From Acidovorax sp. 210-6 (GTDB taxonomy: Bacteria > Pseudomonadota > Gammaproteobacteria > Burkholderiales > Burkholderiaceae_C): a stretch of DNA of 64,000 nucleotides. A program made the translations under genes and the position numbers. Positions 1 through 64,000 of this stretch are shown piece after piece. Each line of letters begins with the position of its first letter. Positions within the stretch are counted from its first letter, which is position 1. Under the pieces are notes generated by a model that was not told the origin of the DNA, made no database searches, and was given only the letters and a program-made list of their open reading frames with translations. The stretch is taken from the NCBI RefSeq assembly GCF_010020825.1, contig NZ_JAACJE010000001.1:3472001-3536000 (forward strand). The letters run 5' to 3'.

Positions 1-500
1 TGGCGCGTGAAGGCAGCGCGCAGCGGGTTGCCCACCCACTGGCCTTTCTTGAGCACCTCCGGAAAGGCCGTGAACACGCGGTCGGCCACGCCCGCCAACA
101 CCTTGTTGGCCATGCCAGCCACCGAGTTCTGCTCGTGCAGCACCAGCGGCTTGCCGGCCAACACAGCCATCATGCCGCCCGGAAAGCTGATGTAGCCGCC
201 CAGGCCCACCACCACATCCGGCTGCACCCGGCGCACCACGCACCAAGCCTGCCAGAAGGCGCGCAGCAGCCGCAGGGGCAGCAGCGCCAGCGTGGCGAGG
301 CCCTTGCCGCGCACACCGGAAAAGTCGATGGTCTCCAGCGCAAAACCATGCGGTGGCACGATGCGCGCCTCCATGCTGTCGGGTGCCCCCAGCCAGTGCA
401 CACGCCAGCCGCGCGCACGCAGCTCCTCGGCCACGGCCAGACCGGGGAAGATGTGGCCGCCGGTGCCTCCGGCCATGATGAGGGCGGTCTTGGCGCTCAT
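1..500 (-). CDS. murG: MurG, lipid II synthase (N-terminal part; gene runs off the window)
   Basis: UDP-N-acetylglucosamine:lipid I GlcNAc transferase, which makes lipid II on the inner face of the cytoplasmic membrane. The frame starts at ATG 500 and stays open for 166 codons to the window edge, so only the N-terminal half is present. Visible marks are the glycine-rich loop [10 protein letters not shown] near residues 11-20 and the motif [15 protein letters not shown] near residue 130, both typical of MurG. It follows ftsW with a 163-nt gap. That gap is unusual because neighbouring genes of this cluster overlap, and it contains a duplicated copy of the ftsW tail. Confidence 0.95.
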
Positions 501-559
501 ACACGCCCTCCTCTCATCAGGCGCTTCGCGCCTGGCATTGCTGGCGCAATGCGCGGTTT

Positions 560-684
560 GTTTTGGTGAAACAAACTGCTCATACGCGGCCTCCGCGCAT
601 CGAATACTGCGCATTCGGCAGCGCTGGCGCGCTGCAGCAGCCCGTTTTGGTGAAACAAACTGCTCATACGCGGCCTCCGCGCAT
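560..684. repeat. Direct repeat pair duplicating the 3' end of ftsW
   Basis: A 41-nt sequence at 560-600 is repeated at 644-684. The second copy is the true end of ftsW (codons for MRGGRV and the stop) plus 20 nt downstream; the first copy lies inside the ftsW-murG gap. Around the first copy GTTTGTTT (556-563) and AAACAAAC (569-576) can form a hairpin. A local segmental duplication explains the unusually long gap. Confidence 0.85.
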
Positions 685-1944
685 GAGCAGCTTGTTTTCA
701 TAATCAACCCGCAACACCACCGCGAGCGCCACCAGGTTCATCAGGATGGCCGAGCCGCCATAGCTCATGAGGGGCAGCGTCAGCCCCTTGGTGGGCAATG
801 CGCCCAGATTCACGCCCATGTTGATGAAGGCTTGGAAACCGATCCAGATGGCCACGCCCTGGGCCACCAGGCCTGCGAACACGCGGTCCAGCGCAATCGC
901 CTGGCGGCCGATGTGCATGATGCGCCGCGTCATCCAGAGGAAGGCCACGATGAGCACCAGCACGCCCACCAGACCGAATTCCTCGCCGATCACCGCCAGC
1001 AGGAAGTCGGTATGTGCTTCGGGCAGCCAGTGGAGCTTTTCCACGCTGCCACCCAGGCCTACGCCAAACACTTCGCCGCGGCCAAAGGCGATCAGTGCAT
1101 GCGAGAGTTGGTAGCCCTTGCCCAGCGCGTGCTGCTCGCTGAAGGGGTCCAGATAAGCAAACACACGCTCGCGCCGCCAGGGCGAGCTGACGATCATCAG
1201 CGCGAATGCCGCCACCAGAATGGCCGCGATGAGGAAGAACATGCGCGCATTCACGCCGCCCAGGAACAGAATGCCCATGGCGATGACGGCCACCACCATG
1301 AAGGCGCCCATGTCGGGCTCGGCAAGCAACAGCACCCCGACCACCGCCACCGCCGCCCCCATGGGCAGCACGGCGCGGAAGAAGCGCTCCTTCACATCCA
1401 TCTTGCGCACCATGTAGTCGGCGGCGTAGATGAGCACAGCGAACTTGGCCAGCTCCGACGGCTGGAAGCTGATGGGCCCCAGCGCCAGCCAGCGCCGCGC
1501 CCCGTTGACGACCTTGCCCACCCCCGGCACCAGCACCACGACCAGCATCAGCAGGGCCGCCCCAAAGAGCCAGGGGGCCAGCCGCTCCCAGGTGCGCATG
1601 GGCATCTGGAACGCCAGCAGCGCCGCCACGAAACCCATCACCAGGTAGAACGCGTGGCGCGTGAGGAAATGGGTGGGCGCGTAGTTGGAAAAGCGTGGGT
1701 TGCCCGGCAGCGCGATGGACGCCGAGTACACCATCACCAGTCCCCAGGACAACAGGGCCACCACCACCCACAGCAAGGCCTGGTCAAAACCCAGCACGCT
1801 GGCGGGGGTGGCCGTGGTCTGGCGGTACTCGGTACCGCCCACGCGCACGGGCAGTACATCGGCCGCCTGGCTGCGCGCGCTGCCCAGCCACTGCGTCAGG
1901 CGCTGCCATGGATTGCTTGGGGTGCGTGTGGCCGCGTTGCTCAT
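664..1944 (-). CDS. ftsW: FtsW, SEDS peptidoglycan polymerase of the divisome
   Basis: SEDS-family glycosyltransferase that polymerises septal glycan with its partner FtsI. The 426-residue product has a hydrophilic N-terminus of about 55 residues followed by about ten membrane segments. The conserved loop segments [17 protein letters not shown] and [16 protein letters not shown] are present. ATG 1944 overlaps the murD stop (ATGA, 1941-1944), indicating translational coupling. The C-terminal MRGGRV codons lie within the 41-nt direct repeat described separately. Confidence 0.95.
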
Positions 1945-3896
1945 ACGCCGCCTCCCAAGTCCTGGCCTGCGTCCTGCGCCAAGGCCTGCACGGTATCGAC
2001 AAACACCTGCGCACGGTGCGCATAGTCGCGGAACATGTCCAGGCTGGCGCAGGCGGGCGAAAGCAGCACCGCATCACCCGCATGGGCGCGCTGTGCGGCC
2101 CAATGCACGGCATCGGGCAGCGTGGCGCAGTCGTGCAAGGCAATGCCGGTGCCCTGCAGCGCGGTGCGAATGGCCGGTGCATCGCGCCCGATCAGCACCG
2201 CCGCGCGGGCGTAGCGCGCCATGGGCGCGGCCAGCGGGCTGAAGTCCTGGCCTTTGCCGTCGCCACCCAGGATGACGACCAGGCGCCGCTCGGGCCCCAG
2301 CCCATTGAGGGCGGCCACCGTGGCACCCACATTCGTGCCCTTGCTGTCGTCGAAGAATTCGACCTCGTTCACCGTGCCCACCGGCTCGACCCGGTGCGGC
2401 TCGCCCCGGTATTCGCGCAGGCCATACAGCATGGCCGAGAGCGGGCAACCCGCTGCCTGCGCCAGCGCCAGTGCCGCCAGGGCATTGGTGGCGTTGTGGC
2501 GCCCGCGGATACGCAAGGCGTCGGCGGGCATCAGGCGCTGGATGTGCAGCTCCTCCTCGGCGTTCTTGCTGCGGCGCAGGGTTTCGTCGGCCTCTTGCGC
2601 GCGCACCAGCCAGGCCATGCCGTTGACGACCTCGATACCGAAATCGCCCGGCCGCTGCGGCATGTCTGCGCCAAAGGTCACATGGGCGCGGTGCTGGGGC
2701 TTTTGCAGCCTCTGCTTCACTGGCGGCGGCATGGACGGCGCCCCCACGCTTGCCACTGCGTGCGCTGCGCTGCCCCCCAAGGGGGCTGCTGCCGCCTTCG
2801 GGCGGCCGGGCGGCGGCAGCATGTGCATCACCAGCGCATCGTCACGGTTGAGCACCATCAGGGCCTGCTCGCCAAAGATGCGTGCCTTGGCCGCGGCGTA
2901 GGCGGCCATGTCGCCGTGCCAGTCCAGGTGGTCCTGCGTGACGTTGAGCACCGCTGCGGCCGTGGGCTCGAAGCCGCGCACGCCGTCCAGCTGAAAGCTC
3001 GACAGCTCCAGCACCCAGGCCTCAGGCAACTGGCCGGCGTCGATGCGCTCGGCCAAGGTATCCAGCAGCGTGGGGCCGATGTTGCCTGCCACCGCCACCG
3101 ACTTGCCCGCATGCGCCACCAGCTTGCCGGTGAGCGAGGTCACCGTGGTCTTGCCGTTGGTGCCGGTGATGGCCAGCACGGCAGGCGCGTAGCCATGGGC
3201 GGCACGCAGCGCGAGCAAGGCCGAAGAATACAGGTCAATTTCGCTTCCAACGCTTATTCCACGGGCGCAAGCAGCTACAAAAACAGGAGCAATCACTTGC
3301 GGAGCCAGGCCGGGCGAGCGGTACACCGCGCTGAAGTTCGCACCGTCGAGCAAGCTCGCATCAAAGGCTCCGGCCACAAAACGCACCTGGGGCAGCTCGG
3401 CGCGCAATTGCGCCAGCTGCGGCGGGGCCTCGCGCGTGTCGGCCACCGTCACCTGGGCACCGCAGCGCGCACACCAGCGCGCCATGGCCAGGCCCGATGC
3501 GCCCAAGCCCAGCACCAGCACCTCCTGGTCCTGCAGGGGCTTGCTGCCCTCCAGGGGCCAGCCTTCGGGTACGGGGTCGGGTGCGGCGGGCGGCTCCTCG
3601 GCGGTGGGTTCGGGTGCCGCGGGTTCGACGGCCTCGGCGCCCGGGTCGGACACCGGGGTTTCGGCAAAGATGCGCGCCACAAAAGCCGCGGCCTCGCGCG
3701 CGGCGTCCAGGGTTTGGGGCAGCTCGTGCTGGGGCGCCGGGGCCACCACCGCGGGCGCAGCGCCACTGCTCCCCAGATCCGCTGCAGCGGACTCAGCAGG
3801 CATGGCCGGTGCGCCAGCCTCATCTTCCGCAGGCTGGGGCAGCGCCAAGGGCGTGCCTTCGGCGGTGGGGGGGAGGTGCTCGTCCAGCGGATTCAT
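1941..3896 (-). CDS. murD: MurD, UDP-MurNAc-Ala:D-Glu ligase with N-terminal extension and repeat-derived inserts
   Basis: Adds D-glutamate to UDP-MurNAc-L-Ala in the cytoplasm. ATG 3896 overlaps the mraY stop (3893-3896) and gives 651 residues against roughly 440-500 usual for MurD. The extra length is a Pro/Ala/Glu-rich N-terminal extension of about 120 residues before [14 protein letters not shown], and a low-complexity insert (2700-2822) between LNRDDALVM and [15 protein letters not shown] third segment (about 3235-3293) reads the family A repeat in frame as [13 protein letters not shown]. The Mur ligase core is intact: [39 protein letters not shown] and [11 protein letters not shown]. 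Function is therefore probably retained. Confidence 0.93.
2700..2822. repeat. GC-rich hairpin repeat read in frame inside murD (family C)
   Basis: About 120 nt inside murD contain compact hairpins, GCCGCC-TTCG-GGCGGC and CCCCC-caa-GGGGG, more typical of an intergenic element than of a Mur ligase. It translates as a Pro/Ala/Gly-rich stretch with segments [15 protein letters not shown] and [14 protein letters not shown], at a point where other MurD proteins have a short loop. Only one copy is seen in this window, so mobility is inferred from its structure and odd position. Confidence 0.55.
3235..3293. repeat. Family A interspersed repeat, in frame within murD
   Basis: The core CGCTTATTCCACGGGCGCAA followed by GCAGCTAC is shared, almost base for base, with the copy inside the rlmI-like gene (18790-18850). 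On the coding strand it gives AAPVF-type residues ending in VAACARGIS. In ordinary MurD this is the variable stretch after the SPG motif, and total spacing is nearly unchanged, so the repeat seems to have replaced native sequence rather than only lengthening it. Confidence 0.8.
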
Positions 3897-5071
3897 CGCA
3901 GCTTCAGGGTGGACAGGCCGATGAGGCACAGCAGCATGGTGATGATCCAGAAACGCACGACCACCTGCGTCTCCTTCCAGCCGCTCTTCTCGAAATGGTG
4001 GTGCAGCGGCGCCATCTTGAGCAGACGCCGGCCTTCGCCGTACTTGCGCTTGGTGTACTTGAACCAGCTCACCTGCAGCATGACCGACAGCGCCTCGACC
4101 ACAAAGATTCCGCCCATGATGGCCAGCACGATTTCCTGGCGCACGATGACGGCAATGGTGCCCAGGGCACCGCCCAGCGCCAGCGCGCCCACATCGCCCA
4201 TGAACACCTGGGCCGGGTGGGTGTTGAACCACAGGAAGGCCAGGCCCGCACCCGCCATGGCGGCACAGAAGATGAGCAGCTCACCCGCACCCGGAATGTG
4301 CGGGAAGAACAGGTACTTGGAATACACCGAGCTACCCGCCACGTAGGCAAAAACGCCCAGCGCCGAGCCCACCATGACCACTGGCATGATGGCCAGGCCG
4401 TCCAGGCCGTCCGTCAGGTTGACCGCGTTGCTGGAACCCACGATCACCAGGTAGGTAAGGATGACGAAGCCCAGCACGCCCAGCGGGTAGCTCACTTCCT
4501 TGAAGAACGGCACCAGCAGGCCCGCCTTGGGCGGCAAGCTGACATCAAAACCCGAACTGACCCAAGTGAAGAACAGCTCCAGCACCTTGAGGTTGGAGCT
4601 TTCGGAAATGCTGAACACCAGGTACAGCGCCGCCGCCAGCCCGATGAGCGACTGCCACAGGTACTTCTCGCGCGAAGGCATGCCGTTGGGGTCTTTGTAG
4701 ACCACCTTGCGCCAGTCGTCGGCCCAGCCGATGGCACCAAACCCCAGCGTGACGATGAGCACGATCCACACAAAGCGGTTGGACAGATCGGCCCACAGCA
4801 GGGTGGCAATGGCAATGGCCAGCAGGATCAGCACTCCGCCCATGGTGGGCGTGCCGCTTTTGACATGGTGCGTTTCCATGCCGTTGGTGCGGATGGGCTG
4901 GCCGATCTTCAGTGCCGTCAGGCGCCGGATCACCGCAGGCCCGGCGAGCAGGCCGATGAGCAGCGCTGTCATCGCACCCAGCACGGCACGCAGCGTGAGG
5001 TACTGGAACACGCGCAAAAAGCCCAGCTCGGGCGACAGGCCTTGCAGCCATTGGGCCAGCCACATCAGCAT
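3893..5071 (-). CDS. mraY: MraY, phospho-MurNAc-pentapeptide translocase
   Basis: Transfers phospho-MurNAc-pentapeptide from UDP to undecaprenyl phosphate to make lipid I. The product is a 392-residue polytopic membrane protein of the PNPT superfamily. Family signatures are [16 protein letters not shown] and the histidine motif [15 protein letters not shown], with about ten hydrophobic segments. It follows murF after 18 nt and overlaps murD by ATGA. Confidence 0.96.
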
Positions 5072-5089
5072 GGTGCACCTCGACCGGTT

Positions 5090-6511
5090 TCAATGCGTCG
5101 TGCCATGGTCGGCCTCCTGCGCCGCAGCGGCGGCTTGCGCGGTGGAGGTCAATGCCTCCACCACCTGTTCCATCTTCATGAATCGCGATCCCTTCACCAG
5201 CACGCTGCCCACCTCGGGCAGCGCCTGCCGCACCGCTGCCAGGAGCGATGCCATGTCGTCAAAATGCGTGGCTGTGCCAAAGGCCTTCGCGGTGTGCCGC
5301 GACAGCGTGCCCAGCGCGTACAGCCGCTCGATGCCGCGTGCACGCGCATGGCCCCCGGCCTCGGCGTGGAACTGCGGCCCCTGGTCGCCCACCTCGCCCA
5401 TATCGCCCAGCACCAGCAGGCGCGGCGCGGGCAGTTCGGCCAGCACCTCGATGGCGGCGTGCATGGAGTCCGGGTTGGCGTTGTAGCTGTCGTCCACCAC
5501 GGTGACGGTGCGCTCGCCGCAGCGCACACCCAGCGCACGCGAACGGCCCTTGACCGGCGCGAACGCGCTCAGGCCGCGCGCAATGGCGTCCAATGGCACG
5601 CCCGCCGCCAATGCGCAGGCTGCGGCGGCCTGGGCGTTGGTCACGTTGTGGCGGCCCGCAATGTGCAGCGCACATTCCAGCGGCCCTTGCGGCGTGGCCA
5701 GGATGACCTGCCAGGCGCCGCCCTGCCACTGGGCCTGTGTGCAGCGCACATCGGCCTGCGCACCACCAAAGGTGATGCAACGCCGCCCCGCCGCCAGGTG
5801 CTGCCACAGCGCGGTGTAGGCATCGCCCGCCGGTAACACGGCCACGCCGTCTTCGGGCAGCGCGGCCAGCACCGAGCCGTTTTCTTCGGCCACGGCCTGC
5901 ACGGTGTGCATGAATTCCAGGTGCTCGCGCTGCGCGTTGTTCACCAGGGCCACGGTGGGCTGGGCAATGCGTGCCAGCAGGGCGATCTCGCCGGGGTGGT
6001 TCATGCCCAGCTCGACCACGCCCACGCGGTGCGAGGCGTTCAGGCGCAGCAGGGTTTGCGGTACGCCGATGGCGTTGTTGAGGTTGCCGCGCGTGGCAAA
6101 CGCGGCATCCTGCGCGTGCGCCTGCAGGATGGCGGCAATCATCTGTGTGACCGTGGTCTTGCCATTGCTGCCGGTGACCGCGATCAAGGGCAGGTTGAAC
6201 TGCGCACGCCACGCAGCAGCCAGGTGGCCCAGGGCCTGCAGGCTGTCGGGCACTTCGATGCCCGGCAGCCCGGCGGCCTGCAGGCCGCGCTCGGCCAGGG
6301 CGGCCACAGCGCCGCTGGCGCGGGCCTGGGCCAGAAAGTCGTGGGCGTCAAAGCGCTCACCGCGCAGGGCCACGAACAGATCGCCCGGCTGCAGGGTGCG
6401 CGTGTCGGTGTGCACGCGGGCCAGGGGCGTGGCGCCATCGCCCACCAGGCGTGCACGCGGCTCGCGTGACTGGATCCAGGCGAAAACCTGCTGCAAGGTC
6501 ATGCCCGTCAT
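5090..6511 (-). CDS. murF: MurF, UDP-MurNAc-tripeptide:D-Ala-D-Ala ligase
   Basis: Adds D-Ala-D-Ala to complete the UDP-MurNAc-pentapeptide. ATG 6511 overlaps the murE stop by ATGA (6508-6511) and gives 473 residues, a normal MurF length; the longer in-frame extension upstream lies over murE and is not used. An alternative ATG at 6502 is possible. ATP-binding loop GSNGKTTVTQMIA, ELGMNHPGEI and DDSYNANPDSM identify the family. Confidence 0.95.
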   Translation of the reverse strand: MTGMTLQQVFAWIQSREPRARLVGDGATPLARVHTDTRTLQPGDLFVALRGERFDAHDFLAQARASGAVAALAERGLQAAGLPGIEVPDSLQALGHLAAAWRAQFNLPLIAVTGSNGKTTVTQMIAAILQAHAQDAAFATRGNLNNAIGVPQTLLRLNASHRVGVVELGMNHPGEIALLARIAQPTVALVNNAQREHLEFMHTVQAVAEENGSVLAALPEDGVAVLPAGDAYTALWQHLAAGRRCITFGGAQADVRCTQAQWQGGAWQVILATPQGPLECALHIAGRHNVTNAQAAAACALAAGVPLDAIARGLSAFAPVKGRSRALGVRCGERTVTVVDDSYNANPDSMHAAIEVLAELPAPRLLVLGDMGEVGDQGPQFHAEAGGHARARGIERLYALGTLSRHTAKAFGTATHFDDMASLLAAVRQALPEVGSVLVKGSRFMKMEQVVEALTSTAQAAAAAQEADHGTTH

Positions 6512-7998
6512 GGGGTGCCTCCTCGGCGCTGGAGTGCTGTGATGGCTTGTGCCATGTCCGAGAATGGCTGTCGCACGCCCGCCGTTTCCTGATAGTCCTC
6601 GTGGCCCTTGCCTGCGATGAGCACCACATCGCGCGCATCGGCCTCTTGCAGGGCCAATCCGATGGCGGCAGCGCGGTCCGGTTCGGCGCGCACGGTTTCC
6701 CCGGCAATGGTGCCCAGCAGGATCTGGTGCAGGATGTCGGCAGGCCGCTCGCTGCGCGGGTTGTCGCTGGTCACCACGACCCAGTCGGCGTGGCGCTGCG
6801 CAATGCCGCCCATCAGCGGGCGCTTGCCCGCGTCGCGGTCGCCACCGCAGCCAAACACGCACCAGAGCTGGCCGCCACGCTCTTGCGCCAACGGTCGCAG
6901 GGCTTGCAGTGCCTGCTGCAGGGCGTCGGGGGTGTGGGCGTAGTCCACGGCCACCAGCGGTTGGCCGGGCTGCACGATGCGCTCCATGCGGCCCGGCACG
7001 GGCTGCAACTGTTCGCAGGCACGCACGGCCTGCTCCAAGGGCACGCCCAGGGCGCGCTGCGCGGCAATCACGCCCAGCAGGTTGGAGACGTTGTAGCTGC
7101 CGATCACCTGCGTTTGCAGCATCAGGCTGCGTTCCCCTTCGCGCACACAAAAACGCAGGCCGCCCTCACCCAGCGTGACCTCGGTGGCGCTCAGGCGGGC
7201 GGCCGTGTGCTGCGAGAGGCTCCACAGGTCGATGCCACGCCCCTGCAAGGCTGCATGCAGGGCGGCACCCTGGGGGTCGTCGATGTTGATGGCAGCGGCA
7301 CGCAGGCCAGGCCAGTCGAACAGCGCGGCCTTGGCCTGCCAGTAGGCCTCCATGCTGGCGTGATAGTCCAGGTGGTCTTGCGTGAAGTTGGTGAACACCG
7401 CCACGGGAATGCGCGTGCCCACCAGCCGGTGCTCGGCCAGGCCGATGGAGGAGGCCTCGATGGCGCACGAGCGCGCACCGGCATCGGCAAACTGCCGGAA
7501 GGCGCGCTGCAGCAGCACAGGGTCTGGCGTGGTCATGCCCGTGGACTCCAGGCGCCCGGCAAGCCCCACACCCAAAGTACCCACCAGGGCACATGGGCCA
7601 AGCGCTGAATGCTCCTGATTCGATAGTGCCTGCGCCAACCACCAGGTGGTGCTGGTCTTGCCGTTGGTGCCCGTGACGGCCACCACCTTCAGCGCCTGGC
7701 TGGGCTGGCCGAACCAGGCGGCAGCGATGTCGCCGGTGGCCTGCTTGAGGCGGGGCAGCGCGGCGATGTCGTCGCCCGCAAAGGCGTAGGGCAGCACGCC
7801 CTCATGCTCGACCAGGCAGGCCGTGGCGCCGCGCACCAGGGCGTCGCGCACATGGGCACGGCCGTCGGTGGCAGCGCCGGGCCAGGCGATGAAGCCATCC
7901 CCCGGCGCGATGCGGCGGCTGTCGGTGTGCAGCGTGCCGGTGACGCGCGCGCGCAGCCACTGCACGGCCTCGTGGAAATCGGTCAGGGTGCGGATCAC
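6508..7998 (-). CDS. murE: MurE, UDP-MurNAc-dipeptide:meso-diaminopimelate ligase
   Basis: Adds meso-diaminopimelate as the third residue of the stem peptide. The product has 496 residues with ATP loop GTNGKTSTTWWLA, TNFTQDHLDYH (carbamylated-lysine region nearby) and the DNPRSERP motif characteristic of DAP-adding MurE. The DAP itself would depend on dapF, found at 32 kb. ATG 7998 overlaps the ftsI stop by ATGA and the gene end overlaps murF. Confidence 0.96.
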   Translation of the reverse strand: MIRTLTDFHEAVQWLRARVTGTLHTDSRRIAPGDGFIAWPGAATDGRAHVRDALVRGATACLVEHEGVLPYAFAGDDIAALPRLKQATGDIAAAWFGQPSQALKVVAVTGTNGKTSTTWWLAQALSNQEHSALGPCALVGTLGVGLAGRLESTGMTTPDPVLLQRAFRQFADAGARSCAIEASSIGLAEHRLVGTRIPVAVFTNFTQDHLDYHASMEAYWQAKAALFDWPGLRAAAINIDDPQGAALHAALQGRGIDLWSLSQHTAARLSATEVTLGEGGLRFCVREGERSLMLQTQVIGSYNVSNLLGVIAAQRALGVPLEQAVRACEQLQPVPGRMERIVQPGQPLVAVDYAHTPDALQQALQALRPLAQERGGQLWCVFGCGGDRDAGKRPLMGGIAQRHADWVVVTSDNPRSERPADILHQILLGTIAGETVRAEPDRAAAIGLALQEADARDVVLIAGKGHEDYQETAGVRQPFSDMAQAITALQRRGGTP

Positions 7999-9740
7999 AG
8001 CGGCTCCTCCACCACCTCGGCCACGATCTGCGGCTTGACGTCCATGTCGGGCTGCACGCCCATCATGCGCAGCGTCTGCTGCACCACTTCGCTGAACACG
8101 GGTGCTGCCACCGCACCGCCGTAGTACACGCCGTTGCTGGGCTCATCGATCATCACCGCGACGATGATGCGTGGCCGGTCGATGGGCGCCATGCCGGTGA
8201 ACCAGGCACGGTACTTGTTGGTGGCGTAGCTCTTGCCCACCTGCTTGCGCGCGGTACCCGACTTGCCGCCCACGGAGTAGCCCAGGGTCTGCGCCTTCTG
8301 GCCCGTGCCACCTGGGCCCGCGGCCATCTGCAGCATCTTGCGCACGGCGTCGGCCGTCTTGGGCGAGAACACGGGCACGCCCACGACCGGTTCGCTGCTC
8401 TTGAGCATGGTGGCCGGGATGATCTGCCCCTGGTGCGCAAACACGGTGTAGGAACGCGCCATCTGGAACAGGCTGGCCGAGAGACCATAGCCATAGGACA
8501 TGGTGGCCTGCTCGATGGGGCGCCAGGTCTTGTACGGGCGCAGGCGACCGCTCACCACGCCGGGGAACCCGAGCTGGGGTTTTTGCCCGAAACCGGCGGC
8601 CGAGAAGGTTTCCCACATCTCGCGCGCGGGCATCTGCATGGCGATCTTGGTGGTGCCCACGTTGCTGGACTTCTGGATCACACCCTCCACGGTGAGTGCG
8701 CCGTAGTTGTGCGTGTCCGAAATGGTCGATCCGGTGATGGTCAGACGCCCTGGCGAGGTGTCGATGACCGTCTGGGGCCGCACGCGCCCGGTCTCCAGTG
8801 CCAGCGCAATGGTGAAGGGCTTCATGGTCGAGCCGGGCTCGAAGGTGTCGGTCAGCGCGCGGTTGCGCAGTTGCTCGCCCGAGAGGTTCTGGCGCTTGTC
8901 GGGCGCGTAGCTGGGGTAGTTGGCCAGGGCCAGCACCTCGCCCGTCACGGCATCGAGCACCACCACGCTGCCCCCCTTGGCCTTGTGCGCCTGCACCTGG
9001 TCGCGCAGCTTCTGGTAGGCAAAGAACTGCACCTTGCTGTCGATGGACAACTGCATGTCGCGCCCATCGACCGGCGGGCTGATCTCTCCCACGCCATCGA
9101 CCACGCGGCCCAGGCGGTCCTTGATCACGCGGCGCGAGCCCGGCTTGCCGGCCAGCAGGTCATTGAAGGCCAGCTCCATGCCCTCCTGGCCCTTGTCCTC
9201 GACGTTGGTGAAGCCCACCACATGGGCTGCGGCCTCGCCCTCGGGGTACTCGCGCTTGTATTCCTTGCGCAGGTAGATGCCCTTGATGCCCAGGGCCACG
9301 ATCTGCTGGCCCAGGTCCCAGTCGAGCTGGCGCTTGATCCAGACGAAGGTCTTGTCCTCGTCGGCCAGCTTGCCCATCAGGTCCTTGAGCGGCATGCCCA
9401 TGAGCCGGGCGAGTTCCTTGAGCTTGGCGCGCACCTGGGGATCGTCGTGCGCGACGTCCTCGGGAATGGCCCAGATGCTGGCCGCAGGCACGCTGGAGGC
9501 CAGGATGAGACCATTGCGATCCAGGATGCGCCCCCGGTTGGCGGGCAGCTCCAGCGTCCGCGCAAAGCGCACCTCGCCCTGGCGCTGGAAGAATTCGTTG
9601 CCCACCACCTGCACGTAGGCCGCGCGCAAGCCCAGGCCCACAAAGCCCAGGGCGATCATGCCCACGATGAACTTACTGCGCCAGACCGGCGTCTTGCTGG
9701 CCAGCAGCGGGCTGGTGGCGTACAACACACTGCGGCTCAT
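7995..9740 (-). CDS. ftsI: FtsI (PBP3), septal peptidoglycan transpeptidase
   Basis: Monofunctional class B penicillin-binding protein that cross-links septal peptidoglycan with FtsW. It has 581 residues: a cytoplasmic N-terminus, one membrane anchor (about residues 22-45), a dimerisation/pedestal domain, then the transpeptidase. The active-site motifs are visible: STMK in FEPGSTMKPFTIA, SSN in IQKSSNVGTTK, and KSGT in VGGKSGTARKQ. It overlaps ftsL upstream and murE downstream by 4 nt each. Confidence 0.97.
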   Translation of the reverse strand: MSRSVLYATSPLLASKTPVWRSKFIVGMIALGFVGLGLRAAYVQVVGNEFFQRQGEVRFARTLELPANRGRILDRNGLILASSVPAASIWAIPEDVAHDDPQVRAKLKELARLMGMPLKDLMGKLADEDKTFVWIKRQLDWDLGQQIVALGIKGIYLRKEYKREYPEGEAAAHVVGFTNVEDKGQEGMELAFNDLLAGKPGSRRVIKDRLGRVVDGVGEISPPVDGRDMQLSIDSKVQFFAYQKLRDQVQAHKAKGGSVVVLDAVTGEVLALANYPSYAPDKRQNLSGEQLRNRALTDTFEPGSTMKPFTIALALETGRVRPQTVIDTSPGRLTITGSTISDTHNYGALTVEGVIQKSSNVGTTKIAMQMPAREMWETFSAAGFGQKPQLGFPGVVSGRLRPYKTWRPIEQATMSYGYGLSASLFQMARSYTVFAHQGQIIPATMLKSSEPVVGVPVFSPKTADAVRKMLQMAAGPGGTGQKAQTLGYSVGGKSGTARKQVGKSYATNKYRAWFTGMAPIDRPRIIVAVMIDEPSNGVYYGGAVAAPVFSEVVQQTLRMMGVQPDMDVKPQIVAEVVEEPL

Positions 9741-10033
9741 CGCTGCACCTCGGATGCGGCCGGTGTGGGCAGGGGATTCACCACGTACTGCGTGATGGCC
9801 GGCGTGGCCGTGCGCATCTGCAGGCGCGCACGCGCAAGCTGCTCCACCCGCAGCGGCGTGGCCTGGGCGCGCTTTTCCACCTGCAGACGCTGCTGCTCGG
9901 TTTCCAGGCGCCGCGCCTCGGCGTTGGCGCGGTCCAGCTCGGTGTAAAGCTGGCGCGATGCGTACTGCGTGTGCACCAGGTACAGCGCACTGGCAATCAC
10001 CGCGAGCAGCAGGGCGATGTTCAGGCGCGTCAT
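9737..10033 (-). CDS. ftsL: FtsL, divisome bitopic protein
   Basis: Small (98 residues) bitopic membrane protein of the FtsQLB complex that activates FtsWI. A hydrophobic anchor (about residues 5-22, [16 protein letters not shown]) is followed by a leucine-zipper-like coiled coil rich in Glu, Arg and Leu, the standard FtsL architecture. The call rests on size, topology and position between rsmH and ftsI, both overlapped by ATGA. Confidence 0.92.
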
Positions 10034-10959
10034 GCCGGCACCTCGGTACGCTCGGCCACGCGCATCACGGCGCTGCGCGCACGCGGGTTGGCCGCCACCT
10101 CGGCGGCACCGGGCTTGATGCGCGCCAGCGCCTTGAGCCGCATGGGCTGCGGCGCGGCAAAGGGGGCACGGCGGTCGTACACCTCCTTGGAGTGCTGCGC
10201 GACGAACTGCTTGACGATGCGGTCCTCCAGCGAGTGGAAGCTGATGACCACCAGCCGCCCGCCAGGCCGCAGCACCGACAGGCTGGCCTCTAGCGCCTGT
10301 TGCAGCTCTTCAAGCTCGGCGTTGATGAAAATCCGAAGAGCTTGAAATGTGCGCGTTGCAGGGTTCTGGCCCGGCTCGCGGGTTTTGACCGCGCCAGCCA
10401 CGAGGTCGGCCAGTTCTGCGGTGGATGCAACAGGACCCCGTTCCTGCCGCCGAGCAACAATCGCCTTTGCAATGGGGCCAGCAAACCGTTCTTCACCGTA
10501 TTCACGTATCACCTCCGCAATCTGCCCTACTTCGGCACTGGCCAGCCACTCGGCCACGCTTTGTCCGCGCGTGGTGTCCATGCGCATGTCCAGCGGGCCA
10601 TCGAAACGGAAACTGAAACCCCGTTCGGGGGTGTCGATCTGGGGCGAACTCACGCCGAGGTCCATCAGCACGCCAGCAGCGCTGCCGACCGGGAGGTCGG
10701 CCAGATGGCGAAAACCTTCATGCCGAATGGAAAAACGCGCATCCTGGATGCGCGCTGCTTCTTGGATGGCTTCGGGGTCCTTGTCGAAGGCCAGCAGACG
10801 CCCCTGGGGCGAGAGCCGTGAGAGGATGCGCCGCGAATGCCCTCCGCGCCCGAAAGTGGCATCGACCCACTGGCCCGCAGGCGCGTCGCCCGCGCCCGCC
10901 AGGAGCGCATCGACCGCTTCGTCCAGCAGTACGGTGGTGTGTGCAGCCGTGGTGGTCAA
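10030..10959 (-). CDS. rsmH: RsmH (MraW), 16S rRNA C1402 N4-methyltransferase
   Basis: SAM-dependent methyltransferase acting on C1402 of 16S rRNA. I place the start at TTG 10959 (reading [16 protein letters not shown]), 7 nt after the mraZ stop; it gives 309 residues, the usual size, and no ATG precedes the conserved TTVLLDEAV. The SAM-binding segment [11 protein letters not shown] and the C-terminal segment [15 protein letters not shown] are typical. The TTG start is inferred from homology and spacing. Confidence 0.93.
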
Positions 10960-10966
10960 GCGCGCC

Positions 10967-11395
10967 TCAGAAAGAGAAGTCCTTGAACACATCGGGCATG
11001 TCGCCCTGCATGGCCTGCGCCTCCTGGGCGTCATAGGTGGCCTTGTCCCACAGCTCGAAGTGCTCGCCCATGCCCAGCAGCATGGCGTCCTTGGTGATGC
11101 CCGCGGCTTGGCGCAGTTCGGGCGAGATGAGCACGCGGCCGGTGGCGTCCATGTCCACGTCCATGGCGTTGCCCAGGAAGATGCGCTTCCACCACTGGGC
11201 CGACATGGGCAGCGCCGCAATGCGCTCGCGGAACTTCTCCCACTCGGGGCGCGGAAACACCATGAGGCAGCCGTGCGGATGCTTGGTGATGGTGAGCTGG
11301 CCGGCGGCGGTGGCGCTCAGGACGTCACGGTGCCGGGTCGGCACAGAAAGCCGACCCTTCGCATCCAGACTGAGCGAAGACGCCCCTTGAAACAC
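10967..11395 (-). CDS. mraZ: MraZ, AbrB-fold regulator of the division cluster
   Basis: DNA-binding transcriptional repressor of its own dcw operon. Starting at GTG 11395 (reading [16 protein letters not shown]) it has 142 residues, the standard length, with an AAGGGG stretch about 10 nt upstream. A farther ATG at 11467 is rejected because it lies within the MraZ operator. The two AbrB-like repeats are each marked by a D-x-[KT]-GR segment: [10 protein letters not shown] and [12 protein letters not shown]. Confidence 0.94.
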
Positions 11396-11453
11396 TGCAC
11401 CGACCCCTTGCTGTTGATTGAATCCATTGCCGGCTTGCCACAGACCGGAAATG

Positions 11454-11488
11454 GCACTTTTCACCACCTAATTGCACTTTTTTGCACT
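11454..11488 (-). promoter_or_regulatory. MraZ box: four GTG repeats at exact 10-bp spacing
   Basis: On the minus strand GTGC, GTGC, GTGG and GTGC occur with their CAC complements at 11455, 11465, 11475 and 11485, an exact 10-bp period on one face of the helix. MraZ oligomers are known to bind short GTG-containing direct repeats upstream of mraZ. The box lies 60-95 nt upstream of the GTG start, consistent with autoregulation. The promoter hexamers upstream were not clear enough to call. Confidence 0.8.
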
Positions 11489-11677
11489 GTAGCAGGAAAA
11501 GCAGCGTTCGCAACAGGGTTTGCAACAACTTCTTGCAATGAAATCAAGGACTTAGGCGCTATTTTGCATGTGCATGTCAGGCAAAAAACCTTTTACACAA
11601 AGCAGTTAGACGCGCCAATGAAAGTAACACCTGAGGCATGTGGACAGTCTGCCTTTTTGCAGCATTCCAAAGACAGA

Positions 11678-11709
11678 GGCCGCCCGCTCCCCCAGGGGAA
11701 CGGGCGGCC
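11678..11709 (-). terminator. Strong hairpin downstream of hslU / upstream of mraZ
   Basis: GGCCGCCCG (11678-11686) pairs with CGGGCGGCC (11701-11709) around a 14-nt loop. It lies about 35 nt past the hslU stop and has no clear T tract, so it may be a terminator or an mRNA-stabilising hairpin. The whole 349-nt gap 11396-11744 holds this hairpin, an AT-rich stretch and the MraZ box; no small gene was seen in it. Confidence 0.5.
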
Positions 11710-11744
11710 CGCACCGAAAAGGCACTTAGAACGTGTTCGTGATC

Positions 11745-13067
11745 TTACAAAATGAAGCGCGAAAGGTCTTCGTCCTGCGACAGCGCCTGCAGGCGCGCAT
11801 CGACGTAGGCTGCGTCGATGGCCACCGTCTGGCCCGCTCGGTGCGCGGCGTCAAAGCTCACCTCGTCGAGCAAACGCTCCATCACCGTGGACAGGCGGCG
11901 CGCGCCGATGTTCTCGGTGCGTTCGTTGACCTCGAAGGCAATGTGCGCCAGGCGGGTGATGCCTTCGGGCGTGAACTCCAGCGCCACGCCCTCGGTGGCC
12001 AGCAGCGCCTGGTACTGGCGCACCAGCGAGGCGTGCGTCTGCGTGAGGATGGCTTCAAAGTCCTGCACCGAAAGCGAGTCGAGCTCCACGCGGATCGGAA
12101 AGCGCCCCTGCAACTCGGGAATCAGGTCGCTGGGCTTGGCCAGGTGGAAAGCTCCGGAGGCAATGAACAGGATATGGTCGGTCTTGACCATGCCGTACTT
12201 GGTGTGCACCGTGGTGCCTTCCACCAGCGGCAGCAGGTCGCGCTGCACGCCCTGGCGTGACACATCGGCGCCGCTGCTCTCCTGGCGCGCGGCCACCTTG
12301 TCGATCTCGTCGATGAACACGATGCCGTTCTGCTCGGCGCTGAGCAGGGCGCGCTGCTTGATCTCTTCCTCGTTGACCAGCTTGGCCGCCTCTTCCTCGA
12401 CGAGCTGGCGCCGGGCTTCGGCAATGCTGAGCTTGCGCGTCTTGCGCTTGCCCTGCCCGATCTGGCTGAACATGCCGCGCAGCTGCTCGGCCATGTCCTC
12501 CATGCCCGCTGGGCCCATGATTTCGAGCTGTGGGCGGGCCTCGGCCAGGTCGATCTCGATTTCCTTGTCGTCGAGTTGGCCCTCGCGCAGCTTCTTGCGG
12601 AACACCTGGCGTGCGGTGCTGTCGGGCGGCGGCTCGCTGCCGGGCGTGCGCGCCACGGGGATGAGCACGTCCAGGATGCGCTCCTCGGCCGCGTCTTCGG
12701 CGCGCGTGCGCACCTGGCGTGTCTGTACCTCGCGCTCCTGCTTGACGGCCACTTCCATCAGGTCGCGGATGATGGTGTCCACGTCCTTGCCCACATAGCC
12801 CACCTCGGTGAACTTGGTGGCTTCGACCTTGATGAAAGGCGCATCGGCCAGGCGTGCCAGGCGCCGCGCGATTTCGGTCTTGCCCACGCCCGTGGGGCCG
12901 ATCATGAGGATGTTCTTGGGCGTGATTTCGTGGCGCAGGGGCTCCTGCACCTGCTGGCGGCGCCAGCGGTTGCGCAGCGCAATGGCCACGGCCCGCTTGG
13001 CCTTGGACTGGCCGACGATGTGGCGGTCCAGCTCGGAGACGATTTCCTGGGGGGTCATGGAAGACAT
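11745..13067 (-). CDS. hslU: HslU, ATPase of the HslVU protease
   Basis: AAA+ unfoldase that feeds substrates to HslV. ATG 13067 gives [20 protein letters not shown], matching the usual HslU N-terminus, and 440 residues; a TTG five codons upstream is less likely and ATG 13058 is possible. Walker [16 protein letters not shown], pore-loop region [10 protein letters not shown], Walker [12 protein letters not shown], an intermediate domain, and C-terminal end DLSRFIL (the terminal segment that inserts into HslV) are all present. It follows hslV, separated by a family A repeat. Confidence 0.95.
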
Positions 13068-13082
13068 GGAGAGAAATTCCAA

Positions 13083-13140
13083 TCAAATCGGCACATAGCG
13101 CTTATAGAATAAGCGCAAACAGCTATTATTTTGATAGCAA
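13083..13140. repeat. Family A interspersed repeat between hslV and hslU
   Basis: Contains the perfect palindrome GCGCTTAT-AGA-ATAAGCGC followed by GCTAT-tatttTG-ATAGC, i.e. two consecutive hairpins. It begins TCAAATCGGC..TAGCGCTTAT like the copy in the rlmI-like gene. Located immediately upstream of hslU, it could separate expression of hslV and hslU, but that is inference. Confidence 0.8.
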
Positions 13141-13151
13141 ACGAAGTTCCC

Positions 13152-13715
13152 TTAAAGGGTTTCAATCGTGTGGTGCATGTTGGTGTAGATGCACAGCTCA
13201 CCGGCAATGGCCAGGGATTTGCGCACGATGTCTTCAGCGCCCAGTTCGGTGTTGGTCAGCAGCGCCTTGGCGGCCGAATGCGCATAGGCCCCGCCCGAAC
13301 CGATGGCCACGATGCCTTGTTCGGGCTCCAGCACGTCGCCGTTGCCGGTGATGATGAGGGAGGCCTCGCGGTCGGCCACGGCCAGCATGGCTTCCAGGCG
13401 GCGCAGCACGCGGTCGGTGCGCCAGTCCTTGGTCAGCTCGATGGCGGCGCGCACCAGGTGGCCCTGGTGCTTGTCCAGCTTGGCTTCAAAGCGCTCGAAC
13501 AGCGTGAAGGCGTCGGCCGTGGCGCCGGCAAAGCCCGCCAGCACCTTGCCATGGTGCAGCTTGCGCACCTTGCGCGCCGTGCCCTTGACGACGATATTGC
13601 CCAGCGTGACCTGGCCGTCGCCGCCAATGGCCACCTGCACGCCCTGCGGGGTTTGGCGGCGCACGCTGAGGATGGTGGTTCCGTGGAACACCGGGGATTC
13701 GTTGGATGCGGTCAT
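13152..13715 (-). CDS. hslV: HslV, proteasome-like peptidase subunit
   Basis: N-terminal-threonine peptidase that forms the proteolytic core with HslU. The product has 187 residues. The catalytic Thr is the first of the pair in [11 protein letters not shown] (about residue 13), implying removal of a 12-residue propeptide. [19 protein letters not shown] and [14 protein letters not shown] are family motifs. It is the promoter-proximal member of the hslV-hslU pair; a family B repeat lies between it and the upstream gene. Confidence 0.96.
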
Positions 13716-13796
13716 AGGGCGCTTAGGTGGGGGCGCCCACCGTCAATACAAGTCAGTTTTTAGTGGTGAAGCCGCTTCCAGTGCCGCGTGACACTG

Positions 13797-13919
13797 GCAC
13801 ACCCCAGACCAGGGCTCCCGCGCAAGGGCCGCCCCGCCGCGCCGGGAGCGTCCCCCCTCCCGAATCGCGCAGCGATTCGAGAGAGGGGGGAAGGCCCGCA
13901 GGGCCTCAGGGGGGAGTAC
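13797..13919 (-). repeat. Family B repeat (copy 1), 3' of the STAS-type gene
   Basis: On the minus strand it starts within a few nt of the stop codon at 13921-13923 with CCCCCCTGAGGC, followed by a CCCCCC..GGGGGG hairpin, ACGCTCCCGGCGCGGCGGGG and GGCCCTTGCGCGGGAGCC. The same order of elements occurs in four other copies, each just after a stop codon. Confidence 0.85.
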
Positions 13920-13920
13920 G

Positions 13921-15666
13921 CTAATTCTTCCGCGGCAGCACCCAGGCATGCTCGTTGACACCGAGCACGTTGAACAGCACCGCCACCAAGCGGTGCAGGT
14001 TGTGGAACTGCACTTCGCGCCCCTGGGCCTGCTGCTGGGCCGCCCAGTTGAGCACCGAGCCCGCAGCGGTGAAGTCGATGCGGATGAGCCTGTCGCACGG
14101 GATGGCCAGCGGCTGGCCCGCAGGCACATGGTCCTGCATGCCTTCGAGCAGGTGGGTGGCGTCGCCCTCGATATGGCCGGTCAGCCCGGCCAGCGCAGGC
14201 ACCGAATCGCCAAAACCCGTGAGCGGCGCCGGGGTGGTGCTGTCTTTCCAGTGCGGCCGCGCAACCAAATCCTGGGCCGGGGCGGGCGCAGGCGCGACCT
14301 CGGGGGTGGAATCGTCGCTGTAGCCGCACAGCGGGTTGGCCCAGGAGGGAGGCGACACTTCGTAGGTGACGCAGTAATCCAAGGCCACCATTTCGAACTC
14401 GTCGGCCTGGCCCATGAAGCGCAACACCGCCATGCGCAGGCGCCACCATTCCGGGTTGGTCTCGCGGTTACCCGACTGGGTGCACTCCTGCAGCAAGGTC
14501 AGCAGCGCTTGCGAGCCCGTGAACACAAACTGCCCCTTCATGTCCGCCCAGCGGGTGAACTCGTTGGCCAATGCGGTCAGCGCCGTGTCTTCAATGGACT
14601 TGAGCCGCGTCCAGGTCAGCGTCCAGGGCGAGGCCGAGCGATTGATGGATGCCTGCAGCGCAGCTGCCGACTGCAGCGTCATGGCGGCCGGTGCGTTCCA
14701 GCTGAATTCACGCTGGGGCACTGCGGTGGCCTCGGCCTTCACGGCAGCCTGCAGGCCCAATTGTTCGGGGATGGAAAACCACAGCGGCGCAGAGCGCGCA
14801 AAGCGCCCGGCAAAGTCGATGGCCAGCGCGTCAAAACGGTCTTGCTGGCCTGTGGCGCGGTACAGGTCGAACAGCGTCATCCAGATCTCGAACTGGGCAT
14901 CGGCTTCGTCGGCGCTGTGGCGCTCCAGCACTTCCAGCAGGCCCGCCTCTGCGCCCGCGTAATCGCCGTTGGCAAAGCGGATGGCGGCTTCTTCGAGGTC
15001 GGGTTCGTGCACGAATTTCTCCAAGGCCGGTGCGGCCGGTGGTGCCGAGGTACCTGCCCCCCCCATGTTCCATGTGGCCGCATCGGGCTCCTCCAGCGGC
15101 AGGGAGGTTTCCTGTGCAGCCAGGCTGTCGCCCGCGAACAGCGGCTCGGGCGCCGTGCGTGCGGGAGGGGTGGGTTGCAGAGCCAGGGGAGCCGTCGGGG
15201 CGTAGGCATTGGGGTGGGCCGGCACGGTGGTCGCGTCTGCCAGGGCATCGCCCGCCTGCACAGGGGCCACACCTTCGGGGTTGTCACCCGCCTGTTTGCT
15301 CTTCCACCACTGCATGGACATCTGCGCCTCGATCTCGTCGATCTTCTTGATCGTGACGGCGCGCTCGCCTGGCGAGGTGAGGCTGCTCTGGAAGAACGAG
15401 GGTCGGGCCGCCGGATCGGCCGTGCGCTGGCCGCTCAGGGCGTCGCGCTGGCGCAGTTTGCGCAGCTGATCGAATTCACGGCGGCGCACAAAGTCGTTGC
15501 GCCGCTTGCGCTCGATCATCTCCTTGAGCATCTGCTTGCTGTACTGGCTCTCCTTGTCGTCCTGGATGGAGTCCAGCTCCGACCAGTTGACCGTGGGGTT
15601 GCGCACGAAACGCACCACCTTGGACAGGAGGCCACCGCCGGAGGAGGGGTTGTCTTCCTTGCTCAT
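13921..15666 (-). CDS. Conserved protein with C-terminal STAS-type domain
   Basis: 581 residues, no signal peptide or membrane segment. The N-terminal 120 residues are charged, with an Arg/Lys/Glu helix around residues 45-70; residues about 130-220 are Pro/Ala-rich linker; the middle (about 225-290) has tetratricopeptide-like helices (EEAAIRFANGDYAGAEAGLLEV). The last 90 residues (LTGHIEGDATHLLEGM to NVLGVNEHAWVLPRKN) look like a STAS/anti-sigma-antagonist-type domain. Position next to dksA is common in this family, but its function is not known to me. Confidence 0.8.
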   Translation of the reverse strand: MSKEDNPSSGGGLLSKVVRFVRNPTVNWSELDSIQDDKESQYSKQMLKEMIERKRRNDFVRRREFDQLRKLRQRDALSGQRTADPAARPSFFQSSLTSPGERAVTIKKIDEIEAQMSMQWWKSKQAGDNPEGVAPVQAGDALADATTVPAHPNAYAPTAPLALQPTPPARTAPEPLFAGDSLAAQETSLPLEEPDAATWNMGGAGTSAPPAAPALEKFVHEPDLEEAAIRFANGDYAGAEAGLLEVLERHSADEADAQFEIWMTLFDLYRATGQQDRFDALAIDFAGRFARSAPLWFSIPEQLGLQAAVKAEATAVPQREFSWNAPAAMTLQSAAALQASINRSASPWTLTWTRLKSIEDTALTALANEFTRWADMKGQFVFTGSQALLTLLQECTQSGNRETNPEWWRLRMAVLRFMGQADEFEMVALDYCVTYEVSPPSWANPLCGYSDDSTPEVAPAPAPAQDLVARPHWKDSTTPAPLTGFGDSVPALAGLTGHIEGDATHLLEGMQDHVPAGQPLAIPCDRLIRIDFTAAGSVLNWAAQQQAQGREVQFHNLHRLVAVLFNVLGVNEHAWVLPRKN

Positions 15667-15711
15667 GATGGCTTGCGTACTGCGCGGCAGAGGCTCAAAA
15701 GGAGTTCCCCG

Positions 15712-16425
15712 TCAATCACCAAACATCTTTTGCTTGAGCTCGCGGCGCTGCTGCGCTTCCAGCGAGAGCGTGGCCGTGGGTCGGGCCAGCAGGCGGCCCA
15801 CGCCAATGGGTTCGCCGGTTTCGTCGCAGTAACCGTAGTCGCCAGCGTCGATGCGCGAGATGGACTGCTCGATCTTCTTGAGCAACTTGCGCTCGCGGTC
15901 ACGGGTGCGCAGCTCCAGGGCGTGTTCTTCTTCGATGGTGGCACGGTCTGCCGGGTCGGGCACGACCACGGTGTCCTCACGCAGGTGCTCGGTGGTTTCA
16001 CCTGCGTTGTTGTGCATGTCCTGCTTGAGTTGCACCAGCTTGCGGCGGAAGTAGGCCATCTGGACGTCGTTCATGTACTCGCTGTCGGGCATGGCGAGGA
16101 TGTCGGCGTCGGTCAATTCCTCCAGGGGCTTGGTCTTCCAGTGGTTGGCCAGCTTGGGGTCCTTTTTGGGAGCCGCAGCACGCGGGGCTTGCAGGGTGGT
16201 GGGCATGGTATTCGTGTAACTCGCTTTGGCAGCCGTCGAAGCGACGGACTGCTGAATGGATGGTACGGTCAATTGGGCCAGGCGGGAAGAAGGCCGAGCA
16301 CTGCGCACGGGCAAGCCGTCAGGCGACGCTGGAGCCGCCTTGGCGCTGACTTTTGCCGGGGCCGGTGAGGCCGCGGTGGAAGACGCCTTTGCAGGGGCCT
16401 TGGGTTTGCTGGGTGCAGCGTTCAC
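15712..16425 (-). CDS. dksA: DksA-type RNA polymerase regulator with degenerate zinc site
   Basis: Secondary-channel regulator of RNA polymerase that works with ppGpp. It has 237 residues: a Lys/Ala/Pro-rich N-terminal extension of about 90 residues, then the coiled coil (DPADRATIEEEHALELRTRD, with the tip acidic residues) and the C-terminal globule. The zinc-finger region reads YCDETGEPIGVGRL..RPTATLSLEA, so only one of the four cysteines of Escherichia coli DksA remains. Zinc-independent DksA variants are known in proteobacteria. The start at 16425 includes the extension and a shorter protein is possible. Confidence 0.9.
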   Translation of the reverse strand: MNAAPSKPKAPAKASSTAASPAPAKVSAKAAPASPDGLPVRSARPSSRLAQLTVPSIQQSVASTAAKASYTNTMPTTLQAPRAAAPKKDPKLANHWKTKPLEELTDADILAMPDSEYMNDVQMAYFRRKLVQLKQDMHNNAGETTEHLREDTVVVPDPADRATIEEEHALELRTRDRERKLLKKIEQSISRIDAGDYGYCDETGEPIGVGRLLARPTATLSLEAQQRRELKQKMFGD

Positions 16426-16589
16426 GTCCTGTCTCCTCGCGGTACGGGCTTCCCGCTTCGGTGGCGGTGCGGCGCCACCTGCGGGAGGTTTGATCGTAGT
16501 ATGCCCTTGGCTTTACCGGGGCGCGATTGTATAGGCACTGTCTTGCTTGGGGGCAGGCGTTGTGCATTCCCCACACCGCGGGTGCTGCA

Positions 16590-17690
16590 TCAGGCGACCA
16601 GGCACTGGTCCAGGCCCTGCTCCAGGATGTCGCGCGGCAGCTCGATGCCGATGAACACCATCTTGCTCTGGCGCTTCTCGCCCTCGGCCCACTGCGGCCC
16701 CAGGTCGCTGCCCATGAGCTGGTGCACGCCCTGAAAGATGACCTTGCGCTCAGTGCCCTTCATGTGCAGCACGCCCTTGTAGCGCAGCATGCGCGGGCCG
16801 TAGATGTTGACGATGGCGCCCAGAAAGTCTTCCAGCTTGGCCGGGTCAAAGGCACGCTCGGCGCGATAGACAAAGCTCTTGACGTCGTCATCGTGGTGAT
16901 GGTGGCGGCCATGCTGGTGCGAGGGGTGGTTGCAGTGCTCGCCATGCGCATGGTCGTGGTGATGGTGGTGCCCGTGGTCATGGCCATGCTCGCACTGCCC
17001 ATGGTCATGGTCGCAGTGGCTGTGGTCGTCCTCTTCCTTGAGGAAATCGGGGTCGATGTCCAGCTTGGCGTTGAGATTGAAACCGCGCAGGTCCAGCACC
17101 TCGGACAGCGGCACCTCGCCAAAGTGCACCGCCTTGATCGGCGCACGCGGGTTCATGTGCTTGAGGCGGTGGATGAGCGCGTCCACTTCTTCGGCGCTGA
17201 CCAGGTCGGTCTTGGACAGAAAGATCTGATCGGCAAAGCCCACCTGGCGGCGCGCCTCCTGGCGATCGTCGAGCTGCTGCTGGGCATGCTTGGCGTCCAC
17301 CAGGGTGAGGATGGAGTCCACCAGGTAGGTTTCGGCGATCTCGTCGTCCATGAAGAAAGTCTGCACCACCGGGCCGGGGTCGGCCAGACCCGTGGTCTCG
17401 ATGACCACGCGGTCAAAAGCCAGCATGCCTTTGCGGCGCTTGGCAGCCAGCAATTGCAGGGTTTCGCGCAGGTCTTCGCGGATGGTGCAGCAGATGCAGC
17501 CATTGCTCATCTGCACGATCTGCTCCTCGCTGTCGGTCACGAGGATGTCGTTGTCGATGTTCTCCTCGCCGAACTCGTTTTCGATGACGGCGATCTTCTG
17601 GCCGTGGACTTCGGACAGCACACGCTTGAGCAAGGTGGTCTTGCCCGAGCCCAGGAAGCCGGTGAGGATGGTGACGGGGATGAGGGACAT
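16590..17690 (-). CDS. G3E-family (COG0523/CobW-like) metal-chaperone GTPase with histidine-rich loop
   Basis: GTP-dependent metal chaperone/insertase family. ATG 17690 gives MSLIPVTILTGFLGSGKTTL and 366 residues; upstream in-frame codons are rejected because the P-loop must lie near the N-terminus. Walker A GFLGSGKTTLLK, the family metal motif GCICC (in NGCICCTIREDL), and switch/Walker B region are present. A loop around residues 215-265 has dozens of His with Cys and Asp (for example HGHHHHHDHAHGEHC), a likely zinc or nickel/cobalt reservoir. No metal-responsive operator could be identified upstream. Zinc is a guess. Confidence 0.88.
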   Translation of the reverse strand: MSLIPVTILTGFLGSGKTTLLKRVLSEVHGQKIAVIENEFGEENIDNDILVTDSEEQIVQMSNGCICCTIREDLRETLQLLAAKRRKGMLAFDRVVIETTGLADPGPVVQTFFMDDEIAETYLVDSILTLVDAKHAQQQLDDRQEARRQVGFADQIFLSKTDLVSAEEVDALIHRLKHMNPRAPIKAVHFGEVPLSEVLDLRGFNLNAKLDIDPDFLKEEDDHSHCDHDHGQCEHGHDHGHHHHHDHAHGEHCNHPSHQHGRHHHHDDDVKSFVYRAERAFDPAKLEDFLGAIVNIYGPRMLRYKGVLHMKGTERKVIFQGVHQLMGSDLGPQWAEGEKRQSKMVFIGIELPRDILEQGLDQCLVA

Positions 17691-17783
17691 GAGAAGCCTT
17701 GGGAGAAATACGGGAGACAACCCAAAAACTGTAGCCGAGCTGTCAAGCCCCTGTGCGCAGGGGCTGTATGAACTTTGAGTGAT

Positions 17784-17837
17784 TTGTGCCTCTGGCGCTT
17801 TCACATCAAGCGCAAGCAGCTATTATTTTTATAGCAT
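17784..17837. repeat. Family A interspersed repeat between rlmI and the G3E GTPase
   Basis: GCGCTT-tcacatc-AAGCGC and GCTAT-tattttt-ATAGC hairpins in tandem, preceded by TTTGTGCCTCTG. It lies immediately after the rlmI-like gene stop (17844) on the minus strand, in the 153-nt gap before the GTPase gene. Confidence 0.85.
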
Positions 17838-17843
17838 TGGTGC

Positions 17844-19064
17844 TCACTTGCGCATCACGGCCAGGCCCTTGAGGTATTCCCCTTCGGGGAATTCCAGCGT
17901 CATGGGGTGGTCGGGCGCCCCACCCAGGCGCTCCAGGATGTAGCCGTCCACCCCCGCATCGGCCCCGGCCGAGGCGACGATCTTGTGGAACAGGTCGGCG
18001 CTGATGCCGCCCGAGCACGAGAAGGTGTAGAGCACACCGCCGGGCTCCAGCAGCTGCAGCGCCAGGCGGTTGATGTCCTTGTAGGCGCGCGCGGCGCGTT
18101 CGGCGTGCGTGACCGTGGGGGCGAACTTCGGCGGGTCGAGCACGATCGCGTCAAAGCGCCGCCCTTCGCGCAGAAACTGGCGCAGCGAGGCGTTCACATC
18201 GGCATCCAGAAACGTGGCACGGGCCGCGTCGAAGCCATTGAGTGCCACATGCGCGCGCGCCCGCTCCAGCGCCGGGCCAGACGAGTCGATGGACACCACC
18301 TCGCCGTCCTCCACCCCGGCCGCGCGCTGGCCCGCCAGCGCCGCCACCGAAAAGCCCCCGGTGTAGCAATAGCAGTTGAGCACACGGCGCAGCCCCAGGC
18401 GCTGCACGCAGTCGGCAAAACGCTTGCGGCTGTCGCGCTGGTCCAGGTAGAAGCCGGTCTTGTGGCCCTCGGCGATGTTGAGCGTGAGAAGCCACTCGTG
18501 CTCGTGGATCTCCAGCTCCAGCGGGGGTGCCTCGCCCCCGGCCTGCGGGCCGCCGCGCAGCCAGCCGGTGCTGCTCTCCAGCCCTTCGAGCTGGCGCACG
18601 CTGGCGTCCGAGCGCTCGTACAGGCGCGTCAGACCCGTGGCCTGGAGCAGCGCGTCGGCCAGCACGCTCTTCCAGCGCTCGGTGCCCGCGCTGGTGAACT
18701 GCGCCACCAGCGTATCGCCGTAGCGGTCCACCACCAGGCCGGGCAGACCGTCCGACTCGCCATGCACCAAGCGCACGCCGTTGCTTTGTATATCAAATCG
18801 GCCTCTAGCGCTTATTGCACGGGCGCAAGCAGCTATGAAAAAAGGAGCATCGATGCGCTGCGCCTCGTCAAAGCTCCACACCCGCGCGCGGATGCGCGAC
18901 TGTGGGCTGAACGCCGCCCAGGCCAGGAACTGGCCCTCGTGCGATTCCACGCGCACGGTTTCGCCGCTGTCGCCGCCGCCCTTGGCGATGGCGCTTTCAA
19001 AAATCCAGGGGTGGCGACGCTGCAGTGAGCGCTCTTTGCCGGGTTTGAGTCGGATCGTTTTCAT
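17844..19064 (-). CDS. rlmI: RlmI-like class I rRNA (cytosine-C5) methyltransferase
   Basis: SAM-dependent methyltransferase similar to RlmI/YccW, which modifies 23S rRNA (C1962 in E. coli). ATG 19064 gives 406 residues starting MKTIRLKPGKERSLQRRHPW, an N-terminal PUA domain. It continues with the RlmI core (HGESDGLPGLVVDRYGD, GFYLDQRDSRKRFAD, LNCYCYTGGFSVAAL) and the catalytic region LDPPKFAP and FSCSGGISADLF. Residues about 75-95 (FFIAACARAIS) are read from a family A repeat that takes the place of the normal loop between the PUA and the next domain. Confidence 0.9.
   Translation of the reverse strand: MKTIRLKPGKERSLQRRHPWIFESAIAKGGGDSGETVRVESHEGQFLAWAAFSPQSRIRARVWSFDEAQRIDAPFFIAACARAISARGRFDIQSNGVRLVHGESDGLPGLVVDRYGDTLVAQFTSAGTERWKSVLADALLQATGLTRLYERSDASVRQLEGLESSTGWLRGGPQAGGEAPPLELEIHEHEWLLTLNIAEGHKTGFYLDQRDSRKRFADCVQRLGLRRVLNCYCYTGGFSVAALAGQRAAGVEDGEVVSIDSSGPALERARAHVALNGFDAARATFLDADVNASLRQFLREGRRFDAIVLDPPKFAPTVTHAERAARAYKDINRLALQLLEPGGVLYTFSCSGGISADLFHKIVASAGADAGVDGYILERLGGAPDHPMTLEFPEGEYLKGLAVMRK
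18790..18850. repeat. Family A interspersed repeat, in frame within rlmI
   Basis: TCAAATCGGCCTCTAGCGCT and the following ATTGCACGGGCGCAAGCAGC match the murD copy and the hslU-upstream copy. In the coding frame it yields FFIAACARAIS; the murD copy yields [11 protein letters not shown] in the same repeat frame, so two unrelated proteins share a repeat-derived peptide. Confidence 0.82.
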
Positions 19065-19249
19065 CCCCGGATTGTGCGTGCTGCGCCAATACCCGTAACA
19101 CGCCCAGCCCGCCAAGGGCTGCGCATTGTCCGAGCGCAACCTTCCGGCTTATTTGCACAATTTGATTAAAACAAACCCAAACTTAACCCTCAGTCATCCA
19201 GGCCCCCGTGGAATCCGCCAGCCTCGTGCAGGTCTGGCAAATGCCGGCT

Positions 19250-19963
19250 TCAGCCCGCCGGGCTCAGGCTCTCGACCAACAGGGCCGGAAGCTCCTGCAC
19301 CAGGCGCGGCTTGTGTACCACCGGCACACCGGCCAGCACAAAGGCGTAGGAGCCGCGTTGCGCTTCGTCCAGCGAGGTCACCACGATCACACGGCTGCGC
19401 TGGAACTGCGGATGCGAACGCAAACGGGAAATCAAGGTGGCGCCATCGATACCCGGCAAGAGAATGTCCACAATGAGAACGTCGGGCTGAAGTTCGCCCG
19501 CCATGGCCAGACCCACGATGCCGTCGTCCGCCACATGCAATTCCACCTGGGGGAATTCATGCGCCATCAGCAGCTTGACCAGGTTCTGAAAATGGACCGA
19601 ATCCTCGATCAACAGTACCCGCTGAGGGCTGCCGCACGACGCTTCCCGGCGCCCATCCCGCGGAGAGCGCCTGGATGCGGTATCACCCTCCGCATCATCG
19701 ATCGAGGCTGGCGCTCTTGCGGCCATCTCATGGCCCCGCGCGTCCCCAGCAGCCCCTTGGCGCCGCTTCAGCCACCGCTCCACCGAGGCTCGCGCAATGC
19801 GCCGGTGCCCGCCGGGCGTCTTCCAGGCCTCCAGTTCGCCCCGATCCACCATGAGTTGAACGGAACGCACTGCCAAGCCCAGCACGCGTGCGACGTCGCG
19901 CGTGCTGCAGTCCGCAGGCAGGGACATGAGCTTGCTGGCTTCCATGGTCGCAAATTTTATCAT
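19250..19963 (-). CDS. Regulator with excisionase/MerR-type HTH and response-regulator receiver domain
   Basis: 237 residues. An N-terminal HTH of the excisionase/MerR-like type (STRDVARVLGLAVRSVQLMV, then GGHRRIARASVERWL) is joined by a charged linker to a receiver domain: acidic pair in VLLIEDSVH, phospho-acceptor Asp in DVLIVDILLPGIDG, VIVVTSLDE, and Lys in VVHKPR. The order (HTH first, receiver last) is inverted relative to common response regulators. Start is ATG 19963 or 19945; neither has a clear Shine-Dalgarno. It faces a decayed two-component gene across a palindrome and no intact partner kinase is in the window. Confidence 0.8.
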   Translation of the reverse strand: MIKFATMEASKLMSLPADCSTRDVARVLGLAVRSVQLMVDRGELEAWKTPGGHRRIARASVERWLKRRQGAAGDARGHEMAARAPASIDDAEGDTASRRSPRDGRREASCGSPQRVLLIEDSVHFQNLVKLLMAHEFPQVELHVADDGIVGLAMAGELQPDVLIVDILLPGIDGATLISRLRSHPQFQRSRVIVVTSLDEAQRGSYAFVLAGVPVVHKPRLVQELPALLVESLSPAG

Positions 19964-19984
19964 TTATGTTTCGATAAATATGAT
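19959..19984. promoter_or_regulatory. AT-rich palindrome overlapping the regulator start
   Basis: ATCATTTAT (19959-19967) and ATAAATATGAT (19974-19984) form an imperfect inverted repeat around GTTTCG, in the short gap between the two divergent frames and over the regulator's ATG. It is conspicuously AT-rich against this genome. An autoregulatory operator is a reasonable guess. Confidence 0.5.
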
Positions 19985-20027
19985 GCATTTGGTTAAAACC
20001 AACATACCCCTTTCCCGAGGACATGCC

Positions 20028-20531
20028 ATGCACAAACGAATCCTGGTTGTTGAAGACCACGCAGACATCCGCAAACCGATCCACGTGCCCCTGGAGTTTG
20101 AGGACTACGACATCCATGAAGCCGCCAACGCCGATGAAGGCCTGGTGGCCGTGCAGCAAGTGCGCCCCAATCTGCTGCTGGATGGGATGATGCCCGGCAC
20201 CATGGACGGGCTGGATCTGCGCCGTTGCATCAAAAGCGACCCCTCCCTGGATCTCCCCCAGGTGGTGCTGCTGACCGCCCGCGGTTAGAGCCAGGACTTC
20301 AAGGTATCGGACACAGGCCCAGGCATCGACCCTTCGCAGCACACCATGATTTTTGAAAAATTCCGCCAGGCGAACACCCGCGTCAGCTACCAGCACGGCG
20401 ACACCGGGCTGGGGCTGGCCCTTTCGCGCGAGCTGGCGGACCTGCTGGGCAAGGGCGCCTGCTTCACTCTGGCCGTGCCCACGGGCGCGCAGGTATCGCG
20501 TCCCAAGGTTCAAGCGGGCGCTTCTGCCTGA
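20028..20531 (+). pseudogene. Decayed two-component gene: receiver fragment, in-frame TAG, histidine-kinase ATPase fragment
   Basis: ATG 20028 follows a GAGG ribosome site at 20017-20020. Codons 1-86 are the first two thirds of a receiver (ILVVEDHADIRK, DGMMPGTMDGLDLR, VVLLTARG) and end at TAG 20286-20288, before the conserved Lys. The same frame continues after TAG with SQDFKVSDTGPGIDPSQ, IFEKFRQAN and HGDTGLGLALSRELADLLG, the G1/F/G2 boxes of a HATPase_c domain, to a stop at 20531. The usual Asp and Lys context of the receiver is damaged (LLLDGMMPG). It looks like a nonsense mutation plus an internal deletion that fused two genes. Confidence 0.78.
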
Positions 20532-20572
20532 GCACCGGCTCCCAAAGCCTGTGCACTGCGGGGGGGCTCTGG

Positions 20573-20917
20573 CTATTTTCCCTCTTGGGTTTCCGGCACA
20601 TAGACCATGCTGCCGTCCTTCATGCGGTAGGCCACCCCGGCCTTCATGCCCTGGCCTTCGCCAATCTGGCCCGAGGACTGGTACTGCTTGAGCTCATTGC
20701 CTTCCTTGACCAGCATTTCCATGTTGGGCTTGCCCGCGTTCTTGATGACCACCACGTCCTGCGAGGCAAAGGGGTTGAGCGGGTTCTCGGCCACGGCGAT
20801 GAGCAGCACGGCAATCACCACCAGGAACACGTCGATGATGTTCACCACGCTGAGAATGGGATCGTCCTCGTCGGAGTCGCCCAGGATGTCGATGCGCATG
20901 CGGCGGGATTCAGCCAT
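20573..20917 (-). CDS. DUF2149 protein, ExbD-like membrane subunit (HmuU-like)
   Basis: 114 residues, ATG 20917 overlapping the end of the channel gene by 8 nt. A single membrane helix (about residues 24-43) follows the N-terminal cytoplasmic segment and carries an Asp at its start (SVVNIIDVFLVVIAVLLIAV), like the proton-carrying Asp of ExbD/TolR. The rest is a small periplasmic domain (DVVVIKNAGKPNMEMLVKEG). DUF2149 proteins accompany MotA/TolQ/ExbB-like proteins in CobN-like loci, including the hmu haem operons of Bacteroidota. I infer it forms a motor with the preceding gene product to drive the CobN-like protein. Confidence 0.85.
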   Translation of the reverse strand: MAESRRMRIDILGDSDEDDPILSVVNIIDVFLVVIAVLLIAVAENPLNPFASQDVVVIKNAGKPNMEMLVKEGNELKQYQSSGQIGEGQGMKAGVAYRMKDGSMVYVPETQEGK

Positions 20918-21473
20918 GGGCCAGCTCCCGGGTGGCGCGCGAGGGCACCGCATCGTGTGCATGGCCGTGCGCAGGCGTTGGCACGGCCACGGGCGCGGCG
21001 TCCAGGCCAATGAGCAGCACGTTGAGCTCCTCCATGAGCCAGCGCTTGCGCAGCGTCTGCACCACAAAGGTGATGGCGGCCGCCAGCAGCGCCACGATCA
21101 CGGCGGCAAAGGCCACCACCAGGTTCTGCGCCATGCCCTGCGTGTTGCCGGCCGCCACGGCCACCAGGGCCGGGCCCATGGGGATCATGGTGGCCACCAG
21201 CCCCAGCAGCGGCGCCACGCGGCTGACGATGCGCTGGAGTTCGAGCTGCTTGAGCACGTACAGCTCCAGCCCGTCGCTGCCCAGGTGGGCATTGCGCTGC
21301 CAGTAGCGGTGCAGCGGCTGCTGGCCCTGCGGCAGGCGCGCGCGTGCCACGGCCTCGACCAGCACCTGCCCCAGGCTGAACAGGGCATAGACGAACATCA
21401 GGCACAGCAGCACCAGTACCGGGGTGAGGAAGAACTTGGAGATCTCGTAGAGGAAGCTTTCAAGGGCGTTCAT
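20910..21473 (-). CDS. MotA/TolQ/ExbB-family proton channel of the CobN-like module (HmuT-like)
   Basis: 187 residues with three membrane segments: about 11-35 (FFLTPVLVLLCLMFVYALFS), 93-115 (VAPLLGLVATMIPMGPALVA) and 125-152. The conserved GL.AT.IPMGPAL pattern of the TolQ/ExbB family lies in the second. ATG 21473 overlaps the chelatase gene stop by ATGA. A His-rich tail (HGHAHD) is present. It is distinct from the ExbB encoded earlier in the same operon, so the operon encodes two separate motor channels. Confidence 0.88.
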   Translation of the reverse strand: MNALESFLYEISKFFLTPVLVLLCLMFVYALFSLGQVLVEAVARARLPQGQQPLHRYWQRNAHLGSDGLELYVLKQLELQRIVSRVAPLLGLVATMIPMGPALVAVAAGNTQGMAQNLVVAFAAVIVALLAAAITFVVQTLRKRWLMEELNVLLIGLDAAPVAVPTPAHGHAHDAVPSRATRELAHG

Positions 21474-24400
21474 GCGGAGGCTTTCAAAGAAATGGAAGAT
21501 GGAATGCGGTGGCGGCGCACGCGCCAGGTCTGCCAGGCCATGCCGGCCAGCACCACGGCGCCCAGCAGCCAGGCGTAGGCCCAGATGAGCTGCTGCACGG
21601 GGGTGTCGCGCAGCACCTCGCGCAGCTCCTGGCCGCGCACCACCGGGGGCGGCGCAGGTGGCTCCGGTTCCGGTGCGGGCGGTTGCGGCTGCGGTGCTGC
21701 CTGGGGTGGCGCAGCAGCGGCGCTGGGCGCGGCCTGGGCAGGCGCAGGCTGCGGCCCGATGCCAAAGCCCTGCGCCAGCTCGGCCACGTAGGCCTTGAAG
21801 GCTTCGTTGCCGGTGTGCACGTCGTGGCGCGCGGCCAGATCCTGGTAGGTGGCCACCAGCTCGCGCTTGGTACGCTCGTCGGCCTGCCAGTAGTCCTTGC
21901 GGATGGCTTCGAGCATGCGCTCGGCCACCTGCGCCAGGGCGGTGGGGTTGTTCTTCTCGAACCATTCGCGCGTGCCCAGGCGGTGGCGGTCGTTCACATA
22001 GGTTTCGTGAAATTCCTGCCACTGGTCGTCGCGCACCACGTTGCGGTCCATCACCTGCCAGCCCCAGAAGTTGTTGACGGTGTTGAGCATCTGCAGCGTG
22101 CCGCTGTAGCCCTCCTGCATCATTTCCTTCATCCAGTTCGGGTGCTGATAGACGCTGCGCAGCTCGGTGGCCATGAACTTCTCGGCCGTCTGCAGGCGCG
22201 CGCGGTTGGGGTCGCGCATGTTGGAGATGTAGAGCTGCGGGTTCTTGCCGTCCAGGTGCTTGACGGCCAGCGAGATGCCGCCCAGGTACTCGAACGGGTG
22301 ATCGGTATCAAGCAGGCCGCGCAGGTTGGACGAGCGCGAGAACACCGCCGCGCTGGTGCCGCGCAGGTGCTCGGCGTAGGTGTTGATCTCGCGCCCAGAG
22401 GGGTCGGCCAGCTTGCGGCTCCAGTTCGCGGTGTTGGGGCCATAGGCCCAGGACATGCGCGAGAGGTAGAGCTTTTCGAGCTTGCCGTCGCCCTCTTCCC
22501 ACATGTCGGAGGCGAGCGAGGCGTCGGTCAGCTTGGTGCTGTAGTCGCCGCTTTCGTTGCCGAAGATGCGGGTCAGGGCAAACTCGCGCGCCTCCTGCGC
22601 GGGCACGCCCTGCGCACGCAGCGCGGCCTCGATGCGCTCGGTGTTGGCACGCACAAAGTTCTTCTCGCGCGGCTCGGGCTGCGCGGCGAGCAACTGGATG
22701 GCCTCGTTGAAGCGCTCCATCACATTGGGGAACTGGTCACGGTACAGGCCGGTGAGCGAAATCACCGTGTCGATGCGCGGGCGCCCCAGCTCCTGCAGGG
22801 GAATCACCTCCATGCCCACCACGCGCCCGCCCTCGTCCCAGCGCGGTTTCACGCCCATGGCATAGAGGATTTGCGCCTCCAGCATGCCCAAGTGGCGGAG
22901 GGTTTCGGTGCTCCACATGCTGAAGGCCAGCTTCTCAGGGAACTTGCCGTGCTCGGCCTGGTAGGACTGGATCAGCGCCTGCACCGCCTCCTTGCCCGCC
23001 TCGTAGGCCGCGCGCGTGGGAATGCGCGCAGGGTCGAAGCCGTACATGTTGCGTCCGGTGTGCAGTGCGTCGGGGTTGCGGATCGGGTCGCCGCCGTAAG
23101 ACGGGTCGATCCAGCGTGCCGACAGGCCCTGCAGCACGCCCTCCACCTCCCAGGCGGCCCGCAGCGTGACCAGGAAGCGCCGCCCCTTCTCGGCCAGCAC
23201 GCGCAGTTGGGGGTCGTCCAGCTCGCGCAGCGGGCGCTCGCTGAAGACCCAGTCGTCCACGAAGCGGTAGGGCGCGGTTTTGGGCAGGTCCTTGTAGTCG
23301 CCCTTGAACGCGGCCTTGGCGTTTTTCACACCCGTGGCCTCGTAGAGCGGCTGACCCAGCATCTGCATCACGTTGCTGACGAGGTGGGCGCGCTCGGCGT
23401 CCTGGCCCAGGGTGTGCAGGCCCAGCGGCTGCTGGGCAGCGCCCAGGTCTTCGAGGTAGTCCTCCAGGTCGCGCAGGAACTTGTCGAAGCTGCGCTCCAG
23501 CTCGGCGACCTTCCACTTCAGGTCTTTGTGGATGTTCATCTTCACTGCCTGCGCCACGATCAGCTTGCGGTTGTTGTCCTTCACCAGGCCGGAATCGAGC
23601 GACTGGTATTCGCGGATCAGGTCGTTGATGCGCACGAAGTCTTCCGACAGACCTGCAGGCGCGAACGCCGGGGTCTGGTGGCTCACGATCACGCCGCGCC
23701 CGCGCCGTTTCACGTGCAGCGCCTCGCCAATGTTGTCCACGATGTAGGGATAGACCACTGGCGTGTTGCCCACCAGCAGGTTGGGCTCGTCGTAGGCCCA
23801 CAGGCCGCGCTCCTTGCCGGGCGTCCACTCCTGCGTGCCATGCGTGCCAAAGTGCACGATGGCGTGTGCCGCATGCTGCTCACGCGCCCACAGGTAGGTG
23901 GCCAGGTAGAAGTGGTTGAGCGGCACCTTGGTGTCGTGGAACAGCTTTTTTTCGTCGTGGTGGCCCGCCGCTGTCTCGCTGCGCATGGGCTGGGGCAGCA
24001 CCACGAGCTGGCCCAGCTTCATGCGCGGAATGACAAAGCCCTGCTGCCCCTGGTGGCGCACCACCCAGGGGCTTTTCTCGGGTGCGCCCCAGAAGGCGGT
24101 GATGCGCTGGCGCACCTCGGCGGGCAAACCCTGGAGCCAGCGCTCGTAGCGCGCCAGGGGCAGAAAATCCCAGTGCGGCGTCTTCATCAGCTCGCCCAAG
24201 GCGCCGCTGCGGTACGCCGGGCGCAGCAGGGTGGCCACGGTGGCGATGATGTCCTGCTCGGTGGTGGCATCGATGCGGTAGCCCTCGGCGCGCAGGCGCT
24301 GCACCAGGTGCTCCAGCGAGCGCGGCACGTTGAGGTTGGAAGCACCCTGGTTCTTCTCACCCGGCGGGTGGTTCCAGAAGAACAGCGCCAGGCGCTTTTC

Positions 24401-25654
24401 GGCGTTGGGCGAGGACTGCAGGCGTGCCAGGTTCACGGCCTTGCCGACGAGCAGGTCCATCTGCTCGGGCATGGGCACCAGCTCGCCACCCTCGTTGGCG
24501 CTGACGACCACCGGGTCCTGCAGGCCGATGTATTCGGCGTTGGTCAAAGAGAACGGCAGGTTGAAGCTGTTGATTCCCACGGTATCGCGCAGGTATTCAG
24601 CCCGCGTGCCCTGGCGGTACGACAGCATGTGGATGACCGGCACGCCCATGGCGCGGTGCCAGGCCTTGCGCGCGTCGGGGTTGATGCCCAGGAAGGTATT
24701 GACCAGCAGCACCTGCGGCAACACCTTGCCGTCCAGCGTGATGATGGGCTCGTCCACCTCCACCGGCGCCAGCTCCTGGGGGTTGGGGAAGCCCGATCCC
24801 GCATACACCCCGGCAGCAATGTCGGCCACCTGCACCGGACGCCCCCCAGGCCCGGCCGGAGGTCCACCACCCCCCGGCCGGGTCGCTGCCGTTGCAGCTT
24901 GCACATCGGTGGCCGCACGCGCCACGCGGCTGCTGCGGTAGAACACCAGCGGCAGCGCGCCACGCGCTTCCAGCGCGGCAATGGTTTCGTCGAGCACGCG
25001 GGTCTGCCCGTCGGACAGGTAACTGGACGACATCTCCATGCCCACCACCGGCGCGCCCCGCACCGCGCCGCCCTGGCGTGCCTGCCACCAGGTCAGGTAG
25101 CTGCGCAGGTCGGCAAACACGCCCTTGTCGTACGCCGGGTGGTAGATACCACCGTTGGGCAATGCCACCGGCGCGGGCACGGAGGCGGGGTCGGTGCCCT
25201 GCAGCACGGCGCGCAGGTACTGGAACAGGCGCTCGTGGTTCACGCGCATGCCGCCCACGTAGTAGTCGAACACGCGCTGGGCCTGTACCGGCGGCAGACC
25301 CATGGGACGCAGACGCACGGGCGGGCTCATCACATGGATGCCCACGCCCGGCAGGCGGGCGGCGCGGATCTGTGCCCCGGCCACACGCTCAATCAGCGCC
25401 TGGTCGTCGGAGCGCGGTGCATCCACCAGCACCAGGCGCGCACCGTCGAGCACACGCGCCACGCCTTTTTCGCCCTCGGCATCGACCTGCGTCCAGGCCA
25501 GCTCCACGCCCTGCGCGCGAGCGGCTTCCTGCATGAGCTTGAACTTGCGCTCCAGCACCATGGTGCTGCTGATCAGGGCCACCTTGTCCGCCGCAGCGGC
25601 GGGGCCCACCAGCGCGCAGCACAGGGCTGCCACCATCCATATCCAGCGTGCCAT
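21470..25654 (-). CDS. Exported, membrane-anchored CobN-like chelatase (HmuS-like)
   Basis: 1394 residues of the CobN/BchH large-subunit family, which handles metal-tetrapyrroles. Unlike cytosolic CobN it begins with a signal peptide (MARWIWMVAALCCALVGPAAA) and ends with a membrane helix near residues 1350-1372 (LIWAYAWLLGAVVLAGMAW) and a short basic tail, so the catalytic domain should face the periplasm. The core motifs HFGTHGTQEWTPGK (about residue 600) and LFFWNHPPGEKNQGASNLNV are present; a Pro/Ala-rich linker (about 1290-1340) precedes the anchor. ATG 25654 is 2 nt after the tonB stop. In Bacteroidota the CobN-like HmuS works on haem; whether this one removes iron or cobalt or remodels another tetrapyrrole cannot be read from the sequence. 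Confidence 0.88.
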   Translation of the reverse strand: MARWIWMVAALCCALVGPAAAADKVALISSTMVLERKFKLMQEAARAQGVELAWTQVDAEGEKGVARVLDGARLVLVDAPRSDDQALIERVAGAQIRAARLPGVGIHVMSPPVRLRPMGLPPVQAQRVFDYYVGGMRVNHERLFQYLRAVLQGTDPASVPAPVALPNGGIYHPAYDKGVFADLRSYLTWWQARQGGAVRGAPVVGMEMSSSYLSDGQTRVLDETIAALEARGALPLVFYRSSRVARAATDVQAATAATRPGGGGPPAGPGGRPVQVADIAAGVYAGSGFPNPQELAPVEVDEPIITLDGKVLPQVLLVNTFLGINPDARKAWHRAMGVPVIHMLSYRQGTRAEYLRDTVGINSFNLPFSLTNAEYIGLQDPVVVSANEGGELVPMPEQMDLLVGKAVNLARLQSSPNAEKRLALFFWNHPPGEKNQGASNLNVPRSLEHLVQRLRAEGYRIDATTEQDIIATVATLLRPAYRSGALGELMKTPHWDFLPLARYERWLQGLPAEVRQRITAFWGAPEKSPWVVRHQGQQGFVIPRMKLGQLVVLPQPMRSETAAGHHDEKKLFHDTKVPLNHFYLATYLWAREQHAAHAIVHFGTHGTQEWTPGKERGLWAYDEPNLLVGNTPVVYPYIVDNIGEALHVKRRGRGVIVSHQTPAFAPAGLSEDFVRINDLIREYQSLDSGLVKDNNRKLIVAQAVKMNIHKDLKWKVAELERSFDKFLRDLEDYLEDLGAAQQPLGLHTLGQDAERAHLVSNVMQMLGQPLYEATGVKNAKAAFKGDYKDLPKTAPYRFVDDWVFSERPLRELDDPQLRVLAEKGRRFLVTLRAAWEVEGVLQGLSARWIDPSYGGDPIRNPDALHTGRNMYGFDPARIPTRAAYEAGKEAVQALIQSYQAEHGKFPEKLAFSMWSTETLRHLGMLEAQILYAMGVKPRWDEGGRVVGMEVIPLQELGRPRIDTVISLTGLYRDQFPNVMERFNEAIQLLAAQPEPREKNFVRANTERIEAALRAQGVPAQEAREFALTRIFGNESGDYSTKLTDASLASDMWEEGDGKLEKLYLSRMSWAYGPNTANWSRKLADPSGREINTYAEHLRGTSAAVFSRSSNLRGLLDTDHPFEYLGGISLAVKHLDGKNPQLYISNMRDPNRARLQTAEKFMATELRSVYQHPNWMKEMMQEGYSGTLQMLNTVNNFWGWQVMDRNVVRDDQWQEFHETYVNDRHRLGTREWFEKNNPTALAQVAERMLEAIRKDYWQADERTKRELVATYQDLAARHDVHTGNEAFKAYVAELAQGFGIGPQPAPAQAAPSAAAAPPQAAPQPQPPAPEPEPPAPPPVVRGQELREVLRDTPVQQLIWAYAWLLGAVVLAGMAWQTWRVRRHRIPSSISLKASA

Positions 25655-25656
25655 TT

Positions 25657-26406
25657 TCAAGATTCCGTCAGTTCGTAAACGATAGGGATGCGCAGGTCGA
25701 TCGCGCGCCCCGGTGCCATCTGTGCAGCCAGGGCTTGTGCCACGCTGCGCACCAGTTGCTCGGCGGCATGGTCGAGCGCCTTGAAACCCGAGGAGTGGTG
25801 CAACATGCAGTGCTGCAGGCTGCCGTCGGCACCCACGCGCAGGTGCACCACCACGGTGCCGCTCTGGCCCATGCGGCGCGCGCTGGCCGGGTAGCGCTTG
25901 CCCTGCTGCAAGGCCTGCTCCAGCTGGGCACGCCACTGCTGGTAGTCTTGGTCGTTTTGCGGCGCAGGGGGTGCGGCGACGCTCGGGGGCGCTGGCGGCG
26001 CCACAGCCGCCACCGCACGCGGCGCTTCGGCCGCCGCAGTGGCGACCGGCGTGGCCACGCTGGGTTCAGAGCGCAGGGGCTCGGCCTGGGGCTGCGGCGC
26101 CTGCACCGGTGCCCGGGGAGCCGGGGTGGGACGGTGCGCAGCCACGGCCCGCTGGCGCGGGGCCGGTGCGGGCTGCGGCGCGGGGGGCTCGGGTGCCACC
26201 TGCGGGGGCACCGGCGCGGGCGGTGGGGGCGGTGGGGGCGCCGCCCAGCGCACGGCCACCTCCAGGCGCTCCACGGCAGGCGCCTGTTCCAGGCCCCACC
26301 AGAGCGCGGCACCCAGCAGGCTGGCGTGCAGCAGGGCAGAAACGGCCCAGTCCCTGGGCGACATACGGGTTGGCGCCCCGGTGGCGGTCATGGTGGGCGC
26401 GTTCAT
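25657..26406 (-). CDS. tonB: TonB-family energy transducer
   Basis: 249 residues: N-terminal anchor (about 20-40, AVSALLHASLLGAALWWGL), a long Pro/Ala-rich periplasm-spanning segment (about 53-150), and a C-terminal TonB domain with YPASARRMGQSGTVVVHLRV and FKALDHAAEQLV. It transmits ExbB/ExbD proton-motive energy to the outer-membrane receptor encoded upstream in the same operon. ATG 26406 overlaps the exbD stop by ATGA. Confidence 0.93.
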   Translation of the reverse strand: MNAPTMTATGAPTRMSPRDWAVSALLHASLLGAALWWGLEQAPAVERLEVAVRWAAPPPPPPPAPVPPQVAPEPPAPQPAPAPRQRAVAAHRPTPAPRAPVQAPQPQAEPLRSEPSVATPVATAAAEAPRAVAAVAPPAPPSVAAPPAPQNDQDYQQWRAQLEQALQQGKRYPASARRMGQSGTVVVHLRVGADGSLQHCMLHHSSGFKALDHAAEQLVRSVAQALAAQMAPGRAIDLRIPIVYELTES

Positions 26407-26771
26407 GTGCGGCGCACCTCCAGCGCCACCTTCTCGAAGCCCAGCGCCTTCACGCGGTCCACCACGTCCACGAAGTCGGTCAGCGCCAGAGCGCCATCGG
26501 CGCGCACCGTCACGGGCTGGGCGCGCTCGAAGCGGGCCAGGGCGGGGGCCAGATCGTCCACACGCTCGTCATTCAAGTACAGCACCTTGTGGCTGGTGAG
26601 CGTGAGCACCACCGGCGCAGGCTGGGCCGGTGCGGCCTGCGCGGCCTGCGCCAGATCCACGGGAATGCGCCCGGTGACCACGAAGGTGGCTGTGGTGAGC
26701 ACGATGGTGAGCAGCACCAGCATCACATCGACCAGCGGCACGACGTTGATGGAGTCGATGTCCTCATCCAT
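26403..26771 (-). CDS. exbD: ExbD-family proton-channel subunit
   Basis: 122 residues: cytoplasmic N-terminus, one membrane helix with the proton-relay Asp (NVVPLVDVMLVLLTIVL, Asp at about residue 15), and a periplasmic domain (VTVRADGALALTDFVDVVDR). It starts 2 nt after exbB and overlaps tonB. Partner of the ExbB just upstream. Confidence 0.94.
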   Translation of the reverse strand: MDEDIDSINVVPLVDVMLVLLTIVLTTATFVVTGRIPVDLAQAAQAAPAQPAPVVLTLTSHKVLYLNDERVDDLAPALARFERAQPVTVRADGALALTDFVDVVDRVKALGFEKVALEVRRT

Positions 26772-26773
26772 GT

Positions 26774-27199
26774 TCAGCCTCCCTGGGCTTCGTCGAACTC
26801 GGCCAGCTTGACGCGCACCACACGGCGCAGCGCGTTGTTCAGCCCCACGCAGGGAATGGCCACACCAATGCCCACGGCCGTGGCCTTGAGCGCCAGGGCC
26901 AGGCCGACCATGATGGTTTTCACATCCATGGCCCCGCTGCTGCCCAGGGCCTCGAAGGTGAGCATGATGCCCAGCACCGTGCCCAGCAGGCCGATGTAGG
27001 GCGCGTTTGCGGCCACGGAACCGATCACGCCCAGGCGCTGGGTCAGCTCAGTCTCCAGCCGCACGCGGCTGCGGTAGCTCTGCACCTGCACCTGGCGATA
27101 AAAACGCCAGCGCTCCAGTGCCACGGCCACGGCCCAGGCGCTCAGGGACAGGAGCAGGCCGATCACGCCCCACTCCACGACGGATTTGAAGTCTTGCAT
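26774..27199 (-). CDS. exbB: ExbB/TolQ-family proton-channel subunit (short form)
   Basis: 141 residues, shorter than enterobacterial ExbB (about 240). Three hydrophobic segments: about 9-29, 58-80 (IGSVAANAPYIGLLGTVLGI) and 93-118 (LALALKATAVGIGVAIPCVG). The conserved APYIGLLGTVLGIM and ALKATAVGIGVAIP signatures are clear. It lies 15 nt after the receptor gene and 2 nt before exbD, so receptor and energiser are co-transcribed. Confidence 0.94.
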   Translation of the reverse strand: MQDFKSVVEWGVIGLLLSLSAWAVAVALERWRFYRQVQVQSYRSRVRLETELTQRLGVIGSVAANAPYIGLLGTVLGIMLTFEALGSSGAMDVKTIMVGLALALKATAVGIGVAIPCVGLNNALRRVVRVKLAEFDEAQGG

Positions 27200-27214
27200 G
27201 GTGTGCTCCGATGT

Positions 27215-29500
27215 TCAGAACTGCAGGCTCAGGCCCAGGCGCCAGGTACGGCCGGGATCCACCACGATGGAGGGGTCCTGGCTGGTGTAGCGGCCGTCCA
27301 TGTTGGAATCGCCCGCACCGCGTGCCGTGAGGTAGTAGCGTTTGTCGAACAGGTTTTCCACGCGCACGTAGGCACTCAGGCGCGCGCCGGGCCAGGCCGA
27401 GAGCTTGGTGCTGTACTGCGCCGTAAGGTGCAGCAGGGTGCGACCCGGAAGTTTTTCCTGGTTGATTTCGTCGGCCCAGGCCGAGGCCTTGGCGTCGATC
27501 TCGCCGCTGAGCGTCCAGCCCGGTGCGGGCAGGTAGTTGGCGCGCAGGTTGAACTGGTGCGGTGGCGTGCGCGGAATCTTCTTGCCCGTGTTGTCAAAGC
27601 GCTGCACCGTGAAGTTGCTTTGCCAGAAACCGGGGTTGGCACGCTGCGCCGCCGTAGGGCTGGCGACATAGGTACCGTTGGCGTTGCCGTAGGTCTGGTA
27701 GTAGCTGTCGTAGCGCGTGAACCAGGAATCCAGGTAGGTGTAGGCCACATCGAACGACCACTGGCGGTGCGGCTGGGTGCGCAGCTCCAGCTCCATGCCC
27801 CGGCTGCGCGCACCGCCGATGTTGCGGAACTGCGAGCCCCCGCCCGCCGGATTGTTGCTGCCCGCGTACTGGCCATTGCTGTCCAGGATGAAGTCCTTGC
27901 GGTCCACCTGGAACAGCGCCGCGCTCAGGCTGGAGGGCCAGCCCACCAGCTGCATCTGGCGCTTGAGGCCGATTTCGAAGCTGGTGGCCTTTTCCGGCTG
28001 GAGGTCGGGGTTGCCCTGCACCAGAGCGTTGGTGGTGGTCTGCCCGCGGTAGAGCTGCTCGGCCGTGGGCGCGCGGAAGCCCGTGGACACCGCCGCGTGC
28101 AGCGCGGTGTCCTTGTCCAGCGCGTGGGTCAGGCCCAGGCGGTAGCTGTTCACGCCAAAGTCCTTGCGCTCGGCCACCGTGCGGTTGCCGTTGCCCGCCA
28201 CGGGCAGGGCGTTGAAGCGCACGCCCAGGCGGTCGTGGCGCAGGTTGAAGGTGGCCGCCGTCCTGTCACTCAGGCCCCACTTGGCCTCGCCGTACAGCGC
28301 CTGGTTGGTTTCCACGGTGTCGTCGTCGCTCATCACCATGCCTGCGGGGGTGACCGGGCCGGTGGGGCGCGAGCGGTAGCTGTTGAGCGTGCTGACGCGG
28401 TTGTCGAAGCTGTTGCGCTTGACCTCCAGCCCGCCCATCAGCGCCAGGCGGTCGCGGTGGGTGCGGTACTCGGTCTTGAAGCCGCGCTGCACCTGCGTGT
28501 AGTCGTTGAGCAGGCTGTAGTGGTCGATGCCCGTGGTGGGCGCGCCCGTGGCCGTGAAGCGCATGGGGTTGGCCCAGAAGGTGGTGTCGTCCTGGTACTG
28601 GTACACCACGGCCAGCAGGTTGCTGCGCTCGTCCAGGTCGTTGGAGTAGGTCAGGTTGACGCGCGCGAGATCCACGTCGAAGTTGCGGCTGTAGCCGCGC
28701 CCGCCGTCGATGCCGCGCGGATCGGTGAACGCGTTGTCCACCCCGGTGACCGAGCCCTCGCGGTCGCGGAAGCGCCGGGACTTCTCGAAGCCCAGGCTCA
28801 GGTCACTGCGCGCATCCAGCGCGTACTTGAGGTTGCCCGAGAAGGTCTTGCTGTAGGTGCGCGAGAGGAAGTAGTAGCCGTCCTGGTCGCGGTCGCTGTA
28901 CTGGATGTGGCCCGACAGATCATCCAGCGCAAAGCCCGCACGCACCATGGCTCGTCGGTAACCGAACGAACCCGCATCCACCTCGGCCTTGATCCCTTTC
29001 TGGCTGGCGCCACGCTTGGTGGTAATGACCACCGCACCTGCCAGGGCGTCCTCGCCATAGAGGTAGGAGGCACCGCCCTTGATGACCTTGAGGGACTCGA
29101 TGTTGTCGATGTCGATGTTGACCTTGCCCGTGCGCTCGAAGACCGGCACGCCATCGATGATGATGGCCACACCGGGCTTCTCGCCCATGTAGCGCTGGTT
29201 CTCCACGCCGCGCAGCTTGATCTTGACGGTCTCGCCATCGCCTTGCAGGTCGGCCGTGATGCCGCTGACATTGCGCAAGACCTCGATCAGGTTCTTGGCA
29301 TGCTGCTCCTCCACCTGTTTGCGGCCGATGGTGATGGACGACACCGGATCGGTGGCGCTGGACAGAAAGCGGTCGTCAATGGCCGAGCCGGTGATGGTGA
29401 TGGTGATGGGGCCCAGCGTATCGTTGGTCTGGGCCAGGGCGGACGAAGACATGCCACAGACCAGCAGACAGGCCAGGGCGACGGTGGAGTAGCGCAACAT
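27215..29500 (-). CDS. TonB-dependent outer-membrane receptor (HmuR/BtuB type)
   Basis: Outer-membrane gated beta-barrel importer. ATG 29500 with an AGGA 8 nt upstream gives 761 residues. A signal peptide (MLRYSTVALACLLVCGMSSS, cleaved after ALA) and a TonB-box-like ITITITG are followed by the plug (VSSITIGRKQVEEQHAKNLI, LRGVENQRYMGEKPG, GGASYLYGEDALAGAVVITT), then a barrel ending in SLQF with the required terminal Phe. Position next to tonB-exbBD and a CobN-like chelatase suggests a haem, cobalamin or other tetrapyrrole ligand. No His motif decisive for haem was identified. Confidence 0.9.
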   Translation of the reverse strand: MLRYSTVALACLLVCGMSSSALAQTNDTLGPITITITGSAIDDRFLSSATDPVSSITIGRKQVEEQHAKNLIEVLRNVSGITADLQGDGETVKIKLRGVENQRYMGEKPGVAIIIDGVPVFERTGKVNIDIDNIESLKVIKGGASYLYGEDALAGAVVITTKRGASQKGIKAEVDAGSFGYRRAMVRAGFALDDLSGHIQYSDRDQDGYYFLSRTYSKTFSGNLKYALDARSDLSLGFEKSRRFRDREGSVTGVDNAFTDPRGIDGGRGYSRNFDVDLARVNLTYSNDLDERSNLLAVVYQYQDDTTFWANPMRFTATGAPTTGIDHYSLLNDYTQVQRGFKTEYRTHRDRLALMGGLEVKRNSFDNRVSTLNSYRSRPTGPVTPAGMVMSDDDTVETNQALYGEAKWGLSDRTAATFNLRHDRLGVRFNALPVAGNGNRTVAERKDFGVNSYRLGLTHALDKDTALHAAVSTGFRAPTAEQLYRGQTTTNALVQGNPDLQPEKATSFEIGLKRQMQLVGWPSSLSAALFQVDRKDFILDSNGQYAGSNNPAGGGSQFRNIGGARSRGMELELRTQPHRQWSFDVAYTYLDSWFTRYDSYYQTYGNANGTYVASPTAAQRANPGFWQSNFTVQRFDNTGKKIPRTPPHQFNLRANYLPAPGWTLSGEIDAKASAWADEINQEKLPGRTLLHLTAQYSTKLSAWPGARLSAYVRVENLFDKRYYLTARGAGDSNMDGRYTSQDPSIVVDPGRTWRLGLSLQF

Positions 29501-29681
29501 CGTGCTTTTCCTCGGGGAATGGGTGGGTCGGAACGGGGTGGCGCGCCCGGCCACGGCCAGGCCGTGGCCAGCGCAGGCGGATCGGCAGGCGCTCAAGCGC
29601 GCTGCGGGCCGGGCAGCAGGCGAAGGGGGAGGCGAAAGGACGGCACCCGCCGCCCGCAAGCATCAGGTGCGGGGGGTACGG

Positions 29682-30062
29682 TCAGCCGCGCGCAGCAGGC
29701 GGCGCGCGTGTGAGGGCGCCCAGCCAGACGGTGGGCGTGGGCCCGGCGCGGTAGAACGCAACCGGCATCTCCTGCGCGCAGCGCAGCAGGGGCAACGCCG
29801 CGGGCAGGGCGGGCGGTGCCGCCACGCCGTGCATGCCGCACCAGAGGCAGGGCTTTTGCATGGGCGAGGCCTGGGAGCCGTCGCCGCCGCCAGGGTCGGC
29901 CTGCACCAGCAGCATGCCGGTGCTGGTGCACACCTCCATGGCCAGCTCGGGACTGGCGCTGGACACCATGGCCTGCGCCACGGCCGGGGCCAGCGCGCCA
30001 AACACCATGGCCAGCATCGCCAACAGGGCGACGAGACGGCGGTGGAGACGGGTGGCGCGCAT
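29682..30062 (-). CDS. DUF2946-type secreted cysteine protein at the head of the receptor operon
   Basis: 126 residues with an N-terminal signal peptide (RRLVALLAMLAMVFGALAPA). The mature part carries Cys in MEVCTSTGML and the CxxC-x-H cluster KPCLWCGMHG typical of DUF2946. Such small proteins are often encoded beside TonB-dependent metal or haem receptors, and a metal-handling role is plausible. ATG 30062 lies 74 nt after xerC. The 181-nt gap to the receptor (29501-29681) is GC-rich and contains no recognised riboswitch or Fur box. Confidence 0.72.
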   Translation of the reverse strand: MRATRLHRRLVALLAMLAMVFGALAPAVAQAMVSSASPELAMEVCTSTGMLLVQADPGGGDGSQASPMQKPCLWCGMHGVAAPPALPAALPLLRCAQEMPVAFYRAGPTPTVWLGALTRAPPAARG

Positions 30063-30136
30063 CGGCGTAGTGTAACCAAGCGCTGCTGTCGGGCATTTGC
30101 GCCAGCGCAAGGGCCTGCCGCCCCGCAGGCGGCGCC

Positions 30137-31087
30137 CTACTTGCGCCGCGCCCGCGGGTGCGCCTGGTCGTACACCTTGGCCAGGTGCTGATAGTCCAGC
30201 CGGGTATAGACCTGCGTGGTGGTGATGCTGGCGTGCCCCAGCAGCTCCTGCACGGCGCGCAGGTCGCCGCTGCTTTGCAGCAAGTGGCTGGCAAAGGAGT
30301 GGCGCAGCATGTGCGGGTGCACCGGCGTGCTCAGCCCGGCGCGCTGGCTGCGCTGGCGCAGGCGCAGCCAGATGGATTGGGCCGACAGGCGCGTGCCGCG
30401 CTGGCCCAGGAACAGCGCAGCGTCCAGCCTGCCAGGTGCAAACGGCGTGGCGCGCTGCGCCAGCCAGGCCTGCAGCGCCTGCAGCGCTGCCGCGCCCAAG
30501 GGCAGGCTGCGGCGCTTGCTGCCTTTGCCGCGCACATGCACTTCGGCGGCCTGCAGGTCGATCCAGCCGCGCCCCAGGCGCTCGGTGTCGGGGCCAGGGG
30601 CCACGTCCAGGCCTTCGAGCTCGCCCACGCGCAGGCCGCAGCCGTACAGCAGTTCGACCATGGCGGCATCGCGCGCTTCCAGCCAGGGGGCGACGCCGTC
30701 TTCGGCATGTTCGGCCAGACGCACCGCGTCGTCCACACCCAGTGCCTTGGGCAAGGGCTTGGGGGCCTTGGGCGCACGCACGCCCTGCACGGGGTTGTGC
30801 GCGGTCAGCCCCTGGCGTGCGGCCCACAGGTAAAAGCCGCGCCAGCCCGAGAGGATGAGCGCTATGCCGCGCCCGCTGCGCCCGCCCGCATGCATCTGCG
30901 CCACAGCGCGGCGAATGTGTGCGGTCTGCAATTGCAACAGCGGCAGACCGACCTGTTCGCCCACCTGCTGCAGGCGCTGCAGGTCCAGCGTGTACAGGGT
31001 GACGGTGCGCGCGGCCAGGCGCTTTTCCACGCGCACATGCTCCAGGTAGCGCTGGGCTTCGGGGGGCAGCGGCGCGGGGGCGGTCAT
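30137..31087 (-). CDS. xerC: XerC-type tyrosine recombinase
   Basis: Site-specific recombinase that resolves chromosome dimers at dif with XerD. The product has 316 residues: N-terminal SAM-like core-binding domain, then the catalytic domain with Arg in GCGLRVGELEG, Lys in VRGKGSKRRSLP, HxxR in HPHMLRHSFASHLL, second His in LGHASITTTQ and nucleophile Tyr in VYTRLD. It follows dapF and the DUF484 gene in the conserved dapF-DUF484-xerC order, separated from DUF484 by a family B repeat. Confidence 0.93.
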   Translation of the reverse strand: MTAPAPLPPEAQRYLEHVRVEKRLAARTVTLYTLDLQRLQQVGEQVGLPLLQLQTAHIRRAVAQMHAGGRSGRGIALILSGWRGFYLWAARQGLTAHNPVQGVRAPKAPKPLPKALGVDDAVRLAEHAEDGVAPWLEARDAAMVELLYGCGLRVGELEGLDVAPGPDTERLGRGWIDLQAAEVHVRGKGSKRRSLPLGAAALQALQAWLAQRATPFAPGRLDAALFLGQRGTRLSAQSIWLRLRQRSQRAGLSTPVHPHMLRHSFASHLLQSSGDLRAVQELLGHASITTTQVYTRLDYQHLAKVYDQAHPRARRK

Positions 31088-31132
31088 GTGTTGGCCGCTT
31101 TGCACGCCGCCCACGGCCCACGAATCCGGCGC

Positions 31133-31262
31133 GGCCCAGGCCAGCAGCCACCGCGCAAGGGCCGCCAGAACTCCACTGTGCAGGCGCTGGTGGCGTCCCC
31201 CTGCCCGCATCGCCCAGCGATGCGAGAGCGGGGGGAAGGCGCAAAGCGCCACAGGGGGGTGG
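31133..31262 (-). repeat. Family B repeat (copy 2), 3' of the DUF484 gene
   Basis: Minus-strand order is CCCCCCTGTGGCGC, a CCCCCC..GGGGG hairpin around GCTCTCGCATCGCTGGGCGA, then ACGCCACCAGCGCCTG, GGCGGCCCTTGCGCGG and GGCCTGGGCCG. It starts about 5 nt past the DUF484 stop. It belongs to the longer subtype, as does copy 5. Confidence 0.85.
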
Positions 31263-31267
31263 TCACA

Positions 31268-31993
31268 TCACCTCAAGCGCAGCAAGGCTGCGCTGGCGAG
31301 TTCTGCCATGCGCGCCAGGAAGTCCGTGCCCATGGTGGCGTCAAAGCGCTGCGGGTCGGGCGAGCCCAGCACCAGCAGACCGAAGGCGGGGGTGGCGCTG
31401 TCGATGGGGCCTTCGCGCAGGGGCAGCAGGGCCACGGACTGGGCGCTGTGCGCCACGGGTTCGGTCTCGCCCTCTGGCGTGACCAGCGCCTGGGGCAGCC
31501 ACTGCGTGGGCTCGAAGCCCAGGTTGGGGCCGCAGAAGGGCATGGTCAGCGAGCTGGCAAAGGCCTGCGCATCTTCGCTGGCGCCCAGCGCAAAGTCGCA
31601 GTCGATGTACGGCCCGGCCACGCCCCACACGCGCACGGCGGCCAGGGGCACGTCAAACAGGGCGCGGATGCTCTCGGTCACTTCGGTGGGCAGGTCGAAC
31701 GGGTCGCGCACGGCGAGCAGGCGACCGGTCCACTGGTGCACCTTCTGGCCGATGGCGGCGTTTTCGGTGCCGTGGCGCACCATTTCGATGATGCGCTGCT
31801 CCAGGCCCTTGATCTTCTCGCGCAGCATTTCGGCCTGGCGCTCCTGCAGGCTCACGGCGCGCTGGCCGTGCGGGCTGGTGAGCTGCACGCCCGCCAGCAC
31901 CTCGGCATGGCGCTCGAAGAAGCCGGGTGTGCGCAGCAGGTATTCGGCGATGTCGTCTTCGGTGATGGGGGGGATGGCGTTGCTGGTGGTCAT
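31268..31993 (-). CDS. DUF484 (YigA-like, GAF-fold) protein
   Basis: 241 residues with no signal or membrane segment. The N-terminus [20 protein letters not shown] and the segment [16 protein letters not shown] are characteristic of DUF484. A coiled-coil stretch (about 45-80) precedes a GAF-like domain. Enterobacteria keep the same gene between dapF and xerC; its molecular role is not established. ATG 31993 overlaps the dapF stop by ATGA. Confidence 0.88.
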
Positions 31994-32868
31994 GGTGCGT
32001 CGGGAATATCGATCTGGCCTTCGAACACGGTCACGGCGGGGCCGGTGAGGAACACGGAGTCGGCCTCCTGGCCGCTCCAGGCGATGGTGAGCAGGCCGCC
32101 GCGCGTCTGCACGTCCACGCGCGCATCGAGCAGGCCCAGGCGGATGCCCGCCGCCACGGCCGCGCAGGCGCCGGTGCCGCAGGCCAGGGTTTCGCCCGCA
32201 CCGCGCTCGTACACGCGCAGGCGCACATGGCTGCGGTCCACCACTTGCAGGTAACCCGCGTTCACGCGCTGCGGAAAACGGGTGTGGCACTCGATGAGCG
32301 GGCCGGTCTGCGCCACCGGGGCGGTGTCCACGTCCTCCACCAGTTGCACGGCATGCGGGTTGCCCATCGAGACAACCGCTATCAAAACAGTAGCTTCTGG
32401 CGCTTGCCCATCGAGCGCAAGAGGCCATTTTTGTCCCAAACCTTGGGGCACAGGCACCAGGCCTGCAGCGTCGAAGGGCACGCGCGCCGGGTCGAACTGC
32501 GGGCGGCCCATGTCCACGGTGACGCGGCCGTCGGGGGTGAGTTCGGGTGCGATCACGCCCGACAGCGTCTGCACGCGGATGCGGTCCTTGGCGGTGAGCC
32601 CCTTGTCGCGCACATAGCGCGCAAAGCAGCGTGCGCCGTTGCCGCACTGTTCCACCTCGCCGCCGTCGGCGTTGTGGATCACGTATTCAAAGTCCAGGCC
32701 CGGCACGGGCGCGGGGCGCACGGTCAGGATCTGGTCCGCGCCCACGCCGAAGTGGCGGTCGGCCAGAAAGCGGTAATGCGCGGGCGTGAGCCCCAGGCGT
32801 TCCTGGGTCTCGTCGAGCACGACAAAGTCATTGCCCGCACCCTGCATCTTGGTAAAGCGGATCTGCAT
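31990..32868 (-). CDS. dapF: DapF, diaminopimelate epimerase (with repeat-derived insert)
   Basis: Converts LL- to meso-diaminopimelate for lysine and peptidoglycan. ATG 32868 gives 292 residues, somewhat longer than the usual 270-280. Both catalytic cysteines are in place: [17 protein letters not shown] and [12 protein letters not shown]. An extra stretch around residues 145-170 ([20 protein letters not shown]) just before [10 protein letters not shown] is read from a family A repeat and adds about 11 residues compared with E. coli. Activity is probably retained because the insert sits in a variable loop. Confidence 0.93.
32372..32441. repeat. Family A interspersed repeat, in frame within dapF
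   Basis: CTATCAAAACAGTAGCTTCT and then GGCGCTTGCCCATCGAGCGC followed by AAGAGGCCATTTTTG. The same elements, in reverse orientation and diverged, occur at 40055-40110. It is the third copy in this window that sits inside a conserved gene without breaking the frame. Confidence 0.78.
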
Positions 32869-32947
32869 GGCTTGGATTATCGTAGCTGTCGCAGCACCGT
32901 GGCACGGTGCCTTGTCCGGCTGTGTTTTTTCCGCAAGGAGCTTTCCG

Positions 32948-33652
32948 ATGAATGACCTGAGCGCTTTCCCCATCACCCGCAAATGGCCGGCCCAGCACCC
33001 GGACCGCATCCAGCTCTACTCCCTGCCCACGCCCAACGGCGTGAAGGTGTCGATCATGCTGGTGGAAACCGGCCTGCCCTACGAGCCGCACCTGGTGAGC
33101 TTCGAGACCAACGACCAGCTCTCGCCCGAGTTCCTCTCACTCAACCCGAACAACAAGATCCCCGCCATCATCGACCCGCACGGCCCGGACGGCACGCCCT
33201 TTGCACTGTTCGAGTCGGGCGCCATCCTGGTGTACCTGGCGAGCAAGAGCGGGCGCTTTCTGCCCGCGGACACTGCCGCGCGCTTCGAGACGCTGCAATG
33301 GCTGATGTGGCAGATGGGCGGCGTGGGGCCCATGTTCGGCCAGCTCGGCTTCTTCCACAAGTTTGCAGGCAAGGACTACGAGGACAAGCGCCCGCTGGGC
33401 CGCTACGTGGCCGAATCCAAGCGCCTGCTCGGCGTGCTGGAGCAGCGCCTGACGGGCCGCCGCTGGGTGATGGGCGACGAGTACACCATTGCCGACATCG
33501 CCATCTTTCCCTGGGTGCGCAACCTGGTGGGCTTTTACGGCGCGGGCGAGCTGGTGGAGTTCGAGCGCTTCCCGCAGGTGCAGCGTGCGCTGGCGGCGTT
33601 CGTAGAGCGCCCGGCCGTGCAGCGCGGGCTGGCCATTCCCGCACGCGACTGA
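32948..33652 (+). CDS. Glutathione S-transferase family protein (YfcG/YghU-like)
   Basis: 234 residues. AAGGAG at 32934-32939 sets the start at ATG 32948. Thioredoxin-like N-domain with [20 protein letters not shown] and [12 protein letters not shown], then [10 protein letters not shown] and an all-helical C-domain ([16 protein letters not shown], the N-capping motif). The TPNGVKV segment matches the YfcG/YghU group, which have disulfide-bond reductase activity with glutathione. It converges with the phosphoesterase gene, the stops being 2 nt apart. Confidence 0.9.
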
Positions 33653-33654
33653 AC

Positions 33655-34704
33655 TCACTCGATCCGCAGCACGTCGATCCGGGGCACTACGGCCAGCCGC
33701 GCAGGCAGACCAATGGTGCCCACCCCCGCCGTCACGAACAGCGGCCCGGCCGGCGTGGTGTTCAGCCCCTCAAACCAGCCCTGTGCACTCATGCCGGGCA
33801 AGACCCAGTGGCGCGTGATCCAGGGCAACATGATCTGGCCGCCGTGCGTGTGTCCGCTGAGCACCAGGCGGGCGCTGCCCGCAGGCAGCAGCGCTGCGGT
33901 GTCGGGCTGGTGCGCCAGTACCAGCCGCGGCACGGTCGGCGTGCCCGGCGGCAGCAGGCGGGCCACGTCGCCGCGCGGATCGCCGCCCCACAGGTCGCCC
34001 AAACCCAGCACCTCCCAGCCCCGGAACAGCAGGCGCTGCCCTTCGAGCAGTTGCACGCCGTGGCCTTGCAACGCCTGGCGCAGCGCCGCCGCCAGCGGTG
34101 GCCCGGGCGCCCCGGTGTCGTGGTTGCCCAGCACGCCCCAGACCGGATGGCGCAAACGCGCAAACGGCGCCAGCAGCACGTGCAGATCGCGCGGCGGCTC
34201 GTAGGTCCAGTCGCCCGCCACCACCACGGCATCCACATCCAGCGCATTGAGCCGATCCACCAGCCGCTCGATCTGCCCGCCGCGCATGAACAGGCCGGCA
34301 TGCACATCAGCCACCAGCGCCAGCCGCAGCGGCTGCGCCTGCACCGATGGCGACAACGGCAAGCGGTGCTCGCGCACGGTCAACAGGCGCGGCTCCACCA
34401 GGCCGCTGTAGGCCACCAAGGCCAGCGCCCCCAGCCATGCCAGCCGCGGCGCGCTGCGCCCTGCGGGCTGGCGCAGCCCCAGCAGCGCAGCGCCACACCA
34501 GGGAATCACCGCCCACACTGCCCAAAAAATCCACAACTTGACCAGCACGACGGTCTCTCGCCCGGGGTCGATCCAGCGCCCCTCCCGGTCCAGCCAGGCC
34601 AGCACCAGCGCAAGCGCCAGCCACCCCCCGCCCAAGCCCAGCAAGGCGCGCTGCAGCCGCGCAGTACGGGGGCAAATACGCAATGGCTGTGAGGATCGGT
34701 ACAT
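33655..34704 (-). CDS. Membrane-anchored calcineurin-like metallophosphoesterase
   Basis: 349 residues. Two or three N-terminal membrane segments (about 22-38, 50-70, 85-100) precede the phosphoesterase domain with all metal motifs: LVADVHAG, VVAGDWTY, VLGNHDTG, HQPD and GHTHGGQIMLP. The layout resembles YkuE/YaeI-type membrane phosphoesterases that act on lipid-linked phosphates; the exact substrate is unknown. ATG 34704 is chosen as the first ATG before the hydrophobic region, with no clear ribosome site. Divergent from the Nudix fusion gene, with starts 60 nt apart. Confidence 0.85.
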   Translation of the reverse strand: MYRSSQPLRICPRTARLQRALLGLGGGWLALALVLAWLDREGRWIDPGRETVVLVKLWIFWAVWAVIPWCGAALLGLRQPAGRSAPRLAWLGALALVAYSGLVEPRLLTVREHRLPLSPSVQAQPLRLALVADVHAGLFMRGGQIERLVDRLNALDVDAVVVAGDWTYEPPRDLHVLLAPFARLRHPVWGVLGNHDTGAPGPPLAAALRQALQGHGVQLLEGQRLLFRGWEVLGLGDLWGGDPRGDVARLLPPGTPTVPRLVLAHQPDTAALLPAGSARLVLSGHTHGGQIMLPWITRHWVLPGMSAQGWFEGLNTTPAGPLFVTAGVGTIGLPARLAVVPRIDVLRIE

Positions 34705-34763
34705 CGTGGGGTGTTTGGGGTAGGCCCGGCATTGTGCCGCTGGCTCCTGCCCATAATGCAGCC

Positions 34764-36428
34764 ATGACACGCCCCAGCCAGCTCCTGCACCCGCCCCGCC
34801 CCCCCGTCCCCACCCTGAACGCCGCCACCGTGCTGCTGCTGCGCGATGGCGCGCAGGGGCTGGAGGTGCTGATGACGCGCCGCTCGACGAAAGCCAGCTT
34901 CGCGCCCGGTGCCTATGTGTTCCCCGGCGGCGGCATCGACGCACTCGATGCGCAATCGCACGCCACCGCCGCGCGCCGCGCCACGCAGAGCGACGAGCAG
35001 CTCACCCAGGCCATCGCTGCCATCCGCGAGAGCTTCGAAGAGCTGGGCGTGCTGCTGGCGCGCCACCCTGACGGCCGCTGGGCCGATGCCGACGACATCG
35101 CCGCACTCGACCGCCACGCCCCCTTCGCCGCGCAGTGCCAGGCGCGCGGCCTGCAACTGGCGGCCGACGGCGTGTTCACCCTGGCGCGCTGGATCACCGA
35201 CCGCGACCTGCCCAAGCGCTTCGACGTGCCCTTTCTCGTGGCGCGCATGCCCGAGGGCCAGACGCCCGTAGCCGACGAGGCCGAGCAGTTCGAGCCCCAG
35301 TGGGTGCGCCCCCAGGAGGCGCTGGATCGCCACGCGGCTGGCGGCTTCTTCATGATCTTCCCGACCATCCGCACGCTGCAAAGGCTGGCGCAATTCAAGC
35401 GCGTGGATGACGTGCTGGCCGCCTGCGCCGTGAGCGAAGCCCCGCTGTGGACGAGCTGCCCGCGCGCGGGCCTGCTGGCCGGCAAGGAAGCGCGCTACAT
35501 GGAAGACGAAATGCCCTTCGGCGAGCTGGCCCTGGTCTGCCCCGACGGGCAGATCGCCCACGCGCTGGACTGGCAGAGCGAGCGCCCGGTGCAGCTCTTG
35601 AAGAACGTGCAGCGCCTCACCGCCCCCAACCCCGGCGTGATGACCGGCCCCGGCACCAACAGCTACCTCGTGGGCGACCCGGCCACGGGCTACATCGCCA
35701 TCGACCCCGGCCCGGCGGACGCGGAGCACCTGGAACGCCTGTGGCGCGCCGCGGGCGGCGACATCCGCTGGATCGTCTGCACGCACTCGCACCCCGACCA
35801 CTCGCCCGGCGCCGCGCCGCTGCAACAGCTCTGCGCACGCGCGGGCCGCGCCGCGCCGCCCATCCTGGGCCTGCCCTCGGCCCCCACGGCGCGTGCCGAC
35901 AGCCAGTTCACTCCCGACCGTTCGCTATCGAATGATGAGCGGCTCACGCTCACCGGTAAAGGGCTGGAAGGCGAAATCACCCATACGCTGCAGGTGGTGC
36001 ACACACCGGGCCACGCGGCCAACCATGTGTGCCTGCTGCTGCGCGAAGACGGTCTGCTGTTTTCCGGCGACCACATCCTCAACGGCAGCACGACCATCAT
36101 CAACCCGCCCGACGGCAACATGGCCGACTACCTCGACGCGCTCGACCGGCTCGACCAGCTGTGCGCCGAACACGGCGTGGAGTTCATCCTGCCCGCGCAC
36201 GGCCATGTGCTGGGCGAGGCCCGCGCCGCCATCGCCCAACTCAAGGGCCACCGCCTGGCGCGCGAGGCCAAGGTCATCGCCGCCATGCAGCAGCTCCCCG
36301 AAGGTACGGTGGAGCAGTGGGTGGAACTGGCCTATGCCGACGTGCCGCCGCGCATGTGGCCGCTGGCGCAGCGCTCGCTGATCGCGCATGTGGAGCGCAT
36401 CCGCGCGCTGGAGCCGGGCAATGACTGA
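34764..36428 (+). CDS. Nudix hydrolase fused to a metallo-beta-lactamase domain
   Basis: 554 residues. Residues about 10-230 form a Nudix domain (AATVLLLRDGAQGLEVLMTR, GGGIDALDA and the box end IRESFEELGVLLA). Residues about 275-510 form a metallo-beta-lactamase domain (GVMTGPGTNSYLVGD, THSHPDHSPG, VVHTPGHAAN, FSGDHILNG, LPAHGHVLG) related to the LACTB2/RNase-Z-like group. Such fusions are recurrent in betaproteobacteria; the linked activity (nucleotide or CoA-derivative hydrolysis plus thioester or RNA hydrolysis) is unknown. The end overlaps the next gene by 8 nt. Confidence 0.88.
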   Translation: MTRPSQLLHPPRPPVPTLNAATVLLLRDGAQGLEVLMTRRSTKASFAPGAYVFPGGGIDALDAQSHATAARRATQSDEQLTQAIAAIRESFEELGVLLARHPDGRWADADDIAALDRHAPFAAQCQARGLQLAADGVFTLARWITDRDLPKRFDVPFLVARMPEGQTPVADEAEQFEPQWVRPQEALDRHAAGGFFMIFPTIRTLQRLAQFKRVDDVLAACAVSEAPLWTSCPRAGLLAGKEARYMEDEMPFGELALVCPDGQIAHALDWQSERPVQLLKNVQRLTAPNPGVMTGPGTNSYLVGDPATGYIAIDPGPADAEHLERLWRAAGGDIRWIVCTHSHPDHSPGAAPLQQLCARAGRAAPPILGLPSAPTARADSQFTPDRSLSNDERLTLTGKGLEGEITHTLQVVHTPGHAANHVCLLLREDGLLFSGDHILNGSTTIINPPDGNMADYLDALDRLDQLCAEHGVEFILPAHGHVLGEARAAIAQLKGHRLAREAKVIAAMQQLPEGTVEQWVELAYADVPPRMWPLAQRSLIAHVERIRALEPGND

Positions 36429-37200
36429 GCCGAGCGACAACACCGTGCGCCTGGCCAAGCGCCTGGCGGCCGAGCACAGCCTCTCGCGCAGCACCGCCGA
36501 ACAGTACATCGAGGGCGGCTGGGTCAGCGTCGATGGCCAGGTGGTGGAGCTGCCCGGCGCGCGCGTCGCGCCGCAGCAGCGCGTGGAACTGGCGCCGGAC
36601 GCCAGCCTGCTGGAGCTCACCCCCGTCACCCTGCTGCTGCACAAGCCGCCGGGCTACGAGGCCGGGCTGGGGCTGGAGGCCGGCGCGGCAGCGCACGGCA
36701 GCCGCAGCCAGGGCGCGCCCTCCGCCCTCACGCTGCTGAACGCGCAGAGCCACCTGCCCGAGGACGCCGCAGGCATCCGCGTGCTGCTGCGCCACTTCAA
36801 ACAGCTGGAATGCTTCACGCCGCTGCCCACGCCGGCCAGCGGGCTGGTGGTCTATACGCAGGACAAGCGCATCGCGCGCAAGCTGCAGGAGGACATCGAG
36901 ACGCTGGAGCAGGAGTGCATCGTCGAGGTGGCGGGCCAGATCGCCGACAACGGCCTGAAAAAGCTCTGCCACGGCCTCTCGTTCAACGGCCGGCCGCTGC
37001 CCCCCATCAAGGTGAGCTGGCAAAACGAAACCAAGCTGCGCTTCGCGCTCAAGGGCATACGCCCTGGGCAGATTCCGGCCATGTGCGAGGCCGTGGGCCT
37101 GCAGGTGCTGGCCATCAAACGCATCCGCCTCGGCCGCGTGCCGCTGGCCAAGGTGCCCGAGGGGCAGTGGCGCTATCTTCAACCTTGGGAGAAGTTCTGA
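36421..37200 (+). CDS. Pseudouridine-synthase-like RNA-binding protein lacking the catalytic Asp
   Basis: 259 residues. N-terminal S4 RNA-binding domain (LAKRLAAEHSLSRSTAEQYI, GGWVSVDGQVVELPG) followed by an RsuA/RluB/E/F-type fold (LLLHKPPGYE, ASGLVVYTQDKR, EQECIVEVAGQI, IRPGQIPAMCEAVGLQVLAI, IRLGRVPL). The active-site loop, usually RLD-x-x-[TS]-x-GL, reads PLPTPASGL, so the catalytic Asp is Pro here. It is either inactive and RNA-binding only, or the Asp is elsewhere. Translationally coupled to the Nudix fusion gene (ATG 36421 inside its last codons). Confidence 0.85.
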   Translation: MTEPSDNTVRLAKRLAAEHSLSRSTAEQYIEGGWVSVDGQVVELPGARVAPQQRVELAPDASLLELTPVTLLLHKPPGYEAGLGLEAGAAAHGSRSQGAPSALTLLNAQSHLPEDAAGIRVLLRHFKQLECFTPLPTPASGLVVYTQDKRIARKLQEDIETLEQECIVEVAGQIADNGLKKLCHGLSFNGRPLPPIKVSWQNETKLRFALKGIRPGQIPAMCEAVGLQVLAIKRIRLGRVPLAKVPEGQWRYLQPWEKF

Positions 37201-37313
37201 CACCCCCTGTGGCGCTGCGCGCCTTCCCCCCTCTCTCGGCTTCGCCGTGAGGGGGGACGCCCCCAGCGCGGCGGGGCGGCCCTTGCGCGGGGGCCGCTGG
37301 CCTGGGCCGTGGC
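37201..37313 (+). repeat. Family B repeat (copy 3), 3' of the pseudouridine-synthase-like gene
   Basis: Begins directly at the stop codon: CACCCCCTGTGGCGC, CCCCCC..GGGGGG hairpin around TCTCTCGGCTTCGCCGTGAG, ACGCCCCCAGCGCGGCGGGG, GCGGCCCTTGCGCGGGGGCC. Together with copy 1 and copy 4 it is of the shorter subtype. The rest of the 225-nt gap to the next gene (37314-37425) shows no gene. Confidence 0.87.
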
Positions 37314-37425
37314 AGCACCATCAAAAACCATAGCTAACCGCGCTGTGGACACAAGCGCTGCGGGCGCTTTCAGATCAAAATTCACACGCCACTGCTACAC
37401 TGCCCGGCCATCCTGGAGGGAGACC

Positions 37426-38694
37426 ATGGAACACCCACCCCGCAGCAACGCATCGGCGCAGGCGGCACCCTTGGAGTCAGCAGCGATCGACGCCCACCCG
37501 TTGGAGTTTTCCGGCCGCGGTGGGGAGTATTTCCGTGTCTGGATCGTCAACGTACTGCTCAGCATCGTGACGCTGGGCCTGTACACCCCCTGGGCGCGCA
37601 GGCGCACGGTGCAGTATTTCTATGGCCACACGCTGGTGGCCGACAGCCCACTGGAATTCACGGCGCCGCAGCGCAAGATGGTGACGGGTTTTGTGCTGCT
37701 GGTCCTGCTCACGCTGGCCTATAACATCGCCGTGGACACTGGGCAAGACACGGCCGTGGCCTTGCTGCTGCTGGGCGGCGCAGTGCTGGCGCCCTACCTA
37801 TGGGCCAGCGCCATGCGGTTTCGGTTGGGCAACACGCGCTGGCGCGGGCTGCGCCTGCGGTTTGCGGCAAGCTGGCGCGAGGTGTACAGCGCCAGTTGGC
37901 CGGTGTTTGCCATTGCGTTGGTGTGGATTGGGGTGGTGTTCGGGCTGCGCTGGGTGGCCCCCGAGCTGGCCCAGGCCCTGGACGGCGCCACCCCCGACGG
38001 CGACGAAAAGAGCAGCGCCATGCCCGCGCTGCCACCGGCGCTGTGGGCCTTGCTGCTGCTGGGCGTGGTGCTGTCGCTGCTGTGCTTCATTCGGCTGGAA
38101 TACAACTACCAGAGCCTGCTGGTGCTGCGCACCCACCTGGGCGCCGAGGCCGGACGCTGGAAGCCGGTGTACATGGATTTCGTCAAGATCTGGCTGGCCA
38201 CGGTGGGGGTGTTCCTGCTGTGCTTGCTGGGCATGGTGGCACTGGTGACGCTGGCGGCGGGGGGCTCGGTGGCGCTGCTGGCGGGCCTGGGCAAGAACGC
38301 CGGGGTGTGGGTGTTCTTCCTGTTGCTGTTCGGCTTTTTTGCACTGTTCATGCTCTTGCTGCTGGCCTCGGCACCGGCACGCGCCTACCGCGAGGCGCGC
38401 ATGTTCCTGCTGCAATGGAACAACATCGGCGTGAGCCAGGTGGCCCGCTTTCGCTGCACGCTGAGTGTGCGCGGGTTTGTCTGGCTGCGCGTGCGCAACC
38501 TGCTGCTCACGCTGCTGACGCTGGGTTTTTACCGGCCCTTTGCGCGGGTGAGCGAGTACGCCATGAAGCTTGAATCGGTCACGCTGCACGTCAAAGGGGG
38601 CGTGGACCAGCTGGCAGGCCAAATGCTGCGCCACCAGGAGGGCGGGCTGGGCGATGCGCTGGCCGATGCGGCGGGGCTGGACCTGATCGGGTGA
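37426..38694 (+). CDS. YjgN-like (DUF898) polytopic membrane protein
   Basis: 422 residues. GGAGGG 5 nt upstream of ATG 37426 sets the start. About seven to eight hydrophobic segments; the repeated signature L-x-x-x-TLG-[LF]-Y-x-P-[WF]-AR occurs twice (LLSIVTLGLYTPWARRRT and LLLTLLTLGFYRPFARVSEY), as is characteristic of YjgN/DUF898. The function of this family is unknown. Followed by a family B repeat and the M48 peptidase gene. Confidence 0.87.
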   Translation: MEHPPRSNASAQAAPLESAAIDAHPLEFSGRGGEYFRVWIVNVLLSIVTLGLYTPWARRRTVQYFYGHTLVADSPLEFTAPQRKMVTGFVLLVLLTLAYNIAVDTGQDTAVALLLLGGAVLAPYLWASAMRFRLGNTRWRGLRLRFAASWREVYSASWPVFAIALVWIGVVFGLRWVAPELAQALDGATPDGDEKSSAMPALPPALWALLLLGVVLSLLCFIRLEYNYQSLLVLRTHLGAEAGRWKPVYMDFVKIWLATVGVFLLCLLGMVALVTLAAGGSVALLAGLGKNAGVWVFFLLLFGFFALFMLLLLASAPARAYREARMFLLQWNNIGVSQVARFRCTLSVRGFVWLRVRNLLLTLLTLGFYRPFARVSEYAMKLESVTLHVKGGVDQLAGQMLRHQEGGLGDALADAAGLDLIG

Positions 38695-38700
38695 TCACGA

Positions 38701-38828
38701 ACACCCCCCTGAGCGGCTGCGCCGCTTCCCCCCGCTCTCGCAGCGCTATGCGCTGCGGGCAGGGGAACGCCCCCAGCGCGGCGGGGCGGCCCTTGCGCGG
38801 GGGCCACTGGGCTGGGCCGCGCCAGTTT
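38701..38828 (+). repeat. Family B repeat (copy 4), between the YjgN-like gene and the M48 peptidase
   Basis: Starts about 8 nt after the stop at 38694 with ACCCCCCTGAGCGGCTGCGC; hairpin around GCTCTCGCAGCGCTATGCGC; ACGCCCCCAGCGCGGCGGGG; GGCCCTTGCGCGGGGGCC; GGGCTGGGCCGCGCCAG. Near-identical blocks to copies 3 and 5. Confidence 0.87.
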
Positions 38829-38863
38829 TTGGGGCTGGAGTGCTTTGTCGAGGAGACCACCCG

Positions 38864-40051
38864 TTGAATGCATCTCAGGAATCTACCGTCGCACCCGGCG
38901 ATCTGCTCCCGGGACGCTGGTTTGACGGACGCAGCAGCCAGGCGCGGCCGGTGCTGGTGGGCTTGCGGGCCACGGCCCGGGGGCCGTCGCTGCACCTGCA
39001 TCCGCTGTCGGCACCGGGCGCGGCGCCGGTAGTGTTTGCCCACCAGGACGTGGGCTGGCCCGAGGCCTGGAATGCGCGCCGCCCCCAGGCACGCGTGGTG
39101 GTGGACCTGCGCGATCACGGCAGCCTGGAAATCGACGCCGTGTCTGCCTGGCACGCGGCCCTGGCCGCAGCGGGCGCGCGCCCCGGCCTGGCCCAGCGCA
39201 TGCAGACGCGCTGGAGCGTGCTGCTGGCCGTGCTGCTGGCCGCTGCCATCGGCCTGACCCTGTTCTACCGCTATGGCACACCGTGGATGGCCACGCAGCT
39301 CACGCGCTGGGTGCCCGTGGGCTGGGAAGCCGCGCTGGCCGACCAAGGCCTGCGGCAGATGGACGATGGCCTGCTCAAGCCGAGCAAGCTGCCACCCGAG
39401 CGCCAGGCGCAGCTGCGTGCACGTTTTGATGCGCTGGCCGGGCAGATCCCGCCCGCGCTGCAGCGCTACCCCGGCTACGCACCGCGGCTGCAGCTGGAAT
39501 TCCGCTCCGGCCTGGGCGCCAACGCCTTTGCCCTGCCCGGCGGGCAGGTGGTGATGACCGATGGCCTGGTGCAGGCGGCCGCCAAGCAGGGCCTGGACGA
39601 CGACGCGCTGGTGGGCGTGCTGGCGCACGAGATCGGCCATATGGTGCACCGCCACACCACGCGCATGGTCGTGGAGCAAGGCGTGCTGCAAATGGGCCTG
39701 GGGCTGGCACTGGGCGATGTGTCGGGCGTGCTCTCCACGGGCGGCGCGCTGCTCACCGGGCTGCACTACCGGCGCAACCATGAGCGCGAGGCCGACTGCT
39801 TTGCCATCGGCCTGATGCGCCACGCCGCCCTGCCCACGGCGCCCATGGGCACGCTGCTGCTGGCCATCGCGCACGACGAGGACGACGCTGAAGGCAGCCA
39901 GAAGTCCGGCGCGAGCCAGCCCGCGCCCCAAAAGCAGGGCAAGGCCGAAGCCGCGCACCCGATCTGGTCGCTGCTGAGCAGCCACCCCGACACGGTGGAG
40001 CGCGCCCACGCGCTGCAGCAGGGGCAGTCGCCCCATTGCTCAGCGCTGTGA
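38864..40051 (+). CDS. Membrane-anchored M48-family metallopeptidase
   Basis: 395 residues. GAGGAG at 38850-38855 fits the TTG start at 38864; the earlier GTG 38840 lacks a ribosome site. An N-terminal soluble domain (about 1-110), one membrane segment (SVLLAVLLAAAIGLTLFYRY, about 115-135), then the peptidase: FALPGGQVVMTDGLV, the zinc motif HEIGHMVHRH and the downstream Glu in NHEREADCFAIG. A C-terminal SSHPDTVERAHAL is typical. Probable inner-membrane/periplasmic protease with an unusual N-terminal domain. Confidence 0.88.
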   Translation: MNASQESTVAPGDLLPGRWFDGRSSQARPVLVGLRATARGPSLHLHPLSAPGAAPVVFAHQDVGWPEAWNARRPQARVVVDLRDHGSLEIDAVSAWHAALAAAGARPGLAQRMQTRWSVLLAVLLAAAIGLTLFYRYGTPWMATQLTRWVPVGWEAALADQGLRQMDDGLLKPSKLPPERQAQLRARFDALAGQIPPALQRYPGYAPRLQLEFRSGLGANAFALPGGQVVMTDGLVQAAAKQGLDDDALVGVLAHEIGHMVHRHTTRMVVEQGVLQMGLGLALGDVSGVLSTGGALLTGLHYRRNHEREADCFAIGLMRHAALPTAPMGTLLLAIAHDEDDAEGSQKSGASQPAPQKQGKAEAAHPIWSLLSSHPDTVERAHALQQGQSPHCSAL

Positions 40052-40054
40052 CAC

Positions 40055-40110
40055 ATCAAAAATGAGAGCTGCCAGCGCTTGCCCCATAAGCGTTGGAGCC
40101 ATTTTTGGCT
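40055..40110. repeat. Family A interspersed repeat between the M48 peptidase and rnpB
   Basis: TCAAAAATGAGAGCTGCCAG, CGCTTGCCCCATAAGCG and GGAGCCATTTTTGGC. AGCGCTT..AAGCG can pair. It is the reverse-orientation relative of the dapF copy. Intergenic, directly after the peptidase stop and next to the 3' end of rnpB. Confidence 0.75.
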
Positions 40111-40120
40111 AAAAAAGTGT

Positions 40121-40484
40121 GAAGCGCGCCGATAAGCCGGATTCTGTGCACTGCGGTTGCCCGCAGCGTGACCGCCATTACTCTGGGCCGGGGGTCGCCC
40201 ACCCGGCTCGATGCTACCTACCCGCCAGCTCTCCCTGCGGATCCACAAGGTCGAGAGAGGTCGCCCTGCTCCCGTGGCTGGCCTACTTGGTATTGCTGCG
40301 CGTAGAGATTGCCCGTTTCACCCCCAGTGGTCTGCCTTGCGGCACTCCCCCGGGACTCGTCTCTGTTGCTCTGATCCTCACCTCACGGTGGGCAGCCGTT
40401 AGCTGCTACGCTGTCCTGTGCAGTCCGGACGTTCCTCCAGTGCCTGGTTTCCCAGATTGCACCAGCGGCGGTCTGGCGCGCTTC
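40121..40484 (-). ncRNA. rnpB: RNase P RNA, class A
   Basis: Catalytic RNA that matures tRNA 5' ends. On the minus strand it opens with GAAGCGCGCCAGACCGCCGC and closes with GAATCCGGCTTATCGGCGCG; the two ends (GAAGCGCGCC and GGCGCGCTTC) pair as P1. Conserved class A segments are visible: GAGGAACGTCCGGACTGCAC (CR-I), CAGAGCAACAGAGA, GGGGTGAAACGG and GGTAGGTAGCATC. A run of six T follows the 3' end (40111-40116), fitting intrinsic termination. Ends are approximate to a few nt. Confidence 0.96.
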
Positions 40485-40542
40485 ACGGGCGTGATTATCC
40501 CAGACCGGCGGGACGCCACGGCGCCTGGCAGATACTTGCACC

Positions 40543-41148
40543 ATGACCGCAGCCCACTCCCACTTCGACACCGCCGCCCGCGACTGGGACCAGCGCCCCA
40601 TGTCCCAACAACTGGGCGCCGTGCCGCCGCGCCTGCTGGCGCATTTGCCCCTGGCCCCCACCGACCATGTGCTGGACTTTGGCGCGGGCACCGGCCTGCT
40701 GGCCACTCAAATCGCACCCCTGGTGGAGCAGGTCACGGCGCTGGACATGTCTGGCGCCATGCTGCAGGTGCTGGCCGACAAGGGCTTTGCCAACATCACA
40801 CCGCACCAGGGCGACATCTTTGCCGGCCTGCCGGGGCGCTACCACGCCATCGTCAGCTGTATGGCCCTGCACCATGTGGCCGACACCACCGCACTGATGC
40901 AGGCCTTTGCCAGCGCCCTGCACCCCGGCGGGCGCGTGGCCCTGGTCGATCTGTACCAAGAAGACGGCAGCTTTCACGGCGACAACGAAGCCAAGGGCGT
41001 GCACCACTTCGGCTTTGCCCCCCAGGCCCTGCAGGCACAGGCCGAGCACGCAGGCCTGCGGGACGTGGCGTTCACCGAAATCCTGCGCATGCAGCACCGC
41101 AATGGGCGGGAGTACCCCTTGTTCTTGATGACGGCGCGCAAGCCCTGA
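40543..41148 (+). CDS. Class I SAM-dependent methyltransferase (UbiE/Methyltransf_11 type)
   Basis: 201 residues. SAM-binding motif I VLDFGAGTGLLA (about 44-55), motif II acidic ALDMSGAM, and LHPGGRVALVDLY (motif III). The HHVADTTALM segment is typical of small-molecule methyltransferases of this group. The substrate cannot be told. It stands alone, converging with rtcR (stops 6 nt apart). Confidence 0.88.
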   Translation: MTAAHSHFDTAARDWDQRPMSQQLGAVPPRLLAHLPLAPTDHVLDFGAGTGLLATQIAPLVEQVTALDMSGAMLQVLADKGFANITPHQGDIFAGLPGRYHAIVSCMALHHVADTTALMQAFASALHPGGRVALVDLYQEDGSFHGDNEAKGVHHFGFAPQALQAQAEHAGLRDVAFTEILRMQHRNGREYPLFLMTARKP

Positions 41149-41154
41149 CGCAGC

Positions 41155-42768
41155 TCACGCGCCCGCCACTTGCTCCCACGTCAGCCCAAACCGCGCCAGG
41201 TACTTGCGCAGGCGGTCTGCATCGTTGACCACGGAGCGCTGCGTGCGCGAGGCCTGGAACAGCACCCGCCCGGCATCCGACAGGCTGCGCGCACGCCGGC
41301 ACACCCCGGCCACGGCCTGCAGTTGCAGGCGGTCAAACAGGTCCATGGCATCCCACACCGCGTCGCCCACCAAGGCCTGCAGCGCCGCTTCGCCATCGGG
41401 TGCAGTGGCAGCCCCCACGCCCTGCGGTTGCCATAGCCAGCGCAGCCGTGCCACTTCGGCCTGCACCAGCGATTCGCCAATGCGGCCTGCTTCTGCCAGC
41501 GTGGCCAGCCGGGTCACACTGGCGGCCAGGTCGCGAAAGTTGCCGCTCCACAGGGCCTCGGGGCCCGTGGCAAAGCGCAGGTACGCGGCCTTGGCCTCTT
41601 TGGTGAACCGCACCGCGCCGCCCAGCTCGGCGGCCACGCGCATAAGCAGGTAGTCCACATTGGGCTCGATGTCCTCGGGCCGCTGCGCCAGGCCGGGCAG
41701 CACATAGCTCCACAGGTTGATGCGCGCAAACAGGTCTTCGCGGAAGCGCCCGGCCGCCACCTCGGTGCGCAGGTCGCGGTTAGTACCCGCCACCAGCTGA
41801 AAGTCGCTCTCCACCTCACAGTCGCTGCCCATGGGGTAGAAGCGCTTTTCTTCCACGGCCTTGAGCAGCATCGCCTGCTCGTCCAGGCCCAGCTCGCCTA
41901 TTTCGTCGAGGAACAGCACACCCTGGTGCGCCGCACGCAGCAGGCCGGGCCGGTCAGCCGCCGCACCCGTGAAGGCGCCCTTCTTGTGGCCAAACAGGGT
42001 GGATGCCGCTCCGTCACCGCGCAGCGTGGCGCAGTTCACTTCGACGAACTCGCCTGCCACCTGGTGGCGGGCTTTCTTCAGCTCAAACATGCGCCGCGCC
42101 AGATGCGACTTGCCGGCGCCCGTGGGCCCGGTGAACAGGATGGGCGCACGCGAGCGCACGGCCACGCGCTCCACCTCGTCGATCAGTCCGTTGAAGCGCG
42201 CATTGCGCGTGGCAATGCCGCTTTTCAAGAACTGCACCGCATCGCGCTGCTCTGCGCCAAAGCGCTGGGCAATCACGTCGTAGCGCGAGAGATCCAAGTC
42301 GATCAGCGCAATGCTGCCGGGGTTGCCCGCCTGCTGGCGCTTCGGGGGCGAAGTCTGCGCCAGCACGCCCGGAATACGGCGCGACTCCACCAGCAAGAAC
42401 AGGCAGATCTGCGCTACGTGCGTACCCGTGGTGATGTGCGTCCAGTACTCCTCGCGCTCGGTGTCGAAGCGGTAAGCCTGCGTCCAGTCAAAGAGCTGGG
42501 CATACACCTCGCCAAAGTCCCACGGGTCGGCAATGGGCATGGGCACCAGGTTCACCGTGGTCTCGGGCGAGGCAAGAGCCATGTCGGCCTGCACGAGCTG
42601 AGCCAGGTCTTGGTGCGCAAGGGTGTAGAGCAGCTCCAGCCGATCAATCACCACGTCTTCGTGCTGCACCAGCGACACGGTGGGGCGCCACTTCTCCCAC
42701 CGCCCCGCGCCCCGGCCGGAGTCAAGCTGCGTGCCCAGAAAGCCGATCACCACCTTGTTTTTACGCAT
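41155..42768 (-). CDS. rtcR: RtcR, sigma-54-dependent activator of the RNA-repair operon
   Basis: 537 residues from ATG 42768 (MRKNKVVIGFLGTQLDSG); a TTG three codons upstream is less likely. An N-terminal RtcR/CARF-like sensory domain (about 1-180) precedes the AAA+ sigma-54 activator domain with FTGPTGAGKSHLARRM (Walker A), the sigma-54-contacting GAFTGA in GHKKGAFTGAAADRPG, LFLDEIGELGLDEQ (Walker B), and a C-terminal DNA-binding region. In other bacteria the CARF domain senses RNA ends or tRNA fragments and turns on rtcBA. It is transcribed away from the RNA-slipin-rtcB operon it should control. Confidence 0.95.
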   Translation of the reverse strand: MRKNKVVIGFLGTQLDSGRGAGRWEKWRPTVSLVQHEDVVIDRLELLYTLAHQDLAQLVQADMALASPETTVNLVPMPIADPWDFGEVYAQLFDWTQAYRFDTEREEYWTHITTGTHVAQICLFLLVESRRIPGVLAQTSPPKRQQAGNPGSIALIDLDLSRYDVIAQRFGAEQRDAVQFLKSGIATRNARFNGLIDEVERVAVRSRAPILFTGPTGAGKSHLARRMFELKKARHQVAGEFVEVNCATLRGDGAASTLFGHKKGAFTGAAADRPGLLRAAHQGVLFLDEIGELGLDEQAMLLKAVEEKRFYPMGSDCEVESDFQLVAGTNRDLRTEVAAGRFREDLFARINLWSYVLPGLAQRPEDIEPNVDYLLMRVAAELGGAVRFTKEAKAAYLRFATGPEALWSGNFRDLAASVTRLATLAEAGRIGESLVQAEVARLRWLWQPQGVGAATAPDGEAALQALVGDAVWDAMDLFDRLQLQAVAGVCRRARSLSDAGRVLFQASRTQRSVVNDADRLRKYLARFGLTWEQVAGA

Positions 42769-42825
42769 AGATATCAATCTATTTATTTAGTTTTAATTCT
42801 AGTATTCCCACATCACATAAATCAA

Positions 42826-42847
42826 AAGAATCCCTTTCAGGATTTTC
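42826..42847. promoter_or_regulatory. Candidate RtcR upstream activator site
   Basis: AATCC (42829-42833) and GGATT (42840-42844) form an inverted repeat in an AT-rich stretch, with flanking AAG/TTTC extending partial symmetry. It lies about 55-75 nt upstream of the -24 element, as expected for an enhancer site of a sigma-54 activator. The RtcR motif for this group is unknown to me, so this is inference. Confidence 0.4.
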
Positions 42848-42898
42848 TATCCATTCAAATCAACAAGTTACAAACCAGCGACACCCTAGCCACCCACC

Positions 42899-42914
42899 TG
42901 GCACGCATCTGGCA
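42899..42914 (+). promoter_or_regulatory. Sigma-54 (-24/-12) promoter of the RNA-slipin-rtcB operon
   Basis: TGGCACGCATCTGGCA matches the consensus TGGCACG-N4-TTGC[AT] with the invariant GG (42900-42901) and GC (42912-42913) exactly 10 nt apart. Transcription should begin near 42925, about 545 nt before the slipin-like start codon. It fits the divergent sigma-54 activator gene rtcR. Confidence 0.85.
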
Positions 42915-43469
42915 ATAGACAAGGCATCCAGCGCAAGCGGTGACCGCTCACAGGCCGGGGTTGGGACAGAAGTCCGCCCCGCCGGTGCCGGAAATCCGGG
43001 ACCTTCGGGCCCTGTCGATGCCCTGCATGCCGCACACCGCAAACACTGGATGACGGCACGGCCGCAGTAGCCACTCCGAAAGGACGTGCCTGGTGCGACT
43101 CCAGGCGTGTCACCACTGGTAGCTCAGTCTGGTAGAGCCCCGCCGAAAGGCGGTTGTCGCAGGTTCGATTCCTGCCCACGGTCGCAAGACCTTGATTGGA
43201 AGTACCGGTCGAAAGACCACCCGCCGAACGCGGGGAGCGGCCCCAGGGTTGCGTTTATCTAGACGCCGCCGCAAGACCCCGCCCCGTCAGCCGGTGGCGG
43301 TTTGTGCCAGCACCGGGCACAGCCCGCGCCCGCAGCCAGCCACGCTGCCGCCCCGCCTGCGGGGCAGCAGACAAGGCGCACTGCAGGGCCCTGGCTGTGC
43401 CCCCTGGCACCCCGCCATCGCTGTAACGGCAACCCGATACGACAACAAAGAAGAGAGAGAGGAAAAGAG
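42915..43469 (+). other. Long structured 5' leader of the slipin-rtcB operon
   Basis: About 545 nt with no convincing gene, dense in stable hairpins. Besides the tRNA-like part annotated separately there are: GGG-A-CC(UUCG)GG-CCC at 42998-43012; TCC(GAAA)GGA near 43075-43084; CCCGC(CGAAC)GCGGG at 43220-43234; and CTGC-cg-CCCCGC-ct-GCGGGG-ca-GCAG at 43345-43370. The 701-nt interval 42769-43469 as a whole therefore holds the rtcR promoter region, the sigma-54 promoter and this leader. Confidence 0.7.
43084..43218 (+). ncRNA. tRNA-like structured RNA, candidate Y RNA (YrlA-like)
   Basis: A 10-bp hairpin (43084-43110, core GCCTGG/CCAGGC) is followed by a tRNA mimic. T120-A121 occupy positions 8-9; the D arm is GCTC(122-125)/GAGC(135-138) with GG in the loop; CCGCC-GAAA-GGCGG (140-153) replaces the anticodon arm and has no anticodon; TTGTC is the variable loop; the T arm is GCAGG-TTCGATT-CCTGC (159-175), all numbered as 43xxx. 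Two GNRA hairpins follow: GGTC-GCAA-GACC (180-191) and GGTC-GAAA-GACC (207-218). A 7-bp acceptor stem does not form and there is no CCA, so it is not a tRNA. YrlA RNAs of rtc operons carry such a tRNA-like module. Ends are approximate. Confidence 0.75.
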
Positions 43470-44612
43470 ATGCTGAAGATGTTTCAACGAGCCGTCGTGA
43501 AGAAAAGCGAACGCGCCCTGCTGCTGCGTAACGGCAGCTTTGATCGCGTGCTGCACAGCGGTACCTACTGGCTCTTTGCGGGCACTGACGAGCTGCGCGT
43601 GGAGACCTTCGCCCTCGAACAACCCGCCTTCACCCACGGCCTGGCCGAGTACCTTATGGCGCAGGAGCCTGCCGTGGTGGCAGCCGAGTTTGTGCAGGTG
43701 AACCTGTCGGAAACCGAAGTGGGCCTGCGCAGCGAAAACGGTGTGCTGGTCGAGATCCTGCCGCCCGGCACCCGCCGCCTGTATTGGAAAGGCCTGGTAG
43801 AGGTGAGCGTACAGGTGGTGGACCTGCAAGCCGGCGCAGAACTGCCCGCCGACCTGGTGGCGCGTTTGACGCAAGCCCAGCTGCGCCAGCGCGCGGTGAC
43901 GGGCCTGACCGGCGTACTGCAGGTGCAGGTGCCCGAAGGCCAGTGCGCGCTACTGACGGTGGACGGCAAGGTGGAGCGCCTGCTGACCGCTGGCACCTAC
44001 GCGTTCTGGAAGTACGGCCGCACCATCGCCGTGGAGCTGGTGGACCTGCGCCTGCAAGCCGTGGAGGTATCGGGCCAGGACATCATGACCCGCGACAAGG
44101 TGGGCCTGCGCCTGAACCTGTGCGCCACCTACCGCTATGCCGATGTGCTGCGCGCCTTTGCCCAGTTGCAAAAGCCTGCCGATCACCTGTACCGCGAGCT
44201 GCAGTTTGCGCTGCGCGCCGCCGTGGGCACCCGCACGCTCGACGAACTGCTGGAGAACAAGACGGTGATCGACGAGGTGGTGACTGCACACATGGCCGCC
44301 AAGCTGTTGCCCTACGGCATGCAGCTGGAAAGCGTGGGCGTGAAGGACATCGTCCTGCCCGGCGAGATGAAAACCATCCTGACCCAGGTGGTGCAAGCCC
44401 AGAAGCAGGCCGAGGCCAACGTGATCCGCCGCCGCGAGGAAACCGCCGCCACGCGCTCGCTGCTCAACACCGCCAAGGTGATGGAGGACAACCCCGTCGC
44501 CCTGCGCATGAAGGAGCTGGAGACGCTGGAACGCGTGGCCGAGCGGATCGACAAGATCTCGGTGTTTGGCGGCCTGGACCAGGTGCTGAATGGGCTGGTG
44601 AAGATGCGCTGA
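43470..44612 (+). CDS. Slipin-like SPFH (band 7) protein of the RNA-repair operon
   Basis: 380 residues; GAGG upstream of ATG 43470. The SPFH domain (VEVSGQDIMTRDKVGLRLNL, ALRAAVGTRTLDELLENKTV, YGMQLESVGVKDIVLPGEMK) is followed by a Glu/Arg-rich coiled coil (KQAEANVIRRREETAATRSL). Unlike typical slipins there is no N-terminal membrane anchor. The N-terminal half instead has three similar units ending in G-T-[YR]-x-x-[WY]: about residues 13-36 (HSGTYWLF), 78-108 (PPGTRRLYW) and 154-183 (TAGTYAFW). SPFH proteins are recurrent neighbours of RtcB; the role, perhaps a scaffold for the RNA or the ligase, is unknown. Confidence 0.88.
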   Translation: MLKMFQRAVVKKSERALLLRNGSFDRVLHSGTYWLFAGTDELRVETFALEQPAFTHGLAEYLMAQEPAVVAAEFVQVNLSETEVGLRSENGVLVEILPPGTRRLYWKGLVEVSVQVVDLQAGAELPADLVARLTQAQLRQRAVTGLTGVLQVQVPEGQCALLTVDGKVERLLTAGTYAFWKYGRTIAVELVDLRLQAVEVSGQDIMTRDKVGLRLNLCATYRYADVLRAFAQLQKPADHLYRELQFALRAAVGTRTLDELLENKTVIDEVVTAHMAAKLLPYGMQLESVGVKDIVLPGEMKTILTQVVQAQKQAEANVIRRREETAATRSLLNTAKVMEDNPVALRMKELETLERVAERIDKISVFGGLDQVLNGLVKMR

Positions 44613-44675
44613 AGCCCATGGCACAGTGCCAGGATCATGCAGACAAGATAAGAACAAGCAAGACGAAAGAACACC

Positions 44676-45896
44676 ATGAACAACTACGAACAATACGAAG
44701 TCCCGAACGGCGTCCCCGTGAAGATGTGGACCAACGGCGTGCCTGTGGAGGAAGACGCCAAGAACCAGCTGCGCAACATTGCCCGCCTGCCCATCGTCTT
44801 CAAGCATGTGGCGGTGATGCCCGATGTGCACTTGGGGATTGGCGCCACCATCGGCTCGGTGGTGCCCACGCTCAAGGCCATCATCCCCGCCGCAGTGGGC
44901 GTGGACCTGGGGTGCGGAATGATGGCGTGCAAGACCACGCTCACGGCCAGCGACCTGCCTGACAACCTGTCCGGCGTGCGCGCCGCCATCGAGCGCGCCG
45001 TGCCCGTGGGAATGACCCCCAAGCGCTTCGGCCGTGACAAGGGAAGCTGGGATACGCCGCCTGCAGAAACCGACCGCGCCTGGGCCGCGCTGGTGGATGA
45101 GTTCGACGAGATTTGCGAAGCGCACCCGCGCATCAAGAACACGAACAACTACAAGCACCTGGGAACGCTGGGAACGGGGAACCACTTCATCGAAATTTGC
45201 CTGGACGAACACCAGTCCGTGTGGGTGATGCTGCACTCCGGCTCACGCGGGGTGGGGAACGCCATCGGCACCCACTTTATCGAGCTGGCCAAGAAGGACG
45301 CTGAGCTGCACCAGCGCAACCTGCCGGACAAGGACCTGGCGTACTTTGAAGAAGGCGCGCAGTACTTTGGCGATTACGTGAAGGCCGTGGGGTGGGCGCA
45401 GAAATTTGCTGCCGCCAACCGCGAGGTGATGATGGGCCGCGTGATTGCCGCGCTGCGCCAGGTCATCACCAAGCCGTTCGAGACCCACGTGGAAGCCGTG
45501 AACTGCCACCACAACTACGTGCAGCGCGAGACGCACTTCGGGCAAGACGTGTTCGTGACCCGAAAGGGCGCGGTGAGTGCCGAGCAGGGCAAGCTGGGAA
45601 TCATCCCGGGGAGCATGGGGGCCAAGAGCTTCATCGTGCGCGGAAAAGGCAACCCCGAGAGCTTCAACAGCTGCAGCCACGGCGCAGGGCGAACCATGAG
45701 CCGCACCAAGGCCAAGAAACTGTTCACCGTGGAAGACCAGATCAAGGCGACCGAAGGCGTGGAATGCCGAAAGGACGCCGACGTGATCGATGAGATCCCG
45801 ATGGCGTACAAGGACATCGATGCGGTGATGACGGCGCAGGAAGACCTGGTGGAGGTGGTGTACACGCTCAAGCAGGTGGTGTGTGTGAAGGGGTGA
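44676..45896 (+). CDS. rtcB: RtcB, GTP-dependent RNA 3'-phosphate/5'-OH ligase
   Basis: Joins 2',3'-cyclic or 3'-phosphate RNA ends to 5'-OH ends, healing cleaved tRNA and rRNA. 406 residues with every catalytic motif: PDVHLGIGATIGSV, VGVDLGCGMMAC (metal Cys), TLGTGNHFIE, LHSGSRGVGN, NCHHNYVQRE (metal His), VTRKGAVSAE, GSMGAKSF, and SCSHGAGRTMSR containing the His that is guanylylated. Intact, so the ligase should be functional. It follows the slipin gene by 63 nt and precedes the split Abi-like gene by 6 nt. Confidence 0.97.
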   Translation: MNNYEQYEVPNGVPVKMWTNGVPVEEDAKNQLRNIARLPIVFKHVAVMPDVHLGIGATIGSVVPTLKAIIPAAVGVDLGCGMMACKTTLTASDLPDNLSGVRAAIERAVPVGMTPKRFGRDKGSWDTPPAETDRAWAALVDEFDEICEAHPRIKNTNNYKHLGTLGTGNHFIEICLDEHQSVWVMLHSGSRGVGNAIGTHFIELAKKDAELHQRNLPDKDLAYFEEGAQYFGDYVKAVGWAQKFAAANREVMMGRVIAALRQVITKPFETHVEAVNCHHNYVQRETHFGQDVFVTRKGAVSAEQGKLGIIPGSMGAKSFIVRGKGNPESFNSCSHGAGRTMSRTKAKKLFTVEDQIKATEGVECRKDADVIDEIPMAYKDIDAVMTAQEDLVEVVYTLKQVVCVKG

Positions 45897-46233
45897 CCAA
45901 ACATGAACGTCTACAAAGAGCAGGTAGAAACGCTCCAGAACCTGATGGTTGCACGAGCAACCGGCAACGACGAAAACGACGCCGACTATGTGAGGCTACG
46001 ACAGGTCGTTTTGTCGGAGAAGCGATTTGACTCCCTGGTTCCAGGCTTCGTGAGAACCTGCCGAAGCCTGCCTCAGTTTTGGCAATTTATAAAAAGCAAG
46101 TACGCCACGTATGCCGAGCGAAGAGAGTACATATGGAGTGAGTTTCGCCCCCTTTTGGACTTGATTGAATCTGACCAGAACCATGAACCGCCCCGGGTTT
46201 TGAGGAGGCTCCAACACTTGAGAAGATGGAGCT

Positions 46234-46557
46234 ATGAACAAGTCACCGAAGTTCTCCCCGGAAGTGCGCGAGCGCGCCGTGCGCATGGTGCAGGAGCACC
46301 GAGCCGACTACCCGTCGCTGTGGGCAGCGATTGAATCGATTGCCCCCAAGATTGGCTGCGTGCCACAGACCTTGAACGACTGGGTCAAGAAGGCCGAGGT
46401 CGACAGCGGCCAGCGCCCCGGCACCACCACCTCGGATGCGCAGCGCATCAAGGAACTGGAGCGTGAGGTCAAAGAATTGCGCCGGGCCAACGACATCCTG
46501 AAGACGGCCAGCGCGTTTTTCGCGCAGGCGGAGCTCGACCGCCGACTCAAGTCGTGA
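46234..46557 (+). CDS. IS3-family OrfA (HTH protein)
   Basis: 107 residues: a helix-turn-helix ([34 protein letters not shown]) followed by a leucine-zipper segment ([20 protein letters not shown]) and the usual end [13 protein letters not shown]. It binds the IS ends and dimerises. Its 3' end overlaps orfB in the -1 frame; the T-rich stretch at FF (around 46517-46522) is a plausible site for the -1 frameshift that makes the OrfAB transposase. Confidence 0.95.
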
Positions 46558-47468
46558 AGGCCTACATCGACCGCCACCGTGATGACTACGGGGTCGAGCC
46601 CATCTGCCGGGCGCTGCAGATGGCCCCGTCGTGTTACTGGCGCCACGCAGCCCGGCAACGCAACGCGCAACTGCGCAGTGCACGCGCCCAGCGTGACGAG
46701 GGTTTGAAGGCCGACATTCAGCGCGTGTGGCACGCCAACTGGCAGGTCTACGGAGCCGACAAGGTCTGGCTGCAGATGAACCGCGAGGGCATCGTGGTGG
46801 CGCGCTGCACGGTCGAGCGTCTGATGCGTGCCATGGGCTTGCAAGGGGCACGCCGTGGCAGGGCGGTGCGCACCACCACGCCGGATACCTCGGCCCCGTG
46901 CCCGCTGGACCACGTCAACCGGCACTTCCATGCCAGCCGTCCCAACGAGCTATGGGTGTCGGACTTCACCTATGTCTCCACCTGGCAAGGCTGGTTGTAT
47001 GTGGCCTTTGTGGTGGATGTGTACGCTCGGCGCATCGTGGGCTGGCGCGTCAGTCGCAGCATGCAGACGGACTTCGTGCTCGATGCCCTGGAGCAGGCTC
47101 TGTACGAACGCCAGCCAGCGGCCCATGTCTTGACGCACCATTCCGACAGGGGCAGTCAGTACGTCAGCATCCGCTACACCGAACGCTTGGACCAGGCGGG
47201 CATACAACCTTCGGTGGGCAGCAGGGGAGACAGCTATGACAACGCGCTGGCCGAGACCATCAACGGTCTGTACAAGGCCGAGTTGATTCACCGCCGGGGA
47301 CCTTGGAAGACCAGGGAATCCGTGGAACTGGCCACCCTGCAATGGGTGCACTGGTTCAACCACGTCCGACTGCTCACGCCGATTGGGGGCATCCCTCCGG
47401 CAGAAGCTGAGGCAAACTACTGGAGGCAACTCGCCGCCAGCGACACCTCGACAAAGGTGTCAACTTAA
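46554..47468 (+). CDS. IS3-family OrfB (DDE transposase, rve domain)
   Basis: 304 residues from GTG 46554, though OrfAB made by frameshifting is the likely active form. N-terminal HTH_21-like region ([20 protein letters not shown]), then the retroviral-integrase-type core with Asp in [12 protein letters not shown], Asp in [12 protein letters not shown] and Glu in [14 protein letters not shown] (DD35E). C-terminal [20 protein letters not shown] is typical. Confidence 0.95.
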
Positions 47469-48013
47469 ACCAACCGGCCTCCTCGATACCCGGGGCGGTT
47501 CACCATCCCGCTGATTCATTGGTCTCTGGGGCCGTGAAAAAAATGAACTCGGCGTATGCCCAAGCCGTATGGTCAAAAGCCCTTGATCGGAGGGCAGCAG
47601 ATCCAGAGGGTGCAATTACTGTAGCTCGGACACTTCTTGAGTCGGTGTGCAAGCAAATTCTTGATGACTGCAACGTTGCACATGACGACAACCCCGACAT
47701 GAACAAGCTGTATCGACTCACAGCAGAGGAGTTGCGAATAGCTCCGTCCCAACACACCGAACAAGTTTTCAAACAAATATTGGGAGGTTGCACGGCAGTC
47801 GTTGAGGGCCTAGCAGCGCTTCGAAATCGCTTGGGCGATGCCCATGGAAAGGGGAAGGTAGGCGTTCGACCTGCTGCGAGGCATGCAGAACTGGCAGTCA
47901 ATCTCTCAGGCGCGTTAGCCATCTACTTACTTGCTACGCATGAGGCTCGCAAGGATGTACCGACCTAACGTGATCGGTGTCAAACCAACCTTGATGAGAA
48001 CAAAAAATATTGA

Positions 48014-49068
48014 ATGAAGGTGCACTCACTAAACCTCGACGGCTCCACCGGCGAAGGCGGCGGCCAGATTCTGCGCACGGGCCTCGCCCTGTCCATGGTC
48101 ACCGGTCGGCCGCTGCACATCACGCGCATTCGCGCCGGGCGGCCCAAGCCGGGCCTCATGCGCCAGCACCTGGCCTGCGTGCAGGCGGCCGTGGCCGTGT
48201 GCGGTGGGCGGGCTGAGGGGGCGGAGCTGAATTCGCAAACACTGCTGTTCACGCCCGGCGAAGTGCGATCGGGCGACTACCGTTTTCAGATCGCCACCGC
48301 AGGCAGTTGCCTGCTGGTGCTGCAAACCGTGTTGCCCGCGCTGATGCTGGCCGAAGCCCCCAGCAAGGTCGAATTGATGGGCGGCACGCACAACCCGATG
48401 GCGCCGCCGTTTGATTTTCTGGAGCGCGCCTTTGCCCCGTTGGTGCGGCGGCTGGGCGTGGGGCTGGAGCTGGATCTCAAACGCCGTGGCTTCTTTCCTG
48501 CGGGCGGTGGCGAGCTGGTGGCGCACATCGCGCCCGACCCGCAGGCGCTGGCTCCGGTGGATGTGCAGGAGCGCGGACCGCTGCTCAACGCCTGGGGCGA
48601 AGCGCTGGCGCCCGGCCTGGCACGCAGTATCGCGCCGCGTGAACTGGAGACGCTGGGCCAGCGCATGGGCTGGACGTTTGAGGCAGGCCAGCTGCGCCAG
48701 CCACCCACGCGCCAGAACGAAGGTCCAGGCAACGCGCTGCTGGCAACGCTGGAGCATGCCCATGTCACCGAAGTCTTTGCCAGCTGGGCGAACGCAGCCT
48801 GTCGGCCGAGCAAGTGGCCAAGCGCCTGGCGAATGAAATCCGTACCTACCAACGCAGCCACGGCGCGTTGGGCCCGCACCTGGCCGACCAATGGATGCTG
48901 CCCCTTGCGCTGGCCGTGTGGCGCAGTGGCCGGGCCGCCAGCTACACCTGCACCGAGGTCACGCTGCACACAGCCACCAATGCGCAGACCATTGCACTGG
49001 GTTTGCCCCTGCAGGTGCGGATCATCCCGGTGGAACGGGCGATGCGGGTAGAGATTGCCCCAGCGTAG
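48014..49068 (+). pseudogene. rtcA: RtcA, RNA 3'-terminal phosphate cyclase, frameshifted
   Basis: Makes 2',3'-cyclic phosphate RNA ends. From ATG 48014 the frame matches RtcA (DGSTGEGGGQILRTGLALSM, TAGSCLLVLQTVLPALM, GGTHNPMAPPFDFLERAF, RGFFPAGGGEL) to VTEVFAS at about 48784. From there the -1 frame carries the rest: LGERSLSAEQVAKRLANEIR, GALGPHLADQWMLPLALAV, ending at 49068. One base is missing near 48782-48784. In the unshifted frame translation runs on as unrelated sequence to 49051, so the C-terminal quarter with the conserved HLADQ segment is lost. No slippery sequence is seen, so this is a mutation or a sequencing error. Confidence 0.88.
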
Positions 49069-49191
49069 CCTTGCCACGCCCTGGCATCGGCCTGCACTCC
49101 TGACGCACAGGCATATCCATATCGCCATGGCGGTAGAACACCTGGTTCAAAATGCAGGCCACACCCCTTGTCGCATTTCACAGGAGACGCC

Positions 49192-50109
49192 ATGAAAGTT
49201 GAAAACGTTCTGCAAACCATTGGCAACACGCCGCACATCCGCATCAACCGCCTGTTTGGGGCGGGGGCCAATGTGTGGGTCAAGTCCGAGCGCGGCAACC
49301 CCGGTGGCTCGATCAAGGACCGCATCGCGCTGGCCATGATTGAAGACGCCGAGAAATCGGGCGCGCTGCAGCCCGGCGGCACCATCATCGAGCCCACCAG
49401 CGGCAACACTGGCGTGGGCCTGGCCATGGTGGCGGCCGTCAAGGGCTACAAGCTCATCCTCGTGATGCCCGACAGCATGAGCATCGAGCGCCGCCGCCTG
49501 ATGCTGGCCTACGGCGCCAGCTTCGACCTCACGCCGCGCGAGAAGGGCATGAAGGGCGCCATCGCCCGGGCCGAGGAACTCAAGGCCCAAACACCCGGCG
49601 CCTGGATTCCGCAGCAGTTCGAGAACCCGGCCAACGTGGACGTGCACGTGCGCACCACGGCGCAGGAGATCCTGGCGGACTTCCCCGACGGGCTGGACGC
49701 GCTCATCACCGGCGTGGGCACGGGCGGCCACCTCACGGGCACGGCGCGCGTGCTGAAGGCCCGGTTCCCGCAGCTCAAGGTGTTCGCCGTCGAGCCCACG
49801 CTCTCGCCCGTGATCTCGGGCGGCCAGCCCGCGCCCCACCCCATCCAGGGCATTGGCGCGGGCTTCATCCCCAAGAACCTGGACACCGGCCTGCTTGATG
49901 GCGTGATCCAGGTCGATGCCGAAGCGGCACGCGAATTCGCCCGCCGCAGCGCACGCGAAGAAGGCATGCTGGTGGGCATCTCCAGCGGCGCCACGCTGGC
50001 CGCCATCGCCGCCAAACTGCCCGAGCTGCCGGCAGGTGCCCGGGTGCTGGGTTTCAACTACGACACGGGTGAGCGCTACCTGTCGGTGGAAGGCTTCCTG
50101 CCGACCTGA
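49192..50109 (+). CDS. cysK: O-acetylserine sulfhydrylase (cysteine synthase)
   Basis: PLP enzyme that makes L-cysteine from O-acetylserine and sulfide. 305 residues; CAGGAG sets ATG 49192. PLP-lysine in [15 protein letters not shown] (about residue 43), the substrate loop [12 protein letters not shown] and phosphate loop [13 protein letters not shown] are present. The product could also be CysM-like, as the two paralogues are hard to separate by eye. Monocistronic in this window. Confidence 0.9.
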
Positions 50110-50212
50110 ACAGGCCCGGAGCGCGGGCGTCCGCGCTCCCAAAATTCCTCCGGTCGGTAAAATTCGCGTCTCTGCATTGCCCTTTGCCCGATCACCACGG
50201 GCCCGCAAGACC

Positions 50213-51946
50213 ATGATCCGTCTCTCTGAAATCCGGCTGCCGCTGGGCGCGCTGCCCACCGATCCCGAAACCCACCCCGAGGCTGCGCTGCGCGCCGCTG
50301 CCGCTCAGGCGCTGGGCATCGCGCCCGCCGGCATCGCCCACGTCCACGTCTTCAAGCGCAGCTTCGACGCGCGCAAGGCCGACCTGCTGGCGGTCTATAT
50401 CGTCGATATCACCCTCACCGAGCCTGCCCAGGATGCCGCGCTGCTGGCACGGCATGCGGGCAATCCCCACATCCAGCCCACCCCCGACATGGCCTGGCGC
50501 CCGGTGGGCCAGGCTCCGGCCGGGCTGCGCGAGCGCCCGGTGGTGGTGGGTTTCGGGCCCTGCGGCATCTTCGCGGCGCTGGTGCTGGCGCAGATGGGCC
50601 TGCGGCCCATCGTGCTGGAGCGCGGCAAGACGGTGCGCGAGCGCACCAAGGACACCTGGGGCCTGTGGCGCAAGCGCGAGCTGAACCCCGAGAGCAATGT
50701 GCAGTTCGGCGAGGGCGGCGCGGGCACTTTCTCCGACGGCAAGCTCTACAGCCAGATCAAGGATCCGCGCCACCTGGGCCGCAAGGTGATGGAGGAGTTC
50801 GTGCAGGCCGGTGCACCGCCCGAGATCCTGTACGTGGCGCACCCGCACATCGGCACCTTCAAGCTCGTGAAGGTGGTCGAGACGCTGCGCGAGCAGATCA
50901 TCGAGTTGGGTGGCGAGGTGCGCTTCCAGCAACGCGTGACCGATGTGCTGATCGAGCAGGGCAGCACCGGTCAACGCCAGCTGCGCGGCCTGCGCGTGCT
51001 GGACCAGGCCACGGGCCAGACCCACGAGCTGGAGGCGCGCCATGTGGTGATGGCGCTGGGCCACAGCGCGCGCGACACCTTTGCCATGCTGCACGAGCGC
51101 GGCGTGCACATGCAGGCCAAGCCGTTCTCGGTGGGCTTTCGCATCGAGCACCCGCAGGGCGTGATCGACCGCGCGCGCTGGGGCCGCCACGCCGGCCACC
51201 CGCTGCTGGGCGCGGCCGACTACAAGCTGGTGCACCACGCCAGCAATGGCCGCACGGCCTACAGCTTCTGCATGTGCCCCGGCGGCACCGTGGTGGCCGC
51301 CACCAGCGAGCCCGGCCGCGTGGTGACCAACGGCATGAGCCAGTATTCGCGCAACGAGCGCAACGCCAACGCGGGCATGGTGGTGGGCATCGATCCGCAG
51401 GACTACCCCACCGACCCCGCCGCGTTCGAGGCCCAGCTCGGCGCCACGCACGGCGTGGAGGCACTCCAGGATGGCCAGTACCACCCGCTGGCGGGCATCG
51501 TGCTGCAGCGCCAGCTCGAAGCCAACGCCTATGTGCTGGGCGGCGGCAACTACAACGCGCCGGGCCAGCTCGTGGGCGATTTTCTGGCGGGCCGCCCCTC
51601 CCAGGCACTGGGCAGCGTGGAGCCCTCATACAAGCCCGGCGTGACGCCCTGCGACCTGCGTGCGGCCCTGCCCGACTACGCCACCGAGGCGCTGCGCGAG
51701 GCCCTGCCGGCCTTCGGCCGCAAGATCAAGGGCTTCGACATGCACGACGCCGTGCTCACCGGCGTGGAGACGCGCACCTCGTCACCGCTCAAGATCGGTC
51801 GGGGCGAGGACTTCCAGAGCCTCAACACCGCCGGCCTGTACCCGGCGGGCGAAGGCGCGAGCTACGCGGGGGGCATCCTCTCAGCCGGTGTGGATGGCAT
51901 CAAGGTGGGCGAGGCCGTGGCGCGCAGCATTCTGACAACCCCCTGA
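50213..51946 (+). CDS. FAD-dependent oxidoreductase (COG2509-like)
   Basis: 577 residues. N-terminal 85 residues form a small domain (RLPLGALPTD, VHVFKRSFDARKADLLAVYI), followed by the dinucleotide fold VVVGFGPCGIFAALVLAQMG and ERGKTVRERTKDTWGLWR. LNPESNVQFGEGGAGTFSDG and a C-terminal FAD contact GLYPAGEGASYAGGILSAG follow. This layout matches uncharacterised COG2509 dehydrogenases; the substrate is unknown. The stop codon TGA (51944-51946) lies within the family B repeat. Confidence 0.85.
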   Translation: MIRLSEIRLPLGALPTDPETHPEAALRAAAAQALGIAPAGIAHVHVFKRSFDARKADLLAVYIVDITLTEPAQDAALLARHAGNPHIQPTPDMAWRPVGQAPAGLRERPVVVGFGPCGIFAALVLAQMGLRPIVLERGKTVRERTKDTWGLWRKRELNPESNVQFGEGGAGTFSDGKLYSQIKDPRHLGRKVMEEFVQAGAPPEILYVAHPHIGTFKLVKVVETLREQIIELGGEVRFQQRVTDVLIEQGSTGQRQLRGLRVLDQATGQTHELEARHVVMALGHSARDTFAMLHERGVHMQAKPFSVGFRIEHPQGVIDRARWGRHAGHPLLGAADYKLVHHASNGRTAYSFCMCPGGTVVAATSEPGRVVTNGMSQYSRNERNANAGMVVGIDPQDYPTDPAAFEAQLGATHGVEALQDGQYHPLAGIVLQRQLEANAYVLGGGNYNAPGQLVGDFLAGRPSQALGSVEPSYKPGVTPCDLRAALPDYATEALREALPAFGRKIKGFDMHDAVLTGVETRTSSPLKIGRGEDFQSLNTAGLYPAGEGASYAGGILSAGVDGIKVGEAVARSILTTP

Positions 51947-52066
51947 GCGGCTGCGCCGCTTCCCCCTTCTCTCGGCTTCGCCGGGAAGGGGGACGCCACC
52001 AGCGCCTGGACTCGGAGCACTGGCGGCCCTTGCGCGGTGGCCGCTGGCCTGGGCCGCGCCAGTAGC
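51935..52066 (+). repeat. Family B repeat (copy 5), overlapping the stop codon of the FAD protein
   Basis: CAACCCCCTGAGCGGCTGCG, shared with copy 4, contains the TGA that ends the upstream gene, so the repeat supplies its last codons. Hairpin CCCCCTTC..GAAGGGGG, ACGCCACCAGCGCCTG, TGGCGGCCCTTGCGCGG, GGCCTGGGCCGCGCCAG follow. Same subtype as copy 2. Confidence 0.87.
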
Positions 52067-52092
52067 ATTCGCTGCAGGAGGTGCGAAGCGCC

Positions 52093-52127
52093 AAGCAAAA
52101 GCGCCAGGGGCCGAAGCCACCTGGCGC
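52093..52127 (-). terminator. Intrinsic terminator of htpX
   Basis: GCGCCAGG (52101-52108) pairs with CCTGGCGC (52120-52127) around GGCCGAAGCCA, itself able to pair. On the minus strand the stem is followed by TTTTGCTT. It lies about 30 nt past the htpX stop. Confidence 0.8.
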
Positions 52128-52158
52128 TTGTTGGGGTATCGGAGCGGCCGGGCCGCCA

Positions 52159-53040
52159 TCAACCCTGGTTCTGCATGTTCTGCAAGGCCGCAATGCGCTC
52201 TTCGATGGGCGGGTGGGTGCTGAACAGTTTGCCAATGCCCCCGGCAATACCCATGGCAGCCATGCTCTTGGGCAGCTCCTGCGTGTGCACGCCACCCAGG
52301 CGGGCCAGGGCATTGATCATGGGTTGGCGGCGGCCCATGAGCTGGGCGGCACCGGCGTCGGCACGGAATTCGCGCTGGCGCGAGAACCAGGCCACGATGA
52401 TGGCTGCCAGGAAACCAAGCACGATGTCCAGCACGATGGTCGTGACCATGTAGCCGATGCCGGGGCCGGAGCTGTTCTCGTCGTTCTTGCGCAGAAAGCT
52501 GTCCACGGCATAGCCAATCACGCGCGAGAGGAACACCACGAAGGTGTTCATCACACCCTGGATCAGCGTCATGGTGACCATGTCGCCGTTGGCGATGTGC
52601 GCTACCTCGTGGCCGATGACGGCCTCGACCTCCTCGTGCGTCATGTTCTGCAGCAGGCCGGTGGACACCGCCACCAGGGCCGAGTTCTTGAACGCACCGG
52701 TGGCAAAGGCGTTGGGGTCGCCCTCGAAGATGCCGACCTCGGGCATGCCGATGCCTGCCTTGTCGGCAAACTTGCGCACGGTCTCGACGATCCAGGCCTC
52801 ATCGGCAGAGCGCGTGCCGTCAATGATCTGCACCCCGGCGCTCCACTTGGCCATGGGCTTGCTCATGAGCAGCGAGATGATGGCGCCGCCAAAACCCATG
52901 ATGAAGGCGAAACCCAGCAGCGCGCCAAGGTTCAGCCCGTTGGCGGTGAGATAGCGGTTCACGCCGAGCAGGCTGGCCACGATGCCAAGCACGGCCACCA
53001 CGGCGATGTTGGTCAGCAGGAACAGGATGATGCGTTTCAT
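52159..53040 (-). CDS. htpX: HtpX, inner-membrane M48 metalloprotease
   Basis: Membrane quality-control protease. 293 residues, the usual length. Two N-terminal membrane segments (about 4-22, 33-53), zinc motif HEVAH in [15 protein letters not shown], two further hydrophobic segments (about 158-180, 193-215), the distal Glu in [15 protein letters not shown] and the end [15 protein letters not shown]. Single gene with its own terminator. Confidence 0.96.
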
Positions 53041-53198
53041 GGTGCTCCACAAAAAAGTGGTCGGTTGTCGGAACTGGATGGATCACATGGGGGTGGCCCG
53101 GCAATCCTTCAAGCCGCGCCGGACAAAGCCCGGAGCGCGGTTTACTAGAGACCCATCATAAAAGGAAAGGTTCGCCCAGGCAGGCCTGAGGATTTCAG

Positions 53199-53256
53199 TT
53201 TGCTATAAATTTTATAGCTACCATCGCTTATAAACAGGGCGCTACAGCGTGATTTC
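53199..53256. repeat. Family A interspersed repeat between htpX and pyrC
   Basis: GCTAT-aaatttt-ATAGC hairpin followed by CCATCGCTTATAAACAGGGC and GCTACAGCGTGATTT. The GCTAT/ATAGC half is well preserved; the GCGCTT half is diverged. It sits just beyond the pyrC stop. Confidence 0.75.
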
Positions 53257-53258
53257 TT

Positions 53259-54305
53259 TTAAACCTGAACACATTTCCAGGGCAGCGCCTCTCCGGCACG
53301 CAGCGGCTTGAGTTCGGCCTCGCCGAAGGCGAAATGCTCGGGGGGCATCCAGCTTTCGCGGCGCAGGGTGATGGTGCCGCTGTTGCGCGGCAGGCCGTAG
53401 AAGTCCGGGCCGTGGAAGCTGGCGAAACCCTCCAGCTTGTCGAGCGCCCCGGCGTTATCGAAGGCCTCGGCGTACATCTCCATGGCCGCATGGGCCGTGT
53501 AGCAACCCGCGCAGCCGCTGGCGTGCTCCTTGAGGTGCGCAGGGTGCGGCGCGCTGTCGGTGCCCAGGAAGAACTTGGGGCTGCCGCTGGTAGCGGCCTG
53601 CACCAGCGCCTGGCGGTGCGTTTCGCGCTTGAGCACCGGCAGGCAGTAGTAGTGCGGGCGGATACCGCCGGTGAAGATGGCGTTGCGGTTGTAGAGCAGG
53701 TGGTGCGCGGTGAGCGTGGCCGCGGTGAAGCGGTCTGCCTCCTGCACGTACTGCGCGGCTTCCTTGGTGGTGATGTGCTCGAAAACGATCTTCAGCTCGG
53801 GGAAGTCGCGGCGCAGCGGGATGAGTTGTTGCTCGATGAACACGGCCTCGCGGTCGAACAGGTCGATGTCGGGGCTGGTCACTTCGCCGTGCACCAGCAA
53901 CAGCAGGCCGGCCTTCTGCATGGCTTCGAGCGTCTTGTAGGTCTTGCGCAGGTCGGTCACGCCCGCATCGCTGTTGGTGGTGGCGCCTGCGGGATACAGT
54001 TTGGCGGCGACGACGCCCGCGTCCTTGGCGCGCGCGATCTCCTCGGGCGGCAGGTTGTCGGTGAGGTAGAGCGTCATCAACGGCTCGAACGCCACGCCCT
54101 GCGGCACGGCCGCCAGGATGCGCTGCTTGTACTCCAGCGCCTGCTGCGCCGTGGTCACGGGCGGGCGCAGGTTGGGCATGATGATGGCGCGGCCGAACTG
54201 AGCGGCGGTGTGCGGCACCACGGTGTGCAGCGGCGCACCGTCGCGCACATGCAGGTGCCAGTCGTCGGGGCGGGTGATCGTGAGAGTGTTTGGGGCAGCG
54301 GTCAT
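53259..54305 (-). CDS. pyrC: PyrC, dihydroorotase
   Basis: Third step of pyrimidine synthesis: cyclises carbamoyl-aspartate. 348 residues from ATG 54305 ([20 protein letters not shown]), the same length as E. coli PyrC; ATG 54314 three codons upstream is also possible. Zinc-binding [10 protein letters not shown], the carbamylated Lys in [40 protein letters not shown]-type region and [13 protein letters not shown] are all present. Confidence 0.95.
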
Positions 54306-54376
54306 GTCTGCCATTGTCCCATCACTGCCCCCGCCACGGCATCTGGCGGGGCCGCCATGCGTCGCTCGGGTCGGGC

Positions 54377-54568
54377 CTATTCGGGGTCGAACCCGGCCAG
54401 ATCCAGGGCTTCGCGCAGTGAATCGAGCGCGTCGCGCACGAGGAAGGTTTCCGCATCGTCGCGGGAGCATGCCCGGATGGCATCATGGCTGATGCGCTTG
54501 ACGAACTGCGCCAGCGCCTGGGCATTTTCGGGCGTGAGTTCGGCGGTGATGACCACGGGTTGCGACAT
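54377..54568 (-). CDS. Small conserved protein of unknown function
   Basis: 63 residues ([20 protein letters not shown] to [13 protein letters not shown]), acidic, predicted almost wholly helical, no signal or membrane segment, one Cys. Small proteins with the pattern [16 protein letters not shown] are known in betaproteobacteria without assigned function. It lies between pyrC and gltL. Start ATG 54568 has no strong ribosome site. Confidence 0.7.
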
Positions 54569-54636
54569 ATTCAAGTTCTCGTTCTGGCCCGGAGGCCTAT
54601 GCCGGGAGATTCCGGCCCTGCACATCTTACTGGCCC

Positions 54637-54664
54637 AAAACACAGCGGCACCCGAAGGTGCCGC
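54637..54664 (-). terminator. Intrinsic terminator of the glt ABC operon
   Basis: GCGGCACC (54645-54652), tetraloop CGAA, GGTGCCGC (54657-54664). On the minus strand the hairpin is followed by TGTGTTTT. It lies about 20 nt past the gltL stop. Confidence 0.85.
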
Positions 54665-54684
54665 CGGAGCATGGTGCCAGGTGC

Positions 54685-55422
54685 TCAGTGCTGCAGGATC
54701 TTGTTGAGAAAATCCTTGGTGCGCGGCTGGCGCGCATCGGGGTTGCCGAAGAACTCCTCCTTGGAGCAGTCCTCCAGAATCTTCCCGCCCACGTCCATGA
54801 AGATCACCCGGTTGCTCACGCGCTTGGCAAAGCCCATTTCGTGCGTCACGCACATCATGGTCATGCCCTCGTTGGCCAGACCCACCATCACGTCCAGCAC
54901 TTCGCCCACCATCTCGGGGTCGAGCGCGGAGGTGGGTTCGTCGAACAGCATGACGATGGGGTCCATGCTCAGTGCACGGGCAATCGCCACGCGCTGCTGC
55001 TGACCACCCGAGAGCTGGCCAGGGAACTTGTCCTTGTGGGCGATCAGGCCCACGCGCTCCAGCATCTTGAGGCCACGCTTCTTGGCGTCGTCGGCACTGC
55101 GGCCCAGCACCTTGATCTGCGCGATGGTGAGGTTGTCCGTCACCGACAGGTGGGGAAACAGCTCGAAGTGCTGGAACACCATGCCCACGCGCGAGCGCAG
55201 CTTGGGCAGGTCGGTCTTGGGGTCATGGATGGCCGTGCCGTCCACCCAGATCTCGCCCTTCTGGATGGGTTCGAGCGCGTTGATGGTCTTGATGAGCGTG
55301 GACTTGCCCGAGCCCGACGGGCCGCACACCACCACCACCTCGCCCTTGCTGATGCGGGTGGAACAGTCGTTGAGCACCTGGAAGGAGCCGTACCACTTGG
55401 AAACGTTCTTGAGTTCGATCAT
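54685..55422 (-). CDS. gltL: GltL, ATPase of the glutamate/aspartate ABC importer
   Basis: 245 residues of the polar-amino-acid ABC ATPase family. Walker [14 protein letters not shown]-loop [10 protein letters not shown], signature [15 protein letters not shown], Walker [16 protein letters not shown] and the switch His in CVTHEMGFA. Last gene of gltI-gltJ-gltK-gltL, followed by a terminator. Confidence 0.95.
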
Positions 55423-55448
55423 TGTTGAAATTCCTCACGCGGTGGCCA

Positions 55449-56120
55449 TCAGCGGATGATGGCGATCTTTTGGTGCAGTCGCTTGACCGTCCAGGACAGG
55501 GCGTAGCAAATGATGAAGTAGAGCACCGCCGCCGCCAGATAGGCTTCGATGGGGCGCCCGAAGTTCTTGCCTGCCACCTCGAAGCCCTTGAGCATGTCGT
55601 AGGCGCCGATGGCATAGACCAGCGAGGTGTCCTGGAACAGGATGATGGTCTGCGTGAGCAGCACCGGCAGCATGTTGCGGAAAGCCTGCGGCAGGATCAC
55701 GAGCTTCATGTTCTGGCCATAGGTCATGCCCAGTGCCTGGCCCGCGAACACCTGACCACGCGAGATGGACTGGATGCCCGCACGCATGATCTCGCTGAAG
55801 TAGGCCGCCTCGAAGGCAATGAAAGTCACCACGGCCGAGACCTCGGCCCCGATGGGCCTGCCGATGATGGCGGGCACGAGCAGGAAGAACCACAGGATCA
55901 CCATCACCAGCGGAATGCTGCGCATGCCGTTGACGTAGATGGTGGCCGGAACGACCAGCCATTTCTTGCCGGACAGACGCATGAGTGCCAGCACCGTACC
56001 GAACAGAATGCCGCCGATGGTCGCCACCACGGTGAGCATCACGCTGAAGTACAGGCCCTTGAGCACGAAGTTGCTGATCAGGTCCCAGTTGTAGAAGGAA
56101 AAGTCCAGAGCGAGGTTCAT
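55449..56120 (-). CDS. gltK: GltK, permease of the glutamate/aspartate ABC importer
   Basis: 223 residues, about five membrane segments. The BPD permease EAA-like loop reads FAGQALGMTYGQNMKLVILP. It starts 1 nt before the gltJ stop region (gap of one base) and lies 26 nt before gltL. Pairs with GltJ as the heterodimeric channel. Confidence 0.93.
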   Translation of the reverse strand: MNLALDFSFYNWDLISNFVLKGLYFSVMLTVVATIGGILFGTVLALMRLSGKKWLVVPATIYVNGMRSIPLVMVILWFFLLVPAIIGRPIGAEVSAVVTFIAFEAAYFSEIMRAGIQSISRGQVFAGQALGMTYGQNMKLVILPQAFRNMLPVLLTQTIILFQDTSLVYAIGAYDMLKGFEVAGKNFGRPIEAYLAAAVLYFIICYALSWTVKRLHQKIAIIR

Positions 56121-56121
56121 G

Positions 56122-56877
56122 TCAGTGGCCTCCCGATCCGCCAGCCACGATCAGGCCGGGCACGCGCGAGCGCTTCTCGACAAAGGCCATGACGCGGTTG
56201 ATGGCAAAGGCCGAAACGATGTACAGACCCGTGACGGCCAGGTACACCTCGATGCCGCGCGAGGTCTCTTCCTGCGCCTGCATGGCGAACATGGTGAGTT
56301 CCGCCACCGACACGGCGAAGGCCACCGAAGAGTTCTTGAAGATGTTCATCGTCTCGCTGGTCAGCGGCGGAATGATGATGCGAAACGCCATGGGCAAGAG
56401 CACATAGCGGTAGGTCTGAAAGGTGGTGAAACCCATGGCCATGCCCGCATAGCGCTGGCCACGCGGCAATGCCTGAATGCCCGAACGCACCTGCTCGGCG
56501 ATACGCGCCGAGGTGAAGAAACCCAGCGCCAGCACCACGAGAACAAAACCGGACACACCCCGCATCACTGGGAACAGCGTGGGCACCACGTGGTACCACA
56601 GGAAAATCTGCACCAGCAGCGGGATGTTGCGAAACAGCTCCACCCACGCGTTCCCCAGGCGAACGACCATGGGTCTGTCCTGCAGGGTACGCAAAGTGCC
56701 CACCAGCGAACCCACCACCAAGGCCAAAGCCAAGGCCAGCACCGATACCGACACCGTCCAACCCCATGCTGACAGCATCCAGTCCAGGTAGGTGATGTCG
56801 CCGCCCTTGCCAAAGCAGCCTTGAATCGCCTCCCTTGTCAGCGTGTCCTCGCAGAACACCTGCCAATCCCAGCTCAT
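56122..56877 (-). CDS. gltJ: GltJ, permease of the glutamate/aspartate ABC importer
   Basis: 251 residues with a soluble N-terminal segment (about 1-28) and five to six membrane segments. The permease loop reads YAGMAMGFTTFQTYRYVLLP. RNIPLLVQIFLWYHVVP is typical of the HisMQ/GltJ group. It follows gltI after 107 nt containing a terminator-like hairpin. Confidence 0.93.
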   Translation of the reverse strand: MSWDWQVFCEDTLTREAIQGCFGKGGDITYLDWMLSAWGWTVSVSVLALALALVVGSLVGTLRTLQDRPMVVRLGNAWVELFRNIPLLVQIFLWYHVVPTLFPVMRGVSGFVLVVLALGFFTSARIAEQVRSGIQALPRGQRYAGMAMGFTTFQTYRYVLLPMAFRIIIPPLTSETMNIFKNSSVAFAVSVAELTMFAMQAQEETSRGIEVYLAVTGLYIVSAFAINRVMAFVEKRSRVPGLIVAGGSGGH

Positions 56878-56933
56878 AGGATGATTCCTTATTCAATATG
56901 ACGCTGCAGGCATCTCGGCCCGCATGCGCCCAA

Positions 56934-56970
56934 CAAAAAAGCCCCTTCAAACCGGTGGTCCGAAGGGGCG
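56934..56970 (-). terminator. Terminator/attenuator between gltI and gltJ
   Basis: On the minus strand GCCCCTTC (56963-56970 region) pairs with GAAGGGGC (56941-56948), followed by TTTTTTG. Placed between the binding-protein gene and the rest of the operon, it would let gltI be expressed in excess over the permease genes, a common arrangement in ABC importers. Confidence 0.85.
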
Positions 56971-56984
56971 GCTCCTACCCGGGA

Positions 56985-57884
56985 TTACTTCTTGGCGTAG
57001 TCTTCCATGGGCTTGTCGTTGGGGTTGGCCCAGGCGTCCTTGGTGGCTGCGGACAGGGGCAGGCCAATGGCCAGGTTGGTGGGAGGCACGGGCTGCATGA
57101 ACCACTTGTCATACAGCTTGGCGAGCGAACCGTCCTTGATCTGGCGCTTGATGGAGTCGTCCACGGCCTTCTTGAAAGCGGGGTCGTCCTTGCGCAGCAT
57201 GCAGGCGATGGGCTCGACGTTCAGCACTTCACCCACAATCTTGAAGTCGGCGGGGGTCTTGGCCTTGGAGATGTTGGCCGCCAGGATGGAGCCGTCCATC
57301 ACGAAGGCGTCGGCACGACCGGTTTCCAGCATCAGGAAGCTGTCTGCATGGTCCTTGCCATAGACTTCCTTGAAGTCCACGCCACCGGCACGCTCGTGCT
57401 TGCGCAGGGTCTGCACCGAGGTGGTGCCCGTGGTGGTGGCCACGGTCTTGCCGTTCAGGTCCTTGACCGAAGTGATGCCCGAATTGGCCTTGACGGCCAT
57501 GCGCACTTCTTCCACGTAGGTGGTGACGGCAAAGGCCACGTCCTTCTGGCGCGCCGCGTTGTTGGTGGTGGAGCCACACTCCAGGTCCACCGTACCGTTG
57601 GTCACCAGCGGAATACGGTTCTGCGAGGTCACGGGCTGGTACTTGATCTCCAGCTTGGCCAGGCCGAGCTGCTTTTGCAGGTCGGCAATGATGACTTCGG
57701 CCATTTCGGTGTGGAAGCCGACGTACTTGCCGCCACCCAGGGTGTAGGACAGGCCCGAGGACTCGCGCACGCCCAGGGTGATGCTGCCAGCGCCCTTGAT
57801 CTTGGCCAGTGTGTCGTTGGCTTGCGCCATGGCAGTGCCAGCGGCCAGCAGGGTGATGGCAGCAGCAAGCAGGGGTTTCTTCAT
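56985..57884 (-). CDS. gltI: GltI, glutamate/aspartate periplasmic binding protein
   Basis: 299 residues; AAGGAG sets ATG 57884. Signal peptide MKKPLLAAAITLLAAGTAMA. Family 3 solute-binding protein with RESSGLSYTLGGGKYVGF, VDLECGSTTNNAARQKDV, TTTGTTSVQTLRKHE and MDGSILAANISKAKTP. First gene of the glt operon and separated from gltJ by a terminator hairpin. Confidence 0.94.
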   Translation of the reverse strand: MKKPLLAAAITLLAAGTAMAQANDTLAKIKGAGSITLGVRESSGLSYTLGGGKYVGFHTEMAEVIIADLQKQLGLAKLEIKYQPVTSQNRIPLVTNGTVDLECGSTTNNAARQKDVAFAVTTYVEEVRMAVKANSGITSVKDLNGKTVATTTGTTSVQTLRKHERAGGVDFKEVYGKDHADSFLMLETGRADAFVMDGSILAANISKAKTPADFKIVGEVLNVEPIACMLRKDDPAFKKAVDDSIKRQIKDGSLAKLYDKWFMQPVPPTNLAIGLPLSAATKDAWANPNDKPMEDYAKK

Positions 57885-58009
57885 GATTGTCTCCTTGTGG
57901 GTCAACGAAAAAAACGGATGGGTCGGTGCGATTATCTGCCCAGGCCCGCCAAGCCTGCGCAAACGCCACACCATCGTAACCGGCAACGCGCTAAGCGCGG
58001 CGCCCGGAT

Positions 58010-58894
58010 TCAGAAAGGAACATGGTCGGTCGGGTACTTCCAGAAGTCGCGCAGCAGGTAGCTGACGGGCATGTTCAGAGCCGTGCCCTTGGGCGGGATG
58101 GGGCGCAGAAACCACTTGTCGTAGATGTCATAGATGTCACGGCTGGTGATCAGGCGACGCATCTCCTCGTCCACCACCTTCTTGAACGCGACATCGTTCT
58201 TGGGCAGCATGATGGCCAGGGGCTCGGTGGTCAGGAAGCGCCCCACCACCTTCAGCGCCTTGGGATCAGGCCGGTTGGCGGCCAAACCGAACAGCAGCAC
58301 ATCGTCCATCAGAAACGCATCGGCCTCGCCTTTTTCCACCATTTCAAGCGCTCTGGCGTGGTCCGGCGCCTCCACGATGGTCAGGCCCATCAGGCGCTCG
58401 CGGTTGGCCTGCTCTACCGCCTTGAGCGGCGTGGTGCCCTTGGTGGACACCAGTTTTCTGCCCGTCAGGTCTTCAATGCGGTCCACCGGGCTGGACGCCT
58501 TCACCAGGAGGCGCGCCCCGGTGATGAAGTGGGGAATGGTGAAACCGACCTTCTGGCGCCGCTCGGCATTGTTGGTGGTGGAGCCGCATTCCAGGTCGGC
58601 CTTGCCCTCTTCCACCATGGTGATGCGGTTGGCCGGCGTGACCATGAGGAACTCCACCGGCATGTCCTTCATGCCTGTTTTCTTGCGCACCGCGTCGGCA
58701 ATGCGCAGGCACAGGTCCACGGCGTAACCGACCGGTTTGCCATCCACCATGTAAGAAAACGGCACCGACGATTCCCGGTGCGCCACCACCAGCTTGCCGC
58801 CTCCAGCGACACGCTCCAGCACCGTTTGCGCAGGCACCGCAGCGGCGCTGCACAGCAACGCAAGACAAGCGGCAAAGGTCCTGATGGTGGTCAT
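58010..58894 (-). CDS. Second family 3 amino-acid binding protein
   Basis: 294 residues with a signal peptide (TFAACLALLCSAAAVPA). It shares with GltI the ligand-site segments DLECGSTTNNAERRQKVGF and the pattern KGTTPLKAVEQANRERL, so it probably binds an acidic or polar amino acid. No permease or ATPase accompanies it, so it may feed the GltJKL permease downstream. It lies 125 nt upstream of gltI in the same direction. Confidence 0.9.
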   Translation of the reverse strand: MTTIRTFAACLALLCSAAAVPAQTVLERVAGGGKLVVAHRESSVPFSYMVDGKPVGYAVDLCLRIADAVRKKTGMKDMPVEFLMVTPANRITMVEEGKADLECGSTTNNAERRQKVGFTIPHFITGARLLVKASSPVDRIEDLTGRKLVSTKGTTPLKAVEQANRERLMGLTIVEAPDHARALEMVEKGEADAFLMDDVLLFGLAANRPDPKALKVVGRFLTTEPLAIMLPKNDVAFKKVVDEEMRRLITSRDIYDIYDKWFLRPIPPKGTALNMPVSYLLRDFWKYPTDHVPF

Positions 58895-59064
58895 GCTGAC
58901 TCCCCGTCGGTTGGTGAATGGTGCAGCGCCAAGGCACTGCGGATGCGCTCAGACACAGAGCAGCACAACCTGCTCCGGCCCCCGAAAAAAACCCAAGGCG
59001 CGGATGGTAAGTCCCGCATTCACGCATTGCCAATGCTGAATCCGCGCACAACTATGAAAAATAT

Positions 59065-60003
59065 TTATACAAGCCCCGCACCCGCCTGCACCTGCAAATA
59101 CTCCCACAGAGCCTGGGCGGTGCCCTTGGCGGTTTCCTTGCCCGAGGGTTTTTCTCGGTAGGCGCGCACATCCATCACCATCTGCAGTTCTGTCGCACCC
59201 GGCGGTACAGCGCTGACCAGGCGGCGCGCCTTCAATTCCTTTTTGACCGCGCTGTAGGGCAAGAAGGCCACGCCCTGCCCCTCCAGCGCCATGGCCTTGA
59301 GGCCTTCGGCCATGTCGGTCTCGTACACCCGGTCCAGATGGATGGGCGTGCCCGACTGCTTGAGGATCAATTCCGTCACACGCCCCAGGTACGCCCCTGG
59401 CGCATAGCCCAGGTAGGGCAAGGGCTGGCCCGGCTTTCCGGGCAAGCAATGCACGGGCTTGCCGTCCGCATCGGGGCGACTGTAGGGCGCCAGCACCTCC
59501 TGACCCAAGCTGACCATCTCGTAGCGATCGGCGTCCAGTTGGAAGGGCTGAGAATCATGGTGGTAGGTGATGAGCAGATCGCAACTGCCTTCGACCAGGC
59601 GCATCAGCGCATCGTGCACGTTCAGGGCAATGAGCCGGCTCTTGAACGGCCCGAACTTCGTGCGCAGGCTCGACACCCAGGCCGGGAAGAAGGTGAACGC
59701 CAACGTGTGCGGCACGGCGAACTCGATCATGTCCTGGCTCGACGTGCTGTGTGCGCGCAGCATGGCGCGGGTGTTCTGCAGCGCCTGCAGGATTTCCAGC
59801 GACTGGTCGTACAGCGTCTTGCCGGCCCCCGTAAGCCGGGTGGGGTAGGAGCTGCGGTCCACCAGATCGGTCCCCGCCCAGGCCTCCAGCGCCTGGATGC
59901 GGCGCGAGAAAGCCGGTTGCGTGACATGCCGCAGTTGCGCCGATCGGCTGAAACTGCGCGTCTCGGCCAAGCTCACAAAATCCTCAAGCCATTTGGTTTC
60001 CAT
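59065..60003 (-). CDS. LysR-type transcriptional regulator
   Basis: 312 residues. N-terminal winged HTH (LEDFVSLAETRSFSRSAQLR, HVTQPAFSRRIQALE) and a substrate-binding effector domain. It is divergent from the TRAP genes with a 207-nt gap (60004-60210), so it is a good candidate regulator of them, although the neighbouring amino-acid binding protein is also possible. The intergenic T-N11-A boxes could not be fixed with confidence. Confidence 0.92.
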   Translation of the reverse strand: METKWLEDFVSLAETRSFSRSAQLRHVTQPAFSRRIQALEAWAGTDLVDRSSYPTRLTGAGKTLYDQSLEILQALQNTRAMLRAHSTSSQDMIEFAVPHTLAFTFFPAWVSSLRTKFGPFKSRLIALNVHDALMRLVEGSCDLLITYHHDSQPFQLDADRYEMVSLGQEVLAPYSRPDADGKPVHCLPGKPGQPLPYLGYAPGAYLGRVTELILKQSGTPIHLDRVYETDMAEGLKAMALEGQGVAFLPYSAVKKELKARRLVSAVPPGATELQMVMDVRAYREKPSGKETAKGTAQALWEYLQVQAGAGLV

Positions 60004-60210
60004 GGGTGGATTATCTGCCTGCGCTATGCCACAGCCATAGGTGCAAGCGCGCATGCTCCGGGATGCGGAGCATCGCGCTGCAAGTCGCCGCATAATGGCC
60101 ACGCAGCATCTGCAGCGCTCACCACGCGCACCCAGCGCTTCCTGCACCACCGAAACATGGTCGGTCACGGCAGCGCCGCTTTTCCGCGCTCTCCCTGACT
60201 TTCCGACACC

Positions 60211-60789
60211 ATGTCCACCACACCCTCCCCCGGGCCCGATCCCGCTGCGCCGGCAGCGGACACCCCCTACCCCGACGAGCCCCGCTCGCTGCGCATCGAA
60301 GACTGGCTCACCGTGATCGTGATGGCGCTGCTGGCCCTGATCACCTTCGCCAACGTGCTGGTGCGCTACTTCACCAGCTCCTCGTTCGCCTGGACGGAAG
60401 AAATCTCTGTGTTCCTGATGATCGTGCTGGCCCTGGTGGCCGGTTCGGCCGCCGTGGCGCGCGACATGCACATCCGCATCGAATGGTTCGCCGAGGGCGG
60501 CTCGTTCGCGCGCCGCCGTGCCCTTGCGCGCTTTGGCGCGCTGATGGTGGCGCTGCTGTTCGGCGCCATCGCCGTGCTGAGCGTGCGCGTGGTCTGGGAC
60601 GACTACCGCTTCGAGGAAACCTCCCCTGGCATCGGCGTGCCCCAGTGGTGGTACTCGGCGTGGCTTCCGGTGTTCTCGGCATTGATTACCTGGCGCGCCC
60701 TCGGCCTGTTCTGGCGGCGCGGCAAGAAGCCTCCCGTGGAGTTTCTGGACACCGCAGGCTCTGCCGGGCCAGAGGAGCGCCAGCCATGA
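60211..60789 (+). CDS. dctQ: DctQ-type small membrane subunit of a TRAP transporter
   Basis: 192 residues, about four membrane segments (about 34-53, 66-86, 108-130, 150-170), with VLVRYFTSSSFAWTEEISVF, the canonical NV-x-x-RY..W.EE motif of DctQ. ATG 60211. Its stop overlaps dctM by ATGA. Confidence 0.93.
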   Translation: MSTTPSPGPDPAAPAADTPYPDEPRSLRIEDWLTVIVMALLALITFANVLVRYFTSSSFAWTEEISVFLMIVLALVAGSAAVARDMHIRIEWFAEGGSFARRRALARFGALMVALLFGAIAVLSVRVVWDDYRFEETSPGIGVPQWWYSAWLPVFSALITWRALGLFWRRGKKPPVEFLDTAGSAGPEERQP

Positions 60790-62084
60790 TCGCCACCCTG
60801 CTGTTCGTGGCCTTCCTGGCCATGATGTTCGTGGGCGTGCCCATCGGTGCCGCCCTGGGCCTGGCGGGCGCGGCCGCCATCGCGCTGGCCAATGCCGAGA
60901 CGCAGTGGTTCGGCCTGCTGGCCGTGCCGCAGAACTTCTACGCCGGCCTGGGCAAGTACCCGTTGCTGGCCATTCCCATGTTCGTGCTCGTGGGCTCGAT
61001 CTTCGACCGCTCGGGCGTGGCGCTGCGCCTGGTGAACTTTGCCGTCTCCATGGTCGGTCGCGGCCCCGGCATGCTGCCGCTGGTGGCCATCGCCGTGGCC
61101 ATGTTCCTGGGCGGCATCTCCGGTTCGGGCCCGGCCAACGCGGCCGCCGTGGGCGGCGTGATGATCGCCGCCATGTCGCGCGCGGGTTACCCCGGCAGCT
61201 TCTCGGCCAGCGTGGTGGGCGCCGCGGCAGCCACCGACATCCTGATCCCGCCCTCAGTCGCCTTCATCATCTACTCGGTGCTGGTGCCCGGCGCCTCGGT
61301 GCCCGCGCTGTTTGCCGCCGGCATGGTGCCCGGTGTGCTGGCGGGCGTGGCATTGATCGTGCCGGCCGTCTGGATGGCGCGCAGGCACCGCATGGGCGCC
61401 CTGGAGGCCGACATGCCGCGTCCGCCCTTCTGGAAGAGCCTGCGCGAAGCCTCCTGGGGCCTGGCCGCGCCAGTACTGATCCTCGGGGGCATGCGCGCGG
61501 GCTGGTTCACGCCCACCGAAGCGGCCGTGGTCGCCGTTTTCTACGGCCTGTTCGTGGGCATGGTGATCCACCGCACGATCTCGGTGCGCGACCTGTTCCC
61601 CATCCTGCGCGAAGCGGGCGAACTCTCGGCGGTGATCCTCATCGTGGTCTCGCTCGCGGGCATCTTCGCGTATTCGCTCTCCACGCTGGGCGTGATCGAC
61701 CCGGTGGCCAACGCCATCGTGAACTCGGGCCTGGGCGAATACGGCGTGCTGGCGCTGCTGATCCTGCTGCTCATCACCGTGGGCATGTTCCTCGACGGCA
61801 TCTCCATCTTCCTGATCTTCGTGCCGCTCTTGCTGCCCATCATGCAGCACTACCAGTGGGACCCGGTGTGGTTCGGCGTCATCCTCACGCTCAAGGTGGC
61901 GCTGGGCCAGTTCACGCCGCCGCTGGCCGTGAACCTCATGGTCTCGTGCCGCATCGCTGGCGTGCGCATGGAGTCCACCGTGCGCTGGGTCGGCCCCATG
62001 CTGCTGGCCATGTTCCTCGTGATGGTGGCCGTGATCGCCTTCCCGCAGCTCGCGCTGTGGCTGCCCGCCCAACTGGGCTATTGA
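60786..62084 (+). CDS. dctM: DctM-type large membrane subunit of a TRAP transporter
   Basis: 432 residues, about twelve membrane segments. Signatures: GVPIGAALGLAG, FLGGISGSGPANAAAVGG, AATDILIPPSVAFIIYSVL, GWFTPTEAAVVAVFYGL and FTPPLAVNLMVSC. Forms the sodium-driven transporter with DctQ. ATG 60786 overlaps dctQ by 4 nt. Confidence 0.95.
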   Translation: MIATLLFVAFLAMMFVGVPIGAALGLAGAAAIALANAETQWFGLLAVPQNFYAGLGKYPLLAIPMFVLVGSIFDRSGVALRLVNFAVSMVGRGPGMLPLVAIAVAMFLGGISGSGPANAAAVGGVMIAAMSRAGYPGSFSASVVGAAAATDILIPPSVAFIIYSVLVPGASVPALFAAGMVPGVLAGVALIVPAVWMARRHRMGALEADMPRPPFWKSLREASWGLAAPVLILGGMRAGWFTPTEAAVVAVFYGLFVGMVIHRTISVRDLFPILREAGELSAVILIVVSLAGIFAYSLSTLGVIDPVANAIVNSGLGEYGVLALLILLLITVGMFLDGISIFLIFVPLLLPIMQHYQWDPVWFGVILTLKVALGQFTPPLAVNLMVSCRIAGVRMESTVRWVGPMLLAMFLVMVAVIAFPQLALWLPAQLGY

Positions 62085-62108
62085 ATTTTTCCCAAGGAGA
62101 CTGAAAGC

Positions 62109-63146
62109 ATGAAACTGCGTACCTTCCTCACCACCGCCGTGGCCGCCGCCGCGGCCCTGGCCTTCACCGCGCCCGCCGCCCTGGCGCAGACCGCCTACAA
62201 GAGCGAATACCGGATGTCGCTCGTGCTCGGCCCGGCCTTTCCCTGGGGCAAGGGCGGCGAGCTGTGGGCCAACAAGGTGCGCGAACGCACCCAGGGCCGC
62301 ATCAACATCAAGCTCTACCCCGGCGTGTCGCTGATCCAGGGCGACCAGACGCGCGAGTTCTCCGCACTGCGCCAGGGCGTGATCGACATGGCCGTGGGCT
62401 CGACCATCAACTGGTCGCCCCAGGTCAAGCAGCTCAACCTGTTCTCGCTGCCCTTCCTGATGCCCGACTATGCCGCCATCGACGCCCTGACCCAGGGCGA
62501 GGTGGGCAAGAGCCTGTTCCAGACGCTGGACAAGGCCGGCGTGGTGCCCCTGGCCTGGGGCGAGAACGGCTACCGCGAGATCTCCAACTCCAAGAAGGAG
62601 ATCAAGAGCCCGGCCGACCTCAAGGGCATGAAGATCCGCGTGGTGGGCTCGCCGCTGTTCCTTGACACCTTCACCGCGCTGGGCGCCAACCCCACGCAAA
62701 TGAGCTGGTCGGATGCCCAACCCGCCATGGCCAGCGGCGCCGTGGACGGCCAGGAAAACCCCCTGTCCATCTTCACCGCCGCCAAGCTGCACACTGTGTC
62801 GCAAAAGTACCTGACGCTGTGGGGCTACATCGCCGATCCGCTGATCTTCGTGGTGAACAAGGACATCTGGAACAGCTGGACGCCCGCCGACCGCGAGATC
62901 GTGAAGCAAGCCGCCATCGATGCCGGCAAGGAACAGATCGCCCTGGCCCGCAAGGGCGTGGTCGAGGCCGACAAGCCGCTGCTCAAGGACATCGCCGCCA
63001 ACGGCGTGACCGTGACCCAGCTGACCCCTGCCGAGCGCGAGGAGTTCGTCAAGGCCACGCGCCCGGTGTACGCCAAGTGGAAGGGGCAGATCGGCGCCGA
63101 CCTGGTGAATGCCGCCGAGAAGGCGATTGCCGCCCGCAAGCCCTGA
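62109..63146 (+). CDS. dctP: DctP-type periplasmic binding protein of the TRAP transporter
   Basis: 345 residues. AAGGAG sets ATG 62109. Signal peptide ending APAALAQTA. DctP-family features: WANKVRERTQGRINIKLYPG, the substrate Arg in GMKIRVVGSPLFLDTFTALG, and DGQENPLSIFTAAKLH. The ligand is likely a carboxylic acid (the Arg salt bridge is the family rule) but its identity is unknown. Confidence 0.94.
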   Translation: MKLRTFLTTAVAAAAALAFTAPAALAQTAYKSEYRMSLVLGPAFPWGKGGELWANKVRERTQGRINIKLYPGVSLIQGDQTREFSALRQGVIDMAVGSTINWSPQVKQLNLFSLPFLMPDYAAIDALTQGEVGKSLFQTLDKAGVVPLAWGENGYREISNSKKEIKSPADLKGMKIRVVGSPLFLDTFTALGANPTQMSWSDAQPAMASGAVDGQENPLSIFTAAKLHTVSQKYLTLWGYIADPLIFVVNKDIWNSWTPADREIVKQAAIDAGKEQIALARKGVVEADKPLLKDIAANGVTVTQLTPAEREEFVKATRPVYAKWKGQIGADLVNAAEKAIAARKP

Positions 63147-63169
63147 ACGGCTCGCACCGCGTCAACCCC

Positions 63170-63195
63170 AAGCCCCGCATAGCGGGGCTTTTTGC
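63170..63195 (+). terminator. Intrinsic terminator of the TRAP operon
   Basis: AGCCCCGC (63171-63178), loop ATA, GCGGGGCT (63182-63189) and TTTTT. It lies about 25 nt after the dctP stop and abuts a family A repeat. Confidence 0.9.
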
Positions 63196-63249
63196 TATAT
63201 TTTTAATAGCTGTTAGCGCTTATATTACGGGCGCCAGAGGCCAAAAATA
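63192..63249. repeat. Family A interspersed repeat between dctP and the ABC exporter
   Basis: GCTAT-atttttA-ATAGC hairpin, then TTAGCGCTTATATTACGGGC and GCCAGAGGCCAAAAATAC. Resembles the reverse complement of the 17784 copy. It sits between two converging genes. Confidence 0.82.
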
Positions 63250-63251
63250 CC

Positions 63252-64000
63252 TCAAACCTCCAGCGCCTCGCCGGACTGCTGCAGCGCCCACATGCGTGCA
63301 TAGCGCCCGCCCGCCGCCAACAGCGCGGCGTGCGTGCCGCGCTCGACGATGCGGCCCGCGTCCATGACCAGAATTTCGTGCGCATCCACCACGGTGGAGA
63401 GGCGGTGCGCAATCACCAGCGCGGTCTTGCCCTGCGCCACCTGGCGCAGCTCGGCCTGGATGGCGCGCTCGTTGGCCGAATCCAGCGCGCTGGTGGCCTC
63501 GTCGAAGATCAGGATGGGCGGGTTCTTCAGCAGCGTGCGCGCAATGGCCACGCGCTGCTTCTCGCCGCCCGAGAGCTTGAGCCCGCGCTCGCCCACCATG
63601 GTGGCGTAGCCCTTGGGCGTGGCGGCGATGAAACCATGGATGTGCGCCGCGCGTGCGGCCTGCTCCACCTCATCCTGCGAGGCGTCCGGGCGACCGTAGG
63701 CGATGTTGTAGGCCACGGTGTCGTTGAACAGCACCGTGTCCTGCGGCACGATGCCGATGGCGCGGCGCAGGCTTTCCTGCGTCACGCTGCGGATGTCCTG
63801 CCCGGCAATGCAGATGCGCCCGGCCTGCACGTCATAGAAGCGGAACAGCAGGCGCGAGAGGGTGGACTTGCCAGCGCCCGAGGGCCCGACCACGGCCACC
63901 GTCTTGCCTGCCGGAATCTCGAAGCTCACCCCATTGAGGATGGGGCGGCTGGGCTCATAGGCAAAGTGCACGTCCTCGAACCGCACCGTGGGCGCCGCCA
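63252..64000 (-). CDS. Atm1/HMT1-type ABC exporter, nucleotide-binding end (partial)
   Basis: The last 249 codons of a minus-strand gene; the membrane domain is beyond the window. [17 protein letters not shown], Walker [58 protein letters not shown], signature [16 protein letters not shown], Walker [13 protein letters not shown], switch His IAHRLSTV. The [13 protein letters not shown] segment is characteristic of the Atm1/ABCB7/HMT1 group (glutathione-conjugate or heavy-metal export). Confidence 0.93.

What the first reader, a model, noticed from the sequence alone, without database searches (positions are those of the whole stretch)
43084..43218. A tRNA-like structured RNA without an anticodon lies in the leader of the slipin-rtcB operon (candidate Y RNA)
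D arm, T arm, U8-A9 and variable loop of a tRNA are all recognisable, but the anticodon arm is a 5-bp stem with a GAAA tetraloop and there is no proper acceptor stem or CCA. GCAA- and GAAA-capped GGTC/GACC hairpins flank it. YrlA Y RNAs of some rsr-yrlBA-rtcBA operons carry just such a tRNA-like module, yet no rsr (Ro60) gene is present here; the next gene is an SPFH protein. This may be a Y-like RNA that works without Ro, possibly as a decoy, sensor ligand for RtcR, or substrate/guide for RtcB.
Basis: partly seen in the sequence, partly recalled or inferred. Interest (0 to 1): 0.92.

Follow-up and report, generated by a model that had tools for sequence, protein, structure and literature searches.

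The report
Twin tRNA-like leader RNA before slipin
The stretch is a real, evolutionarily conserved RNA that carries two imitation tRNAs in a row in front of the gene for a ring-forming (SPFH/slipin) protein in an RNA-repair gene cluster; it does not qualify as a Y RNA, and it seems to belong with the slipin gene rather than with the repair enzyme.

Summary
In detail: Rfam's tRNA model scores 35.9 bits (cut-off 29) at 43117-43178 and ARAGORN calls no tRNA there. Homologous leaders show compensatory changes. The element is larger than reported. Two tRNA-like units stand in tandem: TLS1 (acceptor stem, T arm, ACCA end, no D arm) and TLS2 (short acceptor, D arm, tetraloop-capped anticodon-like arm, T arm). 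In Burkholderiales they lie in a conserved, structured leader of about 510 nt, whose 5' end coincides with the start predicted from a sigma-54 site. TLS2 is present in 79 of 80 assessable slipin leaders, with or without RtcR. A D arm and at least two T arms precede slipin in 13 of 14 distant loci; five genomes with such loci have no RtcB. So the RNA tracks slipin. YrlA Y RNA membership fails: 25.5 against 69 bits, unpermuted arms, no Ro60. Most likely it is a tRNA-mimicking RNA partner of the SPFH protein; cis control is the main rival; function is untested. From memory, Burroughs & Aravind (2016) announced a 'novel tRNA-like molecule' for Band-7/SPFH repair systems; the paper was not held.

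The parts
41155..42768 (-). rtcR, sigma-54 activator with RtcR (CARF) domain, divergent
   Evidence: ORF, Pfam RtcR 1.7e-80, NCBIfam RtcR equivalog above its cut-off
42899..42914 (+). sigma-54-type -24/-12 site TGGCACGCATCTGGCA; predicted start about 42925
   Evidence: only match of the pattern in the window, 0.39 expected by chance; a TGGCA-type site in 37 of 42 RtcR-class leaders
42925..43052 (+). 5' structured domain of the leader RNA (closing helix 42925-42931/43046-43052; helices 42957-42961/42976-42980 and 42983-43001/43010-43032)
   Evidence: covariation with controls; closing helix more moderate
43055..43115 (+). TLS1: acceptor 43055-43060/43106-43111, T arm 43089-43105, ACCA 43112-43115; no D arm
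43117..43178 (+). TLS2: UGG/CCA acceptor stub, U8-A9 43120-43121, D arm 43122-43138, GAAA-capped arm 43140-43153, T arm 43159-43175
   Evidence: Rfam tRNA 35.9 bits
43180..43191 (+). GGUC-GCAA-GACC hairpin
43207..43234 (+). conserved GGUC-GNAA-GACC hairpin (43207-43218) and CCCGCCGAACGCGGG (43220-43234)
   Evidence: conserved in both operon classes
43235..43435 (+). 3' structured domain, ends with the conserved GCUGUAACGGCAACCC at 43420-43435
   Evidence: conservation, RNAalifold with compensatory changes (no separate controls)
43470..44612 (+). slipin (SPFH/Band-7 protein)
   Evidence: Pfam Band_7 4.8e-30; model
44676..45896 (+). rtcB RNA ligase
   Evidence: Pfam RtcB 1.1e-129

Best explanation
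The leader codes a conserved tRNA-mimicking RNA that is the partner RNA of the slipin/SPFH protein encoded just behind it. SHOWN by sequence: two tandem tRNA-like units; covariation in TLS1, TLS2 and the 5' domain; position directly 5' of slipin; a sigma-54-type site, next to rtcR, whose predicted start falls at the 5' end of the RNA. INFERRED: tRNA damage activates RtcR (established for Salmonella), so RNA, slipin and RtcB are made together; the RNA folds, possibly trimmed by tRNA-processing enzymes at its acceptor stems; its tRNA-elbow surfaces dock on the slipin ring and on tRNA-handling enzymes, so that it is a scaffold or tether that brings damaged tRNA and RtcB (or other enzymes where RtcB is absent) to slipin. 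This would be the part that Y RNA plays for Ro60, with an unrelated protein and RNA.
For: RNA first: 13 of 13 genomes matched by the 5'-domain model have slipin directly 3'; the 11 best DNA matches of 43080-43220 (L001-L011) all flank slipin. Protein first: TLS2 in 79 of 80 assessable leaders. D arm plus at least two T arms upstream of slipin in 13 of 14 distant loci (slipin about 37-60% identical), against 0 of at most 4000 random 900-nt stretches of the window and 5 of 2065 opposite-strand stretches of the loci. Slipin plus tRNA-like units in 5 genomes without RtcB (of 13 examined): slipin is the constant partner. Covariation. The last conserved block ends about 35 nt before the slipin start and no conserved pairing with the ribosome-binding site was seen. 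Slipin model: SPFH domain with N-terminal beta modules and a long helix, like ring or cage formers. tRNA fragments activate the operon through RtcR in Salmonella (Hughes 2020, passages read).
Against: No expression, processing or binding data. No clear separate terminator (2 terminator-like sites on both strands, 1.2 expected), so the RNA is probably one transcript with slipin and may act only in cis. The large 5' domain was found only within the order (13 of 349 genomes; in the class sample only the window's own genome of 274), so a common scaffold across the phylum is not shown; only the tRNA-like pair is. L095 lacks TLS2 and L084 lacks the T arm of TLS1. RNA binding by slipin was not tested.
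Confidence: 0.45

Rival explanations
1. Cis control: the tRNA-like units gate expression of slipin and rtcB. Elbow-binding or tRNA-processing factors, or RtcB itself, bind or cut the leader according to the state of the cell's tRNAs and so change mRNA stability or translation.
For: Same position and strand directly before slipin wherever looked at; no clear own terminator; kept in RtcR-type and in HNH-preceded operons.
Against: No conserved pairing with the ribosome-binding site and no conserved terminator/antiterminator pair seen; the RNA is large for a switch; the units are kept where the genome has no RtcB.
Confidence: 0.3
2. Bait or decoy for tRNA-cleaving toxins: the anticodon-like loops are cut instead of real tRNAs, or their fragments report damage to RtcR and RtcB.
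For: In RtcR-less leaders the best TLS2 hairpin has a 7-nt loop in 20 of 33, with varied 'anticodons'. Hughes 2020 suggests that YrlA could compete for the anticodon nuclease.
Against: In the window's own class the loop is mostly a 4-nt cap (23 of 40; 7-nt in 6 of 40), which such nucleases should not cut. Salmonella YrlA fragments were not detected.
Confidence: 0.13
3. A Y RNA of the YrlA type.
For: Weak YrlA match, 25.5 bits, E 0.0039 for 671 nt, at 43082-43141; YrlA lies in related rtc operons (Hughes 2020).
Against: Below the 69-bit cut-off; the model gives such weak matches in 110 of 274 genomes and in 6 of 14 controls, E. coli and B. subtilis among them; TLS1's acceptor pairs upstream of its T arm, unlike the order in YrlA; no TROVE gene in the genome.
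Confidence: 0.03
4. Degenerate ordinary tRNA genes without function.
For: Rfam calls TLS2 a tRNA.
Against: Compensatory changes, D stem unchanged in 62 of 62, fixed place before slipin.
Confidence: 0.02

Closest known systems
tRNA-like RNA of SPFH/Band-7 RNA-repair systems (Burroughs & Aravind 2016, NAR 44:8525; abstract recalled from memory, text not held)
   Same: a tRNA-like non-coding RNA said to be the cognate RNA of an SPFH/Band-7 protein in RNA-repair systems
   Different: could not be checked: whether it describes a tandem pair, the D-less first unit, the structured leader of about 510 nt, the tetraloop-capped arm, or occurrence without RtcB
YrlA, bacterial Y RNA (Rfam RF02553) of rsr-yrlBA-rtcBA operons
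   Same: tRNA mimic in an RtcR-controlled RNA-repair operon
   Different: YrlA has T arm, hairpin, D arm in that order and goes with Ro60; here two units in linear tRNA order, score under cut-off, no Ro60 gene
tRNA (Rfam RF00005)
   Same: D arm, T arm, U8-A9, 5-nt variable loop
   Different: acceptor stub in TLS2, tetraloop for anticodon loop in the window, no D arm in TLS1, variable loops and 'anticodons' in relatives
Vault particle (major vault protein with vault RNA; its RNA partner is recalled, from no call)
   Different: stomatin and HflK/C match better; oligomer and RNA content untested

Membership tests
YrlA (RF02553) | score at or above the gathering score of 69 bits | tested here: not met
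   25.5 bits
YrlA (RF02553) | permuted order within one module: T arm, closed hairpin, D arm | tested here: not met
   the 3' acceptor strand behind the T arm pairs upstream: >= 6 contiguous pairs in 61 of 73 leaders, partner swaps mean 21.7, max 33 of 300
YrlA (RF02553) | Ro60/Rsr (TROVE) gene in the genome | tested here: not met
   no TROVE match in G000; control genome Deinobacterium rings
YrlA (RF02553) | binds Ro60 | not testable with these tools
   needs a binding assay
tRNA (RF00005) | score above the gathering score of 29 bits | tested here: met
   35.9 bits at 43117-43178
functional tRNA | 7-bp acceptor with CCA and 7-nt anticodon loop in one unit | tested here: not met
   window TLS2 has UGG/CCA and a GAAA loop; ARAGORN calls none
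SPFH/Band-7-associated tRNA-like RNA (recalled) | tRNA-like RNA next to an SPFH/Band-7 gene of an RNA-repair cluster | tested here: met
SPFH/Band-7-associated tRNA-like RNA (recalled) | same structure as the published molecule | not testable with these tools
   paper not held
vault-like RNP | protein with the vault protein's repeats, shoulder and cap helix | tested here: inconclusive
   partial fold likeness; stomatin and HflK/C rank higher
vault-like RNP | closed cage that holds the RNA | not testable with these tools
   needs purification and microscopy

The most novel reading that the evidence does not exclude
A bacterial vault-like ribonucleoprotein: the slipin forms an SPFH cage akin in architecture to the major vault protein, and the leader RNA with its two tRNA mimics is the cage's resident RNA, which captures tRNA-handling enzymes or broken tRNAs; RtcR and RtcB are an addition of some lineages.
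Probability: 0.13. Interest if true: 0.92.

Novelty: new variant of a known kind. Interest (0 to 1): 0.62.

Why it matters
If the RNA is the partner of an SPFH protein, bacteria have a second way, besides Ro60 with Y RNA, of pairing a ring-forming protein with a tRNA mimic in the response to tRNA damage, and a group of slipins of unknown role gets a testable function. That the tRNA-like pair persists where RtcB is absent shifts the question from what RtcB does with it to what slipin does with it. The loci occur in named isolates (Acidovorax, Delftia, Pseudomonas), so northern blots and pull-downs are straightforward.

Tried and rejected
Y RNA reading: rejected. Ordinary tRNA or pseudogene: rejected. 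The 11-bp hairpin 43083-43093/43101-43111 as an element of its own: relatives support the acceptor reading of its 3' strand. RNAalifold's pairing of the invariant GCUC of the 5' domain with the D arm's GAGC: all positions invariant, no evidence either way, not used. DNA matches of 43080-43220: 91 of 299 genomes, but from the 12th down they cover only part of the tRNA-like stretch at about 80% identity or less and look like ordinary tRNA genes (not checked one by one). First acceptor test: anchor wrong in many rows, L059 and L109 dropped, 65 of 72 with >= 5 pairs against a swap mean of 48.6 (max 57); replaced, which left out 8 of 81 leaders (L051, L066, L070, L077, L082, L095, L103 without the exact D motif, L084 without T1). 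One search kept 60 of 81 leaders (the others lack the exact 5'-domain motif); rest on those 60. Alignment A2 holds 62 of 73, near-duplicates left out by me. L168 (genome G860, found through the RNA model) failed the D-plus-two-T test, and its slipin matches in pieces. Plasmid collection: no match. In one search families not listed are not excluded.

Papers not held: Burroughs & Aravind 2016, Chen 2014, Sim 2020. Searches for SPFH or slipin together with RtcB and tRNA-like RNA listed no paper on such an RNA; this speaks only for the held library and those terms. Other searches: (listings seen). Passages only were read of PMC7790460, PMC6514570, PMC9650030, PMC11090510, PMC7824862, PMC10272220 and PMC7159879; in PMC6514570 and PMC7159879 they held nothing on this RNA.

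Full report
OBSERVATION. The sequence 43117-43178 has U8-A9, a D arm, a CCGCC-GAAA-GGCGG arm, a 5-nt variable loop and a T arm. Rfam's tRNA model scores it 35.9 bits, cut-off 29. ARAGORN reports only a tRNA-Leu elsewhere in the window.

SURROUNDINGS. rtcR lies upstream on the minus strand; slipin, rtcB and, further on, an RtcA-like ORF follow. A sigma-54-type site lies at 42899-42914. It is the only match of its pattern in the window; chance gives 0.39, and 34 of 100 shuffles have at least one, so the better support is that a TGGCA-type site is present in 37 of 42 RtcR-class leaders. The start predicted from it (12 bases behind its GC; a rule recalled, from no call), about 42925, falls where the conserved RNA begins. 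Activation of this kind of operon by tRNA fragments through RtcR is known for Salmonella (Hughes 2020, passages read).

RELATIVES. A scan with the slipin protein found 280 related stretches, of which the best 80 were kept. With the window there are 81 leaders: 42 with rtcR and 39 without a RtcR match in the fetched locus. One (L103) has only 19 nt and cannot be judged. The exact D motif TAGCTCA is in 74. Five more carry D and T arms with a base change or on a truncated contig (L051, L066, L070, L077, L082). So TLS2 is in 79 of 80; L095 lacks it. In the RtcR-less type an HNH-nuclease gene stands within 900 nt before slipin on the same strand in 31 of 39 (two of the misses have too little flank); the gene of L089 matches Pfam HNH. 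These loci were chosen by slipin, so the link to slipin is tested by the RNA-first searches below.

STRUCTURE. At least 6 contiguous acceptor pairs form in 61 of 73 leaders; with partners swapped between leaders the mean is 21.7 and the maximum 33 in 300 swaps. CCA follows in 61 of 73. TLS2's acceptor, counted outward from U8 and the T stem, has >= 3 pairs in 61 of 73 and >= 4 in 32 of 73; for >= 4 swaps give 9.1 on average, maximum 18 in 500. Within classes >= 4 is 10 of 40 against 1.3 (RtcR) and 22 of 33 against 14.2 (others). The T1, D and T2 stems together have 99.3% of cells paired and 69 doubly changed cells against 16.3 in shuffles, covariation 0.278 against 0.120. The D stem never varies and so says nothing, and the number of pairs with a change on both sides is not unusual (91 of 500 shuffles reach it). 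Its closing helix has moderate support: 31 of 60 leaders with 8 of 8 pairs, swaps mean 14.7, maximum 21 in 60 swaps. RNAalifold finds further covarying helices towards 43435, without separate controls.

ANTICODON-LIKE ARM. In the RtcR class the best hairpin has a 4-nt loop in 23 of 40 and a 7-nt loop in 6; in the other class a 7-nt loop in 20 of 33, with many different triplets. A common decoding function is unlikely.

DISTRIBUTION. A model of the 5' domain matches 13 of 349 genomes of the order, the window's own included, and all 13 have slipin directly 3'. In a class sample it matches only the window's own genome (1 of 274; strict filters in both searches). The 11 best DNA matches of 43080-43220 also all flank slipin. 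The tRNA-like pair reaches further. A slipin search in 299 genomes of the phylum found 16 at E <= 1e-30. Of 14 distant loci fetched (13 of those 16, and G860), 13 have a D arm and at least two T arms within 900 nt upstream of slipin; the same test passes in 0 of at most 4000 random stretches of the window and in 5 of 2065 opposite-strand stretches of the 80 loci. In several (L155, L156, L161-L163, L167) TLS1 has a D arm of its own, so the D-less TLS1 of the window may be derived. RtcB is absent from 5 of 13 genomes examined (G1017, G954, G1110, G1126, G1052); in G1154 there is one divergent copy on another contig. No RtcR match lies in the fetched stretch of 9 of the 14 loci; whole genomes were not searched for RtcR. 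Slipin is the constant partner.

MECHANISM. I favour a trans role as the RNA partner of the SPFH protein (0.45). Cis control is the main rival (0.30), toxin bait a third (0.13). None has been tested by experiment.

KNOWN KINDS. YrlA membership fails: 25.5 against 69 bits. The model rings weakly in 110 of 274 genomes and 6 of 14 controls, over its cut-off in 2 of 274; I take these weak matches to be neighbouring tRNAs but did not inspect them one by one. A YrlA over the cut-off shows T arm, hairpin, D arm. No TROVE gene is in the genome. From memory, the abstract of Burroughs & Aravind 2016 speaks of SPFH/Band-7 modules with a cognate 'novel tRNA-like molecule'; the paper was not held, so how much of the above it contains is unknown, and I rate this a new variant of that kind. 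A further hint: in Anabaena a slipin gene and rtcB are both strongly raised when the repressor TrcR is deleted (PMC10272220, passages read).

Noticed in passing
window 45903-47968: An ORF behind rtcB without a Pfam match (45903-46331) and an Abi_C-domain ORF (47519-47968) flank two overlapping ORFs that look like an IS3-type transposase (label recalled) with an ALIL element at 46512-46628; an insertion seems to have split a gene of the rtc operon.
   Followed up: no
window 48014-49068: RtcA homology stops at about residue 219 of ORF 48014-49051, and an RtcA-like C-terminus (by eye) appears in another frame (48814-49068): frameshift or sequencing error.
   Followed up: no
window 43180-43191; L155, L161, L166: Behind TLS2 several relatives have a small hairpin whose loop looks like an anticodon loop (CUGUUAA, CUGAUAA, CUGUAAA); in the window it is a GCAA tetraloop.
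   Followed up: partly
L056-L104, RtcR-less leaders: An HNH-nuclease gene lies before the leader on the same strand in 31 of 39 RtcR-less loci.
   Followed up: partly
L164 (G436): Three tRNA-like units stand before slipin, which is followed by rtcB and rtcA.
   Followed up: no
window 40117-40484: The RNase P RNA gene (minus strand) lies about 2.4 kb upstream of the leader.
   Followed up: no
L031:5171-5911: An extra 246-aa ORF stands between slipin and rtcB; several Acidovorax loci have a gap of similar size there.
   Followed up: no
Rfam RF02553: The YrlA model gives weak matches in many genomes, probably on neighbouring tRNAs; weak YrlA hits need care.
   Followed up: partly
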